This document shows positions 1 through 64,000 of a stretch of DNA of 64,000 nt, piece by piece. The position numbers and the translations under genes are program-made. A model generated the notes under the pieces. The model made no database searches. It was not told where the DNA came from and saw nothing but the letters and a program-made list of their open reading frames with translations. Where the stretch lies: assembly GCA_003215315.1 (NCBI GenBank), contig QCKO01000001.1, forward strand, positions 62,001 to 126,000, given 5' to 3'. Position 1 is the first letter of the stretch. Every line of letters starts with the position of its first letter. This stretch comes from Prochlorococcus sp. AG-409-P19 (lineage in GTDB: Bacteria; Cyanobacteriota; Cyanobacteriia; PCC-6307; Cyanobiaceae).

Positions 1-595
1 CGTCATGAGCTAGAGCAAATAAAGCTAAAATTGAATACCTCAAATCATATCTAAAATTTATATATAATGCTATACAGAAAAAGGCTACAAAAAGAGAAAC
101 CAAACTACTTTTGAGTAATTTCTTACCTAATGTAGGTCCTATTGTATCTATTGAAGTCTTAGATAAAGTAAAAGGACCAATATTGCTATCAAGATTCTGA
201 ATTACATAATCTGATTGTGCTGCTGATAGAAATGGTAGCCTAAGTAAAATTGAAGAGGAATTATCTAAAATTTGAATTTTGGCTCCATTTAAATTTGGGA
301 GTGAAAGATTACCTTTCTCATTAGAAGTATTAATTTTTTGAAGACTTAAATTAATATTGTTAGATGTGATCTCAGTACAATTACCATTGCACGATCTCTG
401 AAGAGTTAACTGTGTTCCACCCGTAAAATCCAATCCAGGTCTTAAAGGAGCTTTAATGCCTGGGTTAAATGAACTTGTAACCATCCCAATAATACTTAAT
501 ACAGATAAGAGTAAAGAAAAAATCCAAACCTTCTCTCTGTTTCTTGTAAGTTCAAGCCTTGTAGATTGAGTCAAAGTTTTTGTTGGTTCAGTCAA
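1..595 (-). CDS. secF: protein-export membrane protein SecF (partial, C-terminus cut by window edge)
   Basis: SecF, with SecD, forms the membrane complex that uses the proton gradient to pull proteins through SecYEG. Translating the minus strand from a TTG at 593-595 gives an N-terminal membrane segment (about residues 25-42), then the conserved LDFTGGTQL motif (about residue 55), a periplasmic domain, and the start of the transmembrane block at IDTIGPTLGKKL. The reading frame runs off position 1 after about 198 codons; the family is usually 300-330 residues. It follows secD after a 5-base gap. No ATG lies in frame between the secD stop and the TTG, so the start is the least certain part. Confidence 0.93.
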   Translation of the reverse strand, partial: MTEPTKTLTQSTRLELTRNREKVWIFSLLLSVLSIIGMVTSSFNPGIKAPLRPGLDFTGGTQLTLQRSCNGNCTEITSNNINLSLQKINTSNEKGNLSLPNLNGAKIQILDNSSSILLRLPFLSAAQSDYVIQNLDSNIGPFTLSKTSIDTIGPTLGKKLLKSSLVSLFVAFFCIALYINFRYDLRYSILALFALAHD

Positions 596-600
596 TTTTA

Positions 601-2100
601 TTATGTAGTTTTATTGGAAAGAATGTTTTTAGAAGGAAGCTGATTAATTGGGACAAAAAAAGTTAAACGTCTTAAACTCTGATAAGTCATTAAAAATCTC
701 AAAATAACCTTAGTACAGCTTAGTGAAGTGAAAAGGCTTAATACAACACCTATCCCTAATGTAGCTGCAAAACCCTTTACAAAGCCTGTACCCAAATAAA
801 ATAAAGCCGTACAGCTAATTAAAGTTGTCAAATGTCCATCTATGATTGAAGAAAAGGCCTCAGAAAAACTAGCTTCTATGGAACGAATTAAAGTGTTACC
901 TCTTCTAAGTTCTTCTTTTAGCCTTTCAAATATCAAAACATTTGCATCTACTGCCATACCAATACTTAATATAAAACCAGCAATACCAGGCAAAGTTAAC
1001 GTTACTGGAATAATCAAATAAACAGCCAAATTAAACAATGAATAAATAGATAAAGCAATTACTGAAACTAATCCTGCCAATCTATAAATTATCACCATAA
1101 ATATTGCTACTAATAATAATCCGGAAAGAGCTGATATTAAACTGATTTGAATATTTTGAGCACCAAGAGTAGGCCCAATAGTTCGAATCTGAATAATTTT
1201 AACTGGGAAAGGAAGAGAGCCTCCCCTAAGTTGAACTTCTAATTCTCGAGCCTCTTCAGCTGAAAAATTACCACTTATTGATGCAGATCCACCTGTAATA
1301 CCTGCTACTTTGAATTGATCACCTACACTAGCTTCGCTAATTGATTCGCCATCTATTACTATTCCAAGCAATCTATTTGTACCCGCTATAGATTTAGTTA
1401 TATTTGCAAAACTATCAGCACCTTCCTTATTAAAAGATAAAGTTACTTCCCAATCTGATATATTTTGCTGCTGCCTTCTACCCGCTGATATCAAATCCTT
1501 TCCAGTTAATGGAGTTGATTCAAATAGATTAACAATTTTCTCATTCAAAACCCTATTTATATATTCTATCTTTTCCAATCCAGTATATGAATCTAACTGT
1601 ATATTATTTTGTTTTAAGACTTGATTAAAGTCTTTATCGTTCAGAAGGACTTCTTCTAGTTGAGTTGATTCTTTGCGGGAGTTTATAACCTTTAGAAGAC
1701 TTGAAACCTGAGATCTAGCTTTCTGTAAGTTTCTAAATGATTGTTCTGTGCCACTTTTCTGAATTCTAAATTCCAATAGAGCGGTTTTACCTAAAACCCT
1801 TGCTGCACTAGTTGGATCTTGTTCTCCTGGTAACTCTAAAAGCAATTGATCAGTACCAATAGTCTGCAAAGTAGATTCCGCAACTCCTAAGCCATTAACT
1901 CTTCGTTCTAATACGGATTTAACAGCTTCAAGTTGATCCTTATTGATTTTATTAATATCTTTAGTAGGTTGAACTTCTAAAGTTAATTGACTACCACCAC
2001 GTAAATCAAGACCCAATTGAAGTGGCAAGGTCTTACAAGCAAAAAAGGCAGAAATAGTTAATGCAATTATTACTGCAAACCAGCCTTGTTGTCTCCCCAT
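601..2100 (-). CDS. secD: protein-export membrane protein SecD
   Basis: SecD is the larger partner of SecF in the Sec accessory complex. The 499-residue product has one N-terminal membrane helix (about 8-25), the signature LGLDLRGGSQL (29-39), a large periplasmic domain, and five or six helices near the C-terminus containing GMAVDANVLIFERLKEE, the SecD motif with the functionally important Asp. Length fits cyanobacterial SecD. The start ATG overlaps the pdhB stop by one base (TAATG), so pdhB, secD and secF are probably cotranscribed. Confidence 0.97.
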   Translation of the reverse strand: MGRQQGWFAVIIALTISAFFACKTLPLQLGLDLRGGSQLTLEVQPTKDINKINKDQLEAVKSVLERRVNGLGVAESTLQTIGTDQLLLELPGEQDPTSAARVLGKTALLEFRIQKSGTEQSFRNLQKARSQVSSLLKVINSRKESTQLEEVLLNDKDFNQVLKQNNIQLDSYTGLEKIEYINRVLNEKIVNLFESTPLTGKDLISAGRRQQQNISDWEVTLSFNKEGADSFANITKSIAGTNRLLGIVIDGESISEASVGDQFKVAGITGGSASISGNFSAEEARELEVQLRGGSLPFPVKIIQIRTIGPTLGAQNIQISLISALSGLLLVAIFMVIIYRLAGLVSVIALSIYSLFNLAVYLIIPVTLTLPGIAGFILSIGMAVDANVLIFERLKEELRRGNTLIRSIEASFSEAFSSIIDGHLTTLISCTALFYLGTGFVKGFAATLGIGVVLSLFTSLSCTKVILRFLMTYQSLRRLTFFVPINQLPSKNILSNKTT

Positions 2101-3098
2101 TACCTCTTTTCTCCTTCTCCAAATACGATTTTCTTTGCAGCATCTACAATTTGATTCGGCTGGATAATAGTTAAGTTCTCCAATTTACCGTTATATGGAG
2201 TTGGTATATCCTGACTTGACAACCTAGTAGGAGGAGCATCAAGCTCATCAAAGCAATTCTCTATAATTAAAGATATTAATTCAGCTCCTATACCGCCTGT
2301 TTTCATACATTCCTCAACTATAATTACTCTATGAGTCTTCTTAATAGATTTACTTATTGTATCCATATCAAATGGCTTAAGTGTGATTAAATCAATCAAT
2401 TCAACATTTATTCCTATTTCATCTAACTTTTCAACTGCTTTTAAACAATGATGACGCATTCTCGAATAAGTCAATATTGTTAAATCTGTTCCTTGCTTAA
2501 CTAAATCTGCTTGATCTAATGCACACACATACTCACCAGAAGGAATCTCTTCACTTAAGTTATAAAGTAAAACATGTTCGAAAAATAAAACTGGGTTGTT
2601 ATCCCTTATTGCAGCTTTCATCAAACCTTTAGCATTAGTGGGTGTACTACAAGCTACTATTTTTATACCTGGTACTGCATGGAAATAAGCTTCTAAACGT
2701 TGGCTATGTTCAGCTCCTAATTGTCTACCCACCCCTCCTGGTCCTCTAACAACAGTTGGGATTTTAAAGTTTCCTCCGCTTGTATACCTCAACATCCCCA
2801 TATTGTTAGATATCTGGTTAAAAGCTAGTAAAAGAAACCCCATGTTCATCCCCTCAACTATTGGGCGCAGGCCTGTCATCGCTGCTCCTACAGCCATACC
2901 AGTAAAGCTATTCTCAGCTATTGGAGTATCCAGTACTCTTAATTCCCCATATTTCTCATATAGATCCTTTGTCACTTTATAAGACCCTCCATATTGTCCA
3001 ACATCCTCTCCCATTACACATACGTAAGGATCCCTTGCCATTTCTTCATCAATGGCTTCTCGGAGGGCATTAAATAAAAGAGTACCTTTCACAGCCAA
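2100..3098 (-). CDS. pdhB: pyruvate dehydrogenase E1 component, beta subunit
   Basis: Beta subunit of the E1 enzyme that decarboxylates pyruvate with thiamine diphosphate and passes the acetyl group to lipoylated E2. The N-terminal [16 protein letters not shown], the GEDVGQYGG motif and the transketolase-like [17 protein letters not shown] segment place it clearly. The 332-residue length is normal. The frame opens with TTG at 3098; a GTG two codons in (3092) is an equally good start, since homologues usually begin just before TLLFNALR. It leads the pdhB-secD-secF cluster. Confidence 0.96.
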
Positions 3099-3283
3099 AA
3101 CAGTAATAACGATATACGGGTTGTTTATCCAAACTATCTCAAACTGTGCCTAATTAGCCTCCTGCTGCAAAAGTCGATAACAGCAAAACAGACAACAACA
3201 TGCCTGGACATAGAAGTAACACCAAAAGGCCTAGGTCATGAAATGTCATAATTCAAAAAATCAACACTAGATATAGTTTGATT

Positions 3284-3640
3284 TTATGTTGTTTTTTGTT
3301 TCTTGGCTTCAAATAAACTTTTAACAAAGACAATAGACAAACCTAAACCTATAAAGCCAAAAGTAAAAGTTGCTAAAAAGCTCATCCCAATTACCAAAGT
3401 TTTAAATCCTGAAGCTACACTTTGAGCTATTGGGGAGCTATAGGAAATATCATGCTCAGTAAAATAAAAAACAAATTTTTTACTTATTATCAAAGAAATA
3501 TAAGCGAAAACAATACTTGTCAAAGCTCCAGAAAGGAAACTGATCGGTCCTTTCTGCTGTACTTCAATGACACCATCAGAATTTTTGGGTCTCTTAATAT
3601 CATTAGAGTCTTTATTAAAGCCAGTTTTAGGTTGGTTCAT
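3284..3640 (-). CDS. DUF3082-like small membrane protein
   Basis: 118 residues: a hydrophilic N-terminal 30, then two predicted membrane helices (about 34-52 and 78-107) separated by a short polar loop. It resembles the cyanobacterial DUF3082 family, whose function is unknown. Its start codon overlaps the ispE stop (ATGA), so it is translated after ispE on the same message. A 222-base frame on the opposite strand over this gene is a shadow. Confidence 0.75.
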   Translation of the reverse strand: MNQPKTGFNKDSNDIKRPKNSDGVIEVQQKGPISFLSGALTSIVFAYISLIISKKFVFYFTEHDISYSSPIAQSVASGFKTLVIGMSFLATFTFGFIGLGLSIVFVKSLFEAKKQKTT

Positions 3641-4578
3641 TGATCGATCGTTGTTATGCCCTCAGATTGCATTGAACAACTCCAGGCAGTTAAACCTGAT
3701 TGAGTGAAAGTGTCCTTACACTTATTCAAGGTAGCATTGGCCATATTTAAATCACGAAACAAACCAAAACAACTTGGTCCTGAACCACTCATGGCATAAG
3801 CAACACAATCTGGGATATTAGAGAATATATCTAAAGCATTCTGAACAGATGGAGTAACAGGTAAGACAACTTTTTGAAGATCATTTATCAAAGAAAATGG
3901 TTCATTTAAATTATGTTTGATCCAGTTGCTTGTTCTTACCAAGTTTCGCTTTCTTTCAAAAGCATATTCTTCTGTTAAATAGTCAGATTCAAAAAGCTCT
4001 TTATATTTATTATATGCCCAAGGAGTAGAGACTTGAACTGTCGGATCTTTAACTAAGATAACACCAAGATTAGAATTAAACGATTCTACTTTCTCTAAAA
4101 CTTCTCCACGCCCAAAACATAATTGACGTCCACCTTGGATACAGAATGGAATATCAGATCCTATCCGAGAAGAGATATTCTCAAGATATTCTAATTTATA
4201 ATTTAAGCCCCATAATGAATTTAAACCAATCAATATAGCAGCCGCGTCCGTGGAACCTCCTGCCAAACCAGCACCTATGGGAATATTTTTAATTAGATTA
4301 ATCTTAACGCCAAGAGACTTGTCACCTGATATTTCCTTTAGCATTTTAGCTGCTTTAATTATTAAATTATCTTCCCCTATAGTTAGGTTATCAATATTAG
4401 TTTGAAGCGTAATAGATCCTTCAATATTGGGATACATTTCAATATAGTCAGACAGGCTTATACTCTGCATAATCATTGCAAGTTCATGATAACCATCATT
4501 CCTTAAGCCAAGAACTTCTAAATGCAGATTTATCTTCGCAGGGGCTCTAACTATCAAAGATTTATTTTGATTTGACAT
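3637..4578 (-). CDS. ispE: 4-diphosphocytidyl-2-C-methyl-D-erythritol kinase
   Basis: Phosphorylates CDP-methylerythritol in the MEP pathway, which supplies isoprenoids for chlorophyll tails, carotenoids and quinones. The GHMP-kinase pattern is complete: N-terminal APAKINLHLEVLG, the ATP-binding PIGAGLAGGSTDAAA, and the C-terminal AMSGSGPSCFG. About 313 residues, normal for the family. I chose the ATG at 4578 (MSNQNKSL) over one five codons upstream because KINLHL normally follows a short leader. The gene overlaps the end of rsmA, which points to translational coupling. Confidence 0.95.
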   Translation of the reverse strand: MSNQNKSLIVRAPAKINLHLEVLGLRNDGYHELAMIMQSISLSDYIEMYPNIEGSITLQTNIDNLTIGEDNLIIKAAKMLKEISGDKSLGVKINLIKNIPIGAGLAGGSTDAAAILIGLNSLWGLNYKLEYLENISSRIGSDIPFCIQGGRQLCFGRGEVLEKVESFNSNLGVILVKDPTVQVSTPWAYNKYKELFESDYLTEEYAFERKRNLVRTSNWIKHNLNEPFSLINDLQKVVLPVTPSVQNALDIFSNIPDCVAYAMSGSGPSCFGLFRDLNMANATLNKCKDTFTQSGLTAWSCSMQSEGITTIDQ

Positions 4579-5416
4579 ACTCTTTTTCATCAAATAATTG
4601 GAATGTTCCTTTGGCCAAAGCTAACCATTGCAAAGGAGAAAGATCTTGTGGTCTTTTATCAAGACTAATCCCATTATTATCCAATAATGATTCAATTGAA
4701 ACGAAAGAACTTAAAAAACGACCAATTGTATTACGTAATTTTTTTCTTCTACCTAAAAAAGCTTTTCTAAGAAGAGTTTCTAGATGGTTCCCTAATTCTG
4801 CATTTATCCTATCTTCTTTGGTTAGTGGCTTTAATAATAATACTTGTGAATCCACTCTCGGAGATGGCTTAAAGCATTTAGGTGAAACATCACATACCTT
4901 TTCACATCGTGCTAACAGTTGAACTCTTACACTTAAAGCGCTGAAATAACTTTGACCAGCATTTGCAGTGATTCTTTCAGCAACCTCCTTCTGCAAAAGC
5001 AAGACTAACGAATCGTATTGAACCTCTGGCATTGTACTTAAATCACCAATTAATCTTCTTAAAAGTGGTCCAGTAATATTATAAGGAATATTTGCTACTA
5101 CCTTATTATCTTCAATACCATCAATAGAAGTAGTTGATGTTTTAAGAATATCTCCCTCAATTAATCTAAAACGTTCATCATGTCCGAATTTTTTTTTCAG
5201 TCCATAAGCCAAATCCCTATCTAATTCAATTGCATGAATAACAGAAGCTTTTGATTCGATCAATTTTTCTGTAAGCGCACCCCTTCCTGGACCAACTTCC
5301 AAAACACGATCGCCAGAAACTATATCAGCTGCTTTTAAAATAGCTTTTAGGACACTTTCACTAATAAGCCAATGCTGTCCAAACCTCTTTCGTGGTTTAT
5401 GGCCAGAAAAAGACAT
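4562..5416 (-). CDS. rsmA: 16S rRNA (adenine1518-N6/adenine1519-N6)-dimethyltransferase
   Basis: RsmA (KsgA) dimethylates two adjacent adenines in helix 45 of 16S rRNA during late small-subunit assembly. Visible motifs: RKRFGQHWL at the N-terminus, the S-adenosylmethionine loop LEVGPGRGALTEKL (about 40-53), the catalytic NIPYNITGPLL (about 108), and the C-terminal LRKAFLGRRKKLRN. 284 residues, typical. It is the first gene of the rsmA-ispE-DUF3082 run on this strand; the plus-strand run starts 111 bases away, so 5417-5527 should hold divergent promoters. Confidence 0.97.
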   Translation of the reverse strand: MSFSGHKPRKRFGQHWLISESVLKAILKAADIVSGDRVLEVGPGRGALTEKLIESKASVIHAIELDRDLAYGLKKKFGHDERFRLIEGDILKTSTTSIDGIEDNKVVANIPYNITGPLLRRLIGDLSTMPEVQYDSLVLLLQKEVAERITANAGQSYFSALSVRVQLLARCEKVCDVSPKCFKPSPRVDSQVLLLKPLTKEDRINAELGNHLETLLRKAFLGRRKKLRNTIGRFLSSFVSIESLLDNNGISLDKRPQDLSPLQWLALAKGTFQLFDEKEYVKSK

Positions 5417-5527
5417 AGCTATACGACTCCATGACTTTTAAGAGTAAAACTAAATTACAAATAAATTTAATATCATTCAATTATCTAACAGAAAATCCTT
5501 ATTCTGGAATCAATTAAAATCTAAAAA

Positions 5528-5929
5528 ATGAGTCTAGACCCAAAGAGCCTTGATCGTCTTAAACAACTTGGGCGTAAATTACCAAAAGAGATTCCTGTAA
5601 CACCCCCCAAATCATACAAAAACCACAGAATTAATCAGAAAAATAAAAATCTTCATCCAATTGAAACAGAAGAAAACCCAGAGAAATTGTTTTATGAACT
5701 AATGAATGCAAGCCAAGATGGGATAGTGCCAGATCATTTAGTAACTCGTCTTAAAAATATAGAAGGAAATAATGAACAGATTAATAATATTATTGAAGAA
5801 AATTCAACAGATGATTTAGATCAAACAAATTCAACAAAATCTAATATCAGCAAAGGTAAAGGAATAAAAAACAATTCAAATAATTTATATGTAAAATTTA
5901 GTCAACTATTACTAGAAGAAGACTCTTAA
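5528..5929 (+). CDS. conserved hypothetical protein upstream of rlmH
   Basis: 133 residues with no membrane segment. The N-terminal LDRLKQLGRKLPKEIP and the central FYELMNASQDGIVPDHLVTRL look conserved. The C-terminal third is low-complexity and rich in Asn, Ser and Lys, as often seen in AT-rich picocyanobacteria. It lies 8 bases before rlmH and is probably cotranscribed with it. I do not recognise a functional domain. Confidence 0.7.
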   Translation: MSLDPKSLDRLKQLGRKLPKEIPVTPPKSYKNHRINQKNKNLHPIETEENPEKLFYELMNASQDGIVPDHLVTRLKNIEGNNEQINNIIEENSTDDLDQTNSTKSNISKGKGIKNNSNNLYVKFSQLLLEEDS

Positions 5930-5937
5930 GAAATAAG

Positions 5938-6375
5938 ATGATAAATACTTCTCGTTACAGAATAATATGCATTGGCAAAGTAAAAAAGAAGTGGATCCAA
6001 ACTGGTATTGATAATTATTTAAGAAGAATGCCTGGCTTAATAATAATTGAGCTAAAAGATAGTGATAAAAAGAAAGAAGCTAGTAATATTAAATCAAGAA
6101 TACACAAAAATGAACGTATTGTTTTACTTCAAGAAACCGGCAATCAATTAACATCTAAGAACCTTTCCACTAAATTAAATGAATTCAATAATGATCGAAT
6201 TGTATTTATAATTGGAGGAGCCAACGGCTTAGATCCTGACCTAAATAAAGTCGCATCTTGGGATTTAAGTCTCTCAAAATTTACGTTTCCTCACGAAATT
6301 GCTCGACTTCTTCTTGTTGAACAAATTTATAGAGCTCAAACAATCTCAGAAGGATCTCCTTACCATCGCGACTAA
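5938..6375 (+). CDS. rlmH: 23S rRNA (pseudouridine1915-N3)-methyltransferase RlmH
   Basis: SPOUT-class enzyme that methylates pseudouridine 1915 in helix 69 of 23S rRNA on the assembled ribosome. The knotted SAM-binding core is visible as VFIIGGANGLDP, then LSLSKFTFPHEIARLLLVEQIYRA, and the diagnostic C-terminus GSPYHRD. 145 residues is close to the family norm of about 155. The N-terminal ICIGKVKKKW matches the family start. It is followed by an 81-base gap containing the umuD control region. Confidence 0.95.
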   Translation: MINTSRYRIICIGKVKKKWIQTGIDNYLRRMPGLIIIELKDSDKKKEASNIKSRIHKNERIVLLQETGNQLTSKNLSTKLNEFNNDRIVFIIGGANGLDPDLNKVASWDLSLSKFTFPHEIARLLLVEQIYRAQTISEGSPYHRD

Positions 6376-6411
6376 AAACGAAAGGATGCTTAACAAAACA
6401 GAAGAAGATGG

Positions 6412-6428
6412 TAGTTCGTATGTACTAT
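6412..6428 (+). promoter_or_regulatory. candidate LexA (SOS) operator and -10 box for umuDC
   Basis: TAGTTC-GTAT-GTACTA (6412-6427) is a near-palindrome of the form TAGTAC-N4-GTACTA with one mismatch. It resembles the cyanobacterial LexA box RGTACNNNDGTWCB. The right arm overlaps a good -10 hexamer, TACTAT (6423-6428), about 28 bases before the umuD ATG, so bound LexA would block the promoter. No convincing -35 box is seen. A perfect version of the same operator precedes the gene at 54108. Confidence 0.6.
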
Positions 6429-6456
6429 TGGTATATTCTGTTGGTGAGGTTACGGA

Positions 6457-6885
6457 ATGCAGAACACATTTCAACCTGACAATCCAAAGTCAAGATCAGA
6501 GCTGCCGCAAACAAATGAATATATATCTGCCGGATTCCCTTCGCCAGCGGAAGAATATATAGAGCCTGGCATAGACTTAAACGAACATTTAATAAAAAAT
6601 CCAATCAGCACATTTTTCCTCCGTGTAAAGGGTAATTCTATGAAAAATATAGGGATCCAAAACAACGATCTCTTAATTGTTGATAGAAGCATAGATGCTA
6701 AGCCAGGACATATTGTAATTGCAATAATAGATGGGGAATTCATCTTAAAAAAATTATCAAAAAGCAAGGACAAGTATTATCTAGAATCCGAAGATAGTAA
6801 CTATCCTAAAATAGATATTAGTCAATATATTAACCTGCAAATATGGGGAGTAGCAATTTACTCTATCCATAATTTAAAGAATTAA
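6457..6885 (+). CDS. umuD: UmuD-like SOS mutagenesis protein (S24 self-cleaving protease)
   Basis: In the SOS response UmuD cleaves itself on RecA filaments; the shortened form joins UmuC to make translesion DNA polymerase V. The 142-residue product has the cleavage region SAGFPSPAEEY with an Ala25-Gly26 bond, the catalytic Ser61 in VKGNSMKN and Lys98 in DGEFILKKL. These are each one residue later than Cys24-Gly25, Ser60 and Lys97 in E. coli UmuD. The Ala-Gly bond is LexA-like. umuC follows after 9 bases. An overlapping frame at 6386-6562 has no similarity to anything and is a shadow. Confidence 0.93.
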   Translation: MQNTFQPDNPKSRSELPQTNEYISAGFPSPAEEYIEPGIDLNEHLIKNPISTFFLRVKGNSMKNIGIQNNDLLIVDRSIDAKPGHIVIAIIDGEFILKKLSKSKDKYYLESEDSNYPKIDISQYINLQIWGVAIYSIHNLKN

Positions 6886-6894
6886 AGTATAACA

Positions 6895-8172
6895 ATGCCT
6901 GTATCAATAGTTCTTATAGATGCAAATAACTTTTATGCTTCATGTGAACAATTTCTCGACCCTTCTATTCAAAAAAAATCAGTGGTTGTACTTTCTAATA
7001 ATGATGGATGCATAATATCAAGAAATGCAGAAGCTAGAAGGTTAGGGATTAAAATGGGTCAACCATATTTCAAGATCAAGAAAGATTTAGAGACATTAAA
7101 AGTAGAAGTTAGAAGCTCAAATTATGAACTATATGGAGATATCAGTTCAAGGATGATGAGAATACTAAGAGATTATTGTGAAAATCTAGAACCTTATTCC
7201 ATAGATGAAGCTTTTGCAACTATTACAAGAACAAAAGATCATAACATACATAAATGGGCACAAAGGTTAAGGTCAATTGTTCTACAATATATAGGAATAT
7301 CTATTTCTATTGGTATAGGAAGCAATAAAGTACAATCCAAAATTGCTAATTATCTTGCAAAAAAATATTCTGGCAATGCTGGTATATTTGATCTAGAAGA
7401 AATTAAAGATAAGAGTAAAATACTGCAATCTATAAAATTAAAAGAAATTTGGGGTATAGGAAGCAAAACTGCAAGTCTATTAACGAAGGAAGGAGTAACC
7501 AATGCAAAACAACTAAGAGACACTGAAACATATAATATAAATAGAAGGCTAGGAATTAAAGGACTAAAATTACAATATGAATTACAAGGTTTCTCATGCT
7601 TGCCTTTAAATTCATCTAGAAAAGAACGAAAGAGAATAATTGTTAGTAGGAGTTTCAGCGCCGCTATTACAAAGCAAAGACAATTAAAAGAAGCAATATG
7701 TTACTACATTATACTAGCTTCACAAAAATTACGAAGATATAATCTGAAGACAAGTTTAGTATTTATATATACAAGAACAAGCATATATCAGGAAAATTAT
7801 TACGAGAAGAAAATTAAAATAAGATTAGATTATCCAAGTAATAATACCCAAGAAATCTTAAAGAAAGTTCTGCCTAATATAAATAAGTTAAATGAAAATA
7901 ATTATGTATTATCAAAAGCTGGCGTAATAATGGAAAAGTTAAGAAGTTCCAACTATGAACAACTAAATTTATTTATAGGTTCAGATAAAAAAAATACAGT
8001 AAAAAACACATCATTAATAAAAGTGATTGACAAAATTAATCATAGATTTGGTAAAAATACAATAACCTGGTGTGCAAGTGGAATCAAACAAGAGTGGAAG
8101 ATGAAAAGAAACAAATTAAGCATGAATAATACCACAAATATCCGCTATCTTGCTATTGTATGGGCTAAATAA
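6895..8172 (+). CDS. umuC: DNA polymerase V catalytic subunit UmuC (Y family)
   Basis: Error-prone translesion polymerase. The metal-binding residues lie in LIDANNFYASCEQF (N-terminus) and YSIDEAFATI (about residues 101-110), with NNDGCIISRNAEAR between. The helix-hairpin region LKEIWGIGSKTASLLTKEG and the C-terminal DUF4113-like segment (FGKNTITWCASG) complete the usual 420-425-residue layout. It forms an operon with umuD under the candidate LexA operator. Codon use is AT-rich like its neighbours, so recent transfer is not obvious. Confidence 0.96.
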   Translation: MPVSIVLIDANNFYASCEQFLDPSIQKKSVVVLSNNDGCIISRNAEARRLGIKMGQPYFKIKKDLETLKVEVRSSNYELYGDISSRMMRILRDYCENLEPYSIDEAFATITRTKDHNIHKWAQRLRSIVLQYIGISISIGIGSNKVQSKIANYLAKKYSGNAGIFDLEEIKDKSKILQSIKLKEIWGIGSKTASLLTKEGVTNAKQLRDTETYNINRRLGIKGLKLQYELQGFSCLPLNSSRKERKRIIVSRSFSAAITKQRQLKEAICYYIILASQKLRRYNLKTSLVFIYTRTSIYQENYYEKKIKIRLDYPSNNTQEILKKVLPNINKLNENNYVLSKAGVIMEKLRSSNYEQLNLFIGSDKKNTVKNTSLIKVIDKINHRFGKNTITWCASGIKQEWKMKRNKLSMNNTTNIRYLAIVWAK

Positions 8173-8275
8173 TATCAAACTAACTATAGTAATAAGAAAA
8201 AGAAAGGTTTGACAAAGAAGGAGATTATATAACATAAACAAAAGTAGTATAATAATTTGGTCGTTAAATTAAAAA

Positions 8276-8740
8276 ATGGAATTCCTTCAATACTTAAGTG
8301 CAAAAGAAATTGAGATCATAAGAATAATAGAGCAGGCAGAATATTCTGCAGAAGAAAATACACCTTTATGCCTTTTAGGAAAAAAATACTTCGGTTTTTT
8401 TAAAAAGCGTCAAAAAAAAATTGTGATATGTACTAAAAATGCTAAATCGCATGGCAGCTATATTAAAGCAGCTGTGAACAAACATGATAATTTTGATCGA
8501 ATTGGAATACACATAAGGAGAGCTGTTAGGCATGAGTCTGTACACATAGCCCAAGCCTGTAATGGTGGAATACCATTAGGAATCGCAAAAGAAAAAAAGC
8601 TTAAGCTTCATCCATATAAAATGGATGCTTGGATCGCTTCTTCGGCAATATCAGGTAAAAAAGAAAAAGAATATGAGGCTTATACGTTAGAAGACAGGCC
8701 AAGGATAATTATCAAAGCATTAAAAAGATATTGTCTATAA
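8276..8740 (+). CDS. HExxH-motif protein (putative zincin-like), unknown role
   Basis: 154 residues, basic, without a signal peptide or membrane helix. Residues 82-95 read RAVRHESVHIAQAC: a HExxH zinc-binding helix (86-90) in a hydrophobic setting typical of metallopeptidases. An acidic cluster, KEYEAYTLED (about 131-140), could give the third ligand. The N-terminal half includes YFGFFKKRQKKIVIC. It lies 103 bases after umuC on the same strand, but a separate promoter is possible. Small proteins of this sort also occur in cyanophages. Peptidase activity is an inference from the motif only. Confidence 0.7.
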   Translation: MEFLQYLSAKEIEIIRIIEQAEYSAEENTPLCLLGKKYFGFFKKRQKKIVICTKNAKSHGSYIKAAVNKHDNFDRIGIHIRRAVRHESVHIAQACNGGIPLGIAKEKKLKLHPYKMDAWIASSAISGKKEKEYEAYTLEDRPRIIIKALKRYCL

Positions 8741-8748
8741 GGTTATAA

Positions 8749-9048
8749 TTATAATTCTTTTAATAATTGATATTGTTTTAACTTTGAACTATATATAAGT
8801 ATCATATTATCCTGGGAAGGAGAGATACCTGTATACCTTCTAATTAAATCAATACTTACTAATGCACAACCACAAGTTTCAACTATTAAAACTGGTAGTG
8901 TCAATTGTGTACCTTGCATTGTTTGTAAATCTTGTGCTTGTCTAATCGCAATTAAAGCCTTACTAAATCCAATTCTTTCAGTAAAATTAGGCCATAGATC
9001 ATTTGAAAGATAAAAATTAGTTAGATCAAAACGGTGGTCCTTAATCAT
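8749..9048 (-). CDS. conserved hypothetical protein
   Basis: 99 residues, soluble, no recognised domain. It contains FTERIGFSKALIAIRQAQ and the hydrophobic LPVLIVETCGCALVSIDLIRRYTG with a CxC motif. The minus-strand gene converges on the HExxH gene and ends 8 bases from it. The AT-rich stretch 9049-9130 upstream contains nothing recognisable. Confidence 0.6.
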   Translation of the reverse strand: MIKDHRFDLTNFYLSNDLWPNFTERIGFSKALIAIRQAQDLQTMQGTQLTLPVLIVETCGCALVSIDLIRRYTGISPSQDNMILIYSSKLKQYQLLKEL

Positions 9049-9130
9049 ATTACAAACAATCTATGAACATATTTTCATTGTAAGGATTAAAAATATAATT
9101 TGCAATGATAATATTGTAATTATACAGTAA

Positions 9131-11176
9131 TCATTCATCTGTGGCTCTTATACTTGAACATCTTTGTTGATCTAAATGGCGTATATGTTTTCTCTCCGCA
9201 TAATAAAGCTCTTGAAATGTTAAAGCATCAATATTTAACTCGTTAAACATATCAACAACAAGAGATTCCATATCTGATGAATCATTAGGTCTCTCAGTAT
9301 CATTTTGGATTAACTTAGCTATACAGGTTTCAAGTGTTTGGACTCTCTGAGAACTCCAAGCTTCTATAAGATGTCTACAACGTTTTAGAGATTTCTGTCT
9401 TTCTAAAACTGCTAATGCTCCTTGCAATTCTTGAACAGCAGAGGGCAATGTTGCAAGCCTAAATTCTCCTGGTTGTAATAGCGATGTCAAAGTAGAAATC
9501 AGGTCGGGATTATTTGCCAGCGAATCATTTAACAAAAGATTGGGTAAGTCTAACTCTACTAATTCTTCTCCTGTTTTGGCTCCTCTAACAATAGACTCAA
9601 GAAATTCTACACCTACATGACTTTCTTCTAAGTTAGTAATAGCCAACCAAAGTAAACGATGTTGATAAATTGCAAAATCTTCCAATTCTCTAAGCCTTAA
9701 CTCTTGTCGAATTAGAACTCGATTTTCAGGAGAATGAATATATAAAAAAAGGATATCTGATTCGCTTCGTTGTCTTAATGTTGCTTCTCCTACTTTCTCA
9801 TATTTTTGTGATCTACCATGCCATCTTTGTCCCTTAACTTGCTTTCTTAAATCCTCTTCAAGCTGCCTGGCTAAACGACCATGTCCACCACTCAAACGTT
9901 CTGATACTTTCTGCAAATAATGTGTACGTATTGCAGTTTGTGGTAATTTACCTAAAAGTTGAACTAATGACGTTACTGCAAGTTGAAATTGATCAGATTT
10001 ATTTAAATCCAATCCATTCAATGATTGATCAATTTGCCAATCCAACCATATAGGAGCTTTTTCAATAAGCGCTTTATATTCAGCTGAACTATGTTCAATT
10101 AAAAATTCATCTGGATCTTTACCAGAAGGCAAATGAAGAACTCTGAGGTCTAAATGACCTTGCATAGCAAGATTTTCCACCTCAGTAATAACTCTATTAG
10201 CAGCCATAATTCCTGCATTATCAGAATCAAAATTGAGAATAATTTTTTTACTATTAGTACATTTAGATAATTGAGTGATTTGATAATTACTTAAGGCAGT
10301 GCCCAATGAAGCTACGGTATTAGTAATACCAGCCTCATGTAATGATATAACGTCAAAATAACCTTCAACAACAATAGCTGAATCTTCCTTCCTAATTGAA
10401 CTTGAGGCCTTATCTAATCCAAAGATAAGTTTACGTTTTTGAAATATATCAGACTCAGGTGAATTTAAATATTTAGGATCAGATCCATCTAGAGTTCTTC
10501 CACCAAAAGCAACAACTCTCTTCTGTCTATCATGAATAGGTACAATAATACGATTGCGAAAACGATCATAAAAGCCACTTCCACCTCTTCTAGAAACTAC
10601 AAGACCAGAAGCTTCAATGATATCAATAGAAAAGTTCTGGACATTCTGTAGGTAATTTAAAAGATAGTCCCATTTATCAGGTGCATAGCCAATCTCAAAA
10701 TTTAAAATAGTACCTTCACTGAGATGCCTCTTTAGACGCAAATAGTTTAATGCTGAAATCGCCTCTGGCTTTCTTAATTGTGACGCAAACCATCCTGATG
10801 CTATAGCCATTACTTTATAAAGTTCTTCTCTCCTTGAGAGCTTTTGTTGAAGTCGTTGTTGATGTGGACCTTCTAAAGTCTCTATTGGTACTTGATATTT
10901 TGCTGCTAACTCCAAAACTACATCAGTAAAACTTTGACGTTGGAATTCCATTAAGAACTTAATCGCATTCCCTCCTGCCCCACAAGAAAAGCAATAATAG
11001 AATTGCTTCGCCGGGCTTACTGTCATTGAAGGCTTTGTATCATCATGAAAAGGACATATTCCAACAAATTCCTTACCTTTTTTCTTTAGAACAATATGTT
11101 CACTAACAACATCGACAATATCTACTCGCTCTTTTACAGCATCGATAGTATGAGGATGTATTCGAGTGTTCGACAT
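9131..11176 (-). CDS. dnaG: DNA primase
   Basis: Makes RNA primers for replication. Domain order: CHC2 zinc ribbon with CPFHDDTKPS (about 40) and YYCFSCGAGG (about 62); the TOPRIM catalytic core with VVEGYFDVISLHEAG (about 275) and LNFDSDNAG carrying the metal-binding acids; and a C-terminal helicase-interaction region. About 681 residues from the ATG at 11176 (MSNTRIHPHTID), preferred over an upstream ATG at 11197 because VKERVDIVDVV normally follows a short N-terminus. Confidence 0.96.
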   Translation of the reverse strand: MSNTRIHPHTIDAVKERVDIVDVVSEHIVLKKKGKEFVGICPFHDDTKPSMTVSPAKQFYYCFSCGAGGNAIKFLMEFQRQSFTDVVLELAAKYQVPIETLEGPHQQRLQQKLSRREELYKVMAIASGWFASQLRKPEAISALNYLRLKRHLSEGTILNFEIGYAPDKWDYLLNYLQNVQNFSIDIIEASGLVVSRRGGSGFYDRFRNRIIVPIHDRQKRVVAFGGRTLDGSDPKYLNSPESDIFQKRKLIFGLDKASSSIRKEDSAIVVEGYFDVISLHEAGITNTVASLGTALSNYQITQLSKCTNSKKIILNFDSDNAGIMAANRVITEVENLAMQGHLDLRVLHLPSGKDPDEFLIEHSSAEYKALIEKAPIWLDWQIDQSLNGLDLNKSDQFQLAVTSLVQLLGKLPQTAIRTHYLQKVSERLSGGHGRLARQLEEDLRKQVKGQRWHGRSQKYEKVGEATLRQRSESDILFLYIHSPENRVLIRQELRLRELEDFAIYQHRLLWLAITNLEESHVGVEFLESIVRGAKTGEELVELDLPNLLLNDSLANNPDLISTLTSLLQPGEFRLATLPSAVQELQGALAVLERQKSLKRCRHLIEAWSSQRVQTLETCIAKLIQNDTERPNDSSDMESLVVDMFNELNIDALTFQELYYAERKHIRHLDQQRCSSIRATDE

Positions 11177-11310
11177 TCTACTTATGATGAAGATCAACTA
11201 AGATTTGAGCCAGTTGAATAACATGGAGCTTTATTTGGATATTCAAACTAAACCATTATAGGATTTTCTTGATTGTAATTCTAAACACTTAAAGAATTTA
11301 AGAGAGAAAT

Positions 11311-12207
11311 GTGAAAAAAATCGATAAAAAAACTGAAGGCATCATATGCCTAGTTGGTAGTAGTTTAGCTTTCAGCCTAATGAGTGTATGCGTAAAGCAA
11401 CTTAATGGAAGAATTCCTATACCAGAAATGGTTTTTGCTAGAGCTTCTTTTAGTTTAATCTGCACAAGATTAATGATAAGGCAAAATAGAATTAACCCTT
11501 GGGGGATAAATAAAAAATTGTTAGTATATCGCGGATTGCTTGGATCTTTAGCTCTTTTCTGTATCTTTAAAGCTATTACAGAATTGCCAATTGCGATCGC
11601 CACAATTATTCAATATACATATCCAACTATTACTGCAATAACAGCAAGCATACTATTAAGAGAAAATATGAGTAAAAATCTAATTTATTCTCTATTACTT
11701 GGTTGGATCGGAATAATATTAGTAATTCAACCTGAATTACTAAAAGCACCAGTCTTATCTCTATCAGTTTTTCCGTTCATAATTGCAATTACAGGTGCTG
11801 TAATGACTTCATTTGCTTATATTTGTATAAAGTTACTATCACAAAATGAACATAACCTAGTCATCATTCACTATTTTCCTCTTATTTCAATTCCCATAAC
11901 GTTACCTTTCCTATTGATAAATTTTGTAATGCCTGAAGGTATTCAATGGGTTTGGTTAATAGGTATAGGTTTTTTTACACAAATTGGACAAGTTTGGCTT
12001 ACTAATGGAATAAAAAGAATACCCGTAGGGAAAGCTTGTTCATATAATTATTTTCAAGTCTTGTTTGCAGCATTTTGGGGACTTATATTTTTCAAAGAGA
12101 AAATAAGTTACTCTGTAGTTATTGGTGGATTATGTGTTGTCATTTCATCTATTATTAGTGTTAATGGATCTAGAAAAGGCAGCAACTGCCAATTATCTAA
12201 CTTATGA
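11311..12207 (+). CDS. EamA/DMT-family permease
   Basis: Ten-helix drug/metabolite transporter-type permease made of two EamA repeats; 298 residues. Helices are visible throughout, for example ICLVGSSLAFSLMSVCV at the N-terminus and LIYSLLLGWIGIILVIQP in the middle. The substrate cannot be read from the sequence. The start is a GTG at 11311. It diverges from dnaG; 11198-11310 is the shared promoter region. The stop overlaps the next ATG (ATGA). Confidence 0.85.
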   Translation: MKKIDKKTEGIICLVGSSLAFSLMSVCVKQLNGRIPIPEMVFARASFSLICTRLMIRQNRINPWGINKKLLVYRGLLGSLALFCIFKAITELPIAIATIIQYTYPTITAITASILLRENMSKNLIYSLLLGWIGIILVIQPELLKAPVLSLSVFPFIIAITGAVMTSFAYICIKLLSQNEHNLVIIHYFPLISIPITLPFLLINFVMPEGIQWVWLIGIGFFTQIGQVWLTNGIKRIPVGKACSYNYFQVLFAAFWGLIFFKEKISYSVVIGGLCVVISSIISVNGSRKGSNCQLSNL

Positions 12208-12581
12208 AATCCTTTCTAGTCTTATTAATCGCTTTTAGCTCAGGCAATTTGGTCTTAGCTGGAGATTACCAGCGAGGTTTCTCGAGAACAAGAACTTGTA
12301 CTCGCAATGAGTATAGAGAGGAGTACATACCAGGTAATAGAAGCAACCCAGGTTACGTCAAAACCTGGGAAGAGACAGTAGAAGTACCTTGTAAAAACCA
12401 CAGCCCTAATTCAAAGAAGCCAATAATAGATACCAATGACTGTTCTGAAGGAACTGTCGCTGGTGGAATACTGGGAGGAGGACTAGCTACCGCCATATCA
12501 AGAGGCAAAGATAGATGGTGGGCTATACCTGCAGGCATAGTTGGAGGATCCATGGTCGGTTGTCAGATAGATGGAGGTTGA
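12204..12581 (+). CDS. secreted protein with glycine-zipper C-terminus
   Basis: 125 residues. A signal peptide (KSFLVLLIAFSSGNLVLAG) is followed by a basic/Tyr/Cys-rich region and a C-terminal glycine-zipper: GTVAGGILGGGLATA ... IPAGIVGGSMVGCQ. Such segments insert in membranes in outer-membrane or envelope proteins. Four Cys (TCTRN, EVPCK, NDCSE, VGCQ) could form disulfides in the periplasm. Translationally coupled to the upstream permease. No specific function recognised. Confidence 0.75.
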   Translation: MKSFLVLLIAFSSGNLVLAGDYQRGFSRTRTCTRNEYREEYIPGNRSNPGYVKTWEETVEVPCKNHSPNSKKPIIDTNDCSEGTVAGGILGGGLATAISRGKDRWWAIPAGIVGGSMVGCQIDGG

Positions 12582-12685
12582 AAAGATGTTTATAAGAATG
12601 AAAAAAAATAAACAAAATAATGAATATTGATAACCAAATATAAATAACACCCAAAACAGTATATTAAAATAATCAACTAAAAAAT

Positions 12686-13381
12686 ATGATTGGCTGGATT
12701 TTCGGGGAAATAAAGTATAAATGGGAAAATGGGCCCAAGAAAGGCATTATAATTAATTGTAGAGACATTGGTTATGAAATACAAATACTATCAAGAACCT
12801 TTCTATCTATTGATTTATCAAACAATATTGAACTCTGGATACACCAGATATTAAAAGAAAATGAAAACAATTTATATGGCTTTAAAGAAATGGAAGAAAG
12901 AGATCTATTTCGTAAACTTGTTTCAGTTAATGGAGTAGGTCCACAAATAGGGATCTCATTACTAGATGCACTATCAACAGATCAGTTAGTTATTGCGATC
13001 AAAACAGAAAACATTAAAACTCTTACCACTGCACAAGGAGTAGGCAAACGTCTTGCAGAAAAATTAATACTAGATATGCGTAATAAATTAGATGATTTTG
13101 CCTTATCAACCTGTCAAAAAACTACTTCAAATGAATCTGAAGACCCAAATGTAGAATTTTTTCAAAATACTACTATAAAAGAACTAATACAAAACCTTTC
13201 AGAACTTGGATACGAAGATTCAGAGATAAAAAAAGGTTTAATTTCTGAAATGCTAAATATCAAAACCAAATGGCCGAATCTAGAACCAAGCACAATAATA
13301 GATCTCAAAGTTCCTTTTGATGAATTGTTTAAGTCTATTCTTGTAAGGCTAAGCCAAGATAAATCTCCAAATGGAACATGA
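12686..13381 (+). CDS. ruvA: Holliday junction branch migration protein RuvA
   Basis: RuvA binds four-way junctions as a tetramer and loads the RuvB helicase in recombinational repair. The N-terminal OB-fold begins MIGWIFGEI. The two helix-hairpin-helix motifs are [18 protein letters not shown] and [16 protein letters not shown], and a C-terminal domain III follows an acidic linker. 231 residues, slightly long, as in other picocyanobacteria. The adjacent rpsO starts 40 bases downstream of the ruvA stop. Confidence 0.95.
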
Positions 13382-13421
13382 GGCGTTAGATTGGTGTAAT
13401 CAAGTAAAGACACAAGAACGT

Positions 13422-13691
13422 ATGTCTCTCGGTACCGAAGAGAAGCAAAAGCTAATCAACTCTCATCAGCTACATCCAACCGATACAGGCTCAGCAGAAG
13501 TTCAGATTGCCATGCTTTCAGAGCGCATCTCCAAGTTAAGCAATCATTTACAAAACAACAGTCACGACTTCTCGTCAAGGCAAGGATTGCTAAAAATGAT
13601 TGGTCAAAGGAAACGGCTTTTAAACTATGTAAAACAAAAGAGTGAAAAAAGATACACAGAACTCATCACCAAGTTGTCAATTAGGGGATAA
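13422..13691 (+). CDS. rpsO: 30S ribosomal protein S15
   Basis: Primary 16S rRNA-binding protein of the platform. From the ATG at 13422 the product is 89 residues, the exact family length, beginning [12 protein letters not shown] and carrying the signature [19 protein letters not shown] and [17 protein letters not shown]. The open frame extends 17 codons upstream into the end of ruvA, but that stretch has no S15 similarity. Confidence 0.97.
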
Positions 13692-13718
13692 TACAAAAAT
13701 AATTTTAAAATACATAAA

Positions 13719-14147
13719 ATGTCTAATAAATCCCATAACAACCAAATAGATAATAATAGCGTAGGGTTTGATTCAAATCAGCCTAAACTTAATAAGACTC
13801 CTAAAATAAAAACTAAAGCAAAAGTAGCAAAAAAAGATACTGGAATACCTAAAGAAATAGCAAATAGAATGGCCAGAAGGATCATCTTCACAACAGGTAT
13901 ACCCACTATTAGCGGAATGGGTGTTTTTATAGGAAGCTACATATTAATAAGCAGAGGAATTGCCGATATTTCACCAACTATTACTCTTGTAAGTTCTGCC
14001 AGTTGTTTTCTACTTGGTCTTGTAGGACTTAGTTATGGGATTTTATCTGCTAGCTGGGATATAGGAAAAGGTAGTTTTTTAGGACTAGAAAATATAAAGC
14101 CAAACTTCCAAAGAATGAAAGCAGCATTCAGAAGTAATAACCAATAA
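13719..14147 (+). CDS. PAM68-like photosystem II assembly protein (DUF3464)
   Basis: 142 residues: a basic, low-complexity N-terminal 50, then IPKEIANRMARRIIFTTGIP and two membrane helices (about 66-84 and 90-113). This matches the PAM68 family, which helps assembly of photosystem II core complexes in thylakoids. The conserved MARRI...TGIP...GMGVF block is the main evidence. It follows rpsO by 27 bases and converges on dnaE. Confidence 0.85.
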   Translation: MSNKSHNNQIDNNSVGFDSNQPKLNKTPKIKTKAKVAKKDTGIPKEIANRMARRIIFTTGIPTISGMGVFIGSYILISRGIADISPTITLVSSASCFLLGLVGLSYGILSASWDIGKGSFLGLENIKPNFQRMKAAFRSNNQ

Positions 14148-14163
14148 AGATTAATTAATCTAC

Positions 14164-17100
14164 TTACTTGATCAGACTAATACTGGTTCTAGCAACAAAA
14201 GAATTCTTTTTTAAAATATCAAGTGCAGCATTAGTATCCCTAACACAAAATTGATCTCCTAGTCGAACGTAACGTGTTTGATCTCCATCTTTAACCGAAG
14301 CAACGACAGGAACTCTTACTCCTAATTCATTTTTCGATGGACGTTGCTGAGATAAACACTCCCTTAACTTATGTTGGGTTTTTATATCTCCTGCATCTGC
14401 AGATAACAAATCTATTAATACGAATTTCAAATCATCAATAGCTCTACAATCCTCAATTATTAATTGGTTAACTTCATCTCTGCGGTCTACTGATGCCCAG
14501 ATCAAAAGACGAGTTTCAAGCATTAAATGCTCAGAAAGCCTTTCATAACATTTAGGGAACACAACTGCTTCACAAGAACCAGTTAAATCCTCTAACTGAA
14601 TTATTGCCATCCTATCTCCTTTTCTAGTTGTTACCTGACGCATTTCAGGAATCATACCGATTACACTTACACGACTTTTATCTTTTTGATCGTCTAAATT
14701 ACAAAGGCTAATTGGAGCGATTAATTTAGCAGGCTCAGAAAGTTGCTTCAGAGGATGATCAGAAAGATAAAAGCCGATATATTCCTTTTCAAGTTTTAGT
14801 CTTTCTGTAGGAGAATAATCTTCAATTTTCGGAGCTGTTGGGGCCGAATCAAAATCTTGCTTATCAGATTGATCATCAGATGACTGATTAATATCAAAAA
14901 GGTTACCTTGACCAGTTAAACGATCCTTGGCTCGTGATGAAGCCCAATCGATGATAATTTCCAAATCAGCAATTAATTGAGCTCTATTAGATTCAGGATT
15001 TAAAGTATCTAAAGCTCCACAATGTATTAAAGCTTCCAGACCCCGGCGATTTAAAAGGCTTAAAGGAATTCGATCACATAAATGAGACAAAGATATGAAT
15101 TCTCCTTCTTCTTCGCGAGACTTTATTAATGTTCTTATGGCTGTTTCTCCTAAGTTTTTGATTGCAGAGAGACCAAAAAGTATTGAATCTTTTGAAGGTG
15201 TAAAGTCAAATCCAGAAGAGTTAATATTAGGCGGCAAAACTTCAATGCCCATAGAATTACAATTAGAAATATAACGTTGAACTTTTTCTGTAGAACCGGA
15301 ATTAACTGTTAATAATGCTGCCATATAGGCAACTGGATAATGTGCTTTTAAATATGCTGTTTGATAAGTAACGGCTCCATAAGCCGTAGAATGACTTTTG
15401 TTAAAACAATATTCAGCAAATAAAACCATTTGATCAAATAATTGATCTGCTAAATTTTTATGAACTCCTTTACTTACAGCTCCTTTTACAAATTGAGTTC
15501 GATGCATTTGCATTTCTGATATTTTTTTCTTACCCATAGCTCTTCTTAACAAATCAGCTTGTCCAAGAGAGTATCCAGCTAAGTCTTGAGCAATTCTCAT
15601 AATTTGCTCTTGATAAACCATAATTCCATAAGTTTCACTTAAAATCGGCTTCAACGACTCGTGAGGGAAATCTACGGATTCTTTACCATGCTTACGATTA
15701 ATAAATTTTGGGATAAGACCAGCATCTAAAGGTCCTGGTCTATATAAAGCAAGAATAGAAGAAATATCCTCCAAAGAAGTTGGTCTTAAGTCACGAACTA
15801 TTTGTCTCATTCCGCTTGATTCTAATTGAAAGATACCTTCTAAATCGCCTCTTGAAAGAAGATCAAATGTCTTTTTGTCAGTAAAAGAAAGTGAGTCTGG
15901 ATTAACTCTTAAGCCAACAGATTTCTCAACCAAGTTAATAGTTTTTTCAATCATTGTAAGATTTTTTAAGCCAAGAAAATCCATCTTTAACAAGCCTAAA
16001 GACTCTATATCCTCCATAAAATATTGAGTAATTATTTGACCTTCATTATTTCTCTGTAAAGGAACTAGTTGATCAAGTGGGTCAGCTGCAATTACTACTC
16101 CTGCGGCATGAACACCAAAAGTTTTGTTTGTACCTTCTATTCTTATAGCCATATCTACCCACTTTTTAACTATTGGGTCTGATTGATACTTTTCCTTAAA
16201 ATCTTTATTAGGAGTTTTTTCTCCTATCATTACTTGCAATTTTGCCGGTTTACCGCGCACAACAGGAATAAGCTTTGCGAGTCTATCTGCATCGCCATAG
16301 GGAATATCTAACACCCTAGCAACATCTTTTAATACAGCTTTTGAGGTCATTCTATTAAAAGTGATAATTTGGGCGACTTTATCTTCTCCATATTTATTAG
16401 TGACATAATCTATAACCTCCCCTCTTCTCTGAATACAAAAGTCAGTATCAATATCAGGCATTGACTTTCTTTCAGGATTTAAAAATCTCTCAAAGAGCAA
16501 GCCATTTTGTACTGGGTCTATATTTGTAATTTGAAGAGCATATGCTACTAAGGATCCTGCTGCAGAACCTCTTCCAGGACCAACAGGTATATTATTATCT
16601 CTTGCAAAGCGAATGTAATCCCATACCACTAAAAAATAAGTTGGGAAGCCCATTTGATCTATAACCTTAATCTCATAATCAAGCCTTTGACTATAAGTAT
16701 TATCTATTTGATTAATATCTTTTAAATTTAATCTTTCTAAAAGGCCTTTAATAGAAACATCACGTAAATAACTTAACGCATCACTATTATCAGGTATTGG
16801 AAAGTTTGGCATTTTATAATTACCTAAAATACTATATTCTTCTATTTTTTCTGACAAGGTTACAGTGTTATTTATGGCATCATTAATAGTTATATCGTCA
16901 AGATGATCCCTAAAAAGCTTTCTCATTTCTGACTCTGATTTTATATATTCAGTGCCTGTGTATCGAAGCCTTTTTTCTTGACTTATTAGCTTTCCTGTTA
17001 ACACACATATTAATGCATCATGAGCTTCTATATCATGTTTAGAAATATAATGTGCATCATTAGTTGCTATAATTTGAATATTTAGTTCTTTTGAAATCTT

Positions 17101-17679
17101 AGATATCTCAACATTAACTATTCTGTCTTCTATAGATCCATGGTCCTGTATCTCTAAGTAAAAATCATCACCCAATAATTCCTTATACCAAATTGCAATT
17201 TCTCTTGCGACGTCGATTCTACCTTTAAGAATAGCTTGAGGGATTTCACCCCCCAGGCACGCTGTTGAAATCAATAATCCTTCTGAATATTTAGCAAGTA
17301 ATTCCTTATCAATACATGGCCTTGAAAAGATACCTCTACCTCTTACACCTCTTAAATGACTAATGGTAGTTAATTTAACTAAATTCTTATAACCAACTAA
17401 ATTTTTAGCTAAAATAACTAAATGATATCTACGTTCTTTTTTAGGCTGAGGATCATCTATAGATCCATTTATTATGTACATTTCATTTCCAATAATAGGT
17501 TTTATATCAGCGGCTTTACATAACTTAAGTAGTTCTATTGCACCATACATGACACCATGATCTGTAATAGCAAGAGCAGGCATATCAAGCTCCTTTGCTC
17601 TACTAACCATATCTGGCAATTGACTTGCACCATCTAGAAGGCTGTAGTCACTATGATTATGAATTGGGACAAAAGCCAT
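14164..17679 (-). CDS. dnaE: DNA polymerase III alpha subunit
   Basis: Replicative polymerase catalytic subunit. N-terminal PHP domain begins [19 protein letters not shown]; the palm carries the catalytic MPDIDTDFC (about residue 410) after [10 protein letters not shown]; then QLESSGMRQ, beta-binding and C-terminal OB-fold and tau-binding regions. About 1171 residues, normal for DnaE1. The start is the ATG at 17679; a TTG two codons upstream is less likely. gatA lies upstream on the same strand after a 73-base gap. Confidence 0.97.
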
Positions 17680-17752
17680 CAACAATCTTCCATATACCCT
17701 ATATAGAGAGTAGCTTAAAATTCAAGACTCTATATACAGTGTTCAATAAATC

Positions 17753-19213
17753 TTATAGGACGAAATCGTTTTTTGGGGAATCCTTAAAAACGTCAGCAGC
17801 CTTCTCGTATTGATTAGCAACTTGAAGTAGACGGGACTCTTCAAACACATTTGCTATTAATTGCAAGCCAATAGGAAGTCCACCTTTATCAAAGCCGCAG
17901 GGCAAACTAATTGCAGGTAAACCAGCTAAGTTCGCCGGAATTGTAAGCAAATCAGCAAGATACATTTCAATTGGATTACTTGAGTGCTTTCCGGCATCAA
18001 AAGCTGTAGTTGGTGAAGTTGGAGTAAGTAGAATATCTACTTGTCTAAATGCATTTTCAAAGTCTCTACGAATTAGCGTCCTGACTTGCTGTGCCTTCTT
18101 GTAATAAGCATCTACATAACCTGCTGACAAAGCATATGTACCAATAAGGATTCTTCTTTTAACCTCACTTCCAAAACCTTGTTCTCTACTTAAAGCTGTC
18201 ATCTCAGCAAGAGTCTCTGCACTAACAGATCTATATCCATACTTAACACCATCATAACGAGCTAAATTTGCTGACGCTTCTGATGGAGCGATAATATAAT
18301 AAGTAGCAATTCCATCATTAAATCGTGGACACTTAATATCAATAATCTCAGCTCCTAAATTCTCTAATTGTAGAGCTGCTTTCAATACAGTATTTTTTAC
18401 AACTTTGGATAAACCTTCCTGCTCAAAACATTCAGAGATTAAACCTATTTTAAGTCCTTTAATCGATTTATTTATATTCTCTGAGTAATTTGGAACTGGG
18501 GTATTTATACATGTTGAATCGTTTGGATCTTGGCCAGCTATTACCTGTAATAATTCAGCTGAATCAGAAACTGTATTTGTAAAAGGTCCGACTTGATCTA
18601 ATGAACTAGCAAAAGCTATCAACCCCCACCTACTTACTCGACCGTAGGTTGGCTTTAAACCGACTACTCCACAAAACGAGGCTGGTTGTCTAATGGAACC
18701 TCCAGTATCAGAACCTAAGGCTCCGAAACAAAAACCAGCAGCAACAGCAGCGGCACTTCCTCCAGAACTTCCACCAGGAACTTTAGATAAATCCCAAGGA
18801 TTTGATGTCCTTCCAAAAGCAGAAGTTTCTGTCGAACTTCCCATCGCAAACTCATCAAGATTTGTTTTTCCTACTAAAACAGCACCAGATTTCCAAAGTC
18901 TGCTGGTCACTGTTGATTCATAAGGAGGAACAAAGTTTTCTAAAATGCGACTTGAACAAGTTGTTTTTATACCTTTTGTGCATAAGTTATCTTTTATTGC
19001 TAATGGTATTCCAGCTAATAAGGGTAAGTCCTCACCTGATGATCGGGCTTGATCAATCTTTTCCGCTTGTCTAAGCGCTAGATCATCTGCAATTGTCAAA
19101 AACGAGTGAACCTTAGGATCAAGAGCTCTTATTCGTTTTATCTTTTCTTGTACAAGCTCTTTTGAAGATACCTCTCCTCTTCTTAGCTTGTGACGCCATT
19201 CGGCGATAGTCAT
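17753..19213 (-). CDS. gatA: aspartyl/glutamyl-tRNA(Asn/Gln) amidotransferase subunit A
   Basis: Glutaminase/amidase subunit of GatCAB, which converts misacylated Glu-tRNA(Gln) to Gln-tRNA(Gln); cyanobacteria lack GlnRS. The amidase Ser-cisSer-Lys triad is visible: Lys74 in AIKDNLCT, Ser149 in [10 protein letters not shown] and Ser173 in [10 protein letters not shown]. 486 residues, full length. No gatB or gatC lies nearby in this window, as is common in cyanobacteria. Confidence 0.96.
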
Positions 19214-19247
19214 TTATTTTTTGGATTAAAGTACACTTCTATCAAGA

Positions 19248-19478
19248 CTAAGTGGTTAACGGCTCAGATCGCTTGCATCTCATCAAACTATGTTTGATTT
19301 GCTGAGGGTTTTCAACAGACAAATCATTTTCAAAAACTGCAAGTCTTAATTTTAGACTGCGCCTTGTTAGAAAAGGACCAAACCAATATGTAACATTAGG
19401 TTCATTAGTTTCTATTCTGGCCCACCAAGCCAGTCCTAGACTATTTCCCAGGTTACGTAATGCCCTGATGGGGCTCAT
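19248..19478 (-). CDS. DUF1816-like small protein
   Basis: 76 residues with WWARIETNEPNVTYWFGPFLTRRSL, the core pattern of DUF1816, a cyanobacterial family related in fold to small phycobilisome linker domains. Function here is unknown. It lies 34 bases upstream of gatA on the same strand. The 178 bases before it (19479-19656) carry no gene and probably its promoter. Confidence 0.7.
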   Translation of the reverse strand: MSPIRALRNLGNSLGLAWWARIETNEPNVTYWFGPFLTRRSLKLRLAVFENDLSVENPQQIKHSLMRCKRSEPLTT

Positions 19479-19656
19479 GAGTATCGAAGCATTTCACATA
19501 TTTTACTTTCCTTGTCTTAAATTTATCTAAAAAAAAACTATATTATGTTCAGTTGAGGATTAATCAGCAATAAAATAAGCCACCAGATTAATTAAGTACA
19601 ACGACTAAAGGCTATTCATCTAAAAGGTGATCGATACTTAATTTGATATTAAATAC

Positions 19657-20934
19657 TCAATCTTGATTATTCTTCTCGTTAGGAATATCAGAAGTGAACT
19701 GAGGCTTAACGAGTCTAGGTGAAGGGGCCTGTCCTGAGATTGTTCTCATCCATCGGTTTCTGGCTATTTCATATAAAAAAATGGATGTAGCAACAGAAGC
19801 ATTAAGACTAGTCGTGACACCTCTCAATGGAATACGAACAAGATGATCACAAACTCTTCTTGTAATAAGAGAAATCCCTTTGGCCTCAGAGCCAGTAACT
19901 ACGACTAATGGGCCATGCGAATCAACTTCAGGCAAAGTCATATCTCCTTCTTCTGCAAGTCCGATAACTGAATAACCATTATTTTTTAGCTGTTCTAGTG
20001 ATCTATTTAGGTTTACAACCCTGGCCACAGGCAGGTGCTCCAATGCTCCTGCTGCTACTTTGGCAACTGATCCAGTAAGTCCAGCACTTCTTCGTTGAGG
20101 CAAAACCAAACCATGAGCTCCTAGAGCCTCAGCAGACCTAACAATTGATCCTAAATTTTGTGGATCAGTTAAACCATCCAAAGCTAGTAAAATTGAAGAA
20201 TCTCCTAAAGGCTTGCAGGCTTTTATAAGTTTGCTCAATTCAAGCGTTTTGGTTGCAGCAATCTGAAGCACAATTCCTTGATGAACAGCACCCTTAGTTA
20301 ATTGTCCTAATCTCGACCAAGAAACTTCTTCAATTAATACTCCAGAAGATTTCGAATCCTTTAAAAGTTGAAAGAACTTTGATGTACTTCTCAATTCTGT
20401 AGTGCACCAGATTCTATGTATTGGCCTACCACTTTTTAAAGCTGCTTCAGTAGCATGTCTACCCCATAGCAAATCATCCGGAACAGAACTAGAAAAGCTC
20501 ACACTACTAGAACTTGATCCAATTTCATTTCTATATTCGTGATTATAATTATTTAATTGATTATTCTTTTGATATCTATAGTTAAAATCACCTTTTTTTA
20601 AAGATAAACCTTCTTGATAGTTATTAGATTTTAGAGGCTTATTTTGATAGTTCCTTGAATTATGTTTTTCAGAATATTCATGCCTAACTTCATTTTCTAT
20701 ACCTTTTATATTATTTCCTCTTCTATTACCTAGATAGTTTATGGTATCACGTTTTAAATTAAAATCTTTTCTATTAGATCCATTTTCCGCTCTACGAGTA
20801 TTTCTAAAATCAGATTGTTTTGGACCTCGTACTTGTTTAGAAGATCTATAATCTAAACCATTGGAATTTCCTCTTCTTTTACCCGTTGAAGAATTAGAAG
20901 AAGATCTCTGATTTTTATTAAGGCGATAACTCAT
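19657..20934 (-). CDS. rlmB: TrmH/SpoU-family 23S rRNA 2'-O-methyltransferase (RlmB-like)
   Basis: Transfers a methyl group to a ribose 2'-OH of 23S rRNA (G2251 for RlmB). The C-terminal 260 residues have an N-terminal substrate-binding domain (LLWGRHATEAAL) and the three SpoU motifs: LDGLTDPQNLGSIVRSAEA, VTGSEAKGIS and IPLRGVTTSLNASVATSI. The first about 150 residues are a low-complexity extension rich in Asn, Arg, Ser, Tyr and Lys with no fold evident. It is followed upstream by the Mini-III gene, so the pair looks like an rRNA-maturation unit. Confidence 0.9.
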   Translation of the reverse strand: MSYRLNKNQRSSSNSSTGKRRGNSNGLDYRSSKQVRGPKQSDFRNTRRAENGSNRKDFNLKRDTINYLGNRRGNNIKGIENEVRHEYSEKHNSRNYQNKPLKSNNYQEGLSLKKGDFNYRYQKNNQLNNYNHEYRNEIGSSSSSVSFSSSVPDDLLWGRHATEAALKSGRPIHRIWCTTELRSTSKFFQLLKDSKSSGVLIEEVSWSRLGQLTKGAVHQGIVLQIAATKTLELSKLIKACKPLGDSSILLALDGLTDPQNLGSIVRSAEALGAHGLVLPQRRSAGLTGSVAKVAAGALEHLPVARVVNLNRSLEQLKNNGYSVIGLAEEGDMTLPEVDSHGPLVVVTGSEAKGISLITRRVCDHLVRIPLRGVTTSLNASVATSIFLYEIARNRWMRTISGQAPSPRLVKPQFTSDIPNEKNNQD

Positions 20935-20945
20935 TGTTTTTAAAA

Positions 20946-21353
20946 CTATTTAATACCTTTAGATTCCTGGTCAAGTAGATCAAACAAGTCAGCCAGACGT
21001 TGTGGATCACTTAAAAAAAGCCAACCAACAATTGTTTCGAATCCAGTTGCCATAGCATAGGTGGCTGCGTCCCCATTCTTAGGCGCTCTTCCAGCTTTGT
21101 TTCTTCCACGCCTTACCAAATCCTTTTCTAAATCTGATAAGTGTGGCTGCAAATCTTTTATTGCTTGTGCTTGAGCTCTGGCCTGAACCTCTGAAACAAC
21201 AGCATTATGAAGGAATTTAGATCTGGCAGGTCTTTTTGAATATCTCATTCTTTGATGCAATTCCCAAACAGCATCTCCCAACCAAGCCAATTGTAATGGC
21301 CCTAAAACATCAGGATCTCCTGATGTTTCCATGCAGCGAATCCAATTAGTCAA
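20946..21353 (-). CDS. mrnC: Mini-ribonuclease III
   Basis: Dimeric RNase III-type catalytic domain without a dsRNA-binding domain; in other bacteria it trims 23S rRNA ends. Evidence: LAWLGDAVWELHQRMR (catalytic Asp helix), NAVVSEVQARAQAQ, and VRRGRNKAG...DAATYAMATGFETIVGWLFL with the second acidic pair. 135 residues, family-typical. The start is a TTG at 21353 overlapping the STAS stop codon (TTGA), so translation is coupled. Confidence 0.92.
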   Translation of the reverse strand: MTNWIRCMETSGDPDVLGPLQLAWLGDAVWELHQRMRYSKRPARSKFLHNAVVSEVQARAQAQAIKDLQPHLSDLEKDLVRRGRNKAGRAPKNGDAATYAMATGFETIVGWLFLSDPQRLADLFDLLDQESKGIK

Positions 21354-21715
21354 GCCGCCAATTTATTTAAAGCTGTAGCCAAGTCTGGTGCCAAATGGAG
21401 AAATTCTTCAAGTCGAACCAACTTAATAGTCTGAATAACTCTTGCATTCCCAACCACTAAAAAAGAACGTTTACCTTTATTGCATTCCTTAGCGGCCTGT
21501 ACCATAGCGCCAAGACCAGACGAATCAATAAAGTCAATGTTTGATAGATCAATGACTACTGAGAGTGAATTCGAAGCAAGAACTTCATTGATATACGAAG
21601 TGAATTGCTTTTCTGAATATGCATCAAGTTGTCCAGTAAAATGAAAAACCAAACAATTCTGCTGGTTCTCAAACCCACCCCTTAAAGAAACGGTAAGTCG
21701 TTGTAAATCGTTTAT
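21350..21715 (-). CDS. STAS-domain protein (anti-sigma factor antagonist-like)
   Basis: The STAS fold is clear: LVFHFTGQLDAYSEKQF, VVIDLSNIDFIDSSGLGAMV with the phosphorylatable Ser pair, and a final helix. The first canonical start in frame (TTG at 21652) falls inside beta-strand 1. Coding similarity continues upstream as NDLQRLTVSLRGGFENQQN, back to an ATA at 21713-21715 with GGGGGG eight bases before it; a TAG stops the frame further up. I place the start at this ATA, giving 121 residues, with reservation. The partner kinase or sigma factor is not in the window. Confidence 0.75.
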   Translation of the reverse strand: MNDLQRLTVSLRGGFENQQNCLVFHFTGQLDAYSEKQFTSYINEVLASNSLSVVIDLSNIDFIDSSGLGAMVQAAKECNKGKRSFLVVGNARVIQTIKLVRLEEFLHLAPDLATALNKLAA

Positions 21716-21766
21716 GGGAATAACCCCCCAATACTTCTAGCTTGAAGTGTAGTTATAGAAATCAAA

Positions 21767-22921
21767 CTAAACCACGCTTCTTCGTCGTTCTTCCATCAAG
21801 TCAACAAATCGTTGAAAATGATAATCGGCATCATGAGGACCTGGACTAGCTTCTGGATGATATTGAACCCCAAAAAAAGGAAGATTTCTTCCTTCAATTG
21901 CTGCAACAGTATTGTCATTCAAATTGAAGTGAGTTATTTGAACTTTATCTTTTGGTAATGAATCTGGATCTAAAGCAAAGCCATGGTTTTGACTTGTTAT
22001 CTCAACTTTTCCTGATGTTCCACAAGGATGATTCAACCCACGATGTCCATAAGGCAACTTGAATGTTTTACCACCTAAACCTAAACCTAAAATTTGATGA
22101 CCTAAACAAATTCCAAAGATTGGTGTAGTCGCATCATTTATCAAATCCCTAACTAATTTTATTCCTTCAATTACAGTTGAGGGGTCACCTGGACCATTAG
22201 AAAGGAATACACCTTCCGGATTAATGCGTTTCAATTCATCATAATTAATATCTGATGGAACAACTGTAATATCACATCCATAAGAAGTTAATCGATTCAA
22301 TATTGACCTTTTTATACCAAAATCGACAGCTACAATATTATAAGGTTTTACGGTATTTTGCTTAATCCTTTGATCAAATAAAATGGGACTAATTTTATTC
22401 CATTTATAATTTACTTTTGTTGAAACCTTTGAAACCAAATTCAAACCATTCATTGAAGGGGATTCTTTTAAAATCTCCAAAAGTTGCTTAATAGAATAAT
22501 TCCCATCCGTTGAGATAACAGCATTTAAAGTTCCCGCATCACGAAGACTGAAGACCAAAGATCTAGTATCTATACCTGATAAACCAATAACCTTCTGATC
22601 TATTAACCAATCTTCAAAAGAAGATTCACTTCTCCAATTACTTGGTATAGAAGTAAATTGACGGACCACAATGCCCTTTACAACTGACGAGTCAGACTCT
22701 TGATCATTAATATTTACCCCAGTATTTCCAATTTCAGGGAAAGTAAAGGTGACTAGTTGTCCATAATAACTTGGGTCAGTAAGAACTTCCTGGTAACCTG
22801 TCATTCCAGTATTAAAAACGACCTCACCTATCACAGTCCCAACATAACCGAAAGAAAAACCTTCAAATAATAATCCATTTTCAAGTAATAATATTCCTTT
22901 TTTATCTGAAGATGAATACAT
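21767..22921 (-). CDS. carA: carbamoyl-phosphate synthase small subunit
   Basis: Glutamine amidotransferase subunit that feeds ammonia to CarB for carbamoyl phosphate, used for arginine and pyrimidines. Class I GATase triad: Cys near residue 272 in FGICLGHQILG, and His and Glu in QYHPEASPGPHD near 355. The N-terminal CarA-specific domain has FNTGMTGYQEVLTDPSY. 384 residues, full length. carB is not in the window. Confidence 0.96.
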   Translation of the reverse strand: MYSSSDKKGILLLENGLLFEGFSFGYVGTVIGEVVFNTGMTGYQEVLTDPSYYGQLVTFTFPEIGNTGVNINDQESDSSVVKGIVVRQFTSIPSNWRSESSFEDWLIDQKVIGLSGIDTRSLVFSLRDAGTLNAVISTDGNYSIKQLLEILKESPSMNGLNLVSKVSTKVNYKWNKISPILFDQRIKQNTVKPYNIVAVDFGIKRSILNRLTSYGCDITVVPSDINYDELKRINPEGVFLSNGPGDPSTVIEGIKLVRDLINDATTPIFGICLGHQILGLGLGGKTFKLPYGHRGLNHPCGTSGKVEITSQNHGFALDPDSLPKDKVQITHFNLNDNTVAAIEGRNLPFFGVQYHPEASPGPHDADYHFQRFVDLMEERRRSVV

Positions 22922-22937
22922 AAAAATTACAATAATA

Positions 22938-23972
22938 TTAAATAGATAAGTGTGATTTTAGTTGATTAAATACTGCCCAGGGGGTATCCGAGTCTAAACA
23001 TTTTAGGGCTTTAGAAACGCCTAACGACAAATCCTTTTCTATTCCAGCTACCCAAAGTACCAAAGCTGAATTAAGAGCAACAACCTGACGATGGGATTTT
23101 TCACCTCTTCCTCTAAGTAAAGATTCTAATATATTTGCATTTGTTTTAATATCACTACCTTCCAATGATTTAATTGTGAAAGTATCAAGTCCTAAATCAG
23201 ATGGACTAATAATATCAGATTTAATTTCCCCATTAGATATAAATCTAAATTGATTAGCTCCCTCAAGAGAAGCTTCATCTAATCCTCCAGATCCAAAAAC
23301 TACAATTGCCCTATCAAGCCCAAGACCTAATAAGGCATTTGCCATTGGATCCAACAAATCTGATTTTGCCACCCCAAGGACTTGTCCCTGAGGTTTTAAA
23401 GGGTTAACCAATGGTCCTAATAAATTGAAAACTGTTCTTATCCCAAGGCTCTTGCGTAAAGGGGCTAAATTTATTAATGAAGAATGCCATGCTGGAGCAA
23501 ATAAGAAAGTCACATTTGTTTTTTCTAACGCGGTAACAACCTTTTCTAATGGTGCATTAAGAGGTATACCTAAAGATTCCAAAACATCGGCAGAGCCAAC
23601 ACTCCCACTAGCACTACGATTTCCATGTTTTGCTATTTTCACACCACAAGCTGCCGAAACAAAAGCTACAGCAGTAGAAATATTAAAAGTGTTCGCTCCA
23701 TCTCCTCCAGTCCCGCAAGTATCAACTAAAAAATAATCTGGTGGTTGAATAGGCATTGAACATGCATTTTGTAGAACTTTTGCCATTCCCGATAGTTCAT
23801 TTCCATTTACTCCTTTACTTCTAAAAGCAGCTAATAGAGCTCCAGTTTGAACAGGTTGAAAATCCTCATTCAACCAAGAATGCATTAATACAGATGATTG
23901 CTCTTCACTTAGGTCATGTCCTTCTAGAAGAGATTCAAGAATGTTGGAGAAAGATGTGTTATTAGAATTCAT
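22938..23972 (-). CDS. trpD: anthranilate phosphoribosyltransferase
   Basis: Second step of tryptophan synthesis: joins anthranilate and PRPP. The PRPP/Mg site is [16 protein letters not shown] (about 83-98), followed by [18 protein letters not shown] and the anthranilate-contacting [17 protein letters not shown]. 344 residues, family-typical. It precedes carA by 16 bases on the same strand, so the two are probably cotranscribed. Confidence 0.96.
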
Positions 23973-24074
23973 TGATCAAATAAGCATATAGCATTTGTCA
24001 AAACTCATTCAAAAAATTCTTTATTTAATATATCAATATATTTGTTGATAAAAAATAAGTCTACTTTCATCAGA

Positions 24075-24383
24075 TTAATTAGATCCCTTGTCTGATGTAT
24101 CAAAACCTGAACCAACTTCCTCTTCAGAAGAGATCGTAGGTCTAAATCCTTCATTCCAGATTGTTCTAGTTTTAACATTTAGTTCATCACGATTAAATTT
24201 CCACAATTTCAAAATCTTCTCCAGATCCAATTTAAGATCAGTAGCTCCTGGAAAGTCCTCATAACGGTTGAACAACCTAGCCAGGTCAACAAGGTCATTA
24301 TTATTAGGAGTCTCTTTTGAAATCAACCGATTAGTAAGATCACGATCTTGTAAATACAATGGGTGATTTTGATCCTCAACCAT
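24075..24383 (-). CDS. DUF3288-like protein
   Basis: 102 residues, soluble, acidic C-terminus. The N-terminal DQNHPLYLQDRDLTNRLI and the central LARLFNRYEDFPGATDLKLDLEKIL follow the DUF3288 pattern found across cyanobacteria. Function unknown. It diverges from the ABC transporter gene at 24464; 24384-24463 holds both promoters. Confidence 0.75.
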   Translation of the reverse strand: MVEDQNHPLYLQDRDLTNRLISKETPNNNDLVDLARLFNRYEDFPGATDLKLDLEKILKLWKFNRDELNVKTRTIWNEGFRPTISSEEEVGSGFDTSDKGSN

Positions 24384-24463
24384 CTATTCGATAGTAGCTT
24401 CAAATAAAATGATCACATTTTCTACCAAAAGTTGTCTAAATTGAAAAGCATATTAATGAAAGC

Positions 24464-26239
24464 ATGACCACTTTACGTATAGACCTGATAGCAAATTACC
24501 TAAGGCCTCATAAAAAGGCTCTAATTTTTGGAGGGTTATCTTTAATTCTAGTAAACCTTCTAAGTGTTGCTATACCAATGGAAGTCAAAAATATTGTAGA
24601 TGAATTAAAAAGCGGTTTTGAAATTACCTATATCCTTCGTCAAGTCATGTGGATTCTTCTTCTTGCTTCAACAATGGCTGCTGTCCGCCTGATCTCTAGA
24701 CAATTAGTATTTGGAGTTGGTCGACAAGTAGAGGTGAATTTAAGGCAAAGATTATTCAATCATATGCTTCTTCAAGATCCAGCTTGGGTACAAAAGATTG
24801 GAACTGGAGAGATAATTAGTAGAGCCACAAGCGATATTGAAAATATAAGGAGATTATTAGGTTTTACTATTCTTAGTTTAACTAACACATTGCTGGCATA
24901 TACATTTACTTTGCCAGCAATGTTAGCGATAGATCCAGTACTGACTTTTATCTCTATTTCTCTATATCCATTAATGCTAGGAACTGTTGGTTTATTTGGT
25001 GGAAGAATGGTTAGGCAAAGAAAAAGACAGCAAGAAGCCCTAGCAAAACTTAGTGAATTAATACAAGAAGACTTATCTGGAATAAGTGCAATCAAAATAT
25101 ATGGCCAAGAAGAGTCAGAGCTAAAGGCGTTTTCCCATCTAAATAAAAGATATCGAGATGCAGCAATAAATTTAGCAAGAACAGCAAGTACTCTTTTCCC
25201 TTTGTTACAAGGAATTTCATCTATATCATTACTATTACTTATAGCGATAGGAAGTCGACAACTTCAGCAAACCTCATTGACTATAGGAGGATTGATAGCA
25301 TTAATTTTATATGTAGAAAGGTTAGTATTTCCTACAGCATTACTAGGGTTCACACTTAATACATTCCAGTTAGGACAAGTAAGTCTCGAAAGAGTAAACG
25401 AGTTACTAATACAACAACCAAAGATCAAGGATAATAATGAAGTGATAGATTTCAAACCAAATTCTGCTGGTAAACTCGAAGCAAAGAATTTAACTATTAG
25501 CTATGACAATCAAAAAAGAAATGTATTAGATAAGATTTCATTTGTACTTAAACCAGGCGAATTAGTAGCTCTTGTTGGTCCGGTAGGTTGTGGCAAGACT
25601 ACACTTGCCAGAGCAATTAGTAGAATAATTGATGTACCTAAAGGACAATTATTTCTTGATGATCAAGACATTTTAAAACTACAATTAAATGATTTGAGGA
25701 AAAACATAGCATTAGTTCCTCAAGAAGGATATCTATTTACAAACACACTTGAAGAGAACATAAGATACGGAGACCCACTGGCATCAAAAAACGATGTAGA
25801 AAATGCGGCTATTCAAGCAAGAATGATTGAAGACATAAGAAGTTTCCCTGACGGATTCAAAACATTGGTTGGGGAAAGAGGTATTACATTAAGTGGAGGT
25901 CAAAGACAAAGAACTGCTCTTGCAAGAGCACTCTTACTACAAGCACCATTAATTGTCCTAGATGATGCTTTAGCCAGTGTTGACAATAAAACTGCTTCTG
26001 GAATATTAACCTCAATAAAAAATCAAGGAAATAAGACAATTCTATTAATAAGTCATCAATTATCAGCAGCTGCTGCATGTGACCGTATCTTAGTAATGAA
26101 TAATGGAAAAATTGAGCAAGAAGGCAAACATAATGATCTTATAAATCAAAATGGTATCTATAAAAAACTCTGGGAAAGAGAACAAGCTGCAGAACAAATA
26201 CAAACCATCGAAAAAACTTCTCATGAATTTAATAGTTAA
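24464..26239 (+). CDS. ABC exporter, fused permease and ATPase (MdlA/MsbA type)
   Basis: 591 residues. N-terminal membrane domain of six helices (about 20-290) and a C-terminal nucleotide-binding domain: Walker A GPVGCGKTTLARA (about 370), Q-loop LVPQEGYLFTNT, signature LSGGQRQRTALARAL (about 473), Walker B IVLDDALASVD (about 495) and the H-loop ISHQLSAAA. The residue after the Walker B Asp is Asp rather than Glu, as in MdlA-like exporters. Works as a homo- or heterodimer; the substrate cannot be told. Confidence 0.92.
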   Translation: MTTLRIDLIANYLRPHKKALIFGGLSLILVNLLSVAIPMEVKNIVDELKSGFEITYILRQVMWILLLASTMAAVRLISRQLVFGVGRQVEVNLRQRLFNHMLLQDPAWVQKIGTGEIISRATSDIENIRRLLGFTILSLTNTLLAYTFTLPAMLAIDPVLTFISISLYPLMLGTVGLFGGRMVRQRKRQQEALAKLSELIQEDLSGISAIKIYGQEESELKAFSHLNKRYRDAAINLARTASTLFPLLQGISSISLLLLIAIGSRQLQQTSLTIGGLIALILYVERLVFPTALLGFTLNTFQLGQVSLERVNELLIQQPKIKDNNEVIDFKPNSAGKLEAKNLTISYDNQKRNVLDKISFVLKPGELVALVGPVGCGKTTLARAISRIIDVPKGQLFLDDQDILKLQLNDLRKNIALVPQEGYLFTNTLEENIRYGDPLASKNDVENAAIQARMIEDIRSFPDGFKTLVGERGITLSGGQRQRTALARALLLQAPLIVLDDALASVDNKTASGILTSIKNQGNKTILLISHQLSAAAACDRILVMNNGKIEQEGKHNDLINQNGIYKKLWEREQAAEQIQTIEKTSHEFNS

Positions 26240-26337
26240 GCAACCTGAAATTATTAAATTTCCTCAAACAGAGTTAACTCAGTAGCATAAAAAGAATAAT
26301 TTCTACTATCTTTAAAATAAGACCTAAAAAAAATCAA

Positions 26338-26580
26338 ATGACAAAATACACAATGAGTTGTGATCTTGAATTTGGTGATATATATATTCAAATACTAGCT
26401 TGGATGGGAGTTATATTTGCAAGTCTTGCCTCAGGTCTAGCGCTTATGGGTTCAACAAAACCGATCTTTGCACTTGTAGGAGTAGGGTTAATACTAGTAC
26501 TAAGCTTACCTTTCCTACTTTTTGCCTTTGTCACTACATTAATCAATCATATTAAATTAGTTTCAGATGAATCTGAGTAA
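26338..26580 (+). CDS. small two-helix membrane protein
   Basis: 80 residues with two predicted membrane helices, ILAWMGVIFASLASGLALMG and FALVGVGLILVLSLPFLLF, separated by a short STKP turn. The N-terminus MTKYTMSCDLEFGD is polar. No family recognised. It lies 98 bases after the ABC exporter and 20 bases before msrA. Confidence 0.65.
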   Translation: MTKYTMSCDLEFGDIYIQILAWMGVIFASLASGLALMGSTKPIFALVGVGLILVLSLPFLLFAFVTTLINHIKLVSDESE

Positions 26581-26600
26581 TCATTTACCATCTAACATTA

Positions 26601-27329
26601 ATGTTAAATTTCCTCTCTAAATTCCTTTCAGGTAAAAATACAAAAGTAATGAGCCCAAAAACAAACCATTTTATCCTTGGAACAAATTTAAATTCAGCCT
26701 TAGAAAAGTCAAACAACCAAATCCTGTTTGGTTGTGGATGTTTTTGGGGCGCTGAAAAAGGTTTTTGGAAATTACCTGGTGTTTTATACACCGCAGTTGG
26801 ATATGCAGGCGGAACCAAAGAAAATCCAAATTATAATGAAGTTTGCTCAGGGTTAACTGGCCATACTGAAGTAGTCCAAGTTATTTGGAATAACAAATTG
26901 ATTGATATTAGTGATCTTTTAAAGCTCTTCTGGGAATGTCATGATCCTACTCAAGGTAATCGACAGGGAAATGACAATGGTACTCAATATAGATCTGCAA
27001 TATACACAAGTAATCATGATCATTATATAAAGTCAATTGACAGTAAAATTCATTATGAAAATGATTTAAGAAAGAATGGATTGGGAACTATAACAACAGA
27101 AATAAAGGAAGGCATTATTTTTAATAAAGCTGAAGATTACCATCAACAATACTTAGCCAAACCTTCGAGCAGGCCTTATTGCTCAGCAATGCCAACCAAA
27201 GTAGTATTAGGTAATTTTAAAGGTTCTAACTTTAAGCTAAGAAAAGAAGTATGGTCCAACTACAATTGGGACATATCGCATTGCATCCTTAGGGGCAATA
27301 ATAATCAAATCGAGCTAAGCGGATCATGA
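26601..27329 (+). CDS. msrA: peptide methionine-S-sulfoxide reductase
   Basis: Repairs methionine S-sulfoxide in proteins with electrons from thioredoxin, an oxidative-stress defence. The active site is GCGCFWGAE with catalytic Cys47, followed by VGYAGG, GHTEVVQV and FWECHDPTQGNRQGND. C-terminal Cys in PYCSAMP could resolve. 242 residues, slightly long because of the N-terminal 40 residues seen also in other cyanobacteria. Its stop overlaps the start of the next small ORF. Confidence 0.95.
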   Translation: MLNFLSKFLSGKNTKVMSPKTNHFILGTNLNSALEKSNNQILFGCGCFWGAEKGFWKLPGVLYTAVGYAGGTKENPNYNEVCSGLTGHTEVVQVIWNNKLIDISDLLKLFWECHDPTQGNRQGNDNGTQYRSAIYTSNHDHYIKSIDSKIHYENDLRKNGLGTITTEIKEGIIFNKAEDYHQQYLAKPSSRPYCSAMPTKVVLGNFKGSNFKLRKEVWSNYNWDISHCILRGNNNQIELSGS

Positions 27330-27490
27330 ATAATCAATTATCTGACAGGAAAGTTATAGGTATAATAATAATTACCATTATTTTCATATTCATTGTTATT
27401 TTTTCTTTTAGTAGTAATACAAGAAACAATACAATAGAATGGAGAGATTCTTATTCTGGATTAAATAATTATACGGAAAGCAATCTATAA
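27326..27490 (+). CDS. small single-helix membrane protein
   Basis: 54 codons, ATG overlapping the msrA stop (ATGA), which supports real translation. Residues 10-29 are almost all Ile, Val, Phe and Thr: one membrane helix. The C-terminus is polar (IEWRDSYSGLNNYTESNL). No family recognised. Confidence 0.5.
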   Translation: MNNQLSDRKVIGIIIITIIFIFIVIFSFSSNTRNNTIEWRDSYSGLNNYTESNL

Positions 27491-27504
27491 TAATATTTAG
27501 AATT

Positions 27505-27822
27505 ATGGATACCAATAAAAGCACTCACAGTAAATTACTTATAAACCTATATACTATTATTGCTATAATATTGATATTAATACCAGAAAAGATAGCCGAA
27601 TCTATATTGATTCTGGACAATATCAATAGAAAAAATAAACTTTCTAAGCTAGCACCGCTCTGGAGAAAGAGAGCGGACTTACGGTTTTCAACATTTTCAA
27701 TGAAAGAATTGAGATTAACAGCTAGAGAACTCAATCTATTTGGTTACTCAACAGATACAAGAAGTAAATTAACAAATAGGATTATTAAAACCCTTAGCAA
27801 GAAGAATTCAATCAATCATTAA
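27505..27822 (+). CDS. small protein with membrane helix and SAP-like C-terminus
   Basis: 105 residues. One hydrophobic stretch near the N-terminus (LINLYTIIAIILILIP), then a basic region and MKELRLTARELNLFGYSTDTRSKLTNRI, which resembles a SAP-type helix-turn-helix (Leu-rich motif with a Gly-Tyr turn). SAP motifs often bind nucleic acids; this is only a pattern resemblance. It lies 14 bases after the preceding micro-gene. Confidence 0.6.
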   Translation: MDTNKSTHSKLLINLYTIIAIILILIPEKIAESILILDNINRKNKLSKLAPLWRKRADLRFSTFSMKELRLTARELNLFGYSTDTRSKLTNRIIKTLSKKNSINH

Positions 27823-27865
27823 TAAACAAGACGAAATGGAAGAGCATGTGATAACTTTAAATTAT

Positions 27866-27939
27866 CGGGGCGTAGCGCAGCTTGGTAGCGCACCACTTTG
27901 GGGTAGTGGGGGTCGTGGGTTCAAATCCCGCCGCTCCGA
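27866..27939 (+). tRNA. trnP-GGG: tRNA-Pro (anticodon GGG)
   Basis: A complete cloverleaf can be folded: acceptor CGGGGCG with CGCTCCG (one G-T pair), D stem GCGC/GCGC, anticodon stem CCACT/AGTGG with loop TTGGGGT and anticodon GGG at 27900-27902, T arm GTGGG-TTCAAAT-CCCGC, discriminator A at 27939. No CCA is encoded directly after it (TATA follows). It reads CCC and CCT proline codons. Confidence 0.93.
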
Positions 27940-27984
27940 TATAGACATTAAATTCATAAAATAATAACTAAACATCTAAACATA

Positions 27985-28140
27985 TCAATCTGAATCACTA
28001 ATTAATCCTTCTATCAACTTATAAGTGCTAATTATTACAGATGAAAATATTGCTATAGTAAATAAAATTAATATTATGATTAATAGCTGTGGAATCTCCA
28101 ACTCACCAAAAGAAACTAAAAACAAGTTAAGAATATACAT
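27985..28140 (-). CDS. small single-helix membrane protein
   Basis: 51 codons. After an N-terminal MYILNLFLVSFGELEIPQ there is a long hydrophobic stretch (LLIIILILFTIAIFSSVIIS) and a short acidic tail. It lies 37 bases downstream of uppP on the same strand. No family recognised; called on composition and position only. Confidence 0.45.
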   Translation of the reverse strand: MYILNLFLVSFGELEIPQLLIIILILFTIAIFSSVIISTYKLIEGLISDSD

Positions 28141-28177
28141 TAGTAAATTTTATCAAACAACATTTATTATACATTAC

Positions 28178-29026
28178 TCATACAAATAAATCAGAATAGC
28201 TTAAGACAAGTAGCATAATACCAAACAATAGCCTATAAAATATAAATATATTTGTATTATTCGATTGCAAAAACTTAAGGATAAAATTTATAGAAAAGTA
28301 TGAGGAAAAACCTGCAGAAATAATGCCAAGAAAAATAGGAATAAGGGAATATGATGAATTGACGCGGAAGAGTTGATATAGCTCTGTAAAGCCAGACAAG
28401 GCTATTGCTGGTACACCAAGTAAGAAAGAAAATCGTGCAGCATCTGATCTTTTAATTCCAAGATATAAAGCCGTTGTAATAGTAATTCCAGATCGTGAAA
28501 CGCCTGGAAAAATTGCCAAAGATTGACTTATTCCTACTAAAAACAAATCTTTTATGGTAACTGTTTTTAAATCATGCAACCTTTTGAAATTTGACTCTAC
28601 TAGAAACAAAAGTACTGCCATTAAAATAGAAACTATAGCTATAGAGTTAATACTTCTGAATACAGAGAACTCATAATTCCTCCAAAAAAGCTTTATCATT
28701 ACTCCCGCTAAGCATATAGGAAGTGTTCCAATTACAAGTGCTATTAGAATCTTATTTTTCGAAAAATAATTAACCTCATGAATTTCTAGTAAAGATGGTA
28801 ATGATTTATAAAGTGCAAAGAATTCTTTAGAAAAATAGATAAGTAAGGCAAAAAGACTTCCTAGCTGAAAAGAAGCAGTAATAGATAAGCTGGGCTCTCT
28901 CCAACCCAATAAAAATGGTATAACTTTAAGATGCGCTGTACTACTAATAGGTAGAAATTCTGTCAGACCTTGAACAATTCCTAATAATATAGACTGAACA
29001 CAATCAAAAATAGAAGAATAGGTCAA
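28178..29026 (-). CDS. uppP: undecaprenyl-diphosphatase
   Basis: Membrane phosphatase (BacA family) that recycles undecaprenyl diphosphate for peptidoglycan and other envelope polymers. The conserved GLTEFLPISSTAHL (about 20-33) and GVSRSGITITTALYLGIKRSDAARFSFLLGVPAI (second motif) are intact. 282 residues with about eight helices, family-typical. The start appears to be a TTG at 29026. Confidence 0.95.
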   Translation of the reverse strand: MTYSSIFDCVQSILLGIVQGLTEFLPISSTAHLKVIPFLLGWREPSLSITASFQLGSLFALLIYFSKEFFALYKSLPSLLEIHEVNYFSKNKILIALVIGTLPICLAGVMIKLFWRNYEFSVFRSINSIAIVSILMAVLLFLVESNFKRLHDLKTVTIKDLFLVGISQSLAIFPGVSRSGITITTALYLGIKRSDAARFSFLLGVPAIALSGFTELYQLFRVNSSYSLIPIFLGIISAGFSSYFSINFILKFLQSNNTNIFIFYRLLFGIMLLVLSYSDLFV

Positions 29027-29117
29027 ATTTAAAATTTATTAGACTTTCTTATTTTGACAAGAAGTAGTAAGGTAATCAACTTTGCTATTATTATATTAAT
29101 CTGTAGCTATAAAAAAA

Positions 29118-29420
29118 ATGAGAAAGAAGTTAGCAAGAAATTTTGCTCTTTTATTAATTTCAATTTTTGTAGCACCTTCAACCTCAAATGCAGCTTATAC
29201 ATTAGTGATAGGAAGTTATCGTCAAGGACCAGGCAGTAAACCTCAAGTAAGTGGAATCACTAGTCCATCATTATTTGCTATTCCAGTTAAAACTAAGGAG
29301 CTTTGTGAAGAAGCCGGTAGAAATATCGAGGAGGCAATATATAAGCCAGTATGGCAATTTGATAGCAAATGGACGTGTATACTCACTGGAGATATAAACA
29401 ATCTTCATGATATTAATTGA
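29118..29420 (+). CDS. small secreted protein
   Basis: 100 residues. A clear signal peptide (KKLARNFALLLISIFVAPSTSNA, cleavage near AYT) precedes a mature part of about 75 residues with two Cys (LCEEA and WTCIL). The mature part has YTLVIGSYRQGPGSKP. Function unknown; likely periplasmic. It diverges from uppP. Confidence 0.7.
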   Translation: MRKKLARNFALLLISIFVAPSTSNAAYTLVIGSYRQGPGSKPQVSGITSPSLFAIPVKTKELCEEAGRNIEEAIYKPVWQFDSKWTCILTGDINNLHDIN

Positions 29421-29437
29421 TTGAATAAGTTAAATAA

Positions 29438-29572
29438 TTATCTTTTGACATCATGCGCACATCCATCTCCTTGATAATCATCACTATTATAAAAACCATT
29501 TTTTGTACCAAAATATAAAGTGGTAAAAACAAATGGCAAAGCAATCCAAATCAAAAAACTCGTCAGGTTCAA
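29438..29572 (-). CDS. micro-protein: one membrane helix, acidic Gly-rich tail
   Basis: 44 codons from a TTG at 29572. The N-terminal half is a membrane helix (FLIWIALPFVFTTLYFG); the tail is NSDDYQGDGCAHDVKR. The layout (short helix, Pro-Phe in the helix, then Asp run with QG-G) is like the micro-protein at 63396-63536. It converges on the secreted-protein gene. No known function. Confidence 0.45.
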   Translation of the reverse strand: MNLTSFLIWIALPFVFTTLYFGTKNGFYNSDDYQGDGCAHDVKR

Positions 29573-29671
29573 AGTTGATATTTAATAAACTAAACCAATA
29601 TAGCCGGAAAATTCAAAAATCAGAACTATATTTATAAAAAAGTTCTATAACAATATAAAAAATGTATAAAA

Positions 29672-30049
29672 TCAAGTAAAACGGTTTAAAACAGGATCTA
29701 TTCCAAATTTGACAATCAAGAATGTTAATAAAACCCATGACGATATGAAAGCAAAAATAAATCTACTACCAGTAAAAAATGGCTGATAATATTTAACAGC
29801 GTCAATTTGCTCTAAACTCTGCATACACTCAGCAACCTGAGTCCTACCCAGTCTGAAATAGTCTGAGCCAGGCAATCGAAAATCTTGATAGTTTTTTTTA
29901 AGCCTTTCAGAAATGGCTTGAGGCTGGTTAGTAATGAGAGAAGCTAGTAATTGTCCAGGTTTGAATAGATTTTTAGTTCTCTCTATATTATCTGTCCAGC
30001 CAATGTTATAGAGATCTCCATTTTGAAACAAATAAACATGGGATGGCAT
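29672..30049 (-). CDS. GIY-YIG-like domain protein with C-terminal membrane anchor
   Basis: 125 residues from the ATG at 30049 (MPSHVYLFQNGD). VYLFQNGDLYNIGWTDN (5-21) and ERTKNLF resemble the GIY-YIG fold of the T5orf172/MUG113 type, in which the first motif is often VYV...YKIG. FRLPGSDYFRLG would be the later strand. The last 30 residues form a membrane helix (FIFAFISSWVLLTFLIVKFG). An open frame extends 14 codons upstream but has no similarity. Nuclease activity is inferred and unproven. Confidence 0.65.
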   Translation of the reverse strand: MPSHVYLFQNGDLYNIGWTDNIERTKNLFKPGQLLASLITNQPQAISERLKKNYQDFRLPGSDYFRLGRTQVAECMQSLEQIDAVKYYQPFFTGSRFIFAFISSWVLLTFLIVKFGIDPVLNRFT

Positions 30050-30209
30050 TAAACAATATAAGTAATGAATAAGTGAATAATACTTATTCATAAAAAGGAA
30101 TAGGAAAACATTTACAATTTAATACTTTAACATTTATTCAAATTAATTAATAGCATAGACTTGCATTGTCTATTTATTTCATAAGTAACTTTGATATAAA
30201 ATAAATCTA

Positions 30210-31193
30210 TTAATTGAAATTAGACTTACATCTCATGTCAATAATATCTCTGGATTGATTAATTGTTATGGACACATCTGAGTCTATTTGTTCGAATGAA
30301 GAACGTGGTATTGCAGCTTCAATCATTCGAATAAAACTTGTTAAATTATTACCTGAAAGAGCAGATCCTTTAGTTTCTAACATTCTTTTCTCTTGTGATA
30401 CTTTCCACTCTTTGGTAAATGAAAATCTCTGGGGTTTTATCAGCCAAAGTGTATCAAAAAGATCCCATATTGGTACATAGCCTTTCAATTCTTGTTGTAC
30501 CTTTATTCTATATTCTTTTTCAAATTTTGTTAAAGAAGGGATAAGATCTGGTTCTTTGTCAATCAGATGAAAATCTTCATCAGACAAATCCTTGCAGCCT
30601 ACAAACCATCCTTCTAGAACTAAAATTTTTACTTCTGAGTTACCCCATCCAATACGGTCTCCCTTTCCACCTCGGAGTGACTTATCGAAAATAGGATAAT
30701 GAATAGTACCTTTATCAAGAAAATTTTCTAATGAGCTTTTAATAAGATATGTAGAGTGACTTCCTGGAAGGCCTCTCGGAACATTCCAAGGATTCCCTTG
30801 CATTTTTTTAATAAGATCCTCAGATGGATAATAAAAATCATCTAAAGAAATAACTTTTGTAGATAAGTTAAATTCAGATGCTGCCTTGTCTAACCATCTA
30901 CCTAAAGTTGACTTACCACAACCAGGTAAAGCTGATAAGCCTATAATTAGGGGTTTACTAAATTGTGTTTGATATCTTTCTATTAATGATAATAGTGATA
31001 TACCTAATGCCCATTTCCAATCATTTTTTGTCTCTTTCGTCCAATAATCAGAGGCAATATTCTCCGCATTCCTAGATAACCAATGTTGTATCAATGAATC
31101 AGGTTCCCAGCCCATTTCCTTTAGCAACAAACGATAATCACAATGTTCAAAATATCTATAAACTTTATTAATCTCATTTTTATTACTACGCAT
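30210..31193 (-). CDS. D-glycerate 3-kinase-like P-loop kinase
   Basis: 327 residues with Walker A LSALPGCGKSTLGRWLD (about 84-100), VISLDDFYYPSEDLI, and LEGWFVGCKDL, the pattern of the GLYK/Tda10 kinase family. Plant and cyanobacterial members phosphorylate D-glycerate to 3-phosphoglycerate, mainly in photorespiration. It lies 8 bases downstream of the gpgP gene, so here it could also recapture glycerate freed from glucosylglycerate. That link is inferred from position. Confidence 0.8.
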   Translation of the reverse strand: MRSNKNEINKVYRYFEHCDYRLLLKEMGWEPDSLIQHWLSRNAENIASDYWTKETKNDWKWALGISLLSLIERYQTQFSKPLIIGLSALPGCGKSTLGRWLDKAASEFNLSTKVISLDDFYYPSEDLIKKMQGNPWNVPRGLPGSHSTYLIKSSLENFLDKGTIHYPIFDKSLRGGKGDRIGWGNSEVKILVLEGWFVGCKDLSDEDFHLIDKEPDLIPSLTKFEKEYRIKVQQELKGYVPIWDLFDTLWLIKPQRFSFTKEWKVSQEKRMLETKGSALSGNNLTSFIRMIEAAIPRSSFEQIDSDVSITINQSRDIIDMRCKSNFN

Positions 31194-31201
31194 TGAATCG
31201 G

Positions 31202-31999
31202 TTAGATACTTTTCCAGGTAACAACTGATTCTAAAGATTTAGACCATCCATATGCATTTGGTTCTGGGGCTAATATAAACCTTCCACTTCTAATATATTG
31301 ACTAAAGAACTTATTAGGACCTTCCTTACCTGGAATAACAATTGCCATGTCAGCAATATCTAATAAAGGTAAATCATTTGGAGAGTCACCTAGGGCTATA
31401 ACCTTTACATTCTGTTGGTTTAAAAATTTTTTCAAAACTAATACAGCCTTTCCTTTATCACTTTTACAGCATACCAAGTGACTCATACGATTACCCTTAA
31501 AGATTTTCACATTATAATTTGCGGACGCATTCAACAGAATCTCATTGAATTCTTCTGGAGGGTTTAAAAATGGTACACTCCATTCTCTTTCTAAAGCTTT
31601 CAATATTCCTTCATTGCTTAAACCGGTAAGTTTAGCAATTTCAGTATGAGAGCAATCATTCAAAGGCTTTAATGAATAACCAATATCATTAGATAAGTCA
31701 AGCAATATCTTCCTAAGTTGATGATAAGTTCTACCTAAAACAATCATCCATTCATTATAGCCTTTATCATCACTTCCATATATTGCACCACCATTCTCTA
31801 CAATAAATGGGTCAAACATATTGTATTTAATTCTAAATTCACGAACTTCTGATGCTGTTTTACTAGTACACGGAATTACAGGAACTCTTATTCTCTTAAG
31901 CCATTGAATTGTGCTCAAAGCTGGGGTCATATCATAATTATCATCCAATAAAGTCCCATCTAAATCAGTTACAACCCAGTAATTAGCATAATTAATCAT
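31202..31999 (-). CDS. gpgP: glucosyl-3-phosphoglycerate phosphatase (MPGP-type HAD)
   Basis: HAD-superfamily phosphatase of the mannosyl-3-phosphoglycerate phosphatase type; removes phosphate from glucosyl-3-phosphoglycerate to give glucosylglycerate, a compatible solute of marine picocyanobacteria. Motif I VVTDLDGTLLDDNYD at the N-terminus with both Asp, motif II PCTSKTASEV, and motif IV ALGDSPNDLPLLDIAD. 265 residues. The ATG overlaps the upstream phosphorylase stop by 4 bases. Glucosyl over mannosyl specificity rests on the neighbouring GpgS-like gene. Confidence 0.85.
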   Translation of the reverse strand: MINYANYWVVTDLDGTLLDDNYDMTPALSTIQWLKRIRVPVIPCTSKTASEVREFRIKYNMFDPFIVENGGAIYGSDDKGYNEWMIVLGRTYHQLRKILLDLSNDIGYSLKPLNDCSHTEIAKLTGLSNEGILKALEREWSVPFLNPPEEFNEILLNASANYNVKIFKGNRMSHLVCCKSDKGKAVLVLKKFLNQQNVKVIALGDSPNDLPLLDIADMAIVIPGKEGPNKFFSQYIRSGRFILAPEPNAYGWSKSLESVVTWKSI

Positions 32000-33753
32000 A
32001 CTTTAAAAGATGGCTTAAGCCACATTACTTTGTAAGGTGTTAACTTGATATTATTAGAAACTATGGAAAGTTTACTTAAGCAGTCATCATATTGACATGC
32101 GTTATTTTTAGTTACATCAACCAATAATTCTGAAATATTAAGACTTACTTCTTTATCGGTAACATTATAGATGGCATATATCTGCTCTCCAGGGTAACCA
32201 CGTTCCAACAAAATAAAATCATTTTGTGATTCAGAAAAGCACCTCATTGGCGAATTAGGGTTAAACGCATTTAATGTCGATCTTATTTTCATAGCATTAT
32301 TAAGTAATTTAAGATTCTTAGATGCAGAGCTTTTATTATCATTCAATCTTTTTAGTAACTTATTTACTTCAAACTTTTCTCTATTTAAATCACGTCTTTC
32401 ACCACTTCTTTTAAACTTTTTAATATCATTAGGAGAGGCAAGAAGAGCTTGCAAATAAAATGCAGGGACACCTTTAATAGCAAGGACTAAGGCCTGACTC
32501 ATAAAGAATCGTTCAATTTGATATCTAGTAGTATCATGTCCATCATCTGCCATGGCACTCCACCAGCTTATATTTAATTCATAAGGCTTATCCTGACCAT
32601 TAGACATTCTTCTATGACTAATTAGTCCTCCTTTTTTCTCTGCTTTAACAAGTAAATCATGCATTCTTTCATTATTCATAATTCCCTCTAGAGGTCTAAG
32701 TCCAACTCCATCATGAGAAGCAGTGAAATTTAATAATGTAGTTTGATTTGGCATTTCAGACCAGTTAGATAGCCATTCATTTATTAAATCCGCATTGCTT
32801 GCAAGTATTGCTTCTAGAAGTAATGGTGGAAGAGGAAAGTTATAGGCTATGTGAGCTTTATCTCCTCCTTTTAAGTAGGATAAGTTTTCTTTCTCGGGGA
32901 CATTTGTTTCAGTAATTAAAACCCCCATTGGATTCAACTTTGACAATTCAAGTCTTAGCAACTGAACAATTTCATGAACTTGTTTTAGATGAAGGCAGCT
33001 TGTATTTGGCTCTTTCCATAAAAATGCAACAGCATCAAGTCTTATCCACTGAACTCCATTACGTATATATCTAACCAACAATTTTAAAAACTCTATTAAA
33101 ATGTTTGGATCACTCCAATCCAAGTCAATTTGATCAGGTCCAAAAGTTGTCCAAACCTTCTTATCTCCTTGCTTGGTTTTTAAAGTAGTAAATAATGATG
33201 AGTTTCTTGGTCGAATTACATTTTCCCATCCATTTAACGTCTTCGGTGAAAGAATATATGAGTCACCTGGTTTTTGAGATAATATAAATTGCTTAACCCA
33301 ATCATGTGAAGATGAAACGTGATTCAACACCAAATCGGCCATCAAAATATGATTGAGTGATAATTTTTTTAAATCCTTCCAATTACCAAAGGCATCTTCG
33401 ATTTGTTCATGATTAGATACTGCAAATCCCCCGTCACTTGTGGAAGGAAGAAAGGGTAAAATATGTATTATTGAAGCTAGTATGCCAAATTTAGAATCAA
33501 GGATATCTGATAATGTTTTTAATGTTGTCTCACCTTCTTTATATATCGCATCAGGATATGTGATCAAAACAACACTAGAAGCATCCCATATTTCCTTATC
33601 TATTCCAAGAGAAGAGTCTTGTTGAGCACTATTTTCATCTAAAATCTGCATTAATTGCGACCACACAAAAGAGAGTTCTTCGTCACAGTGGTCAACATAA
33701 ATTTCCCCCAACAATTTTCGGAGCTTCACAGATTCAGTAACTAGCAATGCCAC
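31996..33753 (-). CDS. glucosylglycerate phosphorylase / sucrose phosphorylase-like (GH13_18)
   Basis: 585-residue alpha-amylase-fold enzyme of the sucrose phosphorylase subfamily. Catalytic residues: nucleophile Asp in WIRLDAVAFLWKE (about 239), acid/base Glu in GVLITETNVPE (about 280) and the stabilising Asp in FTASHDGVGLRP (about 345). In this setting the likely reaction is glucosylglycerate plus phosphate giving glucose 1-phosphate and glycerate. It is the first gene of a three-gene set with gpgP and glycerate kinase and diverges from gpgS. Confidence 0.85.
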   Translation of the reverse strand: MALLVTESVKLRKLLGEIYVDHCDEELSFVWSQLMQILDENSAQQDSSLGIDKEIWDASSVVLITYPDAIYKEGETTLKTLSDILDSKFGILASIIHILPFLPSTSDGGFAVSNHEQIEDAFGNWKDLKKLSLNHILMADLVLNHVSSSHDWVKQFILSQKPGDSYILSPKTLNGWENVIRPRNSSLFTTLKTKQGDKKVWTTFGPDQIDLDWSDPNILIEFLKLLVRYIRNGVQWIRLDAVAFLWKEPNTSCLHLKQVHEIVQLLRLELSKLNPMGVLITETNVPEKENLSYLKGGDKAHIAYNFPLPPLLLEAILASNADLINEWLSNWSEMPNQTTLLNFTASHDGVGLRPLEGIMNNERMHDLLVKAEKKGGLISHRRMSNGQDKPYELNISWWSAMADDGHDTTRYQIERFFMSQALVLAIKGVPAFYLQALLASPNDIKKFKRSGERRDLNREKFEVNKLLKRLNDNKSSASKNLKLLNNAMKIRSTLNAFNPNSPMRCFSESQNDFILLERGYPGEQIYAIYNVTDKEVSLNISELLVDVTKNNACQYDDCLSKLSIVSNNIKLTPYKVMWLKPSFKV

Positions 33754-33823
33754 TGTGTAGTTAGTTAAAATCCTTACTACAACATCGTAGCTTCCATCTT
33801 AATTCTGTGACTCTTTTTACAAA

Positions 33824-35020
33824 ATGGACTTTCAACAGAATTTAATTACAACCATTCATGAGTATGGACTTGATAATGATCTATTACCACAACTCAATAG
33901 ATCATTAGAAAACAAATCCACTTCTCTTCTAATACCCTGCCTATATGACGAGTTTAAAAGGCCAGCACTAAAAATAATCAGAGAAGTTTTAAGAGAATTA
34001 AAAAACTTAGATCAACTTGTAATTGCACTATCTGCAAAGTCTCTAGATCAGGCAAGAGACGCGAAAGACTTCTTTTCTACTATGCCATTTCCTGTTCATA
34101 TTCAATGGACAAATAACCCAACAGTTCTGGAACTATTGAAAAATCAACAAGAAAATGGACTTGATCTATTAGGGTCACCAGGAAAGGGATGGGCTGTTTG
34201 GCAAGGTATTGGTATTGCGACAAAAAGTTCTGAAGTTGTTGGACTATTCGATGCAGACATTCGTACCTTCAATAAATCTTATCCAGCAAGGCTCCTACAA
34301 CCTCTACTAGATAGTTCCAATGGGATTTCATATGTAAAAGCTTTTTATAGTCGATTATCATTAGAAACTAATGCTCTTCAAGGAAGAGCAACAAGACTTT
34401 TTGTTGGTCCTCTTTTAGATAGCCTGGAGCAACTTGTCGGAATAAGTCCATTTTTAAGATACCTTCAATCATTTAGGTATCCACTTGCTGGTGAATTTGC
34501 ATTCACAAGAGACTTAGCATTAAATCTACGAATTCCTTGCGATTGGGGGCTAGAAGTAGGATTACTTTCAGAAGTCTATAAAAATGTGAGGCTTTCAAAA
34601 ATCGCACAAGTAGATCTAGGAATCTTTGATCATAAGCATAAAGAAATTGGAATCAAAGCAAATGAAGGACTTCAAAAAATGTGTTCAGAAATTCTTGCGA
34701 GTGTCTTAAGAGGATTAATGGAACATCAGGCGAAAACACTAACTAATTCAGACATAGCAAATTTAGAGGTGTTATATAAAAGAGCCGGTGAGGATAAAAT
34801 AAAACAATTCAGCCTAGACTCCTCAATTAATCAAATACCTTACAATAGACATAATGAAGAGTTGACAGTTCAAAAATTTACAAAATTGATTAGACCTGCT
34901 GTTAATTCTTTTCTAGAATCTCCTATAACTCAACAACTTCCCTGTTGGTCAAGAGTTTTAGCTTGCCAATCTACATTACAAGATGAGCTAATACTAGCTG
35001 GTTCATATGGTATTAAATAA
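33824..35020 (+). CDS. gpgS: glucosyl-3-phosphoglycerate synthase
   Basis: GT81-type glycosyltransferase that joins NDP-glucose and 3-phosphoglycerate. The 398-residue product has SLLIPCLYDEF, the metal-binding DxD in VVGLFDADIRTF (about 140), and PLAGEFAFTRDLALNLRIP...WGLEVGLLSEVY. Length matches bacterial GpgS. Diverges from the phosphorylase gene; the 70 bases between (33754-33823) must hold both promoters. Confidence 0.9.
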   Translation: MDFQQNLITTIHEYGLDNDLLPQLNRSLENKSTSLLIPCLYDEFKRPALKIIREVLRELKNLDQLVIALSAKSLDQARDAKDFFSTMPFPVHIQWTNNPTVLELLKNQQENGLDLLGSPGKGWAVWQGIGIATKSSEVVGLFDADIRTFNKSYPARLLQPLLDSSNGISYVKAFYSRLSLETNALQGRATRLFVGPLLDSLEQLVGISPFLRYLQSFRYPLAGEFAFTRDLALNLRIPCDWGLEVGLLSEVYKNVRLSKIAQVDLGIFDHKHKEIGIKANEGLQKMCSEILASVLRGLMEHQAKTLTNSDIANLEVLYKRAGEDKIKQFSLDSSINQIPYNRHNEELTVQKFTKLIRPAVNSFLESPITQQLPCWSRVLACQSTLQDELILAGSYGIK

Positions 35021-35023
35021 CAG

Positions 35024-35803
35024 TCAGAAGTAATATTGAACAGATTTAAAGATTAACATTGTACCGACAACTAAACATACAAGTTCATAAATTCTTTTGA
35101 CAAAAAATTTACCCTTAAGAATTGAGATATGTGTTCCACAATATCCTCCAAACAAAGACCCAAAGATTAATGGAGGGATCCATTCCCAAAGAACAGGAGA
35201 TCTTAGGCCTAAAACAATTGCTCCTGAAGCATTCCAAAATATACCAACTATTATCAATGTATAACTAATAGCATTAGAGAATGAAAACTTATATAGTTTG
35301 ACTAACAATAAAGTAACCAATAATCCTGTACCAGAAGAAAGTGAACCATTTAAGAAACCAAAGAAAAACAAGCCTATCGAGGCAATTACATAGTTAATTA
35401 ATTTAATTTCAGATGATTGATCTATAGTACCTAATGTATAGTTAGAAAAAGAATATAAAGCAATTGACAATGTAAGTACTCCCAACAGAAGTGAGGCAAT
35501 ACCACTAGATATGCTTAAAGAAAAATGAGCTCCATACAAGACACCTGGAATACCTGATAAGAGAATCAGGAAAAGGAATTTAAACCTCAAATTACTATTT
35601 TTCAAATGACGCGTTGTAGCTCCAAGTCCCAAAGCGACACTTGCTATTTTATGAGTGGCAAGAGCGGAAGGGAAAGGTAAGCCAAGAAATATTAAGGCTG
35701 GAAGTTGGATTAAACCAGCTCCTCCGCCTGCTAAAGCAGAAATAAAATTTGATAAGAATGAAATTAAAAATAGTATTATGTTAAAGAATATAATGCTAAG
35801 CAT
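35024..35803 (-). CDS. TSUP (TauE/SafE-like) membrane permease
   Basis: 259 residues with about seven or eight helices. ALAGGGAGLIQLPALIFLGLPFPSALATHK near the N-terminus and the repeated GFLNGSLSSGTGLL are typical of the TauE/SafE/TSUP family, which moves sulfonates, sulfite or other organic anions. Substrate unknown. It converges on gpgS and ends 3 bases from it. Confidence 0.85.
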   Translation of the reverse strand: MLSIIFFNIILFLISFLSNFISALAGGGAGLIQLPALIFLGLPFPSALATHKIASVALGLGATTRHLKNSNLRFKFLFLILLSGIPGVLYGAHFSLSISSGIASLLLGVLTLSIALYSFSNYTLGTIDQSSEIKLINYVIASIGLFFFGFLNGSLSSGTGLLVTLLLVKLYKFSFSNAISYTLIIVGIFWNASGAIVLGLRSPVLWEWIPPLIFGSLFGGYCGTHISILKGKFFVKRIYELVCLVVGTMLIFKSVQYYF

Positions 35804-35873
35804 TAAATAATAAGCCTAAAAAAATTAGAATTAGATTTATTTATAGTCAGGTAAGAATATATACAAGAAAAAT

Positions 35874-36074
35874 TCATGCAATCTCTAATCGGATAAGATC
35901 AATACTATTAGGATGATCATGAATATACCTATTAAATTCCATCGCCATTAATCTTGCCTCATAAGCGTCACAAGCATAAAAGCAACTTTCAAAACGGTGA
36001 TTTTCACAATCTCTATAGTGAACAGTGTATGGCCTTAGGGATTTATTTTGAATCTCAAAAGAAGTTTGAGACAT
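35874..36074 (-). CDS. conserved small soluble protein
   Basis: 66 residues, no membrane segment, with LRPYTVHYRDCENHRFESCFYACDAYEARLMAMEFN; three Cys and several His lie close together, which could bind metal. Compact and protein-like composition. I recognise no domain. Confidence 0.6.
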   Translation of the reverse strand: MSQTSFEIQNKSLRPYTVHYRDCENHRFESCFYACDAYEARLMAMEFNRYIHDHPNSIDLIRLEIA

Positions 36075-36248
36075 TTTTTTTTAGTACGCTTAATTTAGTT
36101 ATGACTATTTTTTCAAATTTAGACTACTCATATCTTGTTATCAATATATATCAATTAACAATATAAACTCGTATAAAGACCAACTTTATTAGCATAAGCA
36201 TTAACTTTTGTTATATTAACCGGGATAAAGCATTACGAAAAATTGATC

Positions 36249-36446
36249 ATGGCAAATTTTTCAGAGCTTGACCTAGGTTCAACATTTTTATCAATTGCTG
36301 TTGGAATAGGCTTTCTTGGTTTTGGATTAGTAATCATTAGGTTTATCTTGACTGGAATAAATTTTATTTTTGAAAATTTTAAAATCAAAAATAAATCTAA
36401 TCAGTTAACCAAGGCAAAAGAGAAAGAAAAGGGTTTTAATAATTAA
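36249..36446 (+). CDS. small single-helix membrane protein
   Basis: 65 codons from the ATG at 36249 (MANFSELDLG). A long hydrophobic region (FLSIAVGIGFLGFGLVIIRF) then a basic, Lys-rich tail (KIKNKSNQLTKAKEKEKG). A TTG two codons upstream is a weaker start. Unknown function. Confidence 0.55.
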   Translation: MANFSELDLGSTFLSIAVGIGFLGFGLVIIRFILTGINFIFENFKIKNKSNQLTKAKEKEKGFNN

Positions 36447-36573
36447 AGCGATCATGTTTAACATTATTAAAATAATTCTAATCTGAACTCATTACAATAT
36501 TAAGAAGATTCTATGTGCATAGCATCAAGATCATTTGAAGGTTATAATTTTAAATAATTTACGTATATTATTT

Positions 36574-36975
36574 ATGGATAAACTAGAATTAATCCCTATT
36601 GGTTCTGAGATAACCTTAGACATAAATAAAATAAAAGATAAGGTTTCTCCAAAAGTCCTTAAAAAGATATATTCAAACCCTAATTGTATTATTCTTGATT
36701 ACAAAATGACTGATGGAACAGGTCTTGGTTATGTAATCCGAACAAAAGAAGATATCAAATTGTGGGTATTTACATATGAATTAAGCAAGGAAACTATAAA
36801 TAAATTCAATATCAATAGTGTATCTAAATTAGATCAAGATCACAAACAAATTCAGATTTTTACAAAGACTATTACAGAAAGAGTAGATATTAGCGGGAAC
36901 AGATCTGTTATCTCTACAATTAATCCATTAAATATGATCAAATGGTTAATTTACACTACAAAAGATATTATCTGA
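36574..36975 (+). CDS. DUF2862-like protein with C-terminal extension
   Basis: 133 codons from the ATG at 36574. IPIGSEITLDINKIKDKVSPKVL, YKMTDGTGLGYVIRTKEDIKLWVFTYEL match the DUF2862 pattern (YKMVDG...G...L.DG...WFFE.EL). About 50 extra residues follow the domain. A shorter, more canonical copy lies at 45586. DUF2862 is a cyanobacterial family of unknown function. Confidence 0.7.
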   Translation: MDKLELIPIGSEITLDINKIKDKVSPKVLKKIYSNPNCIILDYKMTDGTGLGYVIRTKEDIKLWVFTYELSKETINKFNINSVSKLDQDHKQIQIFTKTITERVDISGNRSVISTINPLNMIKWLIYTTKDII

Positions 36976-36977
36976 AT

Positions 36978-37265
36978 TTATGTTAAAGGCTTTTTCAATA
37001 TAAGCAGAAAAAGTCCTTGTAAGCTTATCGTCTCAAAAAGCTCCCAACCATCTTCTCCTTTTTTATTTAAAAAGTTACTTATTTGCAAAGCAGGATGAAT
37101 ACCTTTGTCTTTGTCATTGTATTTATCTGGAAATTGCTGCATTATAAAGTCCGGGCTTAAAGAACCCTTTAGTTTCTCGCTTGCTTCTTTTGGGTTCCCA
37201 ACATCATTATCCTGATTATCATCACTTTGGAAATTTAAATGTACTACCAAATATTCCCATTTCAT
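36978..37265 (-). CDS. DUF4177-like small protein
   Basis: 95 codons from the ATG at 37265. MKWEYLVVHLNF at the N-terminus and FLNKKGEDGWELFETISLQGLFLLILKK at the C-terminus follow the DUF4177-type pattern (WEY..v...l...G.dGWEL). The middle is a polar insert rich in Asp and Asn. Function unknown. It converges on the DUF2862-like gene. Confidence 0.65.
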   Translation of the reverse strand: MKWEYLVVHLNFQSDDNQDNDVGNPKEASEKLKGSLSPDFIMQQFPDKYNDKDKGIHPALQISNFLNKKGEDGWELFETISLQGLFLLILKKPLT

Positions 37266-37413
37266 CAAAAGATCGCTATAAAAGATTATTATATCATTTA
37301 GCTATAAATATTTCTTCATATAATTAGGAAAAATAAAATGGTTAAAAGTATTACTAAGGAATCATAAATAAAATTATGAAAGAAGTATTATACAAAATCA
37401 TATTCTATAAAAA

Positions 37414-37581
37414 ATGGATCCATTTGACCCAGCCATAAATTATGGTCCAAATGATGCCGGTGTCTCAGCATTTACAATCACCGCAGTAATCATAAGTATA
37501 TTGATTGTTTCATGGGCCTTCGGTGCCATTTATAGTTTAATTACAAATTTTCTAAGTAAGAAAGATGATAGTGGCAATTGA
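37414..37581 (+). CDS. small single-helix membrane protein
   Basis: 55 codons. A Pro/Asp-rich N-terminus (MDPFDPAINYGPNDAG) then a membrane helix (FTITAVIISILIVSWAFGAIY) and a charged tail ending KKDDSGN. Composition is protein-like and the layout recalls small photosynthetic subunits, but no family was recognised. Confidence 0.5.
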   Translation: MDPFDPAINYGPNDAGVSAFTITAVIISILIVSWAFGAIYSLITNFLSKKDDSGN

Positions 37582-37721
37582 GATTTGGTCACCCATACCA
37601 CAAAATTTAATCAAATAAGCATATTGAACCTTTCCGGTTTGTATTGATTGTCTAAATTATTACAATTAGGAGTATCACGCTTTTTTACTTGTACAATTTT
37701 AAATGTTTGATATTGATTATT

Positions 37722-37841
37722 ATGTTTGCCTCGTTAATGGTTCACGAATGGGCAACTCCACTAAATTTATCTGCACCTGTATGGGGAATAATTGCAATAG
37801 GTGCATACATGGGTTACTGGAGCCTTGCAAGAAAATGGTAG
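37722..37841 (+). CDS. micro-protein, single membrane helix
   Basis: 39 codons (34 from a second ATG at 37737). MVHEWATPLNLSAPVWGI leads into one hydrophobic segment, IIAIGAYMGYWSLARKW. Aromatic residues flank the helix as in small thylakoid subunits. Unknown function. Confidence 0.45.
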   Translation: MFASLMVHEWATPLNLSAPVWGIIAIGAYMGYWSLARKW

Positions 37842-37982
37842 GTTATACCTATAAAAAATCCAAAACAAATTATATGTAAAATTAGATCAAATTGAAACAA
37901 CAACAAAAGTCAAGAGTAACTGAACCATAAAAACATACTAGTAGAGCTGATAAACTATAAATTCACCTTTGAATTATTTGAT

Positions 37983-38150
37983 GTGCATAAACCAACTAAA
38001 CCTATAATATTAATATTTTTCTTAATACTTATTCTTCCATATTCTACGAAAAGTCATATATATGATGATATAAACCATAAAGAGAGTAATCACTTAGAGA
38101 AATGCCTCACAAAAGGTCAAGACCCAAAAGAACAAATGTGTAAAGGATAA
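37983..38150 (+). CDS. small exported or membrane-anchored protein
   Basis: 55 codons from a GTG at 37983. The N-terminal PIILIFFLILILPYSTKS could be a signal peptide or anchor; the rest is hydrophilic with two Cys twelve apart (KCLTKGQDPKEQMCKG) that could pair in the periplasm. No ATG in frame. Weak call. Confidence 0.4.
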   Translation: MHKPTKPIILIFFLILILPYSTKSHIYDDINHKESNHLEKCLTKGQDPKEQMCKG

Positions 38151-38205
38151 TAAAAGCACTAAAAAGTTATAAACAAATAAATATTATGAATAGTAAGTAT
38201 AGTAT

Positions 38206-38709
38206 TTACCACATTGACTCTTTTTGAGATTTGCTTGATGTAGATATAGGTGGCCTATAATTAATCAATTCATCTATAGTATTGAAACATTTTAGGGTAT
38301 CTCCCTTAAAAGCATCCTTTAATAAATAGCTTGAATTACATATTTTATTATATATATCAAAAGCTCCTCGGCATTTATTCCATAAAGAGGAGTTTTTATA
38401 AGTATCAAACCAAAAATCAAAGATATTCTCTACGATATAGAGAGGAATATCAAATGAGATGCCTTTCAATGGAACAGTAAGATCATAACCATCATTAATA
38501 CAATTTATTCTAAGTATCTCCAAGTGTGAAATTATTATCGATTTAATATCCTTGGCTGCGTCAATGCCGATTAATTCATTTCTATAACATTCCAAATAAT
38601 TATTTTTACTATCTAAAATAGTGGAGGTTGTGCTAGTGAAACCAACATCCCAAAACTCTATTTCAGCTTCAACACCAGCAACTAGATATAATCTGACAAT
38701 CTCATCCAA
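38206..38709 (-). CDS. hypothetical protein
   Basis: 167 residues, no signal peptide or membrane helix, five or six Cys scattered (for example YLECYRNE, RINCIND, NKCRGAF, LKCFNT). Helix-rich in the C-terminal half. The start seems to be a TTG at 38709. No domain recognised; it stands alone between a micro-protein and the NRAMP-related gene. Confidence 0.6.
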   Translation of the reverse strand: MDEIVRLYLVAGVEAEIEFWDVGFTSTTSTILDSKNNYLECYRNELIGIDAAKDIKSIIISHLEILRINCINDGYDLTVPLKGISFDIPLYIVENIFDFWFDTYKNSSLWNKCRGAFDIYNKICNSSYLLKDAFKGDTLKCFNTIDELINYRPPISTSSKSQKESMW

Positions 38710-38883
38710 AACTTAAAAAATAACATAAAGTAATGATTCAAGTTACCATTTAGATTGGAATATGCAAGACATAATCATTAGATTAATAAGTGTAAGTTAA
38801 ATCAAAGGAGATGTAATAATCTTTATATCTAAAGTTGTAAAATCACTAACATATTGTCAAACTAGATTAGATAAATTTAATTA

Positions 38884-40200
38884 ATGAGTTTCTCTCCTCC
38901 AAGCAATCTCAGCGGAATAAGCAAGAGCTTAGGTCCTGGAATACTATTAGCAGCAGCCTGTATAGGCGGATCACACTTAATGTCTTCAACAACTGCAGGA
39001 GCAAGATTTGGCTTCTCACTTGTAGGACTAATTTTATTAACAAATTTATTAAAATACCCTTTTCTACTTGCAGGAACAAGGTTCACATCAGCTACAGGCT
39101 TATCCTTACTTGAAGGTTTCCAAAAAAGAAATAAATTCTATTTACCTATATATTTAATTACAGGTCTAATTACAGGAACATTAACGATAGCAGCTGTAAG
39201 CTTTATCTCAGGTTTGCTACTGACAAATATACCAATATTTTCAAACCTAGCTGCTATGGATCTAGCAATTGCTGTATTAGTAATATGTAGCTTAATTCTT
39301 TTAATTGGTGAATATAAAGCACTTGATAGAATCTCAAAAATTCTCGTAATTCTACTTACATTATTGACGGGGTTTGCTGTCATTTCACTATTAATGAAAG
39401 GTCCAGTAGGTAACATATCTTCTAGTTGGTTAACACCAAATACTTCACCTTGGACATTATCCAATTTGTCCTTTCTAATTCCTCTTATGGGTTGGATGCC
39501 AGGACCTGTTGAACTATGTATATGGCCGTCATTATGGATGTTCTCTCGCTCAAAAGATTCTGATCATATAGCTTCTGTCTCCGAAGCTGAATTTGACTTT
39601 AATTTAGGTTACATAATTACAGTTATCACTTCTATGTTTTTTGTGATTCTGGGAGCTTATACAATGTATGGATCTGGAGAAGGGATGTTTACTGGATCTG
39701 GTGTAGGTTTCGCGCAAAATCTTATTAAGTTATACACAGAAGCAATTGGCAATTGGGCTAGATGGATAATTATACCGGCAGCTTTTGCAGCCATGTTCAG
39801 TACAACTCTTACATGTCTAGATGCATATCCACGAAGTATCTCATCAGCGCAAGGACTTCTTCAGAGGAAAGACAAAGGACATGGATCTCTCAAAAGAGAA
39901 AGAAGAAGAGACAAAACCTGGATTGTTTTTCATGTATTTACTGCTCTCACAGCATTATTAATAGCAAAAACAGGTGGTGTAACGGTTAAAGATTTTGTGT
40001 TTGGTGCTATGACCGGAAGTTTCCTAACAGCTCCATTATTTGCATGGATGTCGATGGATACAATAAACAGTTCATTAGTTACAAAGAATTATCGATATGG
40101 AAGAATATTGAAATACCTGTCTTGGCTAGGAATTGCGTTCCTCTCGATTTTTAGCATATTATTTATTTCAAATAGTTTTCTTGGAGTTGGTGTTAACTAA
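38884..40200 (+). CDS. NRAMP-related membrane transporter lacking the canonical metal site
   Basis: 438 residues with about eleven helices. The start LGPGILLAAACIGGSH and RFGFSLVGLILLTNLLKYP follow the NRAMP pattern, but the TM1 metal motif DPGN is replaced by GGSH and the TM6 MPH motif by MPGPVE. A positively charged loop (KRERRRDK) lies near residue 340. It may carry Mn, Mg or Fe with altered ligands, or a different substrate. The fold assignment is fairly firm, the substrate open. Confidence 0.8.
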   Translation: MSFSPPSNLSGISKSLGPGILLAAACIGGSHLMSSTTAGARFGFSLVGLILLTNLLKYPFLLAGTRFTSATGLSLLEGFQKRNKFYLPIYLITGLITGTLTIAAVSFISGLLLTNIPIFSNLAAMDLAIAVLVICSLILLIGEYKALDRISKILVILLTLLTGFAVISLLMKGPVGNISSSWLTPNTSPWTLSNLSFLIPLMGWMPGPVELCIWPSLWMFSRSKDSDHIASVSEAEFDFNLGYIITVITSMFFVILGAYTMYGSGEGMFTGSGVGFAQNLIKLYTEAIGNWARWIIIPAAFAAMFSTTLTCLDAYPRSISSAQGLLQRKDKGHGSLKRERRRDKTWIVFHVFTALTALLIAKTGGVTVKDFVFGAMTGSFLTAPLFAWMSMDTINSSLVTKNYRYGRILKYLSWLGIAFLSIFSILFISNSFLGVGVN

Positions 40201-40264
40201 TATTTTGATTATTCTAAATTTATAAAGGTTAAATATAATTTAATTGGTATAATAGTTTAAAAAG

Positions 40265-40660
40265 ATGAAAGGACAACAAATCTATTTTGTAGCATTAGCT
40301 TTATTAAATCAAGGAGGTGAACGTATCTTGCCACTCGGTGGCAGAAATTTGAGATCTTCAAAAAGAAATAGCTATGATCTTCCTGATGATATTAATAAAA
40401 TAATTTTAGAACTTTTAATGAGAATAATTCAAAAGAGTAAAAAGATTGCCATCAAGCTTGATGAAAATATTGAGAGTTTGATTGTTATTGAAATAGATTT
40501 TGTAACTATGCAAACAATAATACCAACATTAAAACAAGATTGGATAAGAAATGGAGATACATCGTTATTCTTAGATAAATTAAAGAAGGAATGCTTAAAT
40601 ATGTGGTATGCAGATTTTAAAAAATACGAGGGTATATCTTATAAAAAAATAATTGATTGA
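40265..40660 (+). CDS. hypothetical protein
   Basis: 131 residues, helix-rich, no membrane segment. It begins MKGQQIYFVALALLNQGG and has a stretch NIESLIVIEIDFVTMQTIIP. A TTGGTATAATAG sequence (40245-40256) 9 bases upstream offers a possible -10 box, which would give a very short leader. No family recognised. Confidence 0.55.
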   Translation: MKGQQIYFVALALLNQGGERILPLGGRNLRSSKRNSYDLPDDINKIILELLMRIIQKSKKIAIKLDENIESLIVIEIDFVTMQTIIPTLKQDWIRNGDTSLFLDKLKKECLNMWYADFKKYEGISYKKIID

Positions 40661-40699
40661 TATTAAAAGTATAAAAATATCAATACAATTAGATATAGA

Positions 40700-40828
40700 T
40701 TAATTCGATAATTTCTTATGAGTCTTATCAGCTTTACGTATTATCTTTTGAGCTTCATCTCTGGACAAACACCCTTCAGCTTTAGCTTGCAGCTTTAATA
40801 ATTTTGCATGCTGCTTTTCAATATTCAT
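40700..40828 (-). CDS. micro-protein, charged helix
   Basis: 42 codons: MNIEKQHAKLLKLQAKAEG then CLSRDEAQKIIRKADK. It reads as two amphipathic helices separated by a Gly-Cys turn, with the SRDEAQKI phrase typical of conserved picocyanobacterial micro-proteins. Called on composition; no database support available. Confidence 0.45.
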   Translation of the reverse strand: MNIEKQHAKLLKLQAKAEGCLSRDEAQKIIRKADKTHKKLSN

Positions 40829-41341
40829 AGCCAAGTATTTTTAATGATTGATTAATTTCGACAAATTATACCATATCATAACAAATCGTCAATCTAAGTT
40901 GACCAGCAATTGCAGCCGATTCAACAAGTTAAAGCAGTTAAAAATAAAATATACAACCAAGAATGACTAAAGAAAATAGATAGATAATTTTTTACGGATG
41001 GCTTAATGATTGCATCATTCTAAAAGTCTTAAGGAAATATTGGTATAAGACAAAAATCAAGCTAGATAATATTGATTTAATTTCGTTATATTGACAATTG
41101 AAATTAAGGATAAGGGTAATTCACAAACAAGAATCTGGCATAAACTGCAGGAAAAGATGTAACTTAATTCAAAGTTAAAGTATCAGCATTAAAAGAAAGT
41201 CTGAGTAAATAGTGAATGATTACCGCAGATCCACGCATAAATCGCATAAATATTGATTTAGTAAAAGCTTAAATATGTAGCAAAAAAAGTAAAAACACAC
41301 CAAATTTGAAAAGTTAATGCAATGATATGTTTTAGAACCTA
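40829..41341. other. AT-rich intergenic region
   Basis: 513 bases without a convincing gene. The only recognisable element is a TTGACA at about 41092-41097 that could be a -35 box for the plus strand, but no good -10 lies 16-18 bases after it. Longest frames are short and without protein-like composition. Confidence 0.5.
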
Positions 41342-41350
41342 TTGAATCCT

Positions 41351-41587
41351 GTGACTGCAGAAACCCTTTCACAAAAGAATGCCAACCATCATTGGTATCC
41401 TTTTTTAAAGTACCAAGAAGAGTGCAAAGCAGTAGGAAAAGAAGCCACTGTAAATGATTGGATGAGATCAACTGGTCGACTGAACGAAAAAATAGAATTT
41501 GAGAAAGCTAAGGAAGCTGCTGCCATGCAAGAGGCCGCAGGTAATTCAGCCAAAAAAGAATCAGCAAAAGAATCAACAAAAGATTAA
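41351..41587 (+). CDS. small soluble protein with Ala/Lys-rich tail
   Basis: 78 codons from the GTG at 41351; a TTG three codons earlier is possible. NHHWYPFLKYQEECKAVGKEATVNDWMRSTG looks like a compact conserved domain. The C-terminus is a charged, Ala/Glu/Lys/Ser-rich helix (AKEAAAMQEAAG). Function unknown. Confidence 0.6.
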   Translation: MTAETLSQKNANHHWYPFLKYQEECKAVGKEATVNDWMRSTGRLNEKIEFEKAKEAAAMQEAAGNSAKKESAKESTKD

Positions 41588-41751
41588 ACATACATAAACC
41601 TAAATGCCTTCCAATATCTGATCAAGTGACTGATCTGAATGATTTATAAATTAAATAAAAATATTAATTATTATAATATTTATAATCAATAAAATATCCT
41701 TGTTATATCTATATCAGCTGTTATAAAGAATATTATTATATAAATCATCTA

Positions 41752-42048
41752 ATGCAAACGTTTCTGATCACATGGAAATCTCCAAATTCAGAAATTCAAT
41801 TTAAAGCAGGCAAATTATTTGTTGACTGGTATGAATCTGGTGGTCCAAATAACAATCCTGATGGTTTTGAAAGGATTGGCTGGTGTTCTTTAATGCAGAA
41901 TGGAAGTGGTGTATCAATAGTTAGAGCCAATTCATTAGAAAAGATATGGCAGGTTTACGGTAAATGGAGAAAATTAGGCCTAGAGATTGATGTTCAACCT
42001 GCTGCTACTATGCAAGAGGCCTCAGATTGGTTTAAAGATATGACCTAG
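41752..42048 (+). CDS. DUF3303-like protein
   Basis: 98 residues. The N-terminal FLITWKSPN, central GFERIGWCSLMQNGSGVSIVRANS and C-terminal VQPAATMQEASDWF fit DUF3303, a small alpha/beta family in cyanobacteria. No catalytic residue is known. Preceded by a very AT-rich 160-base intergenic stretch. Confidence 0.75.
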   Translation: MQTFLITWKSPNSEIQFKAGKLFVDWYESGGPNNNPDGFERIGWCSLMQNGSGVSIVRANSLEKIWQVYGKWRKLGLEIDVQPAATMQEASDWFKDMT

Positions 42049-42077
42049 ACTTAACAAACCAATAACTGAATAATAAT

Positions 42078-42233
42078 TTATTTAATATTATCACTTTTAA
42101 GATGAACTTCCACACATTTAGTGGTACATTCCACATCCTCTTTATTTAAAGAACATGCTGTAACACATTCAAAATATGTGTCTATTGCATCTCTATCATT
42201 AGTACTTTCAGCACATTTCTCTTTATTAGTCAT
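42078..42233 (-). CDS. micro-protein with twin CX3C motifs
   Basis: 51 codons. Five Cys: 7, 23, 27, 36 and 40. Residues 23-27 (CVTAC) and 36-40 (CTTKC) form two CX3C motifs with eight residues between, the layout of a helical hairpin held by two disulfides, as in small Tim/CHCH-type proteins. No signal peptide is evident, so it may instead bind metal in the cytosol. It converges on the DUF3303-like gene. Confidence 0.5.
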   Translation of the reverse strand: MTNKEKCAESTNDRDAIDTYFECVTACSLNKEDVECTTKCVEVHLKSDNIK

Positions 42234-42579
42234 ATCACAAGTTCAAAGTTCAGCTGTTTTAGCATACTTTTATTAAATAAATGAATATATCAACTTTATA
42301 TAAAGTACCTAAGTATTATTGACTATATATTCTATCATTTTATTCCTCACTTTCTGTAAAAGATCAAAAAAATTATATTTTAATTACTAATTGTTCTATA
42401 AGATAAAATTAGGGATTAAAGTATTATAAATAAAATACATATATCATTTATCATCTCATTGAATTAAAGATAATCAAATAACTAAGATCCTCTCTACTAT
42501 CAATAAGAATATATAGACAAACAGACAACATAGAATATTCTCAATAGAAATAAATCATTATCTATAATAAAATAAAAAT
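42234..42579. other. AT-rich intergenic region
   Basis: About 350 bases with no frame that looks like protein. It precedes the hairpin and gene at 42580-42993. TTGACT (42318-42323) and nearby TATATT/TATAAA runs could be promoter parts, but nothing is distinctive. Confidence 0.45.
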
Positions 42580-42620
42580 GGTTCAGGTCACAAGCTTTAA
42601 AAATTGCTTTAAACTGAACC
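42580..42620 (+). promoter_or_regulatory. leader hairpin before the gene at 42649
   Basis: GGTTCAG (42580-42586) pairs with CTGAACC (42614-42620), a 7-bp stem enclosing an inner region with AAGC...GCTT and repeated TTTAAA. It ends 28 bases before the start codon and lacks a T tract, so it is more likely a leader structure than a terminator. No known riboswitch consensus was recognised. Confidence 0.35.
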
Positions 42621-42648
42621 TCTTCCTTACATCATCTTATCTTGTTAA

Positions 42649-42993
42649 ATGTCAGAGCCCAAAGCTCTTAATGTACTTATAGCTCCTGCAGGACAGCTAT
42701 GCGGTAATGGTCAATTAAGAGAGTCTATGAATGAACGTAGATCTCGACGCGGCCAGGATTATCCTATGTGGTATCTAAATTCTGAGCTCGTTGAACAATT
42801 CAAACTGAAAGATAAAGCTGGTTATGAAGCTGTGATAGCAGAGGATCCAGCCACAATAGCCTGGTTAAAACTCAGATTTGGAGGTGAAAGATTAATCGTA
42901 ACTCTTGATACAAATCAATTATGGGAGCATGCCTCAGAACCCCCAGCCCCTGATATCCGTAGAGATATAGGATTAAAAAAAATTAATAGCTAG
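42649..42993 (+). CDS. conserved hypothetical protein
   Basis: 114 residues with higher sequence complexity than most neighbours: APAGQLCGNGQLRESMNERR, DYPMWYLNSELVEQF, AEDPATIAWLKLRFGG and a Pro-rich EPPAPDIRRDIGL. It looks like a well-conserved soluble protein, but I cannot assign a family. It is followed by the ferredoxin gene. Confidence 0.65.
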   Translation: MSEPKALNVLIAPAGQLCGNGQLRESMNERRSRRGQDYPMWYLNSELVEQFKLKDKAGYEAVIAEDPATIAWLKLRFGGERLIVTLDTNQLWEHASEPPAPDIRRDIGLKKINS

Positions 42994-43062
42994 AATTTTT
43001 TTTGAAAAGAACAGAACCGCCTGAAATAGATAGAATAAATATATAGACACTTCTTAAATCCC

Positions 43063-43449
43063 CTGAAAAAGCTTCATAAAATTACCATCCATCATAAGCA
43101 GGAAGGTAAAACCTATACTTTCGAAGTCCCTGAGGGCGAATATATACTCAGAAATTTTGAATCAAAAGATAAAAATGGTCAAATAATTGGAAATCAATTA
43201 CCTTTCTCATGCAGAAATGGTTGTTGTTCAGAATGTGCCGTAAAAATTATATCTGGGGAAATGGATCAAACTGCATGTATAGGCTTATCTCAAGAATTAA
43301 AAGATAAAGGATATGGGTTACTCTGCGTTGCTAGAGCAATTGGTCCTTTAGTATGTGAGACCCAAAATGAAGATGAAGTATATGAACAACAATTTGGTAA
43401 GTACTTTAAAGGACTAGACACAAAGGCTGGTAATCCATTTGATATTTAA
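43063..43449 (+). CDS. plant-type [2Fe-2S] ferredoxin with extended C-terminus, non-canonical start
   Basis: The frame codes for a [2Fe-2S] ferredoxin with ligands C50, C55, C58 and C88 (C-x4-C-x2-C-x29-C) in PFSCRNGCCSECAV and GLLC, counted from a CTG at 43063. The first ATG in frame (43261) would drop three of the four ligands. Between the stop at about 43039 and that ATG there is no ATG, GTG or TTG, so initiation at CTG or another rare codon is implied. A C-terminal extension EQQFGKYFKGLDTKAGNPFDI follows the domain. It carries electrons in the cytosol; partner unknown. Confidence 0.85.
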   Translation: MKKLHKITIHHKQEGKTYTFEVPEGEYILRNFESKDKNGQIIGNQLPFSCRNGCCSECAVKIISGEMDQTACIGLSQELKDKGYGLLCVARAIGPLVCETQNEDEVYEQQFGKYFKGLDTKAGNPFDI

Positions 43450-43461
43450 TTGTTTCTAAAA

Positions 43462-44565
43462 TTATTTATCTGTCCAGAAATTAAATAGATCCTGACCAGT
43501 AAAAGCAACAGGCTTATCATATCTAACAGCATTTGTTTTTTCCATCGGCAATGAGAATTGCCTAAATATTAGTGAAACAAATTTAAGGAGTCGGATAGGC
43601 TTAGTTACACCTTTTGCTTCAACAAAATCTCTGAATGATTCGATAATTCTGTTTCTTAAATCCCAAAATCTTTTATCATCAAGATTAAAAACCCAAGGGA
43701 AAGCATTTTTTGATGTGTGATTAGTTCTTAGAATAACTTCTTCATCAAATTCCTTAGGGTCAATTCCTAAAAGTTCATAAAATTCACCTCTTTCACAAAC
43801 TGTCAATGTATGCGTCAGGAATACACTCCAGAGGAAAAAACGACTTAAAAGCTTTCCTCTAAAACCTGCTGTAATTCCAGGCCAACATCTCATCATTACT
43901 GTAAAACAATCACCATGACGATTTTCGTCTTGACACCATGGTTCAAAAAAGTCAAACAAAGGAGCAAATGCCTCTTCAGGATTGGCCTTCAGATGCCTAT
44001 CCATTAAAATATATCGCCAATAACCAATTTTTTCGGACAAATAAACTGAATAAATAACCCAACTAATAGGAAACCAAGTAGCTGCTCTTTTTCCACCTAA
44101 ATGGGGCAGATCAACTTCAATCCCCTCCGCAACAAGAGCCCTACTGAGAAATCCAGCATGCCTTGCTTCATCCCTAGCTAAGAAAGTAAATAATTTACTT
44201 AGATCCTTATTTCCATTTTTCTTCAATCTATTAGATATTTCTTTAAATAATAAAAATCCAGAGAATTCAGAAACTACAGACCTAACAAGATAACTCTCAT
44301 AAACTTCTTTATCTTTTTGAGGTAGTTCTTTAAGTCGATCTAAACTTGCCTTTCTATCAAAATGAGTACAATTATAGTCAGCCTTCATTTCATTAAACAT
44401 TGCCTCAAACTCTTCTCGAGCATCATCTAGATTAGTTTTTGAGGCCTTATTAAATTCAGTTACATAAAATCTTGGTGTTAAGAGGTTCTCATTTAGATGA
44501 GGTGGTAACTCGTTTTTTCCACGAGTATCAACCCTGAGTTTCGGCGCTGCTCCTGTTGCTGTCAT
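43462..44565 (-). CDS. acsF: Mg-protoporphyrin IX monomethyl ester (oxidative) cyclase
   Basis: Oxygen-dependent di-iron enzyme that closes ring E of chlorophyll. Di-iron ligand motifs: REEFEAMFNEMKADYN, FLARDEARHAGFL and CQDENRHGDCF. About 367 residues from the ATG at 44565 (MTATGAAPKLRVDT); a TTG four codons upstream (44577) is less likely. It converges on the ferredoxin gene 12 bases away. The cyclase needs electrons, and ferredoxin is a known donor in this pathway, so the neighbourhood is suggestive. Confidence 0.96.
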   Translation of the reverse strand: MTATGAAPKLRVDTRGKNELPPHLNENLLTPRFYVTEFNKASKTNLDDAREEFEAMFNEMKADYNCTHFDRKASLDRLKELPQKDKEVYESYLVRSVVSEFSGFLLFKEISNRLKKNGNKDLSKLFTFLARDEARHAGFLSRALVAEGIEVDLPHLGGKRAATWFPISWVIYSVYLSEKIGYWRYILMDRHLKANPEEAFAPLFDFFEPWCQDENRHGDCFTVMMRCWPGITAGFRGKLLSRFFLWSVFLTHTLTVCERGEFYELLGIDPKEFDEEVILRTNHTSKNAFPWVFNLDDKRFWDLRNRIIESFRDFVEAKGVTKPIRLLKFVSLIFRQFSLPMEKTNAVRYDKPVAFTGQDLFNFWTDK

Positions 44566-44577
44566 TACATTTCTCAA

Positions 44578-44906
44578 TTCAAGGACTATATTGTAGGTCC
44601 TCAGTAATGAAAAAAGGAATATTTTAATGAGCTAGTAATAGAACATCGATTTCAAAACACCTAAAAGCAACTAAAAAATAAGTAAAATATTTAAAATAAT
44701 AGTAGTTACACAGAATATCAGAAAGCAAATAAGATGATGTAAACGTATAAAAAAACAAAAAAGATTAATATATGAAACATGTAGATAAAAGAATTACATC
44801 TCAACAAACCTTAAAACATAAAAGTTATACAGATCACAGATCTCTTAATGAGAAGAATAAATAAAAGAACAAAGAGTGCTATAATTAAATAATAAATAAA
44901 AAACAA
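44578..44906. other. intergenic region between acsF and the gene at 44907
   Basis: 329 bases, probably divergent promoters. A 5-bp hairpin AGGAC/GTCCT (44582-44601) lies in the acsF leader. A 30-codon frame at 44772-44864 (MKHVDKRITSQQTL) is possible but without support. TATAAT at 44879-44884 could be the -10 box for the gene at 44907. Confidence 0.4.
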
Positions 44907-45158
44907 ATGGATTCAAATGGGAGTAGGTTTACTTTATCAAGATATGCAACCGAAGAAGAATTATGGAGAGCTATAGTAGAAGTCATACCAAGCACTCTTA
45001 AAGAAAGTATAGATAGAAAAAAGTCAAAATTAATTGAACCATATCCAGGTTCAAAGGAATACATCTTAAATGATAAGAACAATAAAAATATTGCCGTAGC
45101 AAACATTAGTGAAATAAGAGAAAAGGAAGTTGACTGGTGCATTTATATTGAGACATAA
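44907..45158 (+). CDS. hypothetical protein
   Basis: 83 residues, soluble. RYATEEELWRAIVEVIPSTLKESIDRKKSK then KNIAVANISEIREKEVDWCIYIET: a helix followed by strands. No family recognised. A TATAAT box lies 23 bases upstream. A minus-strand frame over the same region is a shadow. Confidence 0.55.
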   Translation: MDSNGSRFTLSRYATEEELWRAIVEVIPSTLKESIDRKKSKLIEPYPGSKEYILNDKNNKNIAVANISEIREKEVDWCIYIET

Positions 45159-45270
45159 AATTTTCGATTCGAACCACTCCTTAAATTTTCTACACCTTTC
45201 TATCTAAAAATTAATACTTTAGAGCAAAGCCCATCCGGCATGAGACAATCCTTAAGAAATACTTAAACAA

Positions 45271-45558
45271 ATGATCAAGGGTTACTGGCTGAAGCAGGCG
45301 AAAATAGACAATACTGATCAGTTTGTTGAGTATGTAAAAACTGTTGTACCTTGGCTTCGTTCAGTTGGAGGAACAATAATCGCCAAAGACGTCAATCAAA
45401 ACTCAGACTTAAATGAATGGGACGGAGGACAACTAGGAGTAATAGTTGAATTCGAATCCAAGGCAGCCGCGAAAAAAGCCTTTAACTCAACAGAGTTTCA
45501 AGATTATATAAAAATAAGCGGACTAGACAAGCAATTATCCTTGTCAATCCTTGGCTAA
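45271..45558 (+). CDS. DUF1330-like protein
   Basis: 95 residues of ferredoxin-like alpha/beta fold type: MIKGYWLKQAKIDNTDQF, YVKTVVPWLRSVGGTIIAKD, GVIVEFESKAAAKKAFNSTEFQDY, which follow the DUF1330 dimeric barrel pattern. Unknown substrate. The DUF2862 gene follows 27 bases downstream. Confidence 0.8.
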   Translation: MIKGYWLKQAKIDNTDQFVEYVKTVVPWLRSVGGTIIAKDVNQNSDLNEWDGGQLGVIVEFESKAAAKKAFNSTEFQDYIKISGLDKQLSLSILG

Positions 45559-45585
45559 AGTCATGCAAGGAAAGAATTAAAATTT

Positions 45586-45822
45586 ATGATCAAGGATTCT
45601 TCTAAACTTGAAAAAGGACAAGATTTGCAAATAGATATCTCCGAAGTGCATGATCGATTACCAAATAAAACAAGAGCAATGATAGAGAAAAATCCAGTTG
45701 GAAAGCTTGTCGGATACAAAATGGTAGATGGCAACCAATTTGGACTAGCAATAAAGCTATCTGATGGAACCATTACTTGGTTTTTTGAAAATGAACTTTC
45801 AGAAATAAACGATAAAGAATAA
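45586..45822 (+). CDS. DUF2862 protein
   Basis: 78 residues, the full domain: LQIDISEVHDRLPNKTR, VGKLVGYKMVDGNQFGLAIKLSDGTITWFFENEL. Compact, without the extension found in the paralogue at 36574. Unknown function; likely cotranscribed with the DUF1330 gene. Confidence 0.8.
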   Translation: MIKDSSKLEKGQDLQIDISEVHDRLPNKTRAMIEKNPVGKLVGYKMVDGNQFGLAIKLSDGTITWFFENELSEINDKE

Positions 45823-45942
45823 ATTTCAGCTCAGTAAATATACTCATGGCGAGTTCAAGTTGGAATGAGATATTAAAAAATTCAAAGTAGAAAAATATAT
45901 GATGAGTAAAGGGATATACTTTATAAAGATGCATAAATCACA

Positions 45943-46056
45943 ATGGCTTATAGTCAAGCAACTGTTATCGCAGGTGGACTAGCCCATATACCAGTCATAA
46001 TCCTATTTTTTAAATTTATTGAAAATAAGCGTAAGGCAAAGCAAGTAAACGCATAA
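45943..46056 (+). CDS. micro-protein, single membrane helix
   Basis: 37 codons: MAYSQATVIAGGLAHIPVII then LFFKFIENKRKAKQ. A short polar N-terminus, one membrane helix and a basic cytosolic tail, the layout of many small photosystem or cytochrome b6f subunits. No match recognised. Confidence 0.45.
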   Translation: MAYSQATVIAGGLAHIPVIILFFKFIENKRKAKQVNA

Positions 46057-46074
46057 GAGGTTTTATATAAAAAC

Positions 46075-46257
46075 TTACTTGTTACTGTGAACTTGATAAT
46101 CTTGTAGTGATATTAAGTTGCCAATATAAATCAAAGTATAAGGGCAAAATAAGATACTTAATATAATAAATACTAAATAATGAAATTCCATAAGATTGCT
46201 ACTACTACTATTAATAGCTAATGAAATAGAAAAGAGAATAACAAATGAGAGAATCAA
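46075..46257 (-). CDS. hypothetical two-helix membrane protein
   Basis: 60 residues: LSFVILFSISLAINS and YLVFIILSILFCPYTLIYIG, two hydrophobic stretches. Composition is compatible with a membrane protein but also with chance in AT-rich DNA. Weak call. Confidence 0.35.
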   Translation of the reverse strand: MILSFVILFSISLAINSSSSNLMEFHYLVFIILSILFCPYTLIYIGNLISLQDYQVHSNK

Positions 46258-46493
46258 GAAATATATTATAAAAGCAACAGATATATTATTATAGTAATTA
46301 AAGATATCTTATTCTTAGTAAAAGTTATAAAATAAGATATATTTAATTTGGTATCTATTTTTTCTTAAACTATAAAAAATTAATTTTAACAGAACAATGA
46401 ATAAAGTAATATAAATTTCTATTAAATGAATATAGGAGTTTATAAAAAGTACAAGGTATATATTCAACTAAAAAATAGTATTTAATTAATTCC

Positions 46494-46637
46494 TTATTTA
46501 CCAGGAGCATTCATACCATCGTAATCAGGTCCAACCATTAGGCCCACAATTGCAAATAATGCAATAGATGCAACACCAACAATCACGGCTGTCGGAGCAG
46601 GGGTACTTAGCAATCCTGCAAATGTAAGAGAAGACAT
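46494..46637 (-). CDS. micro-protein paralogue A, single membrane helix
   Basis: 47 codons. MSSLTFAGLLSTPAPTA leads into one membrane helix and ends GPDYDGMNAPGK. It shares LTFAGLLSTPAPTA and the VGPxYxGxNxP tail with the gene at 47021, so the two are duplicates. Higher complexity and conservation between the copies show that it is a real gene. The function is not recognised; a thylakoid role is conceivable. Confidence 0.75.
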   Translation of the reverse strand: MSSLTFAGLLSTPAPTAVIVGVASIALFAIVGLMVGPDYDGMNAPGK

Positions 46638-46960
46638 AAAATGGATAGAAAAATGTTATTTACAAATAATATCATCGAAAAAAACGATATCTTATTGCAT
46701 GTATTATTCTTAAGTTAGAAAATAACTTTTTATACATTCTGATCGATCGAATGTATAGAAATGTCTGTATATATTTTATCAATTTATCTATAGTCTATTT
46801 GTTTGGCTAATTTACTTGCAATTATTTTCAAGCACATTCAAGAGACAAAACTCTGTAATAACAAGAGATACATTATAACCAGCCATATCTCAATAAGACC
46901 TCATAGGCCTTCTAAAGGGCTAAGAAGGTATCCAGAATCTCTACGTGCTCATATTTGCAG
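46638..46960. other. intergenic region between the two paralogues
   Basis: About 320 bases. It contains the promoter of paralogue A near 46640-46740. A 60-codon plus-strand frame (46803-46985) runs into the terminator hairpin and has a basic, low-quality composition, so I do not call it. Confidence 0.45.
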
Positions 46961-46993
46961 CAAAAGAAAAAGGGGGGCCATGTAGCACCCCCT
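46961..46993 (-). terminator. rho-independent terminator of micro-gene paralogue B
   Basis: On the minus strand AGGGGG (46988-46993) pairs with CCCCCT (46971-46976) across an 11-base loop and is followed by TTTTCTTTT. The GC-rich stem is striking in this AT-rich context. It lies 28 bases after the stop of the gene at 47021-47167. Confidence 0.75.
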
Positions 46994-47020
46994 AGGTAAA
47001 GAAAAGTAGTTTAAACAGAC

Positions 47021-47167
47021 TTACCTGTTGTTTGGATCGTTAAATCCTTCGTAGTTAGGACCTACTACAACTGCCATTACTCCAAATAAAGCCATAAAAG
47101 CAACGCCAATAAGTGGAGCTGTTGGAGCAGGTGTGCTTAGAAGTCCAGCGAAAGTTAAAGGAAACAT
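47021..47167 (-). CDS. micro-protein paralogue B, single membrane helix
   Basis: 48 codons. MFPLTFAGLLSTPAPTA, a membrane helix (PLIGVAFMALFGVMAVVVG), then PNYEGFNDPNNR. A duplicate of the product at 46494-46637. A strong terminator follows, suggesting a well-expressed monocistronic gene. The flanking AAGTTAAAGGAAACATG region holds a plausible ribosome-binding AAAGGA. Confidence 0.75.
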   Translation of the reverse strand: MFPLTFAGLLSTPAPTAPLIGVAFMALFGVMAVVVGPNYEGFNDPNNR

Positions 47168-47495
47168 GGCCATTAGAAAGACCGTATATAAATAACAGGC
47201 AACTAGTCATATGCCTAATGAAATTTTACTTTGTAACATTTGTACTTCATTCTCATAAGCTTTCATAATGAAAAAAACTAAAGTTCAAATCTCAAAAAAC
47301 AAGCCATTTTAATATCAAAAACGCAATGAAATAATTACTAAGGATCAAAGAGCGAGATAGATTAAAAGAAAGATCTAATCTATGTAGCTGGAAACTGGAT
47401 AAGAATTAAGAGCTGTTAAAAAGTTTTGAGACAATGACATATATATTCCTCAAAAATATACATAGTCTTATAATTAACTGGTAAAATCAAATGCT
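47168..47495. other. intergenic region with divergent promoters
   Basis: 328 bases between paralogue B (minus) and the gene at 47496 (plus). No frame of protein-like quality. The half next to 47167 should carry the paralogue B promoter; no distinct operator is seen. Confidence 0.45.
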
Positions 47496-47897
47496 GTGGA
47501 AAGAATAAAAAGACCTATTACACCATTAAAAGATTTTGAGAATGCATGTCTAAAAGCGAATCTCACAAGTTCAGAACAAAAATTAATTGACTATATTAGA
47601 TTTATAGGAATCTTCAATCAACCAATTTTAGTAAAAGGTTTAAATCTAAACTCAAAACCGCCAGTACTTACGACATTATGTAATACAGCCAGAAAAATAG
47701 GTTATGAAATGCCAAAGCATTTCGCTCTAGTTAGGGAGTGGTCAAAAGAAATAAGTGATCATAAAATAAAATGGGATGGTAATTTAATATGTAGTTCGGT
47801 CTGGAACATAGATGGTGAAAGGATATCACCAGAAAATGGAACTGCTCAATATCATACATTTGTAGTTCACAAAGAACTGTTTCAAGGCCTAGAATAA
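47496..47897 (+). CDS. hypothetical protein
   Basis: 133 residues from a GTG at 47496. MERIKRPITPLKDFENACLKANLTSSEQKLIDYIRFIG resembles a helical DNA-binding or regulatory start. GFEM-type parts are absent. It has LCNTARKIGYEMPKHFALVREWSKEI and a C-terminal AQYHTFVVHKELF. Soluble; no family recognised. Confidence 0.6.
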   Translation: MERIKRPITPLKDFENACLKANLTSSEQKLIDYIRFIGIFNQPILVKGLNLNSKPPVLTTLCNTARKIGYEMPKHFALVREWSKEISDHKIKWDGNLICSSVWNIDGERISPENGTAQYHTFVVHKELFQGLE

Positions 47898-48045
47898 TTA
47901 ATCAAAGTGACAAATAAATATCCAGTAAATATTTAAATAAAACAAAATGTATAAATTCAACAAACTACAAAGCTAAATCTCACAAGTTAAAACTATTAAC
48001 TATATAAATAAAAATTTTAATTAAGTATAAATAATTAACATCGTT

Positions 48046-48246
48046 TCAACCCTGACTAGCAAACTCAAACAAAACATTAGTGAAGCCTAGCTCTTCTGCT
48101 CTATATTCCAACTTTTTATTATCTAATTCAATTTCTTTTCTAAATTGTATTGCTTCTTGTGTTTCATTAGTAGACGCGGGTATACCATCAACAACATCAA
48201 ACAAAATTCTTTTTCTGGAATTCTCATCAAGAATAGAAGAAGCCAT
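48046..48246 (-). CDS. conserved small soluble protein
   Basis: 66 residues, acidic: SSILDENSRKRILFDVVDGIP, ETQEAIQFRKEIELDNKKLEYRAEELGFTNVLFEFA. Mostly helical, ending in GFTNVLF, faintly like the end of Nif11-type domains but without the rest of that pattern. Function unknown. Confidence 0.6.
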   Translation of the reverse strand: MASSILDENSRKRILFDVVDGIPASTNETQEAIQFRKEIELDNKKLEYRAEELGFTNVLFEFASQG

Positions 48247-48483
48247 GTTAATAAAACTGTTGACTTAATCTATTACTAGCTATAAAAAAAAGAAAAAGCA
48301 TCCTATAAGGAAAATTTTTCATATAGTTAAAGACCAAACTACTTGGCAAGACACAAGAGCAACATAATCCACCAAACAAAGGATCACCAGAGAAATCGAG
48401 CCAGAAAAAAGCCGAGAGAGCTTTACACTTCGCAATATATCGTTTACATTACTTAACAGTTATATCATCAGCTCTTTCTGGTT

Positions 48484-49530
48484 GTGAGCAAGAAAAGCCA
48501 AACAAATAGTTCTGACCACACGAACTCAGTCATTGCCATAACAATGGCGACGAGTAGGCAAGGCATGTCAGTTGTTAAACATCTAGCAAGTTCAAAAAAA
48601 TACAAAATAAAGGCTCTAACAAGAAACCCATACAGTAAAAAAGCAGCTGAATTATCAAACCTGAAGAATGTTGAGGTAATCAAAGGTGATCTACTAGATA
48701 AAAAAAGCTTAAGGAATGCATTTAAGGGTGTAACAGGAATTTTTGGTAATACAACACCAACAACTGGATGGAAGTTTATAAAAGGGAGCATATCAAGGGA
48801 TTATGAGATAGCCCAGGGTAGAAATCTAATAGATGAAGTTGAATATTGCAGAAAGAATGGATCACTAAAACATTTTATATTTAGTTCAGTTTGCAAACCA
48901 AAAGATCCTCTAAAAAACAATCCAGCGCCTGGTCATTTCACCAGCAAATGGGATATAGAAGAATATATAAATCAGAAAAAATTAATTAAAAATATATCAA
49001 CCTTCCTTAGACCTGTAAGCTATTATGAAAACTTTGATATTAATTTTTCGATACTGAAATATTCAAAACAATTTTTCCCTGGTTTAGTTGATGGAGACAA
49101 AAAATGGCAAACGATAGCTGTTGATGATATAGGTAAATGGGCCAGAGCAATATTTAATACACCAGATAGATTCAAGGGAAAAGAATTGAATATTGCTGGC
49201 GAAGAACTAACAGGTAATGAAATGGGAAACGTATACTACAGTATTCAACACGAGAAAGTAGCTGGTGGCTATATAAAGCTTCCAAATATTGTCGTTAAGA
49301 TTTTGGAAGAAGATCTGGCAATTATGGCTGATTGGATAGAACGAACAGGTTATGGAGCAGATATGAAAAACCTTAAAAGTCTTGCTAAAGAATTAGAAGT
49401 AGAGAGAACATCCCTGTCAACATGGCTAAGTAAAAAATTAAATCTAGATAATACTGAAAGAAAATCTAATAAATTCATCTCCCAGCGATTAACGTCAGTA
49501 AGGAATATAGATAATGGGTATTATCTATAA
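48484..49530 (+). CDS. NmrA-like NAD(P)-binding protein
   Basis: 348 residues. A Rossmann N-terminus SVIAITMATSRQGMSVVKHL with a degenerate glycine motif (SRQG for the usual GxxG), KALTRNPYSKKA, VEVIKGDLLDKKSL and FKGVTGIFGNTTP follow the NmrA/SDR-a pattern. FSSVCKP may replace the catalytic site, as in NmrA regulators. It could be a redox sensor or a reductase; no partner is near. The start is a GTG. Confidence 0.75.
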   Translation: MSKKSQTNSSDHTNSVIAITMATSRQGMSVVKHLASSKKYKIKALTRNPYSKKAAELSNLKNVEVIKGDLLDKKSLRNAFKGVTGIFGNTTPTTGWKFIKGSISRDYEIAQGRNLIDEVEYCRKNGSLKHFIFSSVCKPKDPLKNNPAPGHFTSKWDIEEYINQKKLIKNISTFLRPVSYYENFDINFSILKYSKQFFPGLVDGDKKWQTIAVDDIGKWARAIFNTPDRFKGKELNIAGEELTGNEMGNVYYSIQHEKVAGGYIKLPNIVVKILEEDLAIMADWIERTGYGADMKNLKSLAKELEVERTSLSTWLSKKLNLDNTERKSNKFISQRLTSVRNIDNGYYL

Positions 49531-49695
49531 ACCTGAAGATTCAATAGAATTAGCTATACTTCTAAGTAAAGAAGCAATTTCCTTGTCATCACAACTTGTA
49601 TCATGCTTTAACTCTGCACAGGCATCTCTTATAGAAACATTTGTAGACCACCAGATTCCGGAAGCTTGAGTATCATCAAAATTAAATTCACTCAT
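49525..49695 (-). CDS. Cys micro-protein, ACxxLxxxTxC family
   Basis: 56 codons. FDDTQASGIWWSTNVSI then RDACAELKHDTSCDDKEIASLL. The motif ACxxLxxxTxC, with the two Cys nine apart, recurs in the micro-protein at 56823, followed by a similar helix. The two Cys could form a redox-active or structural pair. The 3' end overlaps that of the NmrA-like gene by 6 bases. Confidence 0.55.
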   Translation of the reverse strand: MSEFNFDDTQASGIWWSTNVSIRDACAELKHDTSCDDKEIASLLRSIANSIESSGL

Positions 49696-49908
49696 AATAA
49701 AGATAAATTAAAACAACATATTAAGCTTACAAGAAAGGCCTTTGATAATTATAGAAGATTTAATCACAATATAAATTAAATATCACATTCCTAAAATCAG
49801 AATTTATTCTAATTTCAAAAAAATATTAACCAAACTAATCTTTTGATTGCTAATAAAATCTGATCATATATTAATTATAAATTTTAATAATCAGAAAGTT
49901 GTATATAC

Positions 49909-50061
49909 CTATTCTTTTTTTTCTGTATTATTATCTTTATCTTCTGATCGAATCCATAGTTTTTTTGTTGGTAATTTTCTGGTCCATCTTCTCACAGCTA
50001 ATACACTTAAGCTACCAATAACAATTGTCCAGAAAAGGGGTATGAGTAGATCGTAATCCAT
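49909..50061 (-). CDS. small single-helix membrane protein
   Basis: 50 codons: MDYDLLIPLFWTIVIGSLSVLAVRRWTRKLP then a charged tail (RSEDKDNNTEKKE). One membrane helix with a basic stop-transfer. It starts directly after the stop of the gene at 50062, which supports both. A plus-strand frame over it (49847-50056) has no such logic. Confidence 0.6.
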   Translation of the reverse strand: MDYDLLIPLFWTIVIGSLSVLAVRRWTRKLPTKKLWIRSEDKDNNTEKKE

Positions 50062-50280
50062 TTAACGAGACTTTATGGTTTTTACGACTGAATTATCTAT
50101 TTTTTTCAACTCTTCAGGTAAGTCAAGGTCAAAGCTTTCCAAAAGCTGTTTCAAAAGGATTTTATTATTGCTCGCCTTATTTTGATTTCTGGACTGAAAT
50201 CGATTTATGACAAAGCCGATAGTAGCCAAGAATGCAGCACTCACTGATAATTCAATAATATTCTCTATCTCAAAATCCAT
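50062..50280 (-). CDS. small single-helix membrane protein
   Basis: 72 residues. IENIIELSVSAAFLATIGFVI forms an N-terminal membrane helix, followed by a basic linker (NRFQSRNQNKAS) and a cytosolic helix LLKQLLESFDLDLPEELKKIDN. Two-gene operon with the gene at 49909, no gap between them. Function unknown. Confidence 0.6.
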   Translation of the reverse strand: MDFEIENIIELSVSAAFLATIGFVINRFQSRNQNKASNNKILLKQLLESFDLDLPEELKKIDNSVVKTIKSR

Positions 50281-50452
50281 GTCAATTAATTTTTTTTTTA
50301 TTCTGACAGGATTTCAAAGAAAACAAACAAGTTTTAATAAAACAAAGCACAGTGACAATTTAAAGCATATAGGTTTAATAAATTAAAGGGATATAGAGAC
50401 AGAGCTACTAGTAAGATCACGGATATTTAAGCCAAAAGAATTGAATGAAGTA

Positions 50453-50724
50453 ATGAACCTCAACGAGGCGAGCGATTCCGCCTCAAAAAGGCCAAATGAG
50501 TATTTCCCCCCATTGCAAACGAAGGGAGCATAGATAGAAGAGTATATCTAAAGCAATTAAAGAAAATGGAAGAAATTCAAACTAGAAAAAATATCATTCC
50601 AATGGGATGTTATGTTGAACAAATTATTGATAATGGAGGTGTTTTGGAAAGGGTTTATAAATGTCCGGACGGCAAAGTTCATTACATACCTGAATCACTT
50701 TTATTTGCATCTGATGCATCTTAA
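50453..50724 (+). pseudogene. small conserved gene split by a frame change at a C6 run
   Basis: Frame 2 from the ATG at 50453 reads MNLNEASDSASKRPNEYFPP and stops shortly after a run of six C (50506-50511). Frame 1 continues the sense as PPIANEGSIDRRVYLKQLKKM and then EEIQTRKNIIPMGCYVEQII to the stop at 50724. Joining the frames at the C run gives about 90 residues. The 3' part alone could be translated from the ATG at 50566 (52 residues). It may be a true frameshift, slippage, or a sequencing error. Confidence 0.5.
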
Positions 50725-50834
50725 TCACCAAAACCATAAAATCATTATATACAAATAGTAAATTAAATAAAAATCTAGCAAACCATATTAAAATTTTAAA
50801 TATAATATAGTTATGATAGAAAAAACTCCTTAAC

Positions 50835-51014
50835 ATGATCTCAAATTTAGTCTATATTGGTCTGATTTCTGTCTTATTAATAATAAGTGGATGGTCTTTT
50901 AAGGCAATAATAGCAATGATTCAAGGTAAACCAATAAATACGAATTGGTCTAATCCTTTAAATTTGAAAGCTCGATGGCCAACAAAAAAAAACGAACAAA
51001 GTGAGATGAAGTGA
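50835..51014 (+). CDS. small single-helix membrane protein
   Basis: 59 codons: an N-terminal membrane helix (LVYIGLISVLLIISGWSF), then AIIAMIQGKPINTNWSNPLNLKARWP and a charged tail. The Pro/Trp-rich middle is not chance-like. TATAATATAG upstream (50801-50810) may be the promoter. Function unknown. Confidence 0.55.
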   Translation: MISNLVYIGLISVLLIISGWSFKAIIAMIQGKPINTNWSNPLNLKARWPTKKNEQSEMK

Positions 51015-51155
51015 TCATATTAATTAATTCAGCTGTGATTATTTAATAAATAGTACAGAGTAGCTCTTGCAAATACCTGATAAAAAATTAAATAGATTTC
51101 ATTGACATCCACAGATAATGAAGATTTTAGCTATAAACGTATAAACATCTTTACT

Positions 51156-51332
51156 ATGCTATCTAACCTAGACCCATTCCAGCAATTAATACTTGGGGTG
51201 ACTGCAATTGCATTAATTATGATAATATTAGTGATATTTCTAACAGGAAGCCCAGACTACAAAAATACTGACAGATTAAATAAAATTATTAAATTTGTAG
51301 AAGACAATAACAAGTCGACTCCCTCAAAATAA
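51156..51332 (+). CDS. small single-helix membrane protein
   Basis: 58 codons from the ATG at 51156 (MLSNLDPFQQLILGV). One helix (LILGVTAIALIMIILVIFLTG) and a polar tail KNTDRLNKIIKFVEDNN. The frame is open 18 codons further up to a TTG, without protein-like sequence. Unknown function. Confidence 0.5.
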   Translation: MLSNLDPFQQLILGVTAIALIMIILVIFLTGSPDYKNTDRLNKIIKFVEDNNKSTPSK

Positions 51333-51454
51333 TCAATCATAAGAATAATCTAGTAGTTTCAGCTTCAATCTAAATGCTTATAGTCATTACTTAAAAATAG
51401 ACATTGAAATATATTTAAATCTATGTCAAAATACAATAAAATAAAATTAATCAA

Positions 51455-51709
51455 ATGAATCTTAAAGACAAAATCAACGCTCAAAAATTCACCATTTTTG
51501 CTGGAATAAGTTCTTTATCACTAATAATTAGTACATTATCAATCGTCAAAACAACAAAGGAAATTCATTCTATATCAAACCACCTTGAGCCAATTTCAGT
51601 ATGGACAAAGTCTCAAAATGAATGTATTGAAAAATCATTTCGCATAAATGGAAAGAACACTAGAGGTATACCTTCAAAAGTATGGAGTTGTAATGGGGGA
51701 GGGAATTAA
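51455..51709 (+). CDS. small membrane-anchored protein
   Basis: 84 residues. FTIFAGISSLSLIISTLSIV is a membrane anchor near the N-terminus; the rest may be periplasmic, with two Cys (NECIEK and WSCNGGG) far apart that could pair. No family recognised. Confidence 0.55.
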   Translation: MNLKDKINAQKFTIFAGISSLSLIISTLSIVKTTKEIHSISNHLEPISVWTKSQNECIEKSFRINGKNTRGIPSKVWSCNGGGN

Positions 51710-51724
51710 ATATAATTTTTACAA

Positions 51725-51913
51725 TTACTTATTATAATCCCCCCACCTCTTACCAATGAGAAATCCCCACTCTTTAGCAAGTTTAACAACTTCATTATGA
51801 TTTCTGCATGAAATAAATTTTTCTTTTCTAGCTGCATCTTTTTCTATAAAATCAATCAAAAGGTTTAATTGATTAATTTTTTCCTTAAATATTTTATAAT
51901 CATTAATCGTCAT
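51725..51913 (-). CDS. Nif11-like domain protein
   Basis: 62 residues. LNLLIDFIEKDAARKEKFISCRNHNEVVKLAKEWGF follows the Nif11 leader pattern (F...d..l...l..c.n..evv.lAke.GF). The tail after it (LIGKRWGDYNK) is short and has no Cys/Thr-rich core or double-Gly cut site, so it is not an obvious lanthipeptide precursor. Role unknown. Confidence 0.65.
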   Translation of the reverse strand: MTINDYKIFKEKINQLNLLIDFIEKDAARKEKFISCRNHNEVVKLAKEWGFLIGKRWGDYNK

Positions 51914-51949
51914 AAGTTAAAGAATATATTATTTATTATACATAATGGT

Positions 51950-52063
51950 TCATTTTTCCTTATTTTCATCGATTTGAACTTGTATCTCAAATCTTGACCA
52001 TATACCTATACTTATAAGTATTAAGCCTATACAAGCTGACAATGGAGGCATTTCCAAGCCCAT
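51950..52063 (-). CDS. micro-protein, single membrane helix
   Basis: 37 codons: MGLEMPPLSACIGLILISIGI then WSRFEIQVQIDENKEK. A short N-terminus, a helix with a Cys, and an acidic tail. The GLEMPPLSA start looks conserved-type rather than random. Weak to moderate call. Confidence 0.45.
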   Translation of the reverse strand: MGLEMPPLSACIGLILISIGIWSRFEIQVQIDENKEK

Positions 52064-52199
52064 ACAAATTAAAATTTATTATTATTATCTTAACTCATTA
52101 CGAACGCATTTTTAGTAATTGTCATTTAACAAATAAATGTAGAAATCTCTTCATATAGATATATATACTATATTTTAATGAAAAGGTAATAATATTTCA

Positions 52200-53402
52200 T
52201 TATGGTTGTTGCCATATATATCTATCTCGATTCTTATCCTTTTTCACCGCTACACAATTTTTTGCAACATTCCACAGAGATTTATGGACAGGAGTTGGAT
52301 TAAATAAATAAGCATTCGGATATTCTTTTCTTAATATTCTAGTAGCTAGTCTTGCATGATAATGAGGAATAGTAGGCTCAATATGATGAACTACATGAGT
52401 AGACCCGATACTATGGTGCAGAAAGTCAAGAACTTTTCCATAAGGTCGATCTATGGATAAAAATGCTCCTCTCATATAGGAAAACTCCTTTCCTGAAAGA
52501 TGAGGAACATCAGTATCTGTATGATGAAGCCATGTATACACAACTAACCAAATATTAACAACCAGTAAAGGTGCACCATAAATACATAACATTGAAATAA
52601 AACCATAATTAATCGACCAAATAATTAATAGACTAATTACTACAATGATGCCCCAATCCGACAACCAAACCTTCTTCGCCCATGTTGAAGGCCATAGTTT
52701 TTTGGAAAATGGTGCCACTGGCCAAAAATGATTTGAAGTACCATAACGCGGACCTCCTGTTTTTCCTGCTAGCAAATAAGCCGGCCAACCGAAAATCAAA
52801 TGCAGAACAAGTTGCGTAACACCATATAAATTCTTACCTAAAAAAACTGATGATGCCATTTCTTCATTACCTCCAGCTTTCTCATTTTTACCGTCTCCAT
52901 CAATCACTAATGGAACATGAGTCTCTCCATCACTTATATGGTTTGTATATGCATGATGAACAGAATGAGATCTTTGCCAAGAAAAATATGGCACAAGCAA
53001 TATCGAATGCAAAACATAACCAACTGTAGTTTGTAGTCTTCGGTTATCAGAAAAAGCTCCATGTCCACATTCATGGGCAAGAACCCAAAGCCCCATAGCC
53101 GTAGTTCCAGAAATTAAAGAATAAAAAAACCAAAGAGGAAACATATTGATTGTTCTAGGAAGAGAAAGACCAATCAGAACAACAAATAGTTGAATTAATA
53201 TTGATTGAGTCAAGTATAAAAGAGACTTTCCTGTCTGACGTGTAAAACATTGATTAGGCAGGACAGATCTAACAGATGCCCTAGAGGGGACATCATCCAA
53301 TTTAATTTTTAAAGCTTTACCTAGAAGACCTGACAAAAGAACTTTGTCAGATTCATTCAAGTAATCAGGTGGAAGTTTTTTAATTGACAAGAAATTATCC
53401 AA
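52200..53402 (-). CDS. delta-12-type fatty acid desaturase
   Basis: 400-residue integral membrane desaturase that adds a double bond to lipid acyl chains, raising membrane fluidity. The three histidine boxes are HECGH (about 106), HSVHH (about 144) and HVVHH (about 336), which hold the di-iron centre. FSDNRRLQTTVGYVLHS after box 1 is FAD2/DesA-like, so delta-12 is more likely than omega-3. The start is a TTG at 53402. It uses reduced ferredoxin in cyanobacteria. Confidence 0.88.
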   Translation of the reverse strand: MDNFLSIKKLPPDYLNESDKVLLSGLLGKALKIKLDDVPSRASVRSVLPNQCFTRQTGKSLLYLTQSILIQLFVVLIGLSLPRTINMFPLWFFYSLISGTTAMGLWVLAHECGHGAFSDNRRLQTTVGYVLHSILLVPYFSWQRSHSVHHAYTNHISDGETHVPLVIDGDGKNEKAGGNEEMASSVFLGKNLYGVTQLVLHLIFGWPAYLLAGKTGGPRYGTSNHFWPVAPFSKKLWPSTWAKKVWLSDWGIIVVISLLIIWSINYGFISMLCIYGAPLLVVNIWLVVYTWLHHTDTDVPHLSGKEFSYMRGAFLSIDRPYGKVLDFLHHSIGSTHVVHHIEPTIPHYHARLATRILRKEYPNAYLFNPTPVHKSLWNVAKNCVAVKKDKNRDRYIWQQP

Positions 53403-53702
53403 TTAACTTAACTTTAAGAGGATGTTGGGTCACTGGCCAGAAATATGGTCAACTACCAATGAGGATGTATGCAAAGATATTTTTCAGAATACATCTATTT
53501 TATCTGTTTCCATAAAGACTTTTGATCGAAAAGATTGATAAGAAAAAATATTTGTTAATTATTATCCTTCAATTGAAAATTCGCTATAAAAATTTCCATC
53601 ACCTTTTAAAGAAATCACAAAATCACAAGAAATAACTAGCTAATTTATACAATTGAATTCGAAATTAGGCTAAAGGATACAAGGACTATAACCTATAAGT
53701 AT
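53403..53702. other. intergenic region, possible micro-gene
   Basis: The stretch after the desaturase start holds its promoter. A 38-codon plus-strand frame at 53422-53538 (MLGHWPEIWSTTNEDVCKD) has a possible AAGAGG ribosome-binding site 3 bases before the ATG and fairly complex composition. I cannot confirm it as a gene. Confidence 0.35.
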
Positions 53703-53873
53703 TTAATGTCTAGAAGGATATTCAACGGTTCCATCTGGTTTACGTATTGGCTTAGAATATAAAACCCTTAAAAGTCCTTTTGTATCCATATTGGGACTTG
53801 TTATCAAAAAGCTAACAATAAAAAAACCACCAAATATAATGATTAGAAGAACCAAAAATGGTGAGACGCCCAT
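53703..53873 (-). CDS. small single-helix membrane protein
   Basis: 56 codons from the ATG at 53873 (MGVSPFLVLLIIIFGGFF). One helix, then a polar tail NMDTKGLLRVLYSKPIRKPDG with a conserved look. The frame is open further up, but that part is Phe-rich and non-coding-like. Unknown function. Confidence 0.55.
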   Translation of the reverse strand: MGVSPFLVLLIIIFGGFFIVSFLITSPNMDTKGLLRVLYSKPIRKPDGTVEYPSRH

Positions 53874-54075
53874 CTCAGAAAATGAAAATATAAAGAAAAA
53901 TTTATAAAAAGTACTTAACGTAAATAGCATAAACAAATAAGTCAAACACAATTAATCTTAATCTCCCAAACCAAGATAAACTAATAAAAAATTTAAGCAT
54001 TAACACAATTTCGCCTAATAGTCGCCATTCCAGTAAGAGATAACGCAAAGGATGCAGGCACAGCCAAGCCAAGCT

Positions 54076-54105
54076 AAACTAATAGTACAGAAGTACTATT
54101 AGTTT
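54076..54105 (+). promoter_or_regulatory. perfect LexA-type operator within a 13-bp palindrome, with -10 box
   Basis: A perfect inverted repeat, 13 bp per arm with loop AGAA, ends 2 bases before the ATG at 54108. Its centre, TAGTAC-AGAA-GTACTA (54083-54098), matches the cyanobacterial LexA consensus RGTACNNNDGTWCB at every position. The right arm contains TACTAT (54094-54099), a -10 hexamer also seen in the umuD promoter. Transcription from it would start at or next to the ATG, giving a leaderless or nearly leaderless message. Confidence 0.7.
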
Positions 54106-54107
54106 GT

Positions 54108-54401
54108 ATGGCTAACAGCTCAAGGTCAGAGAGCGTAGGCAATTCCGATACATGTAAAAGTTGCTTCCTTTTCGTAGAGGCAGGAGATTGCGTACTCATA
54201 GATGATGGGACAAATGACCAAAACAAAACTGTTACGAATTGGTGGATAGGAAGAGTGATGTTTTGCTTTGGAGGGGCAAGAGATCCTTTAGCTAATAGCC
54301 TATTTCAAATAATAAATATAGATACGGGTAAGATCAAAATTATCAATGGTGACGAAGTTAAAGCAATAATTAAAAAAACAAATCCCAGAATTGATAAATA
54401 A
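54108..54401 (+). CDS. DUF3104 protein, probably SOS-regulated
   Basis: 97 residues. CFLFVEAGDCVLIDDG, TNWWIGRVMFCFGGARDPLANSLFQIINIDTGKIKIINGDEV match DUF3104, a family found in several copies in marine picocyanobacteria with no known function. It looks like a small beta-barrel with Cys16 and Cys19 in the N-terminal TCKSC. The perfect LexA-type operator directly upstream suggests DNA-damage control. Confidence 0.85.
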   Translation: MANSSRSESVGNSDTCKSCFLFVEAGDCVLIDDGTNDQNKTVTNWWIGRVMFCFGGARDPLANSLFQIINIDTGKIKIINGDEVKAIIKKTNPRIDK

Positions 54402-54487
54402 GATTAAATTAATGTAGAGAAACCATTGTAATTAGATGTGCAAAATAGAAAAAACAGCCATTATTTAAAAAGGAATTATCATCCATC

Positions 54488-54634
54488 ATGTCACCAACCA
54501 TCACTGAAGTGAGAGAAGCAGCAAAAGATTCTGAATACTCAGAACTTCTCGAAGATACAGAATGGGGTCCGGGGCCACATCATCCATTCATATCATTAGG
54601 TTATTCAGATTTATTGGAAGACACAGACTGGTAA
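54488..54634 (+). CDS. acidic micro-protein with duplicated 10-residue motif
   Basis: 48 codons. Residues 17-26 (YSELLEDTEW) and 39-48 (YSDLLEDTDW) are near-identical repeats, joined by GPGPHHPFISLG. The protein ends right at the second repeat. Very acidic, soluble. It follows the DUF3104 gene by 86 bases with no terminator in between, so it may share its SOS promoter. No family recognised. Confidence 0.6.
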   Translation: MSPTITEVREAAKDSEYSELLEDTEWGPGPHHPFISLGYSDLLEDTDW

Positions 54635-54683
54635 TGATTCGATAAATTATTTGATTAATAAAAGAAAGCTATCAATCATAAAT

Positions 54684-55379
54684 TTAGTAAATATCTATGG
54701 ATGGAAAAGGTATTGACTTAATTTCATTATTGTCAAAGGTAATAGAGTAAGCATTTTTATCTTTAACAAACCTAACCGATTTATAGGGGGTGCCATCCAC
54801 AAGATGTAATCCACAACCTCCATCTATACATATGCAATTAGAAATCAGATTAGATGTCAATGAATTCAAAACAAAAGGGGTTCTTTGAGGTTCTTCATCA
54901 AAATGCGGGCAACAAATACCAGGAACAAAACTTAGACAAGAGAGTAAAGAAAGGTCATTTTCTAAAGAATCAGTGATACCAGAGTCAAACCAACAAATTG
55001 CTCCTGCACTAACACCACTCATAACAACTCCATTGTTATATGCTTTTCTCAGAAGATTGTGTAAACCCCACTCTTTCCATACTCCAAGCATGCTTTTTGT
55101 ATTTCCACCACCTACAAATATGATATCTTGTTGATCAATATAGTGTTCTAGATTGATAGTGCGTTTAAAAAAGTCCAAATGTGATGGATGACAGTTTAGA
55201 GAACTAAAGGCTCGATAAAAATTAACTTTATAAGAATCACTATCTCCGGAGGCAGTTGGAATAAACCCAACTCGAGGTTTTTTAGATCCAGAAAGGCTAA
55301 GAATATAATTCTCAATATTTAATTTTAAGCTTTGACGGCCAAATCCACCTCCACCAATAGCAACAATGTTTTTATTCAT
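54684..55379 (-). CDS. peptidase S51 family (cyanophycinase/dipeptidase E-like)
   Basis: 231 residues. AIGGGGFGRQ at the N-terminus, IIFVGGGNTKSML and the nucleophile elbow VMSGVSAGAICWF (Ser about 125) followed by ICCPHFDEEPQRTP give the S51 pattern. The length fits dipeptidase E (Asp-Xaa) rather than the longer cyanophycinase, and picocyanobacteria lack cyanophycin. Likely cytosolic alpha-aspartyl dipeptidase; exact substrate unknown. Confidence 0.85.
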   Translation of the reverse strand: MNKNIVAIGGGGFGRQSLKLNIENYILSLSGSKKPRVGFIPTASGDSDSYKVNFYRAFSSLNCHPSHLDFFKRTINLEHYIDQQDIIFVGGGNTKSMLGVWKEWGLHNLLRKAYNNGVVMSGVSAGAICWFDSGITDSLENDLSLLSCLSFVPGICCPHFDEEPQRTPFVLNSLTSNLISNCICIDGGCGLHLVDGTPYKSVRFVKDKNAYSITFDNNEIKSIPFPSIDIY

Positions 55380-55405
55380 GTAGATGATTAGATGATATTA
55401 ATATA

Positions 55406-55675
55406 TTAATCAGTAAGGATAGTATTACAATAAGTTCCATTATCAATTCCCTGAGTAAGGTCATAGCCCGTTTCTTTAGCTATTTTATTCCAGAGTTTTA
55501 ATTTTCTTTTTAAATAATTACGTTCAGTTTCCTCATTGATTTGGTACATTTGATTTACTATTGTACATAAGTGCTCTAATTTATACTTTCTTGATATTGG
55601 CTTAACCTGTATAGATAGAATCGACAAGTTCACGGCTATAATTCCGATAAATATCTTTTTCAGAGATCCTTCCAT
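55406..55675 (-). CDS. small membrane-anchored or exported protein
   Basis: 89 residues. The N-terminal KKIFIGIIAVNLSILSIQV is a signal peptide or anchor. The rest is helical and charged (NEETERNYLKRKLKLWNKIAKETGYDL) with Cys in HLCTIV and TYCNTI that could pair outside. Function unknown. It precedes the peptidase gene by 26 bases on the same strand. Confidence 0.55.
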   Translation of the reverse strand: MEGSLKKIFIGIIAVNLSILSIQVKPISRKYKLEHLCTIVNQMYQINEETERNYLKRKLKLWNKIAKETGYDLTQGIDNGTYCNTILTD

Positions 55676-55877
55676 TGGCCTAAAAAAATAAAATAAATCA
55701 AATAAATATTAACTCAAAATTCAGGAATGAAAAGTGCTCTACAAAATAAATAATTATCAATAAATACATAATATAAAAGCACTGGGAAGTAAAAGGAATA
55801 ATATAAATTATTATATTGATCCTGAAACTCTTTTTAATTTTAATCAGTATAGTAGAATAAAGCTAAAAGGTAAAGCA

Positions 55878-55982
55878 ATGGAAAACGACTGGCTATATGA
55901 GTTTCAGAAATATTTCAAGAAATCATTAATATATATATTAATGATCGCGATAATCATCATCCTAATTATGTTAAACACATGA
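55878..55982 (+). CDS. micro-protein, single membrane helix
   Basis: 34 codons: MENDWLYEFQKYFKKSLIY then an Ile/Leu-rich helix to the end. A possible ribosome-binding AAGGTAAAG precedes the ATG. The amphipathic start plus terminal helix is typical for tail-anchored micro-proteins. Weak call. Confidence 0.4.
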   Translation: MENDWLYEFQKYFKKSLIYILMIAIIIILIMLNT

Positions 55983-56048
55983 TCATTAAGAGATATAAAC
56001 AAAATATGATATTTAGGTTTATAATAAAAAATATAATTCAACCATATT

Positions 56049-56783
56049 GTGAATATGAATATTTTTGCCACCTATTATGGAGCGAATGGATGGTTACTAG
56101 AGATTGATGAGTACACGATATTAATAGATCCATGGCTTGAAGGTATTCTTTCCTTTTCTCCAGGAGAATGGTTACTTAAAGGAACATTAAAAAATGAAAT
56201 TAAACCACCAAAAAATATTGACTTGCTCTTATTCACTCAAGGTCTACCTGACCACTGTCACCCAGCTACTCTAAAGAAAATTTCAAAAGATATCCATGTA
56301 ATTGGCTCTCCAAAGGCCTGTAATATTTGCAAAAAGCTTAAGTTTATAAATGTAAATCTAATTAGACCAGGAGAAACAATTAGAATAAAAAATCTAAGGA
56401 TAGAAGCAACATATGGAGCAAATGTTCCTCATAAGGAAAATGGATATATAATATTTAATGATAAACATTCTATTTATATTGAGCCTCATGGTTTTTTAGA
56501 TCCAAATCTTAAAAAGAGGCACATAGATACATTAATAACTCCTGTTATAAATATAGGTGTACCATTTGTTGGTGATTTTATAAAAGGTAATGATATTCTA
56601 CCAAGTTTAATAAGTAATTTCTCTCCAAATAAGGTTTTTGCTAGTACAACTGGAGGGGATATTCAATTCGATGGATTCTTAAACAAGTTTCTTAAAGTAA
56701 AAGGTAACATCGAAGAGTTAAATATTTGCAGAAATGATTGTCAAATAATCAACCCTATACCATTTAAGAAATATAAGATTTGA
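56049..56783 (+). CDS. metallo-beta-lactamase-fold protein with degenerate metal motif
   Basis: 244 residues. YYGANGWLLEIDEYTILIDPWLEG and EATYGANVPHKENGYIIF fit the UlaG-like MBL fold. The HxHxDH motif is altered to LLFTQGLPDHCHPATL: the first His is Gln and the second Leu, with DHCH retained. Similar sequences occur in cyanobacteria and plants, so this is likely a distinct subfamily rather than decay. The start is GTG 56049 or ATG 56055. Activity unknown. Confidence 0.75.
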   Translation: MNMNIFATYYGANGWLLEIDEYTILIDPWLEGILSFSPGEWLLKGTLKNEIKPPKNIDLLLFTQGLPDHCHPATLKKISKDIHVIGSPKACNICKKLKFINVNLIRPGETIRIKNLRIEATYGANVPHKENGYIIFNDKHSIYIEPHGFLDPNLKKRHIDTLITPVINIGVPFVGDFIKGNDILPSLISNFSPNKVFASTTGGDIQFDGFLNKFLKVKGNIEELNICRNDCQIINPIPFKKYKI

Positions 56784-56822
56784 AATGGACCATTATATAA
56801 ACGACAACATAAATTAATGATT

Positions 56823-56999
56823 TCAACTATTATTTTCTGTTGATAAATAGTAATCAATAACATTATTAAGCATTTCCACAACTACTTTATTTGAACACTT
56901 TGTCCTTTCTTGTAGTCTCATGCACGCCTCTTTTACATTTACAAAGGCGTCTTCACAGATTTCTCTCAATTCTTCGTCGGAATTTCTATCAAAATCCAT
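56823..56999 (-). CDS. Cys micro-protein, ACxxLxxxTxC family
   Basis: 58 codons: NSDEELREICEDAFVNVKEACMRLQERTKC then a helix NKVVVEMLNNVIDYY. The motif ACxxLxxxTxC matches the micro-protein at 49525 with identical spacing, and the following helix is similar. Soluble; probably a disulfide or metal pair. Function unknown. Confidence 0.55.
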   Translation of the reverse strand: MDFDRNSDEELREICEDAFVNVKEACMRLQERTKCSNKVVVEMLNNVIDYYLSTENNS

Positions 57000-57047
57000 A
57001 ATGTAAGTTAATTTGATATTCGTAAATTATAACAAATTAAAAAATCA

Positions 57048-57377
57048 TTATTCATTCATGATGTCACATAACATATTTAATTGCTTCCGGAAAGAATAAA
57101 GAGTCTTAATGTCAGTGAAACCATTCATTCGAATACACGCAAGAAATTCCTTTTCGAATGATCCAGATTGATTTATGCTGCTAGAGAGATCAAAATCATA
57201 TAAAGCTTGTAATTTTGTACTTATATTTTGATATTTTTTTAATCCAGCTTCAGATTGAAAGACACTTCCATCTTCTGCAACGTATTTATTCCCTTTAAAA
57301 CCCTTAAAAAGAAAGAGTAGTAAAGTTAGCAAAGCTATAAACAAAACAGCAGCTAGAATAATCAGAAGGTTATCCAT
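57048..57377 (-). CDS. small membrane-anchored protein
   Basis: 109 codons from the ATG at 57377 (MDNLLIILAAVLFIALL). One N-terminal helix, then FKGNKYVAEDGSVFQSEAGLKKY and a helical cytosolic part with two Cys (FLACIRMNGF, NMLCDIM). The 14 codons above the chosen ATG are Tyr/Ile-rich and unlikely to be translated. No family recognised. Confidence 0.55.
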   Translation of the reverse strand: MDNLLIILAAVLFIALLTLLLFLFKGFKGNKYVAEDGSVFQSEAGLKKYQNISTKLQALYDFDLSSSINQSGSFEKEFLACIRMNGFTDIKTLYSFRKQLNMLCDIMNE

Positions 57378-57636
57378 TTGTTTGATAATATACCTAATAT
57401 AGTATATCAAGTTAAACATATATTTATAATCAAAAAATTAGAAAAGGAGATATATCAAACTCTTATAACAACAATTTAATAAAATAGAGGCTATAATTTT
57501 TCAGAACAATAAAAGTTGTGATCTCTGGCATATTTAAAAATAATGAGATCCAATTCATTACATTTTCTAGCATGTATTAGAAGTAACTATAGATCTGATA
57601 ATATATCAACTATCACATAAGTTACAATTACATCAA

Positions 57637-57831
57637 ATGGAAGCCAATATGACACTCAATCAATATATTATATTTACAATAATAAGCTTGTCTATTGTTT
57701 TCTTATTATTAAGGTTACTTCAAAAGATAATTAACCAACAGATAGAAAAAGAAGTCAAGGTCTTTACTAAAAAGGCCAAAATACCAAATTTTCTTTCCGA
57801 CGCGATATCTATAAAACTGAAATTTAAATAG
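57637..57831 (+). CDS. small single-helix membrane protein
   Basis: 64 residues (60 from the second Met). IIFTIISLSIVFLLLRLLQKII is a membrane helix with basic stop-transfer, then EKEVKVFTKKAKIPNFLSDAI. Function unknown. Confidence 0.5.
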   Translation: MEANMTLNQYIIFTIISLSIVFLLLRLLQKIINQQIEKEVKVFTKKAKIPNFLSDAISIKLKFK

Positions 57832-57941
57832 TACAAGAGTCAAAGAGAGCCAAATAATTTATTTAACGTTATAAAAATACTCTTTACATCCCAAGAATAA
57901 GGTGTAATATCTAACAAAAACAATAAAAGACAACGAAGAAC

Positions 57942-58094
57942 ATGAATGCGAAATCGATAATAGTTACTTTATTAATTTTATTTGTTATATATTCACTCTA
58001 TAGAATAAATAAATATATAAGTATATATCGTAAAATAAAAGCTGGGGAAAAATGGGATCGTATAGTAGAAGAGTTAAGAGATAAATATAAATAA
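57942..58094 (+). CDS. small membrane-anchored protein
   Basis: 50 codons: an N-terminal helix (SIIVTLLILFVIYSLYRI), then KIKAGEKWDRIVEELRDKYK, a charged amphipathic helix. It is followed by a strong hairpin at 58118. Function unknown. Confidence 0.5.
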   Translation: MNAKSIIVTLLILFVIYSLYRINKYISIYRKIKAGEKWDRIVEELRDKYK

Positions 58095-58117
58095 TATTAT
58101 AATACTAAAAAAGTAAC

Positions 58118-58157
58118 TAACTCTCTAAATCCAAGTAATTATAGATTTAGAGAGTTA
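58118..58157. terminator. hairpin between converging genes
   Basis: A perfect 14-bp stem, TAACTCTCTAAATC (58118-58131) with GATTTAGAGAGTTA (58144-58157), and a 12-base loop. It lies between the convergent genes ending at 58094 and 58178, so it probably stops transcription from both sides. Neither side has a long T tract. Confidence 0.65.
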
Positions 58158-58177
58158 ACTTGTAATTCGAAAATCAA

Positions 58178-58495
58178 CTAGTCTGAGTTCTCAAAGGATC
58201 TCAATAATCTAAACGCTTTTCTTATAACTAAAATACCCCCATATATTCCAAATGATATGGGTAAAACAATTAATGGATTAAGAGCTAAATCACTATAACT
58301 CTTTAAACCTTCTAAATTATTTGAGCCGTGACAAGGTGAAAATAATAATAAACTAAAAAATATTATTGACCAACCAAGTAAAGAAAGAAAAGCATCCCTA
58401 GTTCTTCCCTCATAAAAGCGATCAAGACCAATTCCCCATCCTATTAAAAGCAAAGCAAGCTTAGTTAATGATCTCTTTTCCTCTTTCCTAAGCAT
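58178..58495 (-). CDS. TM2-like two-helix membrane protein
   Basis: 105 codons from the ATG at 58495 (MLRKEEKRSLTKLAL). LLIGWGIGLDRFYEGRTRDAFLSLLGWSIIF follows the TM2-domain pattern (two helices around a GxDRFY.G turn), then a third helix PLIVLPISFGIYGGILVI near the end. TM2 proteins have no single known role in bacteria. An upstream ATG (58540) is less likely. Confidence 0.65.
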   Translation of the reverse strand: MLRKEEKRSLTKLALLLIGWGIGLDRFYEGRTRDAFLSLLGWSIIFFSLLLFSPCHGSNNLEGLKSYSDLALNPLIVLPISFGIYGGILVIRKAFRLLRSFENSD

Positions 58496-58565
58496 AGTTG
58501 TAATAAAATTTTTTTTAATATCTTCAGTATAGAAGAACAAGAACAGCTTTGTGGCCTAAAACTTA

Positions 58566-58781
58566 TTAGTTGTATTCTCCTGGTACATCATTTTTTTGAA
58601 CAGTAACACGACCTACTTTTTTACCTGAAAATCTAAGAAGTTCATCACCAGAAAACTCATATCCCAAAGATAATGCTATCTGGGCAACATCATCGGCTGT
58701 GGAAGCTGAAAGAACCTTCGCTTTTAATGAATCATCTCCTTGCATTTTTCTTAAAAATGACTTTAACTGTTCTAAAGACAT
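58566..58781 (-). CDS. Nif11-like peptide
   Basis: 71 residues. MSLEQLKSFLRKMQGDDSL and VLSASTADDVAQIALSLGYEFSGDELL form a textbook Nif11 domain like the leader of prochlorosin lanthipeptides. The segment after it (RFSGKKVGRVTVQKNDVPG) has no Cys and no double-Gly cut site, so it is not a prochlorosin precursor. No lanthipeptide synthetase is in the window. Confidence 0.8.
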   Translation of the reverse strand: MSLEQLKSFLRKMQGDDSLKAKVLSASTADDVAQIALSLGYEFSGDELLRFSGKKVGRVTVQKNDVPGEYN

Positions 58782-58888
58782 AAAATAATGTTAAAAATAA
58801 CATGAAACTATTAATAATAAATATAACATGGTTATATATGAAAGATTGAATAGCTCTAATATTAAGATTTGAAAGTATAATTAAGTTA

Positions 58889-59083
58889 ATGTATTTAGAA
58901 GAAGATGACTCAATGCCTGCTTTTATTCGGGATGTAAAGGCATATTCAATTAAACAATATGAATATCATTCTCAGCACAGTTCTGCTATTCGTGAGCTAA
59001 GGAACCAAAACAAAGAGCTTAAAAGGAGAATAGACAACCTGGAAAGATCTATAAAACAATTATCTCTTCGTTCAAATAATTAA
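58889..59083 (+). CDS. small coiled-coil protein
   Basis: 64 residues. After MYLEEDDSMPAFIRDVKAYS, the C-terminal half is a continuous charged helix with heptad spacing: AIRELRNQNKELKRRIDN then LERSIKQLSLRSNN. Probably a dimer. It has its own promoter region (58782-58888). Function unknown. Confidence 0.6.
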   Translation: MYLEEDDSMPAFIRDVKAYSIKQYEYHSQHSSAIRELRNQNKELKRRIDNLERSIKQLSLRSNN

Positions 59084-59195
59084 TAATTTGGCTATGATTT
59101 GATAGTTAAGCAAATACAAAAAAGTCATTATGTATTTTAGTTATAGATTAAGTAAATAAAATAGTAGTTTTATATCTATATATAGAATAATAATA

Positions 59196-59948
59196 CTATT
59201 TAATAATTTGATTTAAAAACCTTCGACTTCTTTCCTCCTTAGCATTTTGGAAGAAAATATTTGGTTTTGAGATTTCTATTACCCTTCCCGCATCCATAAA
59301 AAGTACTCTATCGGCAACTTCCTTAGCAAAACCAACCTCATGTGTAACTACAACCATGGCCATTCCTTTTTTGGCCAGATCTCTCATTGCATCAAGAACT
59401 TCATTGACTCGTTCTGGGTCTAAAGCACTAGTAGGTTCATCAAAAAGTAGTAAATCAGGTTTTAAAGCTAGTGATCTAGCGATTGCTACTCTCTGCTGTT
59501 CTCCTCCACTAAGTTGACTTGGATATTTATTAGCATGGGATAAAATTCCCATATTGGACAATAAGGATAAGGCATGCTCTTGTGCTTCAATTTTTTGACG
59601 CTTCTGAACTTTTATAGGAGCTAAAGTAATATTTTCTAAAATAGATAGATGTGGGAATAAATTAAATTGTTGAAATACCATTCCAACTCTTTTTCTGATT
59701 TCACGAATATTTTTCTCATCTCCATTAGGGTCCAATCTAATGCCCAGGATCTCAAGATAACCAGTATCAAAAGATTCTAAGCCATTGAAAGTACGAATTA
59801 ATGTACTTTTACCAGAACCAGAAGGACCCATCACTACTAACACTTCACCTTTACCCACATCCAGAGAAATATCATCAAGAGCCTTAATTCCTGCTGAATA
59901 AGATTTACTAAGATTAACTACGTTAATAATATTTTTCATAAATGTCAT
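59196..59948 (-). CDS. aapP: polar amino acid ABC transporter, ATP-binding protein
   Basis: 250 residues. Walker A MGPSGSGKSTLIRTF, Q-loop MVFQQFNLFPHLSILEN, signature LSGGEQQRVAIARSLA, Walker B LLLFDEPTSALDP and H-loop VVVTHEVGFA: the GlnQ/AapP class. It powers the permease pair encoded just upstream; its start overlaps the aapM stop (ATGA). An alternative ATG three codons in is possible. Confidence 0.95.
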   Translation of the reverse strand: MTFMKNIINVVNLSKSYSAGIKALDDISLDVGKGEVLVVMGPSGSGKSTLIRTFNGLESFDTGYLEILGIRLDPNGDEKNIREIRKRVGMVFQQFNLFPHLSILENITLAPIKVQKRQKIEAQEHALSLLSNMGILSHANKYPSQLSGGEQQRVAIARSLALKPDLLLFDEPTSALDPERVNEVLDAMRDLAKKGMAMVVVTHEVGFAKEVADRVLFMDAGRVIEISKPNIFFQNAKEERSRRFLNQIIK

Positions 59949-60964
59949 CTGTTATTACCATCATAATCCAATTGATATTCAAAGTATCTACCTAACATTG
60001 CAATAATAGTGCAGAACAACCAATATATTAAACCAAGCCAAATATAAACTTCTAAATAGCTTCCAATAAATTCAGGATTTGCGAGTAGACTTCTACTAAT
60101 TCCTAGTAATTCAGCTAATCCTAAAATTGACATTAATGATGTATTTTGAAAGAGACCAATAACTTGGTTAGTAAGTGCTGGTAAAGCAATTGTAAAAGCC
60201 TGTGGAAGAACAATTAAAGAAGTAATCTGAAAATCATTAAAGCCTAAAACTTTTCCAGCTTCAATCTGACTTACAGGAATAGATTGTAGTCCACATCTAA
60301 AGTCCTCTGCTATATAGGCTGAAAGAAAAATAGTAAAAGCAAATACAGCTCTAGCAACTCTATTTACTTCTACTCCATTAGGAAGGAATAATGGAATTAA
60401 TAATTGGCCAAAAAATAAAACAGTTATAAGAGGAAAAGATCTCATGAAATCTATATATAATTTACTTATATTCCTAACTAAAAACAATTCACTCTGTCTA
60501 CATAAAGCTAAAAAAATACCAAACGGGAAAGAAAACAAAAGGCTGCACGATGTTAACATTATAGTAAGAGATAAACCACCTAAATAACTTATTGGTATAG
60601 GATATTTTCCTAGTCCACCACAGACTAGAAAGAGTCCTGTCGGAACAAATAAACCCCAAGCAAATACTAAAGGCCTACGTTTTTTCTTTGTTTCTTTGTT
60701 AAAGATAGTAAAAAAACAAAGAATTAATAGATATATTATCCATATTGAAGGTCTCCATCTATCATGATATGGATAAGAACCAAAAGTAAATAAAGCTAAG
60801 TTTTTACTTACGACACTCCAATTTGCCTCAAAAAATGACCAAACAATGATTTTGACAGAAGAGAAAGTAGCAATCGATAATATTAAAAAATTCAGGATAA
60901 TATCGTATATATTAAAATGTATACGAACATCACCTTTTTTGGAAAAGAATTTCATATAATCCAT
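59945..60964 (-). CDS. aapM: polar amino acid ABC transporter, permease (AapM type)
   Basis: 339 residues, about eight helices. The HisM/AapM-type signature FLSAYIAEDFRCGLQSIPVSQIEAG, KVLGFNDFQITSLIVLPQAF with the EAA-like loop contacts the ATPase. The longer N-terminal part (residues 1-130) with extra helices is typical for Aap rather than Gln permeases. Overlaps aapQ by one base. Confidence 0.92.
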   Translation of the reverse strand: MDYMKFFSKKGDVRIHFNIYDIILNFLILSIATFSSVKIIVWSFFEANWSVVSKNLALFTFGSYPYHDRWRPSIWIIYLLILCFFTIFNKETKKKRRPLVFAWGLFVPTGLFLVCGGLGKYPIPISYLGGLSLTIMLTSCSLLFSFPFGIFLALCRQSELFLVRNISKLYIDFMRSFPLITVLFFGQLLIPLFLPNGVEVNRVARAVFAFTIFLSAYIAEDFRCGLQSIPVSQIEAGKVLGFNDFQITSLIVLPQAFTIALPALTNQVIGLFQNTSLMSILGLAELLGISRSLLANPEFIGSYLEVYIWLGLIYWLFCTIIAMLGRYFEYQLDYDGNNR

Positions 60965-61869
60965 TATCTAATTCTTCTATTTTGATTTGCAATAACAAAT
61001 CTATTAAGAAATTCCATTGCATAAGTAATGATTAAATTTAGAAACAAAAAGCTTAGTAGTAATATAAGAAAACCTTCTATAGCTCTTCCAGTTTGGTTAA
61101 TAACAGTGTCACTTATAGCATAAATATCTGCATAGCCTACAGCAATTGCCAATGTACTATTCTTAGCCAAGTTTAAGTATTGGCTGGTAAGACCAGGAAT
61201 AATAGCTGGCAAGGACTGTGGGATTATTATGTAAAAAACTCCCTGAATCTCGGACAAACCAACACTTTTAAAAGCCTCCCATTGACCAGAAGGGACAGAA
61301 TTAATTCCACCGCGAATAACTTCTGCGATATAAGCTCCCGTGAAAACACTTAGACCAAATAACAAGGCAGAAAATTCGGTGGTTAGGTTCAGATTTAGTA
61401 TATTTATCCCTTTATTAGAAACTGAAAAGAAATGGGAGTAATGATCATTATTGGAATTATTAAATCCCAAAAAAACAACAAAATACCAAAACATAAGCTG
61501 GACCAATAATGGTATTTGACGTATTAATCCAACATAAATAGAAGAGAATTTTCTAAGAAGTTTATTTTTACTCTTAGAAAATAATCCGACAATTATACCT
61601 AGCAATGTAGAGAATATAAGAGAAGATAATATTATTTTTAAACTATTTATCCAACCTACAAATAAAGCCCAAGCATAACTATTAGATGGTGAATAATTCA
61701 AACTAGATTCTGAGAGTGCGAAGCCAGCTGGTCTAAGCAACCAATTAAATGTAAAACCTATTTGCTTATTAATAAGGTTTACATATAAGTTGTTAAACAA
61801 AATAAATATTAATAAAAACAAGGATATGGCTAATGTTATTTGAACAAATATTCCTTTACTTATTCTCAT
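60964..61869 (-). CDS. aapQ: polar amino acid ABC transporter, permease (AapQ type)
   Basis: 301 residues. FTGAYIAEVIRGGINSVPSGQWEAFKSVGLSEIQGVFYIIIPQSLPAIIPG is the permease core with the EAA loop; an N-terminal extended region with a Tyr/Asn-rich periplasmic loop precedes it. It forms the channel with AapM. It lies between aapJ and aapM. Confidence 0.92.
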   Translation of the reverse strand: MRISKGIFVQITLAISLFLLIFILFNNLYVNLINKQIGFTFNWLLRPAGFALSESSLNYSPSNSYAWALFVGWINSLKIILSSLIFSTLLGIIVGLFSKSKNKLLRKFSSIYVGLIRQIPLLVQLMFWYFVVFLGFNNSNNDHYSHFFSVSNKGINILNLNLTTEFSALLFGLSVFTGAYIAEVIRGGINSVPSGQWEAFKSVGLSEIQGVFYIIIPQSLPAIIPGLTSQYLNLAKNSTLAIAVGYADIYAISDTVINQTGRAIEGFLILLLSFLFLNLIITYAMEFLNRFVIANQNRRIR

Positions 61870-61880
61870 ATAGTAATGGC

Positions 61881-62930
61881 CTAATTAAAAGGTGGAGAAA
61901 TTTGAATACCACCTTTTTTATAAAGTTTATTGAGACCTCTAGGAATAGGTACATTGCTATTAGAACCTAAATTCTTATTGTATATTTCACCATAATTACC
62001 AGTGGATGATATTACTTTAAAAACGAAATCATTGCTCAAACCTATTTTCTTGCCTAAGTCGCCCTCAACACCAAGAAACCTTCTTAAAGGCTTTAACTGA
62101 GGGTTATCTTTAGCTAATTGAAGTTTCATTTTTATATTATCTTTTGTGATACCTTTTTCCTCAGCCGATATCAATGCATAGATAACCCATCTCACAGCAT
62201 CAGACAATTTTTGATCCCCTCCAACTGAAGCAGGAGAAAGTGGTTCTTTACTTAAGGTTTCATCTAAAATCACGTGATCTGTAGAATCTGGGAAACTGGA
62301 CCTTGCTGCTGCTAATTGGGAACGATCAGATGTCATCGCCTGACATCTACCTTGTCGGTATCCTGAGACCACTTGATTTAGATCTTGATATTTAATAGGG
62401 GTATAAGGAATTGATAGGGACTCAAGTGCATCATTAATATTTTGTTCGGTGGTAGTTCCAGAGCCAACACATATAGATTTACTGGCCAAATCATAAAGAC
62501 TATTTATACCACTTTTTTTAGAAACCATAACTCCTTGGCCATCATGAAAAACCACTGGACCAAATGAAAGTCCGTTTCCACCTATCGAGTCTCTACTTAA
62601 ATTAAAAGTAGTATTTCTTGAAAGAACATCTATCTCACCAGTTCTAAGGGCTGTAAATCTTTCAGCAGCTGTTAAAGGGCGATATTCTACTTTGCTCGAG
62701 TCACCAATAAATGCTGCAGCAAAAGCCTTGCAAATATCAACATCTAGTCCACTGTATTGACCATTGCTATCAAGAAAACTAAAACCTGGTATCTTGCCAC
62801 TAATTCCACATACCAAGCTATTTCTTCTGGAAATAATGTCAAGCCTCGACTCATTTCTTGGTGTTGTAGTGGCACACCCACTAAGAGTCAATAAAGCAAG
62901 TGTAATAATTGAGTTGAACAATCGTTTCAT
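61881..62930 (-). CDS. aapJ: polar amino acid ABC transporter, substrate-binding lipoprotein (AapJ type)
   Basis: 349 residues. A lipobox ITLALLTLSGCATT near the N-terminus indicates a membrane-anchored lipoprotein. VCGISGKIPGFSFLDSNGQYSGLDVDICKAFAAA is the class-3 solute-binding pattern, and DVLSRNTTFNLSRDS supports the AapJ/general L-amino-acid type. First gene of the operon; 62931-63152 holds its promoter. Confidence 0.93.
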   Translation of the reverse strand: MKRLFNSIITLALLTLSGCATTTPRNESRLDIISRRNSLVCGISGKIPGFSFLDSNGQYSGLDVDICKAFAAAFIGDSSKVEYRPLTAAERFTALRTGEIDVLSRNTTFNLSRDSIGGNGLSFGPVVFHDGQGVMVSKKSGINSLYDLASKSICVGSGTTTEQNINDALESLSIPYTPIKYQDLNQVVSGYRQGRCQAMTSDRSQLAAARSSFPDSTDHVILDETLSKEPLSPASVGGDQKLSDAVRWVIYALISAEEKGITKDNIKMKLQLAKDNPQLKPLRRFLGVEGDLGKKIGLSNDFVFKVISSTGNYGEIYNKNLGSNSNVPIPRGLNKLYKKGGIQISPPFN

Positions 62931-63076
62931 AACGTTAGGAGTATGATTTCAGAAATTGCTAAACATATCTTATGAAAGCAGGGTAATAATATCAAACCTT
63001 GTTTTAATTCTATATTAAATTTTAAAAGTATTTTTTTATTAATGCAAACTCTAGTCTAGTTCTTAATTATTGTATC

Positions 63077-63104
63077 TTGACAGAATAAGTAAAGTCTATA
63101 TGTA
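63077..63104 (+). promoter_or_regulatory. possible sigma-70 promoter for the gene at 63153
   Basis: TTGACA (63077-63082) and TATGTA (63099-63104) are spaced 16 bases. The -35 box is perfect; the -10 box is weak. The downstream gene starts about 50 bases later. Confidence 0.4.
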
Positions 63105-63152
63105 ATGACAAAAACCGAGATTAGATTAAATTAAATTAGATGATTCACACTT

Positions 63153-63329
63153 TTGACTTTTCATACCGTTAAATTAAGGGTAAAAGAGCTTGCAGAAGCT
63201 TTAAATGTAGAATGTCCTGACATTCTTGCCATATGTGCCATAAAAGGTATACCAGCAACTTCTCCACTCTCAACTTTAAGTATTGTACAATGTAAAACCA
63301 TAACTGACTTCTATGAAAATCAAGAGTAA
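63153..63329 (+). CDS. small protein resembling the IF-2 N-terminal domain
   Basis: 58 codons from a TTG at 63153. VKLRVKELAEALNVECPDILAICAIKGIPATSPLSTLS follows the IF2_N pattern (vrV.elAkelgv...l...l...Gi.......l). The IF-2 N domain binds RNA or ribosome partners; a free copy would be a small regulatory or structural protein. No ATG in frame. Confidence 0.55.
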   Translation: MTFHTVKLRVKELAEALNVECPDILAICAIKGIPATSPLSTLSIVQCKTITDFYENQE

Positions 63330-63395
63330 TTATATTTACAATCTTATTTATTAGATATAGTTCATATTAAATAAGAAATTATTTATCTTATTTTT

Positions 63396-63536
63396 TTATG
63401 AGTTGATCGATCCCTGGTAAGCAGGAATCATCTTTCCTCCTCCTTGATCATCATCATCATCAACACCACCAGCTAGTAGATTAAAAATCACTAGAATTGC
63501 AAAAGGATAAAAACACCATAAGAAAGCCTTCCACAT
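63396..63536 (-). CDS. micro-protein: one membrane helix, Asp run and QGGG tail
   Basis: 46 codons. MWKAFLWCFYPFAILVIF starts a membrane helix; then AGGVDDDDDQGGGKMIPAYQG. The DDDDDQGGGKMIPAYQ tail is strikingly regular and looks conserved. The general layout recalls the micro-protein at 29438. Function unknown. Confidence 0.65.
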   Translation of the reverse strand: MWKAFLWCFYPFAILVIFNLLAGGVDDDDDQGGGKMIPAYQGSINS

Positions 63537-63576
63537 TGGGAAACTTTCTGCAGCAAACTGGAAATCTCCCATCTAA

Positions 63577-63819
63577 GGTCCGATTAGTTTTAGAGAACTT
63601 AGTGCATTATCGGAAAAATTGTGTGACGGTTATTACGATCCAGACTATCAATCCTCTACAAAAACAACTAAACCACTGCACTGGAAGGCTTTTCGGACAA
63701 AAAATGGCAGGTATGAAATATTAAGTAACACATTACAAAAAAGAGTACTATCGAAACATAGTGATGGTTTAAAGCAAAACAACCAAAACATTTTATTAAA
63801 TATCAGTTTAAGGATCTGA
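63577..63819 (+). CDS. possible small protein with no canonical start
   Basis: After a stop at 63574 the frame reads GPISFRELSALSEKLCDGYY, DPDYQSSTKTTKPLHWKAF and on to the stop at 63817-63819. The first part looks coding, but the only canonical start is a TTG at 63619. Either a rare start is used or this is the remnant of a larger gene. The C-terminal 25 residues are low quality. Confidence 0.3.
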   Translation, partial: GPISFRELSALSEKLCDGYYDPDYQSSTKTTKPLHWKAFRTKNGRYEILSNTLQKRVLSKHSDGLKQNNQNILLNISLRI

Positions 63820-63891
63820 TTATTCTAAAAGAAAACAGGAAGAACAATTTAAACTGTTTACAAGGTCAAAGACTATAAACCATCAAACAAG

Positions 63892-63930
63892 AGACTTACC
63901 AAAAAATATTAATAACTTATTGGTAAGTCT
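63892..63930. terminator. hairpin, likely terminator
   Basis: AGACTTACCAA (63892-63902) pairs with TTGGTAAGTCT (63920-63930): a perfect 11-bp stem with a 17-base AT-rich loop. It lies 73 bases after the possible gene ending at 63819. No T tract follows, so the role is uncertain. Confidence 0.45.
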
Positions 63931-64000
63931 ATAAACTATTAAAACCTTCAAATAAAACTCAAAGGTAAGCATTAAAAATGCATAAATAATAAAAACGTCA

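Follow-up and report, generated by a model that had tools for sequence, protein, structure and literature searches.

Start codons other than ATG, GTG and TTG are rare; in a comparison of 36 genome triplets, one of 61,358 ancestral AUG starts was reported to have become AUU (PMC5622118). The closest described systems in which such a codon is used are infC and sigR. infC starts with AUU in E. coli and with ATC in Streptomyces, and is autoregulated by IF3 (PMC5472188). In Streptomyces, sigR starts with GTC in 32 of 34 species and with GTT in the remaining two, the start codon being preceded by AGGAGGTG. IF3 represses sigR from the GTC start; SigR is over-produced when the codon is canonical, and mutants affected in IF3 dosage or fidelity have an altered level of SigR (PMC5472188).

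In Synechocystis, Ssr1600 was reported to bind Slr1861, which is a kinase and anti-sigma factor, and the phosphomimetic S59/S60 form of Ssr1600 not to bind it (PMC12329169). It was argued that the Ssr1600:Slr1861 ratio decides how much RNAP-SigC forms; moreover, loss of Ssr1600 rescues an rpoZ mutant in high CO2, and under the same condition the control strain grows more slowly if additional Ssr1600 is supplied; the dosage of this protein is critical (PMC12329169). The same paper from 2025 states that Ssr1600 has a TTG initiation codon, which was changed to ATG for over-expression (PMC12329169).

The window analysed here is a stretch of 64,000 nucleotides from Prochlorococcus sp. AG-409-P19. 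It contains a STAS gene and neighbouring features at the following positions of the window:

21767 to 22921, minus strand: upstream neighbour, which we take from its sequence to be carA; a homologous neighbour is present in most loci
21737 to 21739, minus strand: in-frame TAG stop, read from the sequence, that ends the open frame ahead of the start
21724 to 21729, minus strand: Shine-Dalgarno-like GGGGGG, 8 bases ahead of the ATA
21713 to 21715, minus strand: ATA, the proposed non-canonical start codon (ATH, i.e. ATT, ATA or ATC, in relatives); the homologous codon is ATH in 217 of 218 loci and CTG in one
21350 to 21715, minus strand: STAS-domain anti-anti-sigma factor, Ssr1600 orthologue, 121 residues including the start (Pfam, NCBIfam, AlphaFold2, Foldseek)
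21650 to 21652, minus strand: TTG, the first canonical in-frame codon, residue 22; judged from sequence, alignment and model not to be the start, as it would remove beta-strand 1
21515 to 21526, minus strand: DSSG motif, residues 64-67, invariant in a 34-row alignment; numbering offset of 6
20946 to 21332, minus strand: downstream neighbour, a ribonuclease III-domain gene (Mini-III-like, here called mrnC; Pfam PF00636, 84.8 bits; synteny)
19657 to 20934, minus strand: next gene downstream, presumably an RlmB-like rRNA methyltransferase gene

From the TAG at 21739-21737, the minus strand reads AAG TAT TGG GGG GTT ATT CCC ATA AAC GAT TTA CAA. There is no canonical codon between the TAG and the ATA, and the next ATG, GTG or TTG downstream is the TTG at 21652-21650. 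An earlier, sequence-only reading of this DNA had noted an ATA at 21713-21715, 8 bases after GGGGGG, and the lack of ATG, GTG and TTG from the in-frame stop to 21652; both are confirmed by the codon-by-codon reading of the minus strand. It had given the span as 21350-21766, of which 21350-21715 is the coding part, whereas the rest includes the in-frame stop. Its further claim, that a TTG start would cut off the first STAS strand, agrees with the predicted structure: counting ATA as residue 1, strand 1 comprises residues 11-18 and strand 2 residues 21-30 of an AlphaFold2 model, and the TTG is residue 22.

The protein scores above the curated cut-off of Pfam PF01740 (STAS; 72.7 bits versus 22.6) and passes that of NCBIfam TIGR00377 (anti-sigma antagonist; 69.9 bits versus 53.45). 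The AlphaFold2 model was calculated from a 34-row alignment, i.e. the window copy and 33 sequences chosen from the 80 contig-scan loci described below, and has a mean pLDDT of 93; Foldseek matched it to TM1442, SpoIIAA and RsfB (1vc1, 1til and 8ih8), as expected for a SpoIIAA fold. D64, S65, S66 and G67 are invariant across the 34 rows, and a putatively phosphorylatable serine is present. The serines of this DSSG motif are the equivalents of Ssr1600 S59 and S60, which are the targets of phosphorylation by Slr1861 in Synechocystis.

Based on sequence comparison, we conclude that the STAS gene is the orthologue of the gene for Synechocystis Ssr1600, the anti-SigC antagonist. One match per genome was detected in 138 of 292 phylum genomes, carA and mrnC are the neighbours, and the published C-terminal antigen of Ssr1600 (PMC12329169), minus its leading coupling cysteine, is the exact C terminus of two relatives (L170 and L171). 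Moreover, Ssr1600 residues L24, G43, S59, S60, D25, R33, D58, L62 and G63 fit the residues of another relative (L254) after adding 6; on this alignment, residue 1 of the published protein corresponds to conserved-frame residue 7. An RsbW-like kinase domain (PF13581) was found in 60 of 61 family genomes, the exception being the genome of the window itself, which is 67% complete. In this organism, the partner of the STAS protein would be a Slr1861-like kinase.

The start site was compared in two sets of loci, which overlap in species. In the contig-scan set, for which 80 of 104 related loci were kept, the homologous codon is ATA in 51, ATC in 24 and ATT in 5. The phylum set was obtained by searching 292 phylum genomes at E 1e-10; 138 genomes, including that of the window, have a relative, and all 138 loci, from 29 family codes and 67 genera, were read. 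Here, the codon is ATT in 93 loci, ATA in 27, ATC in 17 and CTG in 1. ATG, GTG and TTG were found in neither set. Joining the sets, ATT, ATA or ATC is present in 217 of 218 orthologous loci of the class Cyanobacteriia while the remaining one has CTG; therefore, the shared codon class is more than chance. In two of these loci (L113 and L194), insertions of three codons and one codon, respectively, required that the codon be placed by hand, and in both it is ATT at the usual distance from the Shine-Dalgarno. A single genome of the same class (G105) had no listed match in the 292-genome search. The sole CTG (L124, genome G151) lies behind AAGGAGGT. Single-gene trees require at least 14 codon changes for the 138 rows and at least 19 on the joint tree of all rows, and none of these is to ATG.

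Whole genomes were also scanned with degenerate patterns of the conserved N terminus, the loci themselves not being read, so that genomes matching neither pattern have either diverged from it or lack the gene on the available contigs. In the family scan, 312 of 390 genomes match with an HTN first codon and, among the matches listed, this codon is always ATA, ATC or ATT; the same pattern with ATG, GTG or TTG as first codon matched 0 of the 390. In the class scan, the ATH form was found in 260 of 378 genomes and the ATG, GTG or TTG form in 1 of 378. The single genome found to have ATG at exactly this codon is G753 (L284; G753:C1:22062-22099, minus strand), in which it lies behind GGGAGG; two genomes of the same family code have ATA and ATT at the site behind AGGAGG. 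As judged from these sequences, the ATG of G753 marks the codon as a start position and shows that ATG has been tolerated at least once; with ATG in one complete-looking genome, the rare codon is apparently not indispensable. G753 is a naturally occurring comparison by which the effect of the start codon can be judged.

The site is preceded by a strong and well-spaced Shine-Dalgarno. At least five contiguous bases matching the anti-Shine-Dalgarno are present in 115 of the 138 phylum-set loci; by the same measure, carA reaches this in 1 of 59 loci and mrnC in 4 of 87 when the nearest canonical start is taken, and in 4 of 59 and 21 of 87, respectively, with the best-scoring start. GGAGG lies ahead of the site in 107 of 137 phylum-set loci. 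The strict measure was passed by 14 of 80 loci of the contig-scan (marine) set, and a Shine-Dalgarno-like 4-mer was present in 79 of 80. Unlike most of the rest of the class, the marine picocyanobacterial clade often has a G run (GGGG to GGGGGG) in place of AGGAGG. Immediately ahead of the ATH codon, at -2 and -1, only pyrimidines (TT, CC, TC or CT) are present in 207 of 217 loci, which is stricter than at carA starts. A hairpin hiding the Shine-Dalgarno, with GGGG pairing with the CCC before the codon, was considered and rejected, as none of six folded sequences was clearly more stable than its shuffles (z between -0.07 and +1.82). For a known RNA element, positions 21200-22200 of the window were compared with Rfam, and nothing matched with an E value of 1 or better.

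We propose an explanation that, on the comparative sequence evidence, we regard as probable as a whole. The STAS gene would have an AUH-type non-AUG start (AUA here; AUU, AUC or AUA in relatives) that is read by the ordinary initiator tRNA, and the strong Shine-Dalgarno would help this tRNA to recognise the AUH codon. Selection across the cyanobacteria would hold the codon away from AUG, most likely because IF3 discriminates against AUH, so that output of the antagonist would be throttled and depend on IF3 activity. Since the ratio of the antagonist to the anti-sigma kinase would set the level of free alternative sigma factor, the codon would define the resting point of the switch. The observed codons (AUU, AUA, AUC and one CUG) include none of the three that are said to be tolerated by IF3 and, together with the sigR precedent, therefore suggest that initiation is IF3-limited; by analogy, IF3 would be the discriminating factor. 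The weak codon probably limits how much antagonist is made and couples its synthesis to the translation machinery, and expression of the STAS gene is expected to be low.

The codon might in addition have served as a sensor of the translation state since the cyanobacterial common ancestor, i.e. a fall in IF3 or in free 30S would give more antagonist, capture of the kinase and release of the growth-limiting sigma factor. We advance this extension tentatively and think it rather unlikely. If it were true, the initiation machinery would directly gate sigma-factor choice, and the IF3-sensitive AUH codon, which in other bacteria is on infC, would here be on a transcription switch. The competing possibility is that AUH lowers initiation by a constant factor and that IF3 or the state of the ribosome never varies enough to signal, which is compatible with the start-codon part of our proposal and to which we give slightly less than an even chance. 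Weak conserved codons with a strong Shine-Dalgarno are as consistent with a set point as with a sensor and, in Streptomyces, a stress-dependent change at the sigR GTC codon could not be demonstrated (PMC5472188). However, an ATG with a weak Shine-Dalgarno would give a constant low rate too, and an unusually strong Shine-Dalgarno with a lasting AUH codon is what an IF3-dependent site needs; neither of these two points is decisive.

Both the IF3-throttled start that we favour and a constant throttle place initiation at the ATH codon. It would instead occur within the frame, at a canonical codon (TTG or GTG), if the start annotated for Synechocystis ssr1600 were followed; this TTG is named in PMC12329169, and the over-expressed construct made from it is active. 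Therefore, the protein can function there without its first six residues. We nevertheless consider an internal start very improbable. In the 217 loci used for this count, from which the window copy was left out, the distance from the site to the next canonical codon downstream ranges from 3 to 144 codons, and this codon has no common position. In five genomes of the Synechocystis genus code, the published TTG position is TTG in three, CTG in one and CTA in one, whereas the proposed start is ATT in all five, and PCC 6803 itself would be expected to have ATT as well. In the window, the TTG would delete the predicted strand 1, the residues ahead of it are under coding constraint, and the strong Shine-Dalgarno precedes the ATH codon instead.

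Alternatively, ATH could be an internal isoleucine, which all three ATH codons encode, in a frame that ribosomes enter from an upstream start, through a frameshift or through coupling to carA. In many loci, the gene on the upstream side is carA, and 74 of 217 loci (the window copy again left out) have a canonical codon at some point of the open frame ahead of the site; by contrast, the stretch from the stop to the site lacks a canonical codon in 143 of 217 loci, and in 100 of 217 an in-frame stop lies at most 10 codons upstream of the site. In 135 aligned loci of the class, mean entropy at codon positions 1, 2 and 3 is 1.62, 1.57 and 1.53 upstream, and 0.82, 0.66 and 1.51 in codons 2-8; the values for the 80 contig-scan loci are 1.48, 1.32 and 1.01 upstream, and 0.51, 0.20 and 1.23 in codons 2-8. 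Judged by these profiles, a coding pattern is absent upstream, and codon periodicity begins exactly at the ATH site. Upstream, only the Shine-Dalgarno and the two pyrimidines are strongly fixed. Moreover, the site is CTG in one lineage and ATG in another. Coupling to carA was rejected because the distance varies too much, with the carA stop from about 50 to more than 1000 bases from the site, some short or negative distances being artefacts of alignments that run past the carA stop, as shown for the six loci examined. We regard an internal isoleucine as even less probable than an internal canonical start.

A local artefact, whether a read error or an ATG-to-ATA change that arose recently in this genome, the latter having been offered by the sequence-only reading as an expression-lowering alternative, is refuted by the tally and has next to no probability: nothing was found in its favour, and ATA, ATC or ATT is present at the same codon in relatives across the class, therefore the state is not a local mutation or a read error. 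Rather, the comparison indicates that the non-canonical codon is old and maintained. That orthologues might start at the TTG position, which would have spoken against AUA initiation, did not hold in the aligned loci. In total, the evidence, which is comparative throughout, strongly supports the ATH codon as the start of the STAS gene, and the finding is larger than the earlier reading supposed in being near class-wide rather than confined to one genome.

carA and the RNase III-domain gene flank the STAS gene in 110 of 110 loci of the contig-scan set and L081-L110. Among L152-L219, each of the two genes was found in 51 of 68 loci; for the 40 loci L112-L151, for which little downstream sequence was fetched, carA was found in 22 and the RNase gene in 6. 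Because Prochlorococcus queries were used in these searches, divergent neighbours were missed. The order in which the STAS gene lies between carA and the RNase III-domain gene, followed by the rRNA methyltransferase-like gene (19657-22921), is widely kept in cyanobacteria, and the link of the STAS gene to genes of ribosome maturation could be either meaningful or fortuitous. Viral relatives of the STAS gene were searched for and none was found.

A non-canonical start is not a general habit of cyanobacterial STAS genes, as 10 of 10 short paralogues from three genomes carry ATG or GTG either close to the point where the domain begins or upstream of it. Similarly, infC does not seem to share the habit: cyanobacterial infC has a canonical start at most 20 codons from a conserved motif in 18 of 20 loci, the other two not being located by the motif. 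Several infC frames (L220-L247) read ATA ATG CCT GTG, i.e. two canonical candidates lie two codons apart, and in some lineages there is GTG alone.

That a regulator of growth and photosynthesis genes has kept a non-AUG start throughout a class strongly argues for selection in favour of poor initiation. The start of Ssr1600, a protein that is being actively studied, would be corrected accordingly, and gene finders restricted to ATG, GTG and TTG are predicted to mis-start the STAS gene. With this codon, it could also be tested in a simple way whether the fidelity of translation has a feedback effect on cyanobacterial sigma-factor choice. In the open-licence literature, searched apart from supplements, we found no earlier report of a non-canonical start for ssr1600 or its orthologues; similarly, the gene is absent from the text, tables and figures aside, of a 2026 comment on a Synechocystis proteogenomic study (PMC13339759).

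The STAS protein has its fold and DSSG phosphorylation motif in common with the Bacillus anti-anti-sigma factors SpoIIAA and RsbV. It differs from Ssr1600 as published in its start: the part of PMC12329169 considered here gives a TTG and does not mention an AUU six codons upstream, whereas we propose the AUH codon. With infC- and sigR-type genes, the STAS gene shares a conserved start codon other than ATG, GTG or TTG and a strong, well-spaced Shine-Dalgarno. The likeness to sigR extends to the details, i.e. a non-canonical start, an extended Shine-Dalgarno (AGGAGGTG in sigR), a gene of a stoichiometry-dependent sigma switch and a misannotated database start (PMC5472188). By contrast, sigR has GTC or GTT, encodes a sigma factor, has been reported with such a start only from Streptomyces and has had its IF3 dependence tested (PMC5472188), whereas the STAS gene has ATH, encodes an anti-anti-sigma factor, is class-wide and has a predicted IF3 dependence. 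Finally, infC of E. coli and Streptomyces resembles the STAS gene in having an AUH start codon maintained by selection; however, IF3 there controls its own gene (PMC5472188), while in cyanobacteria the AUH codon is on another gene.
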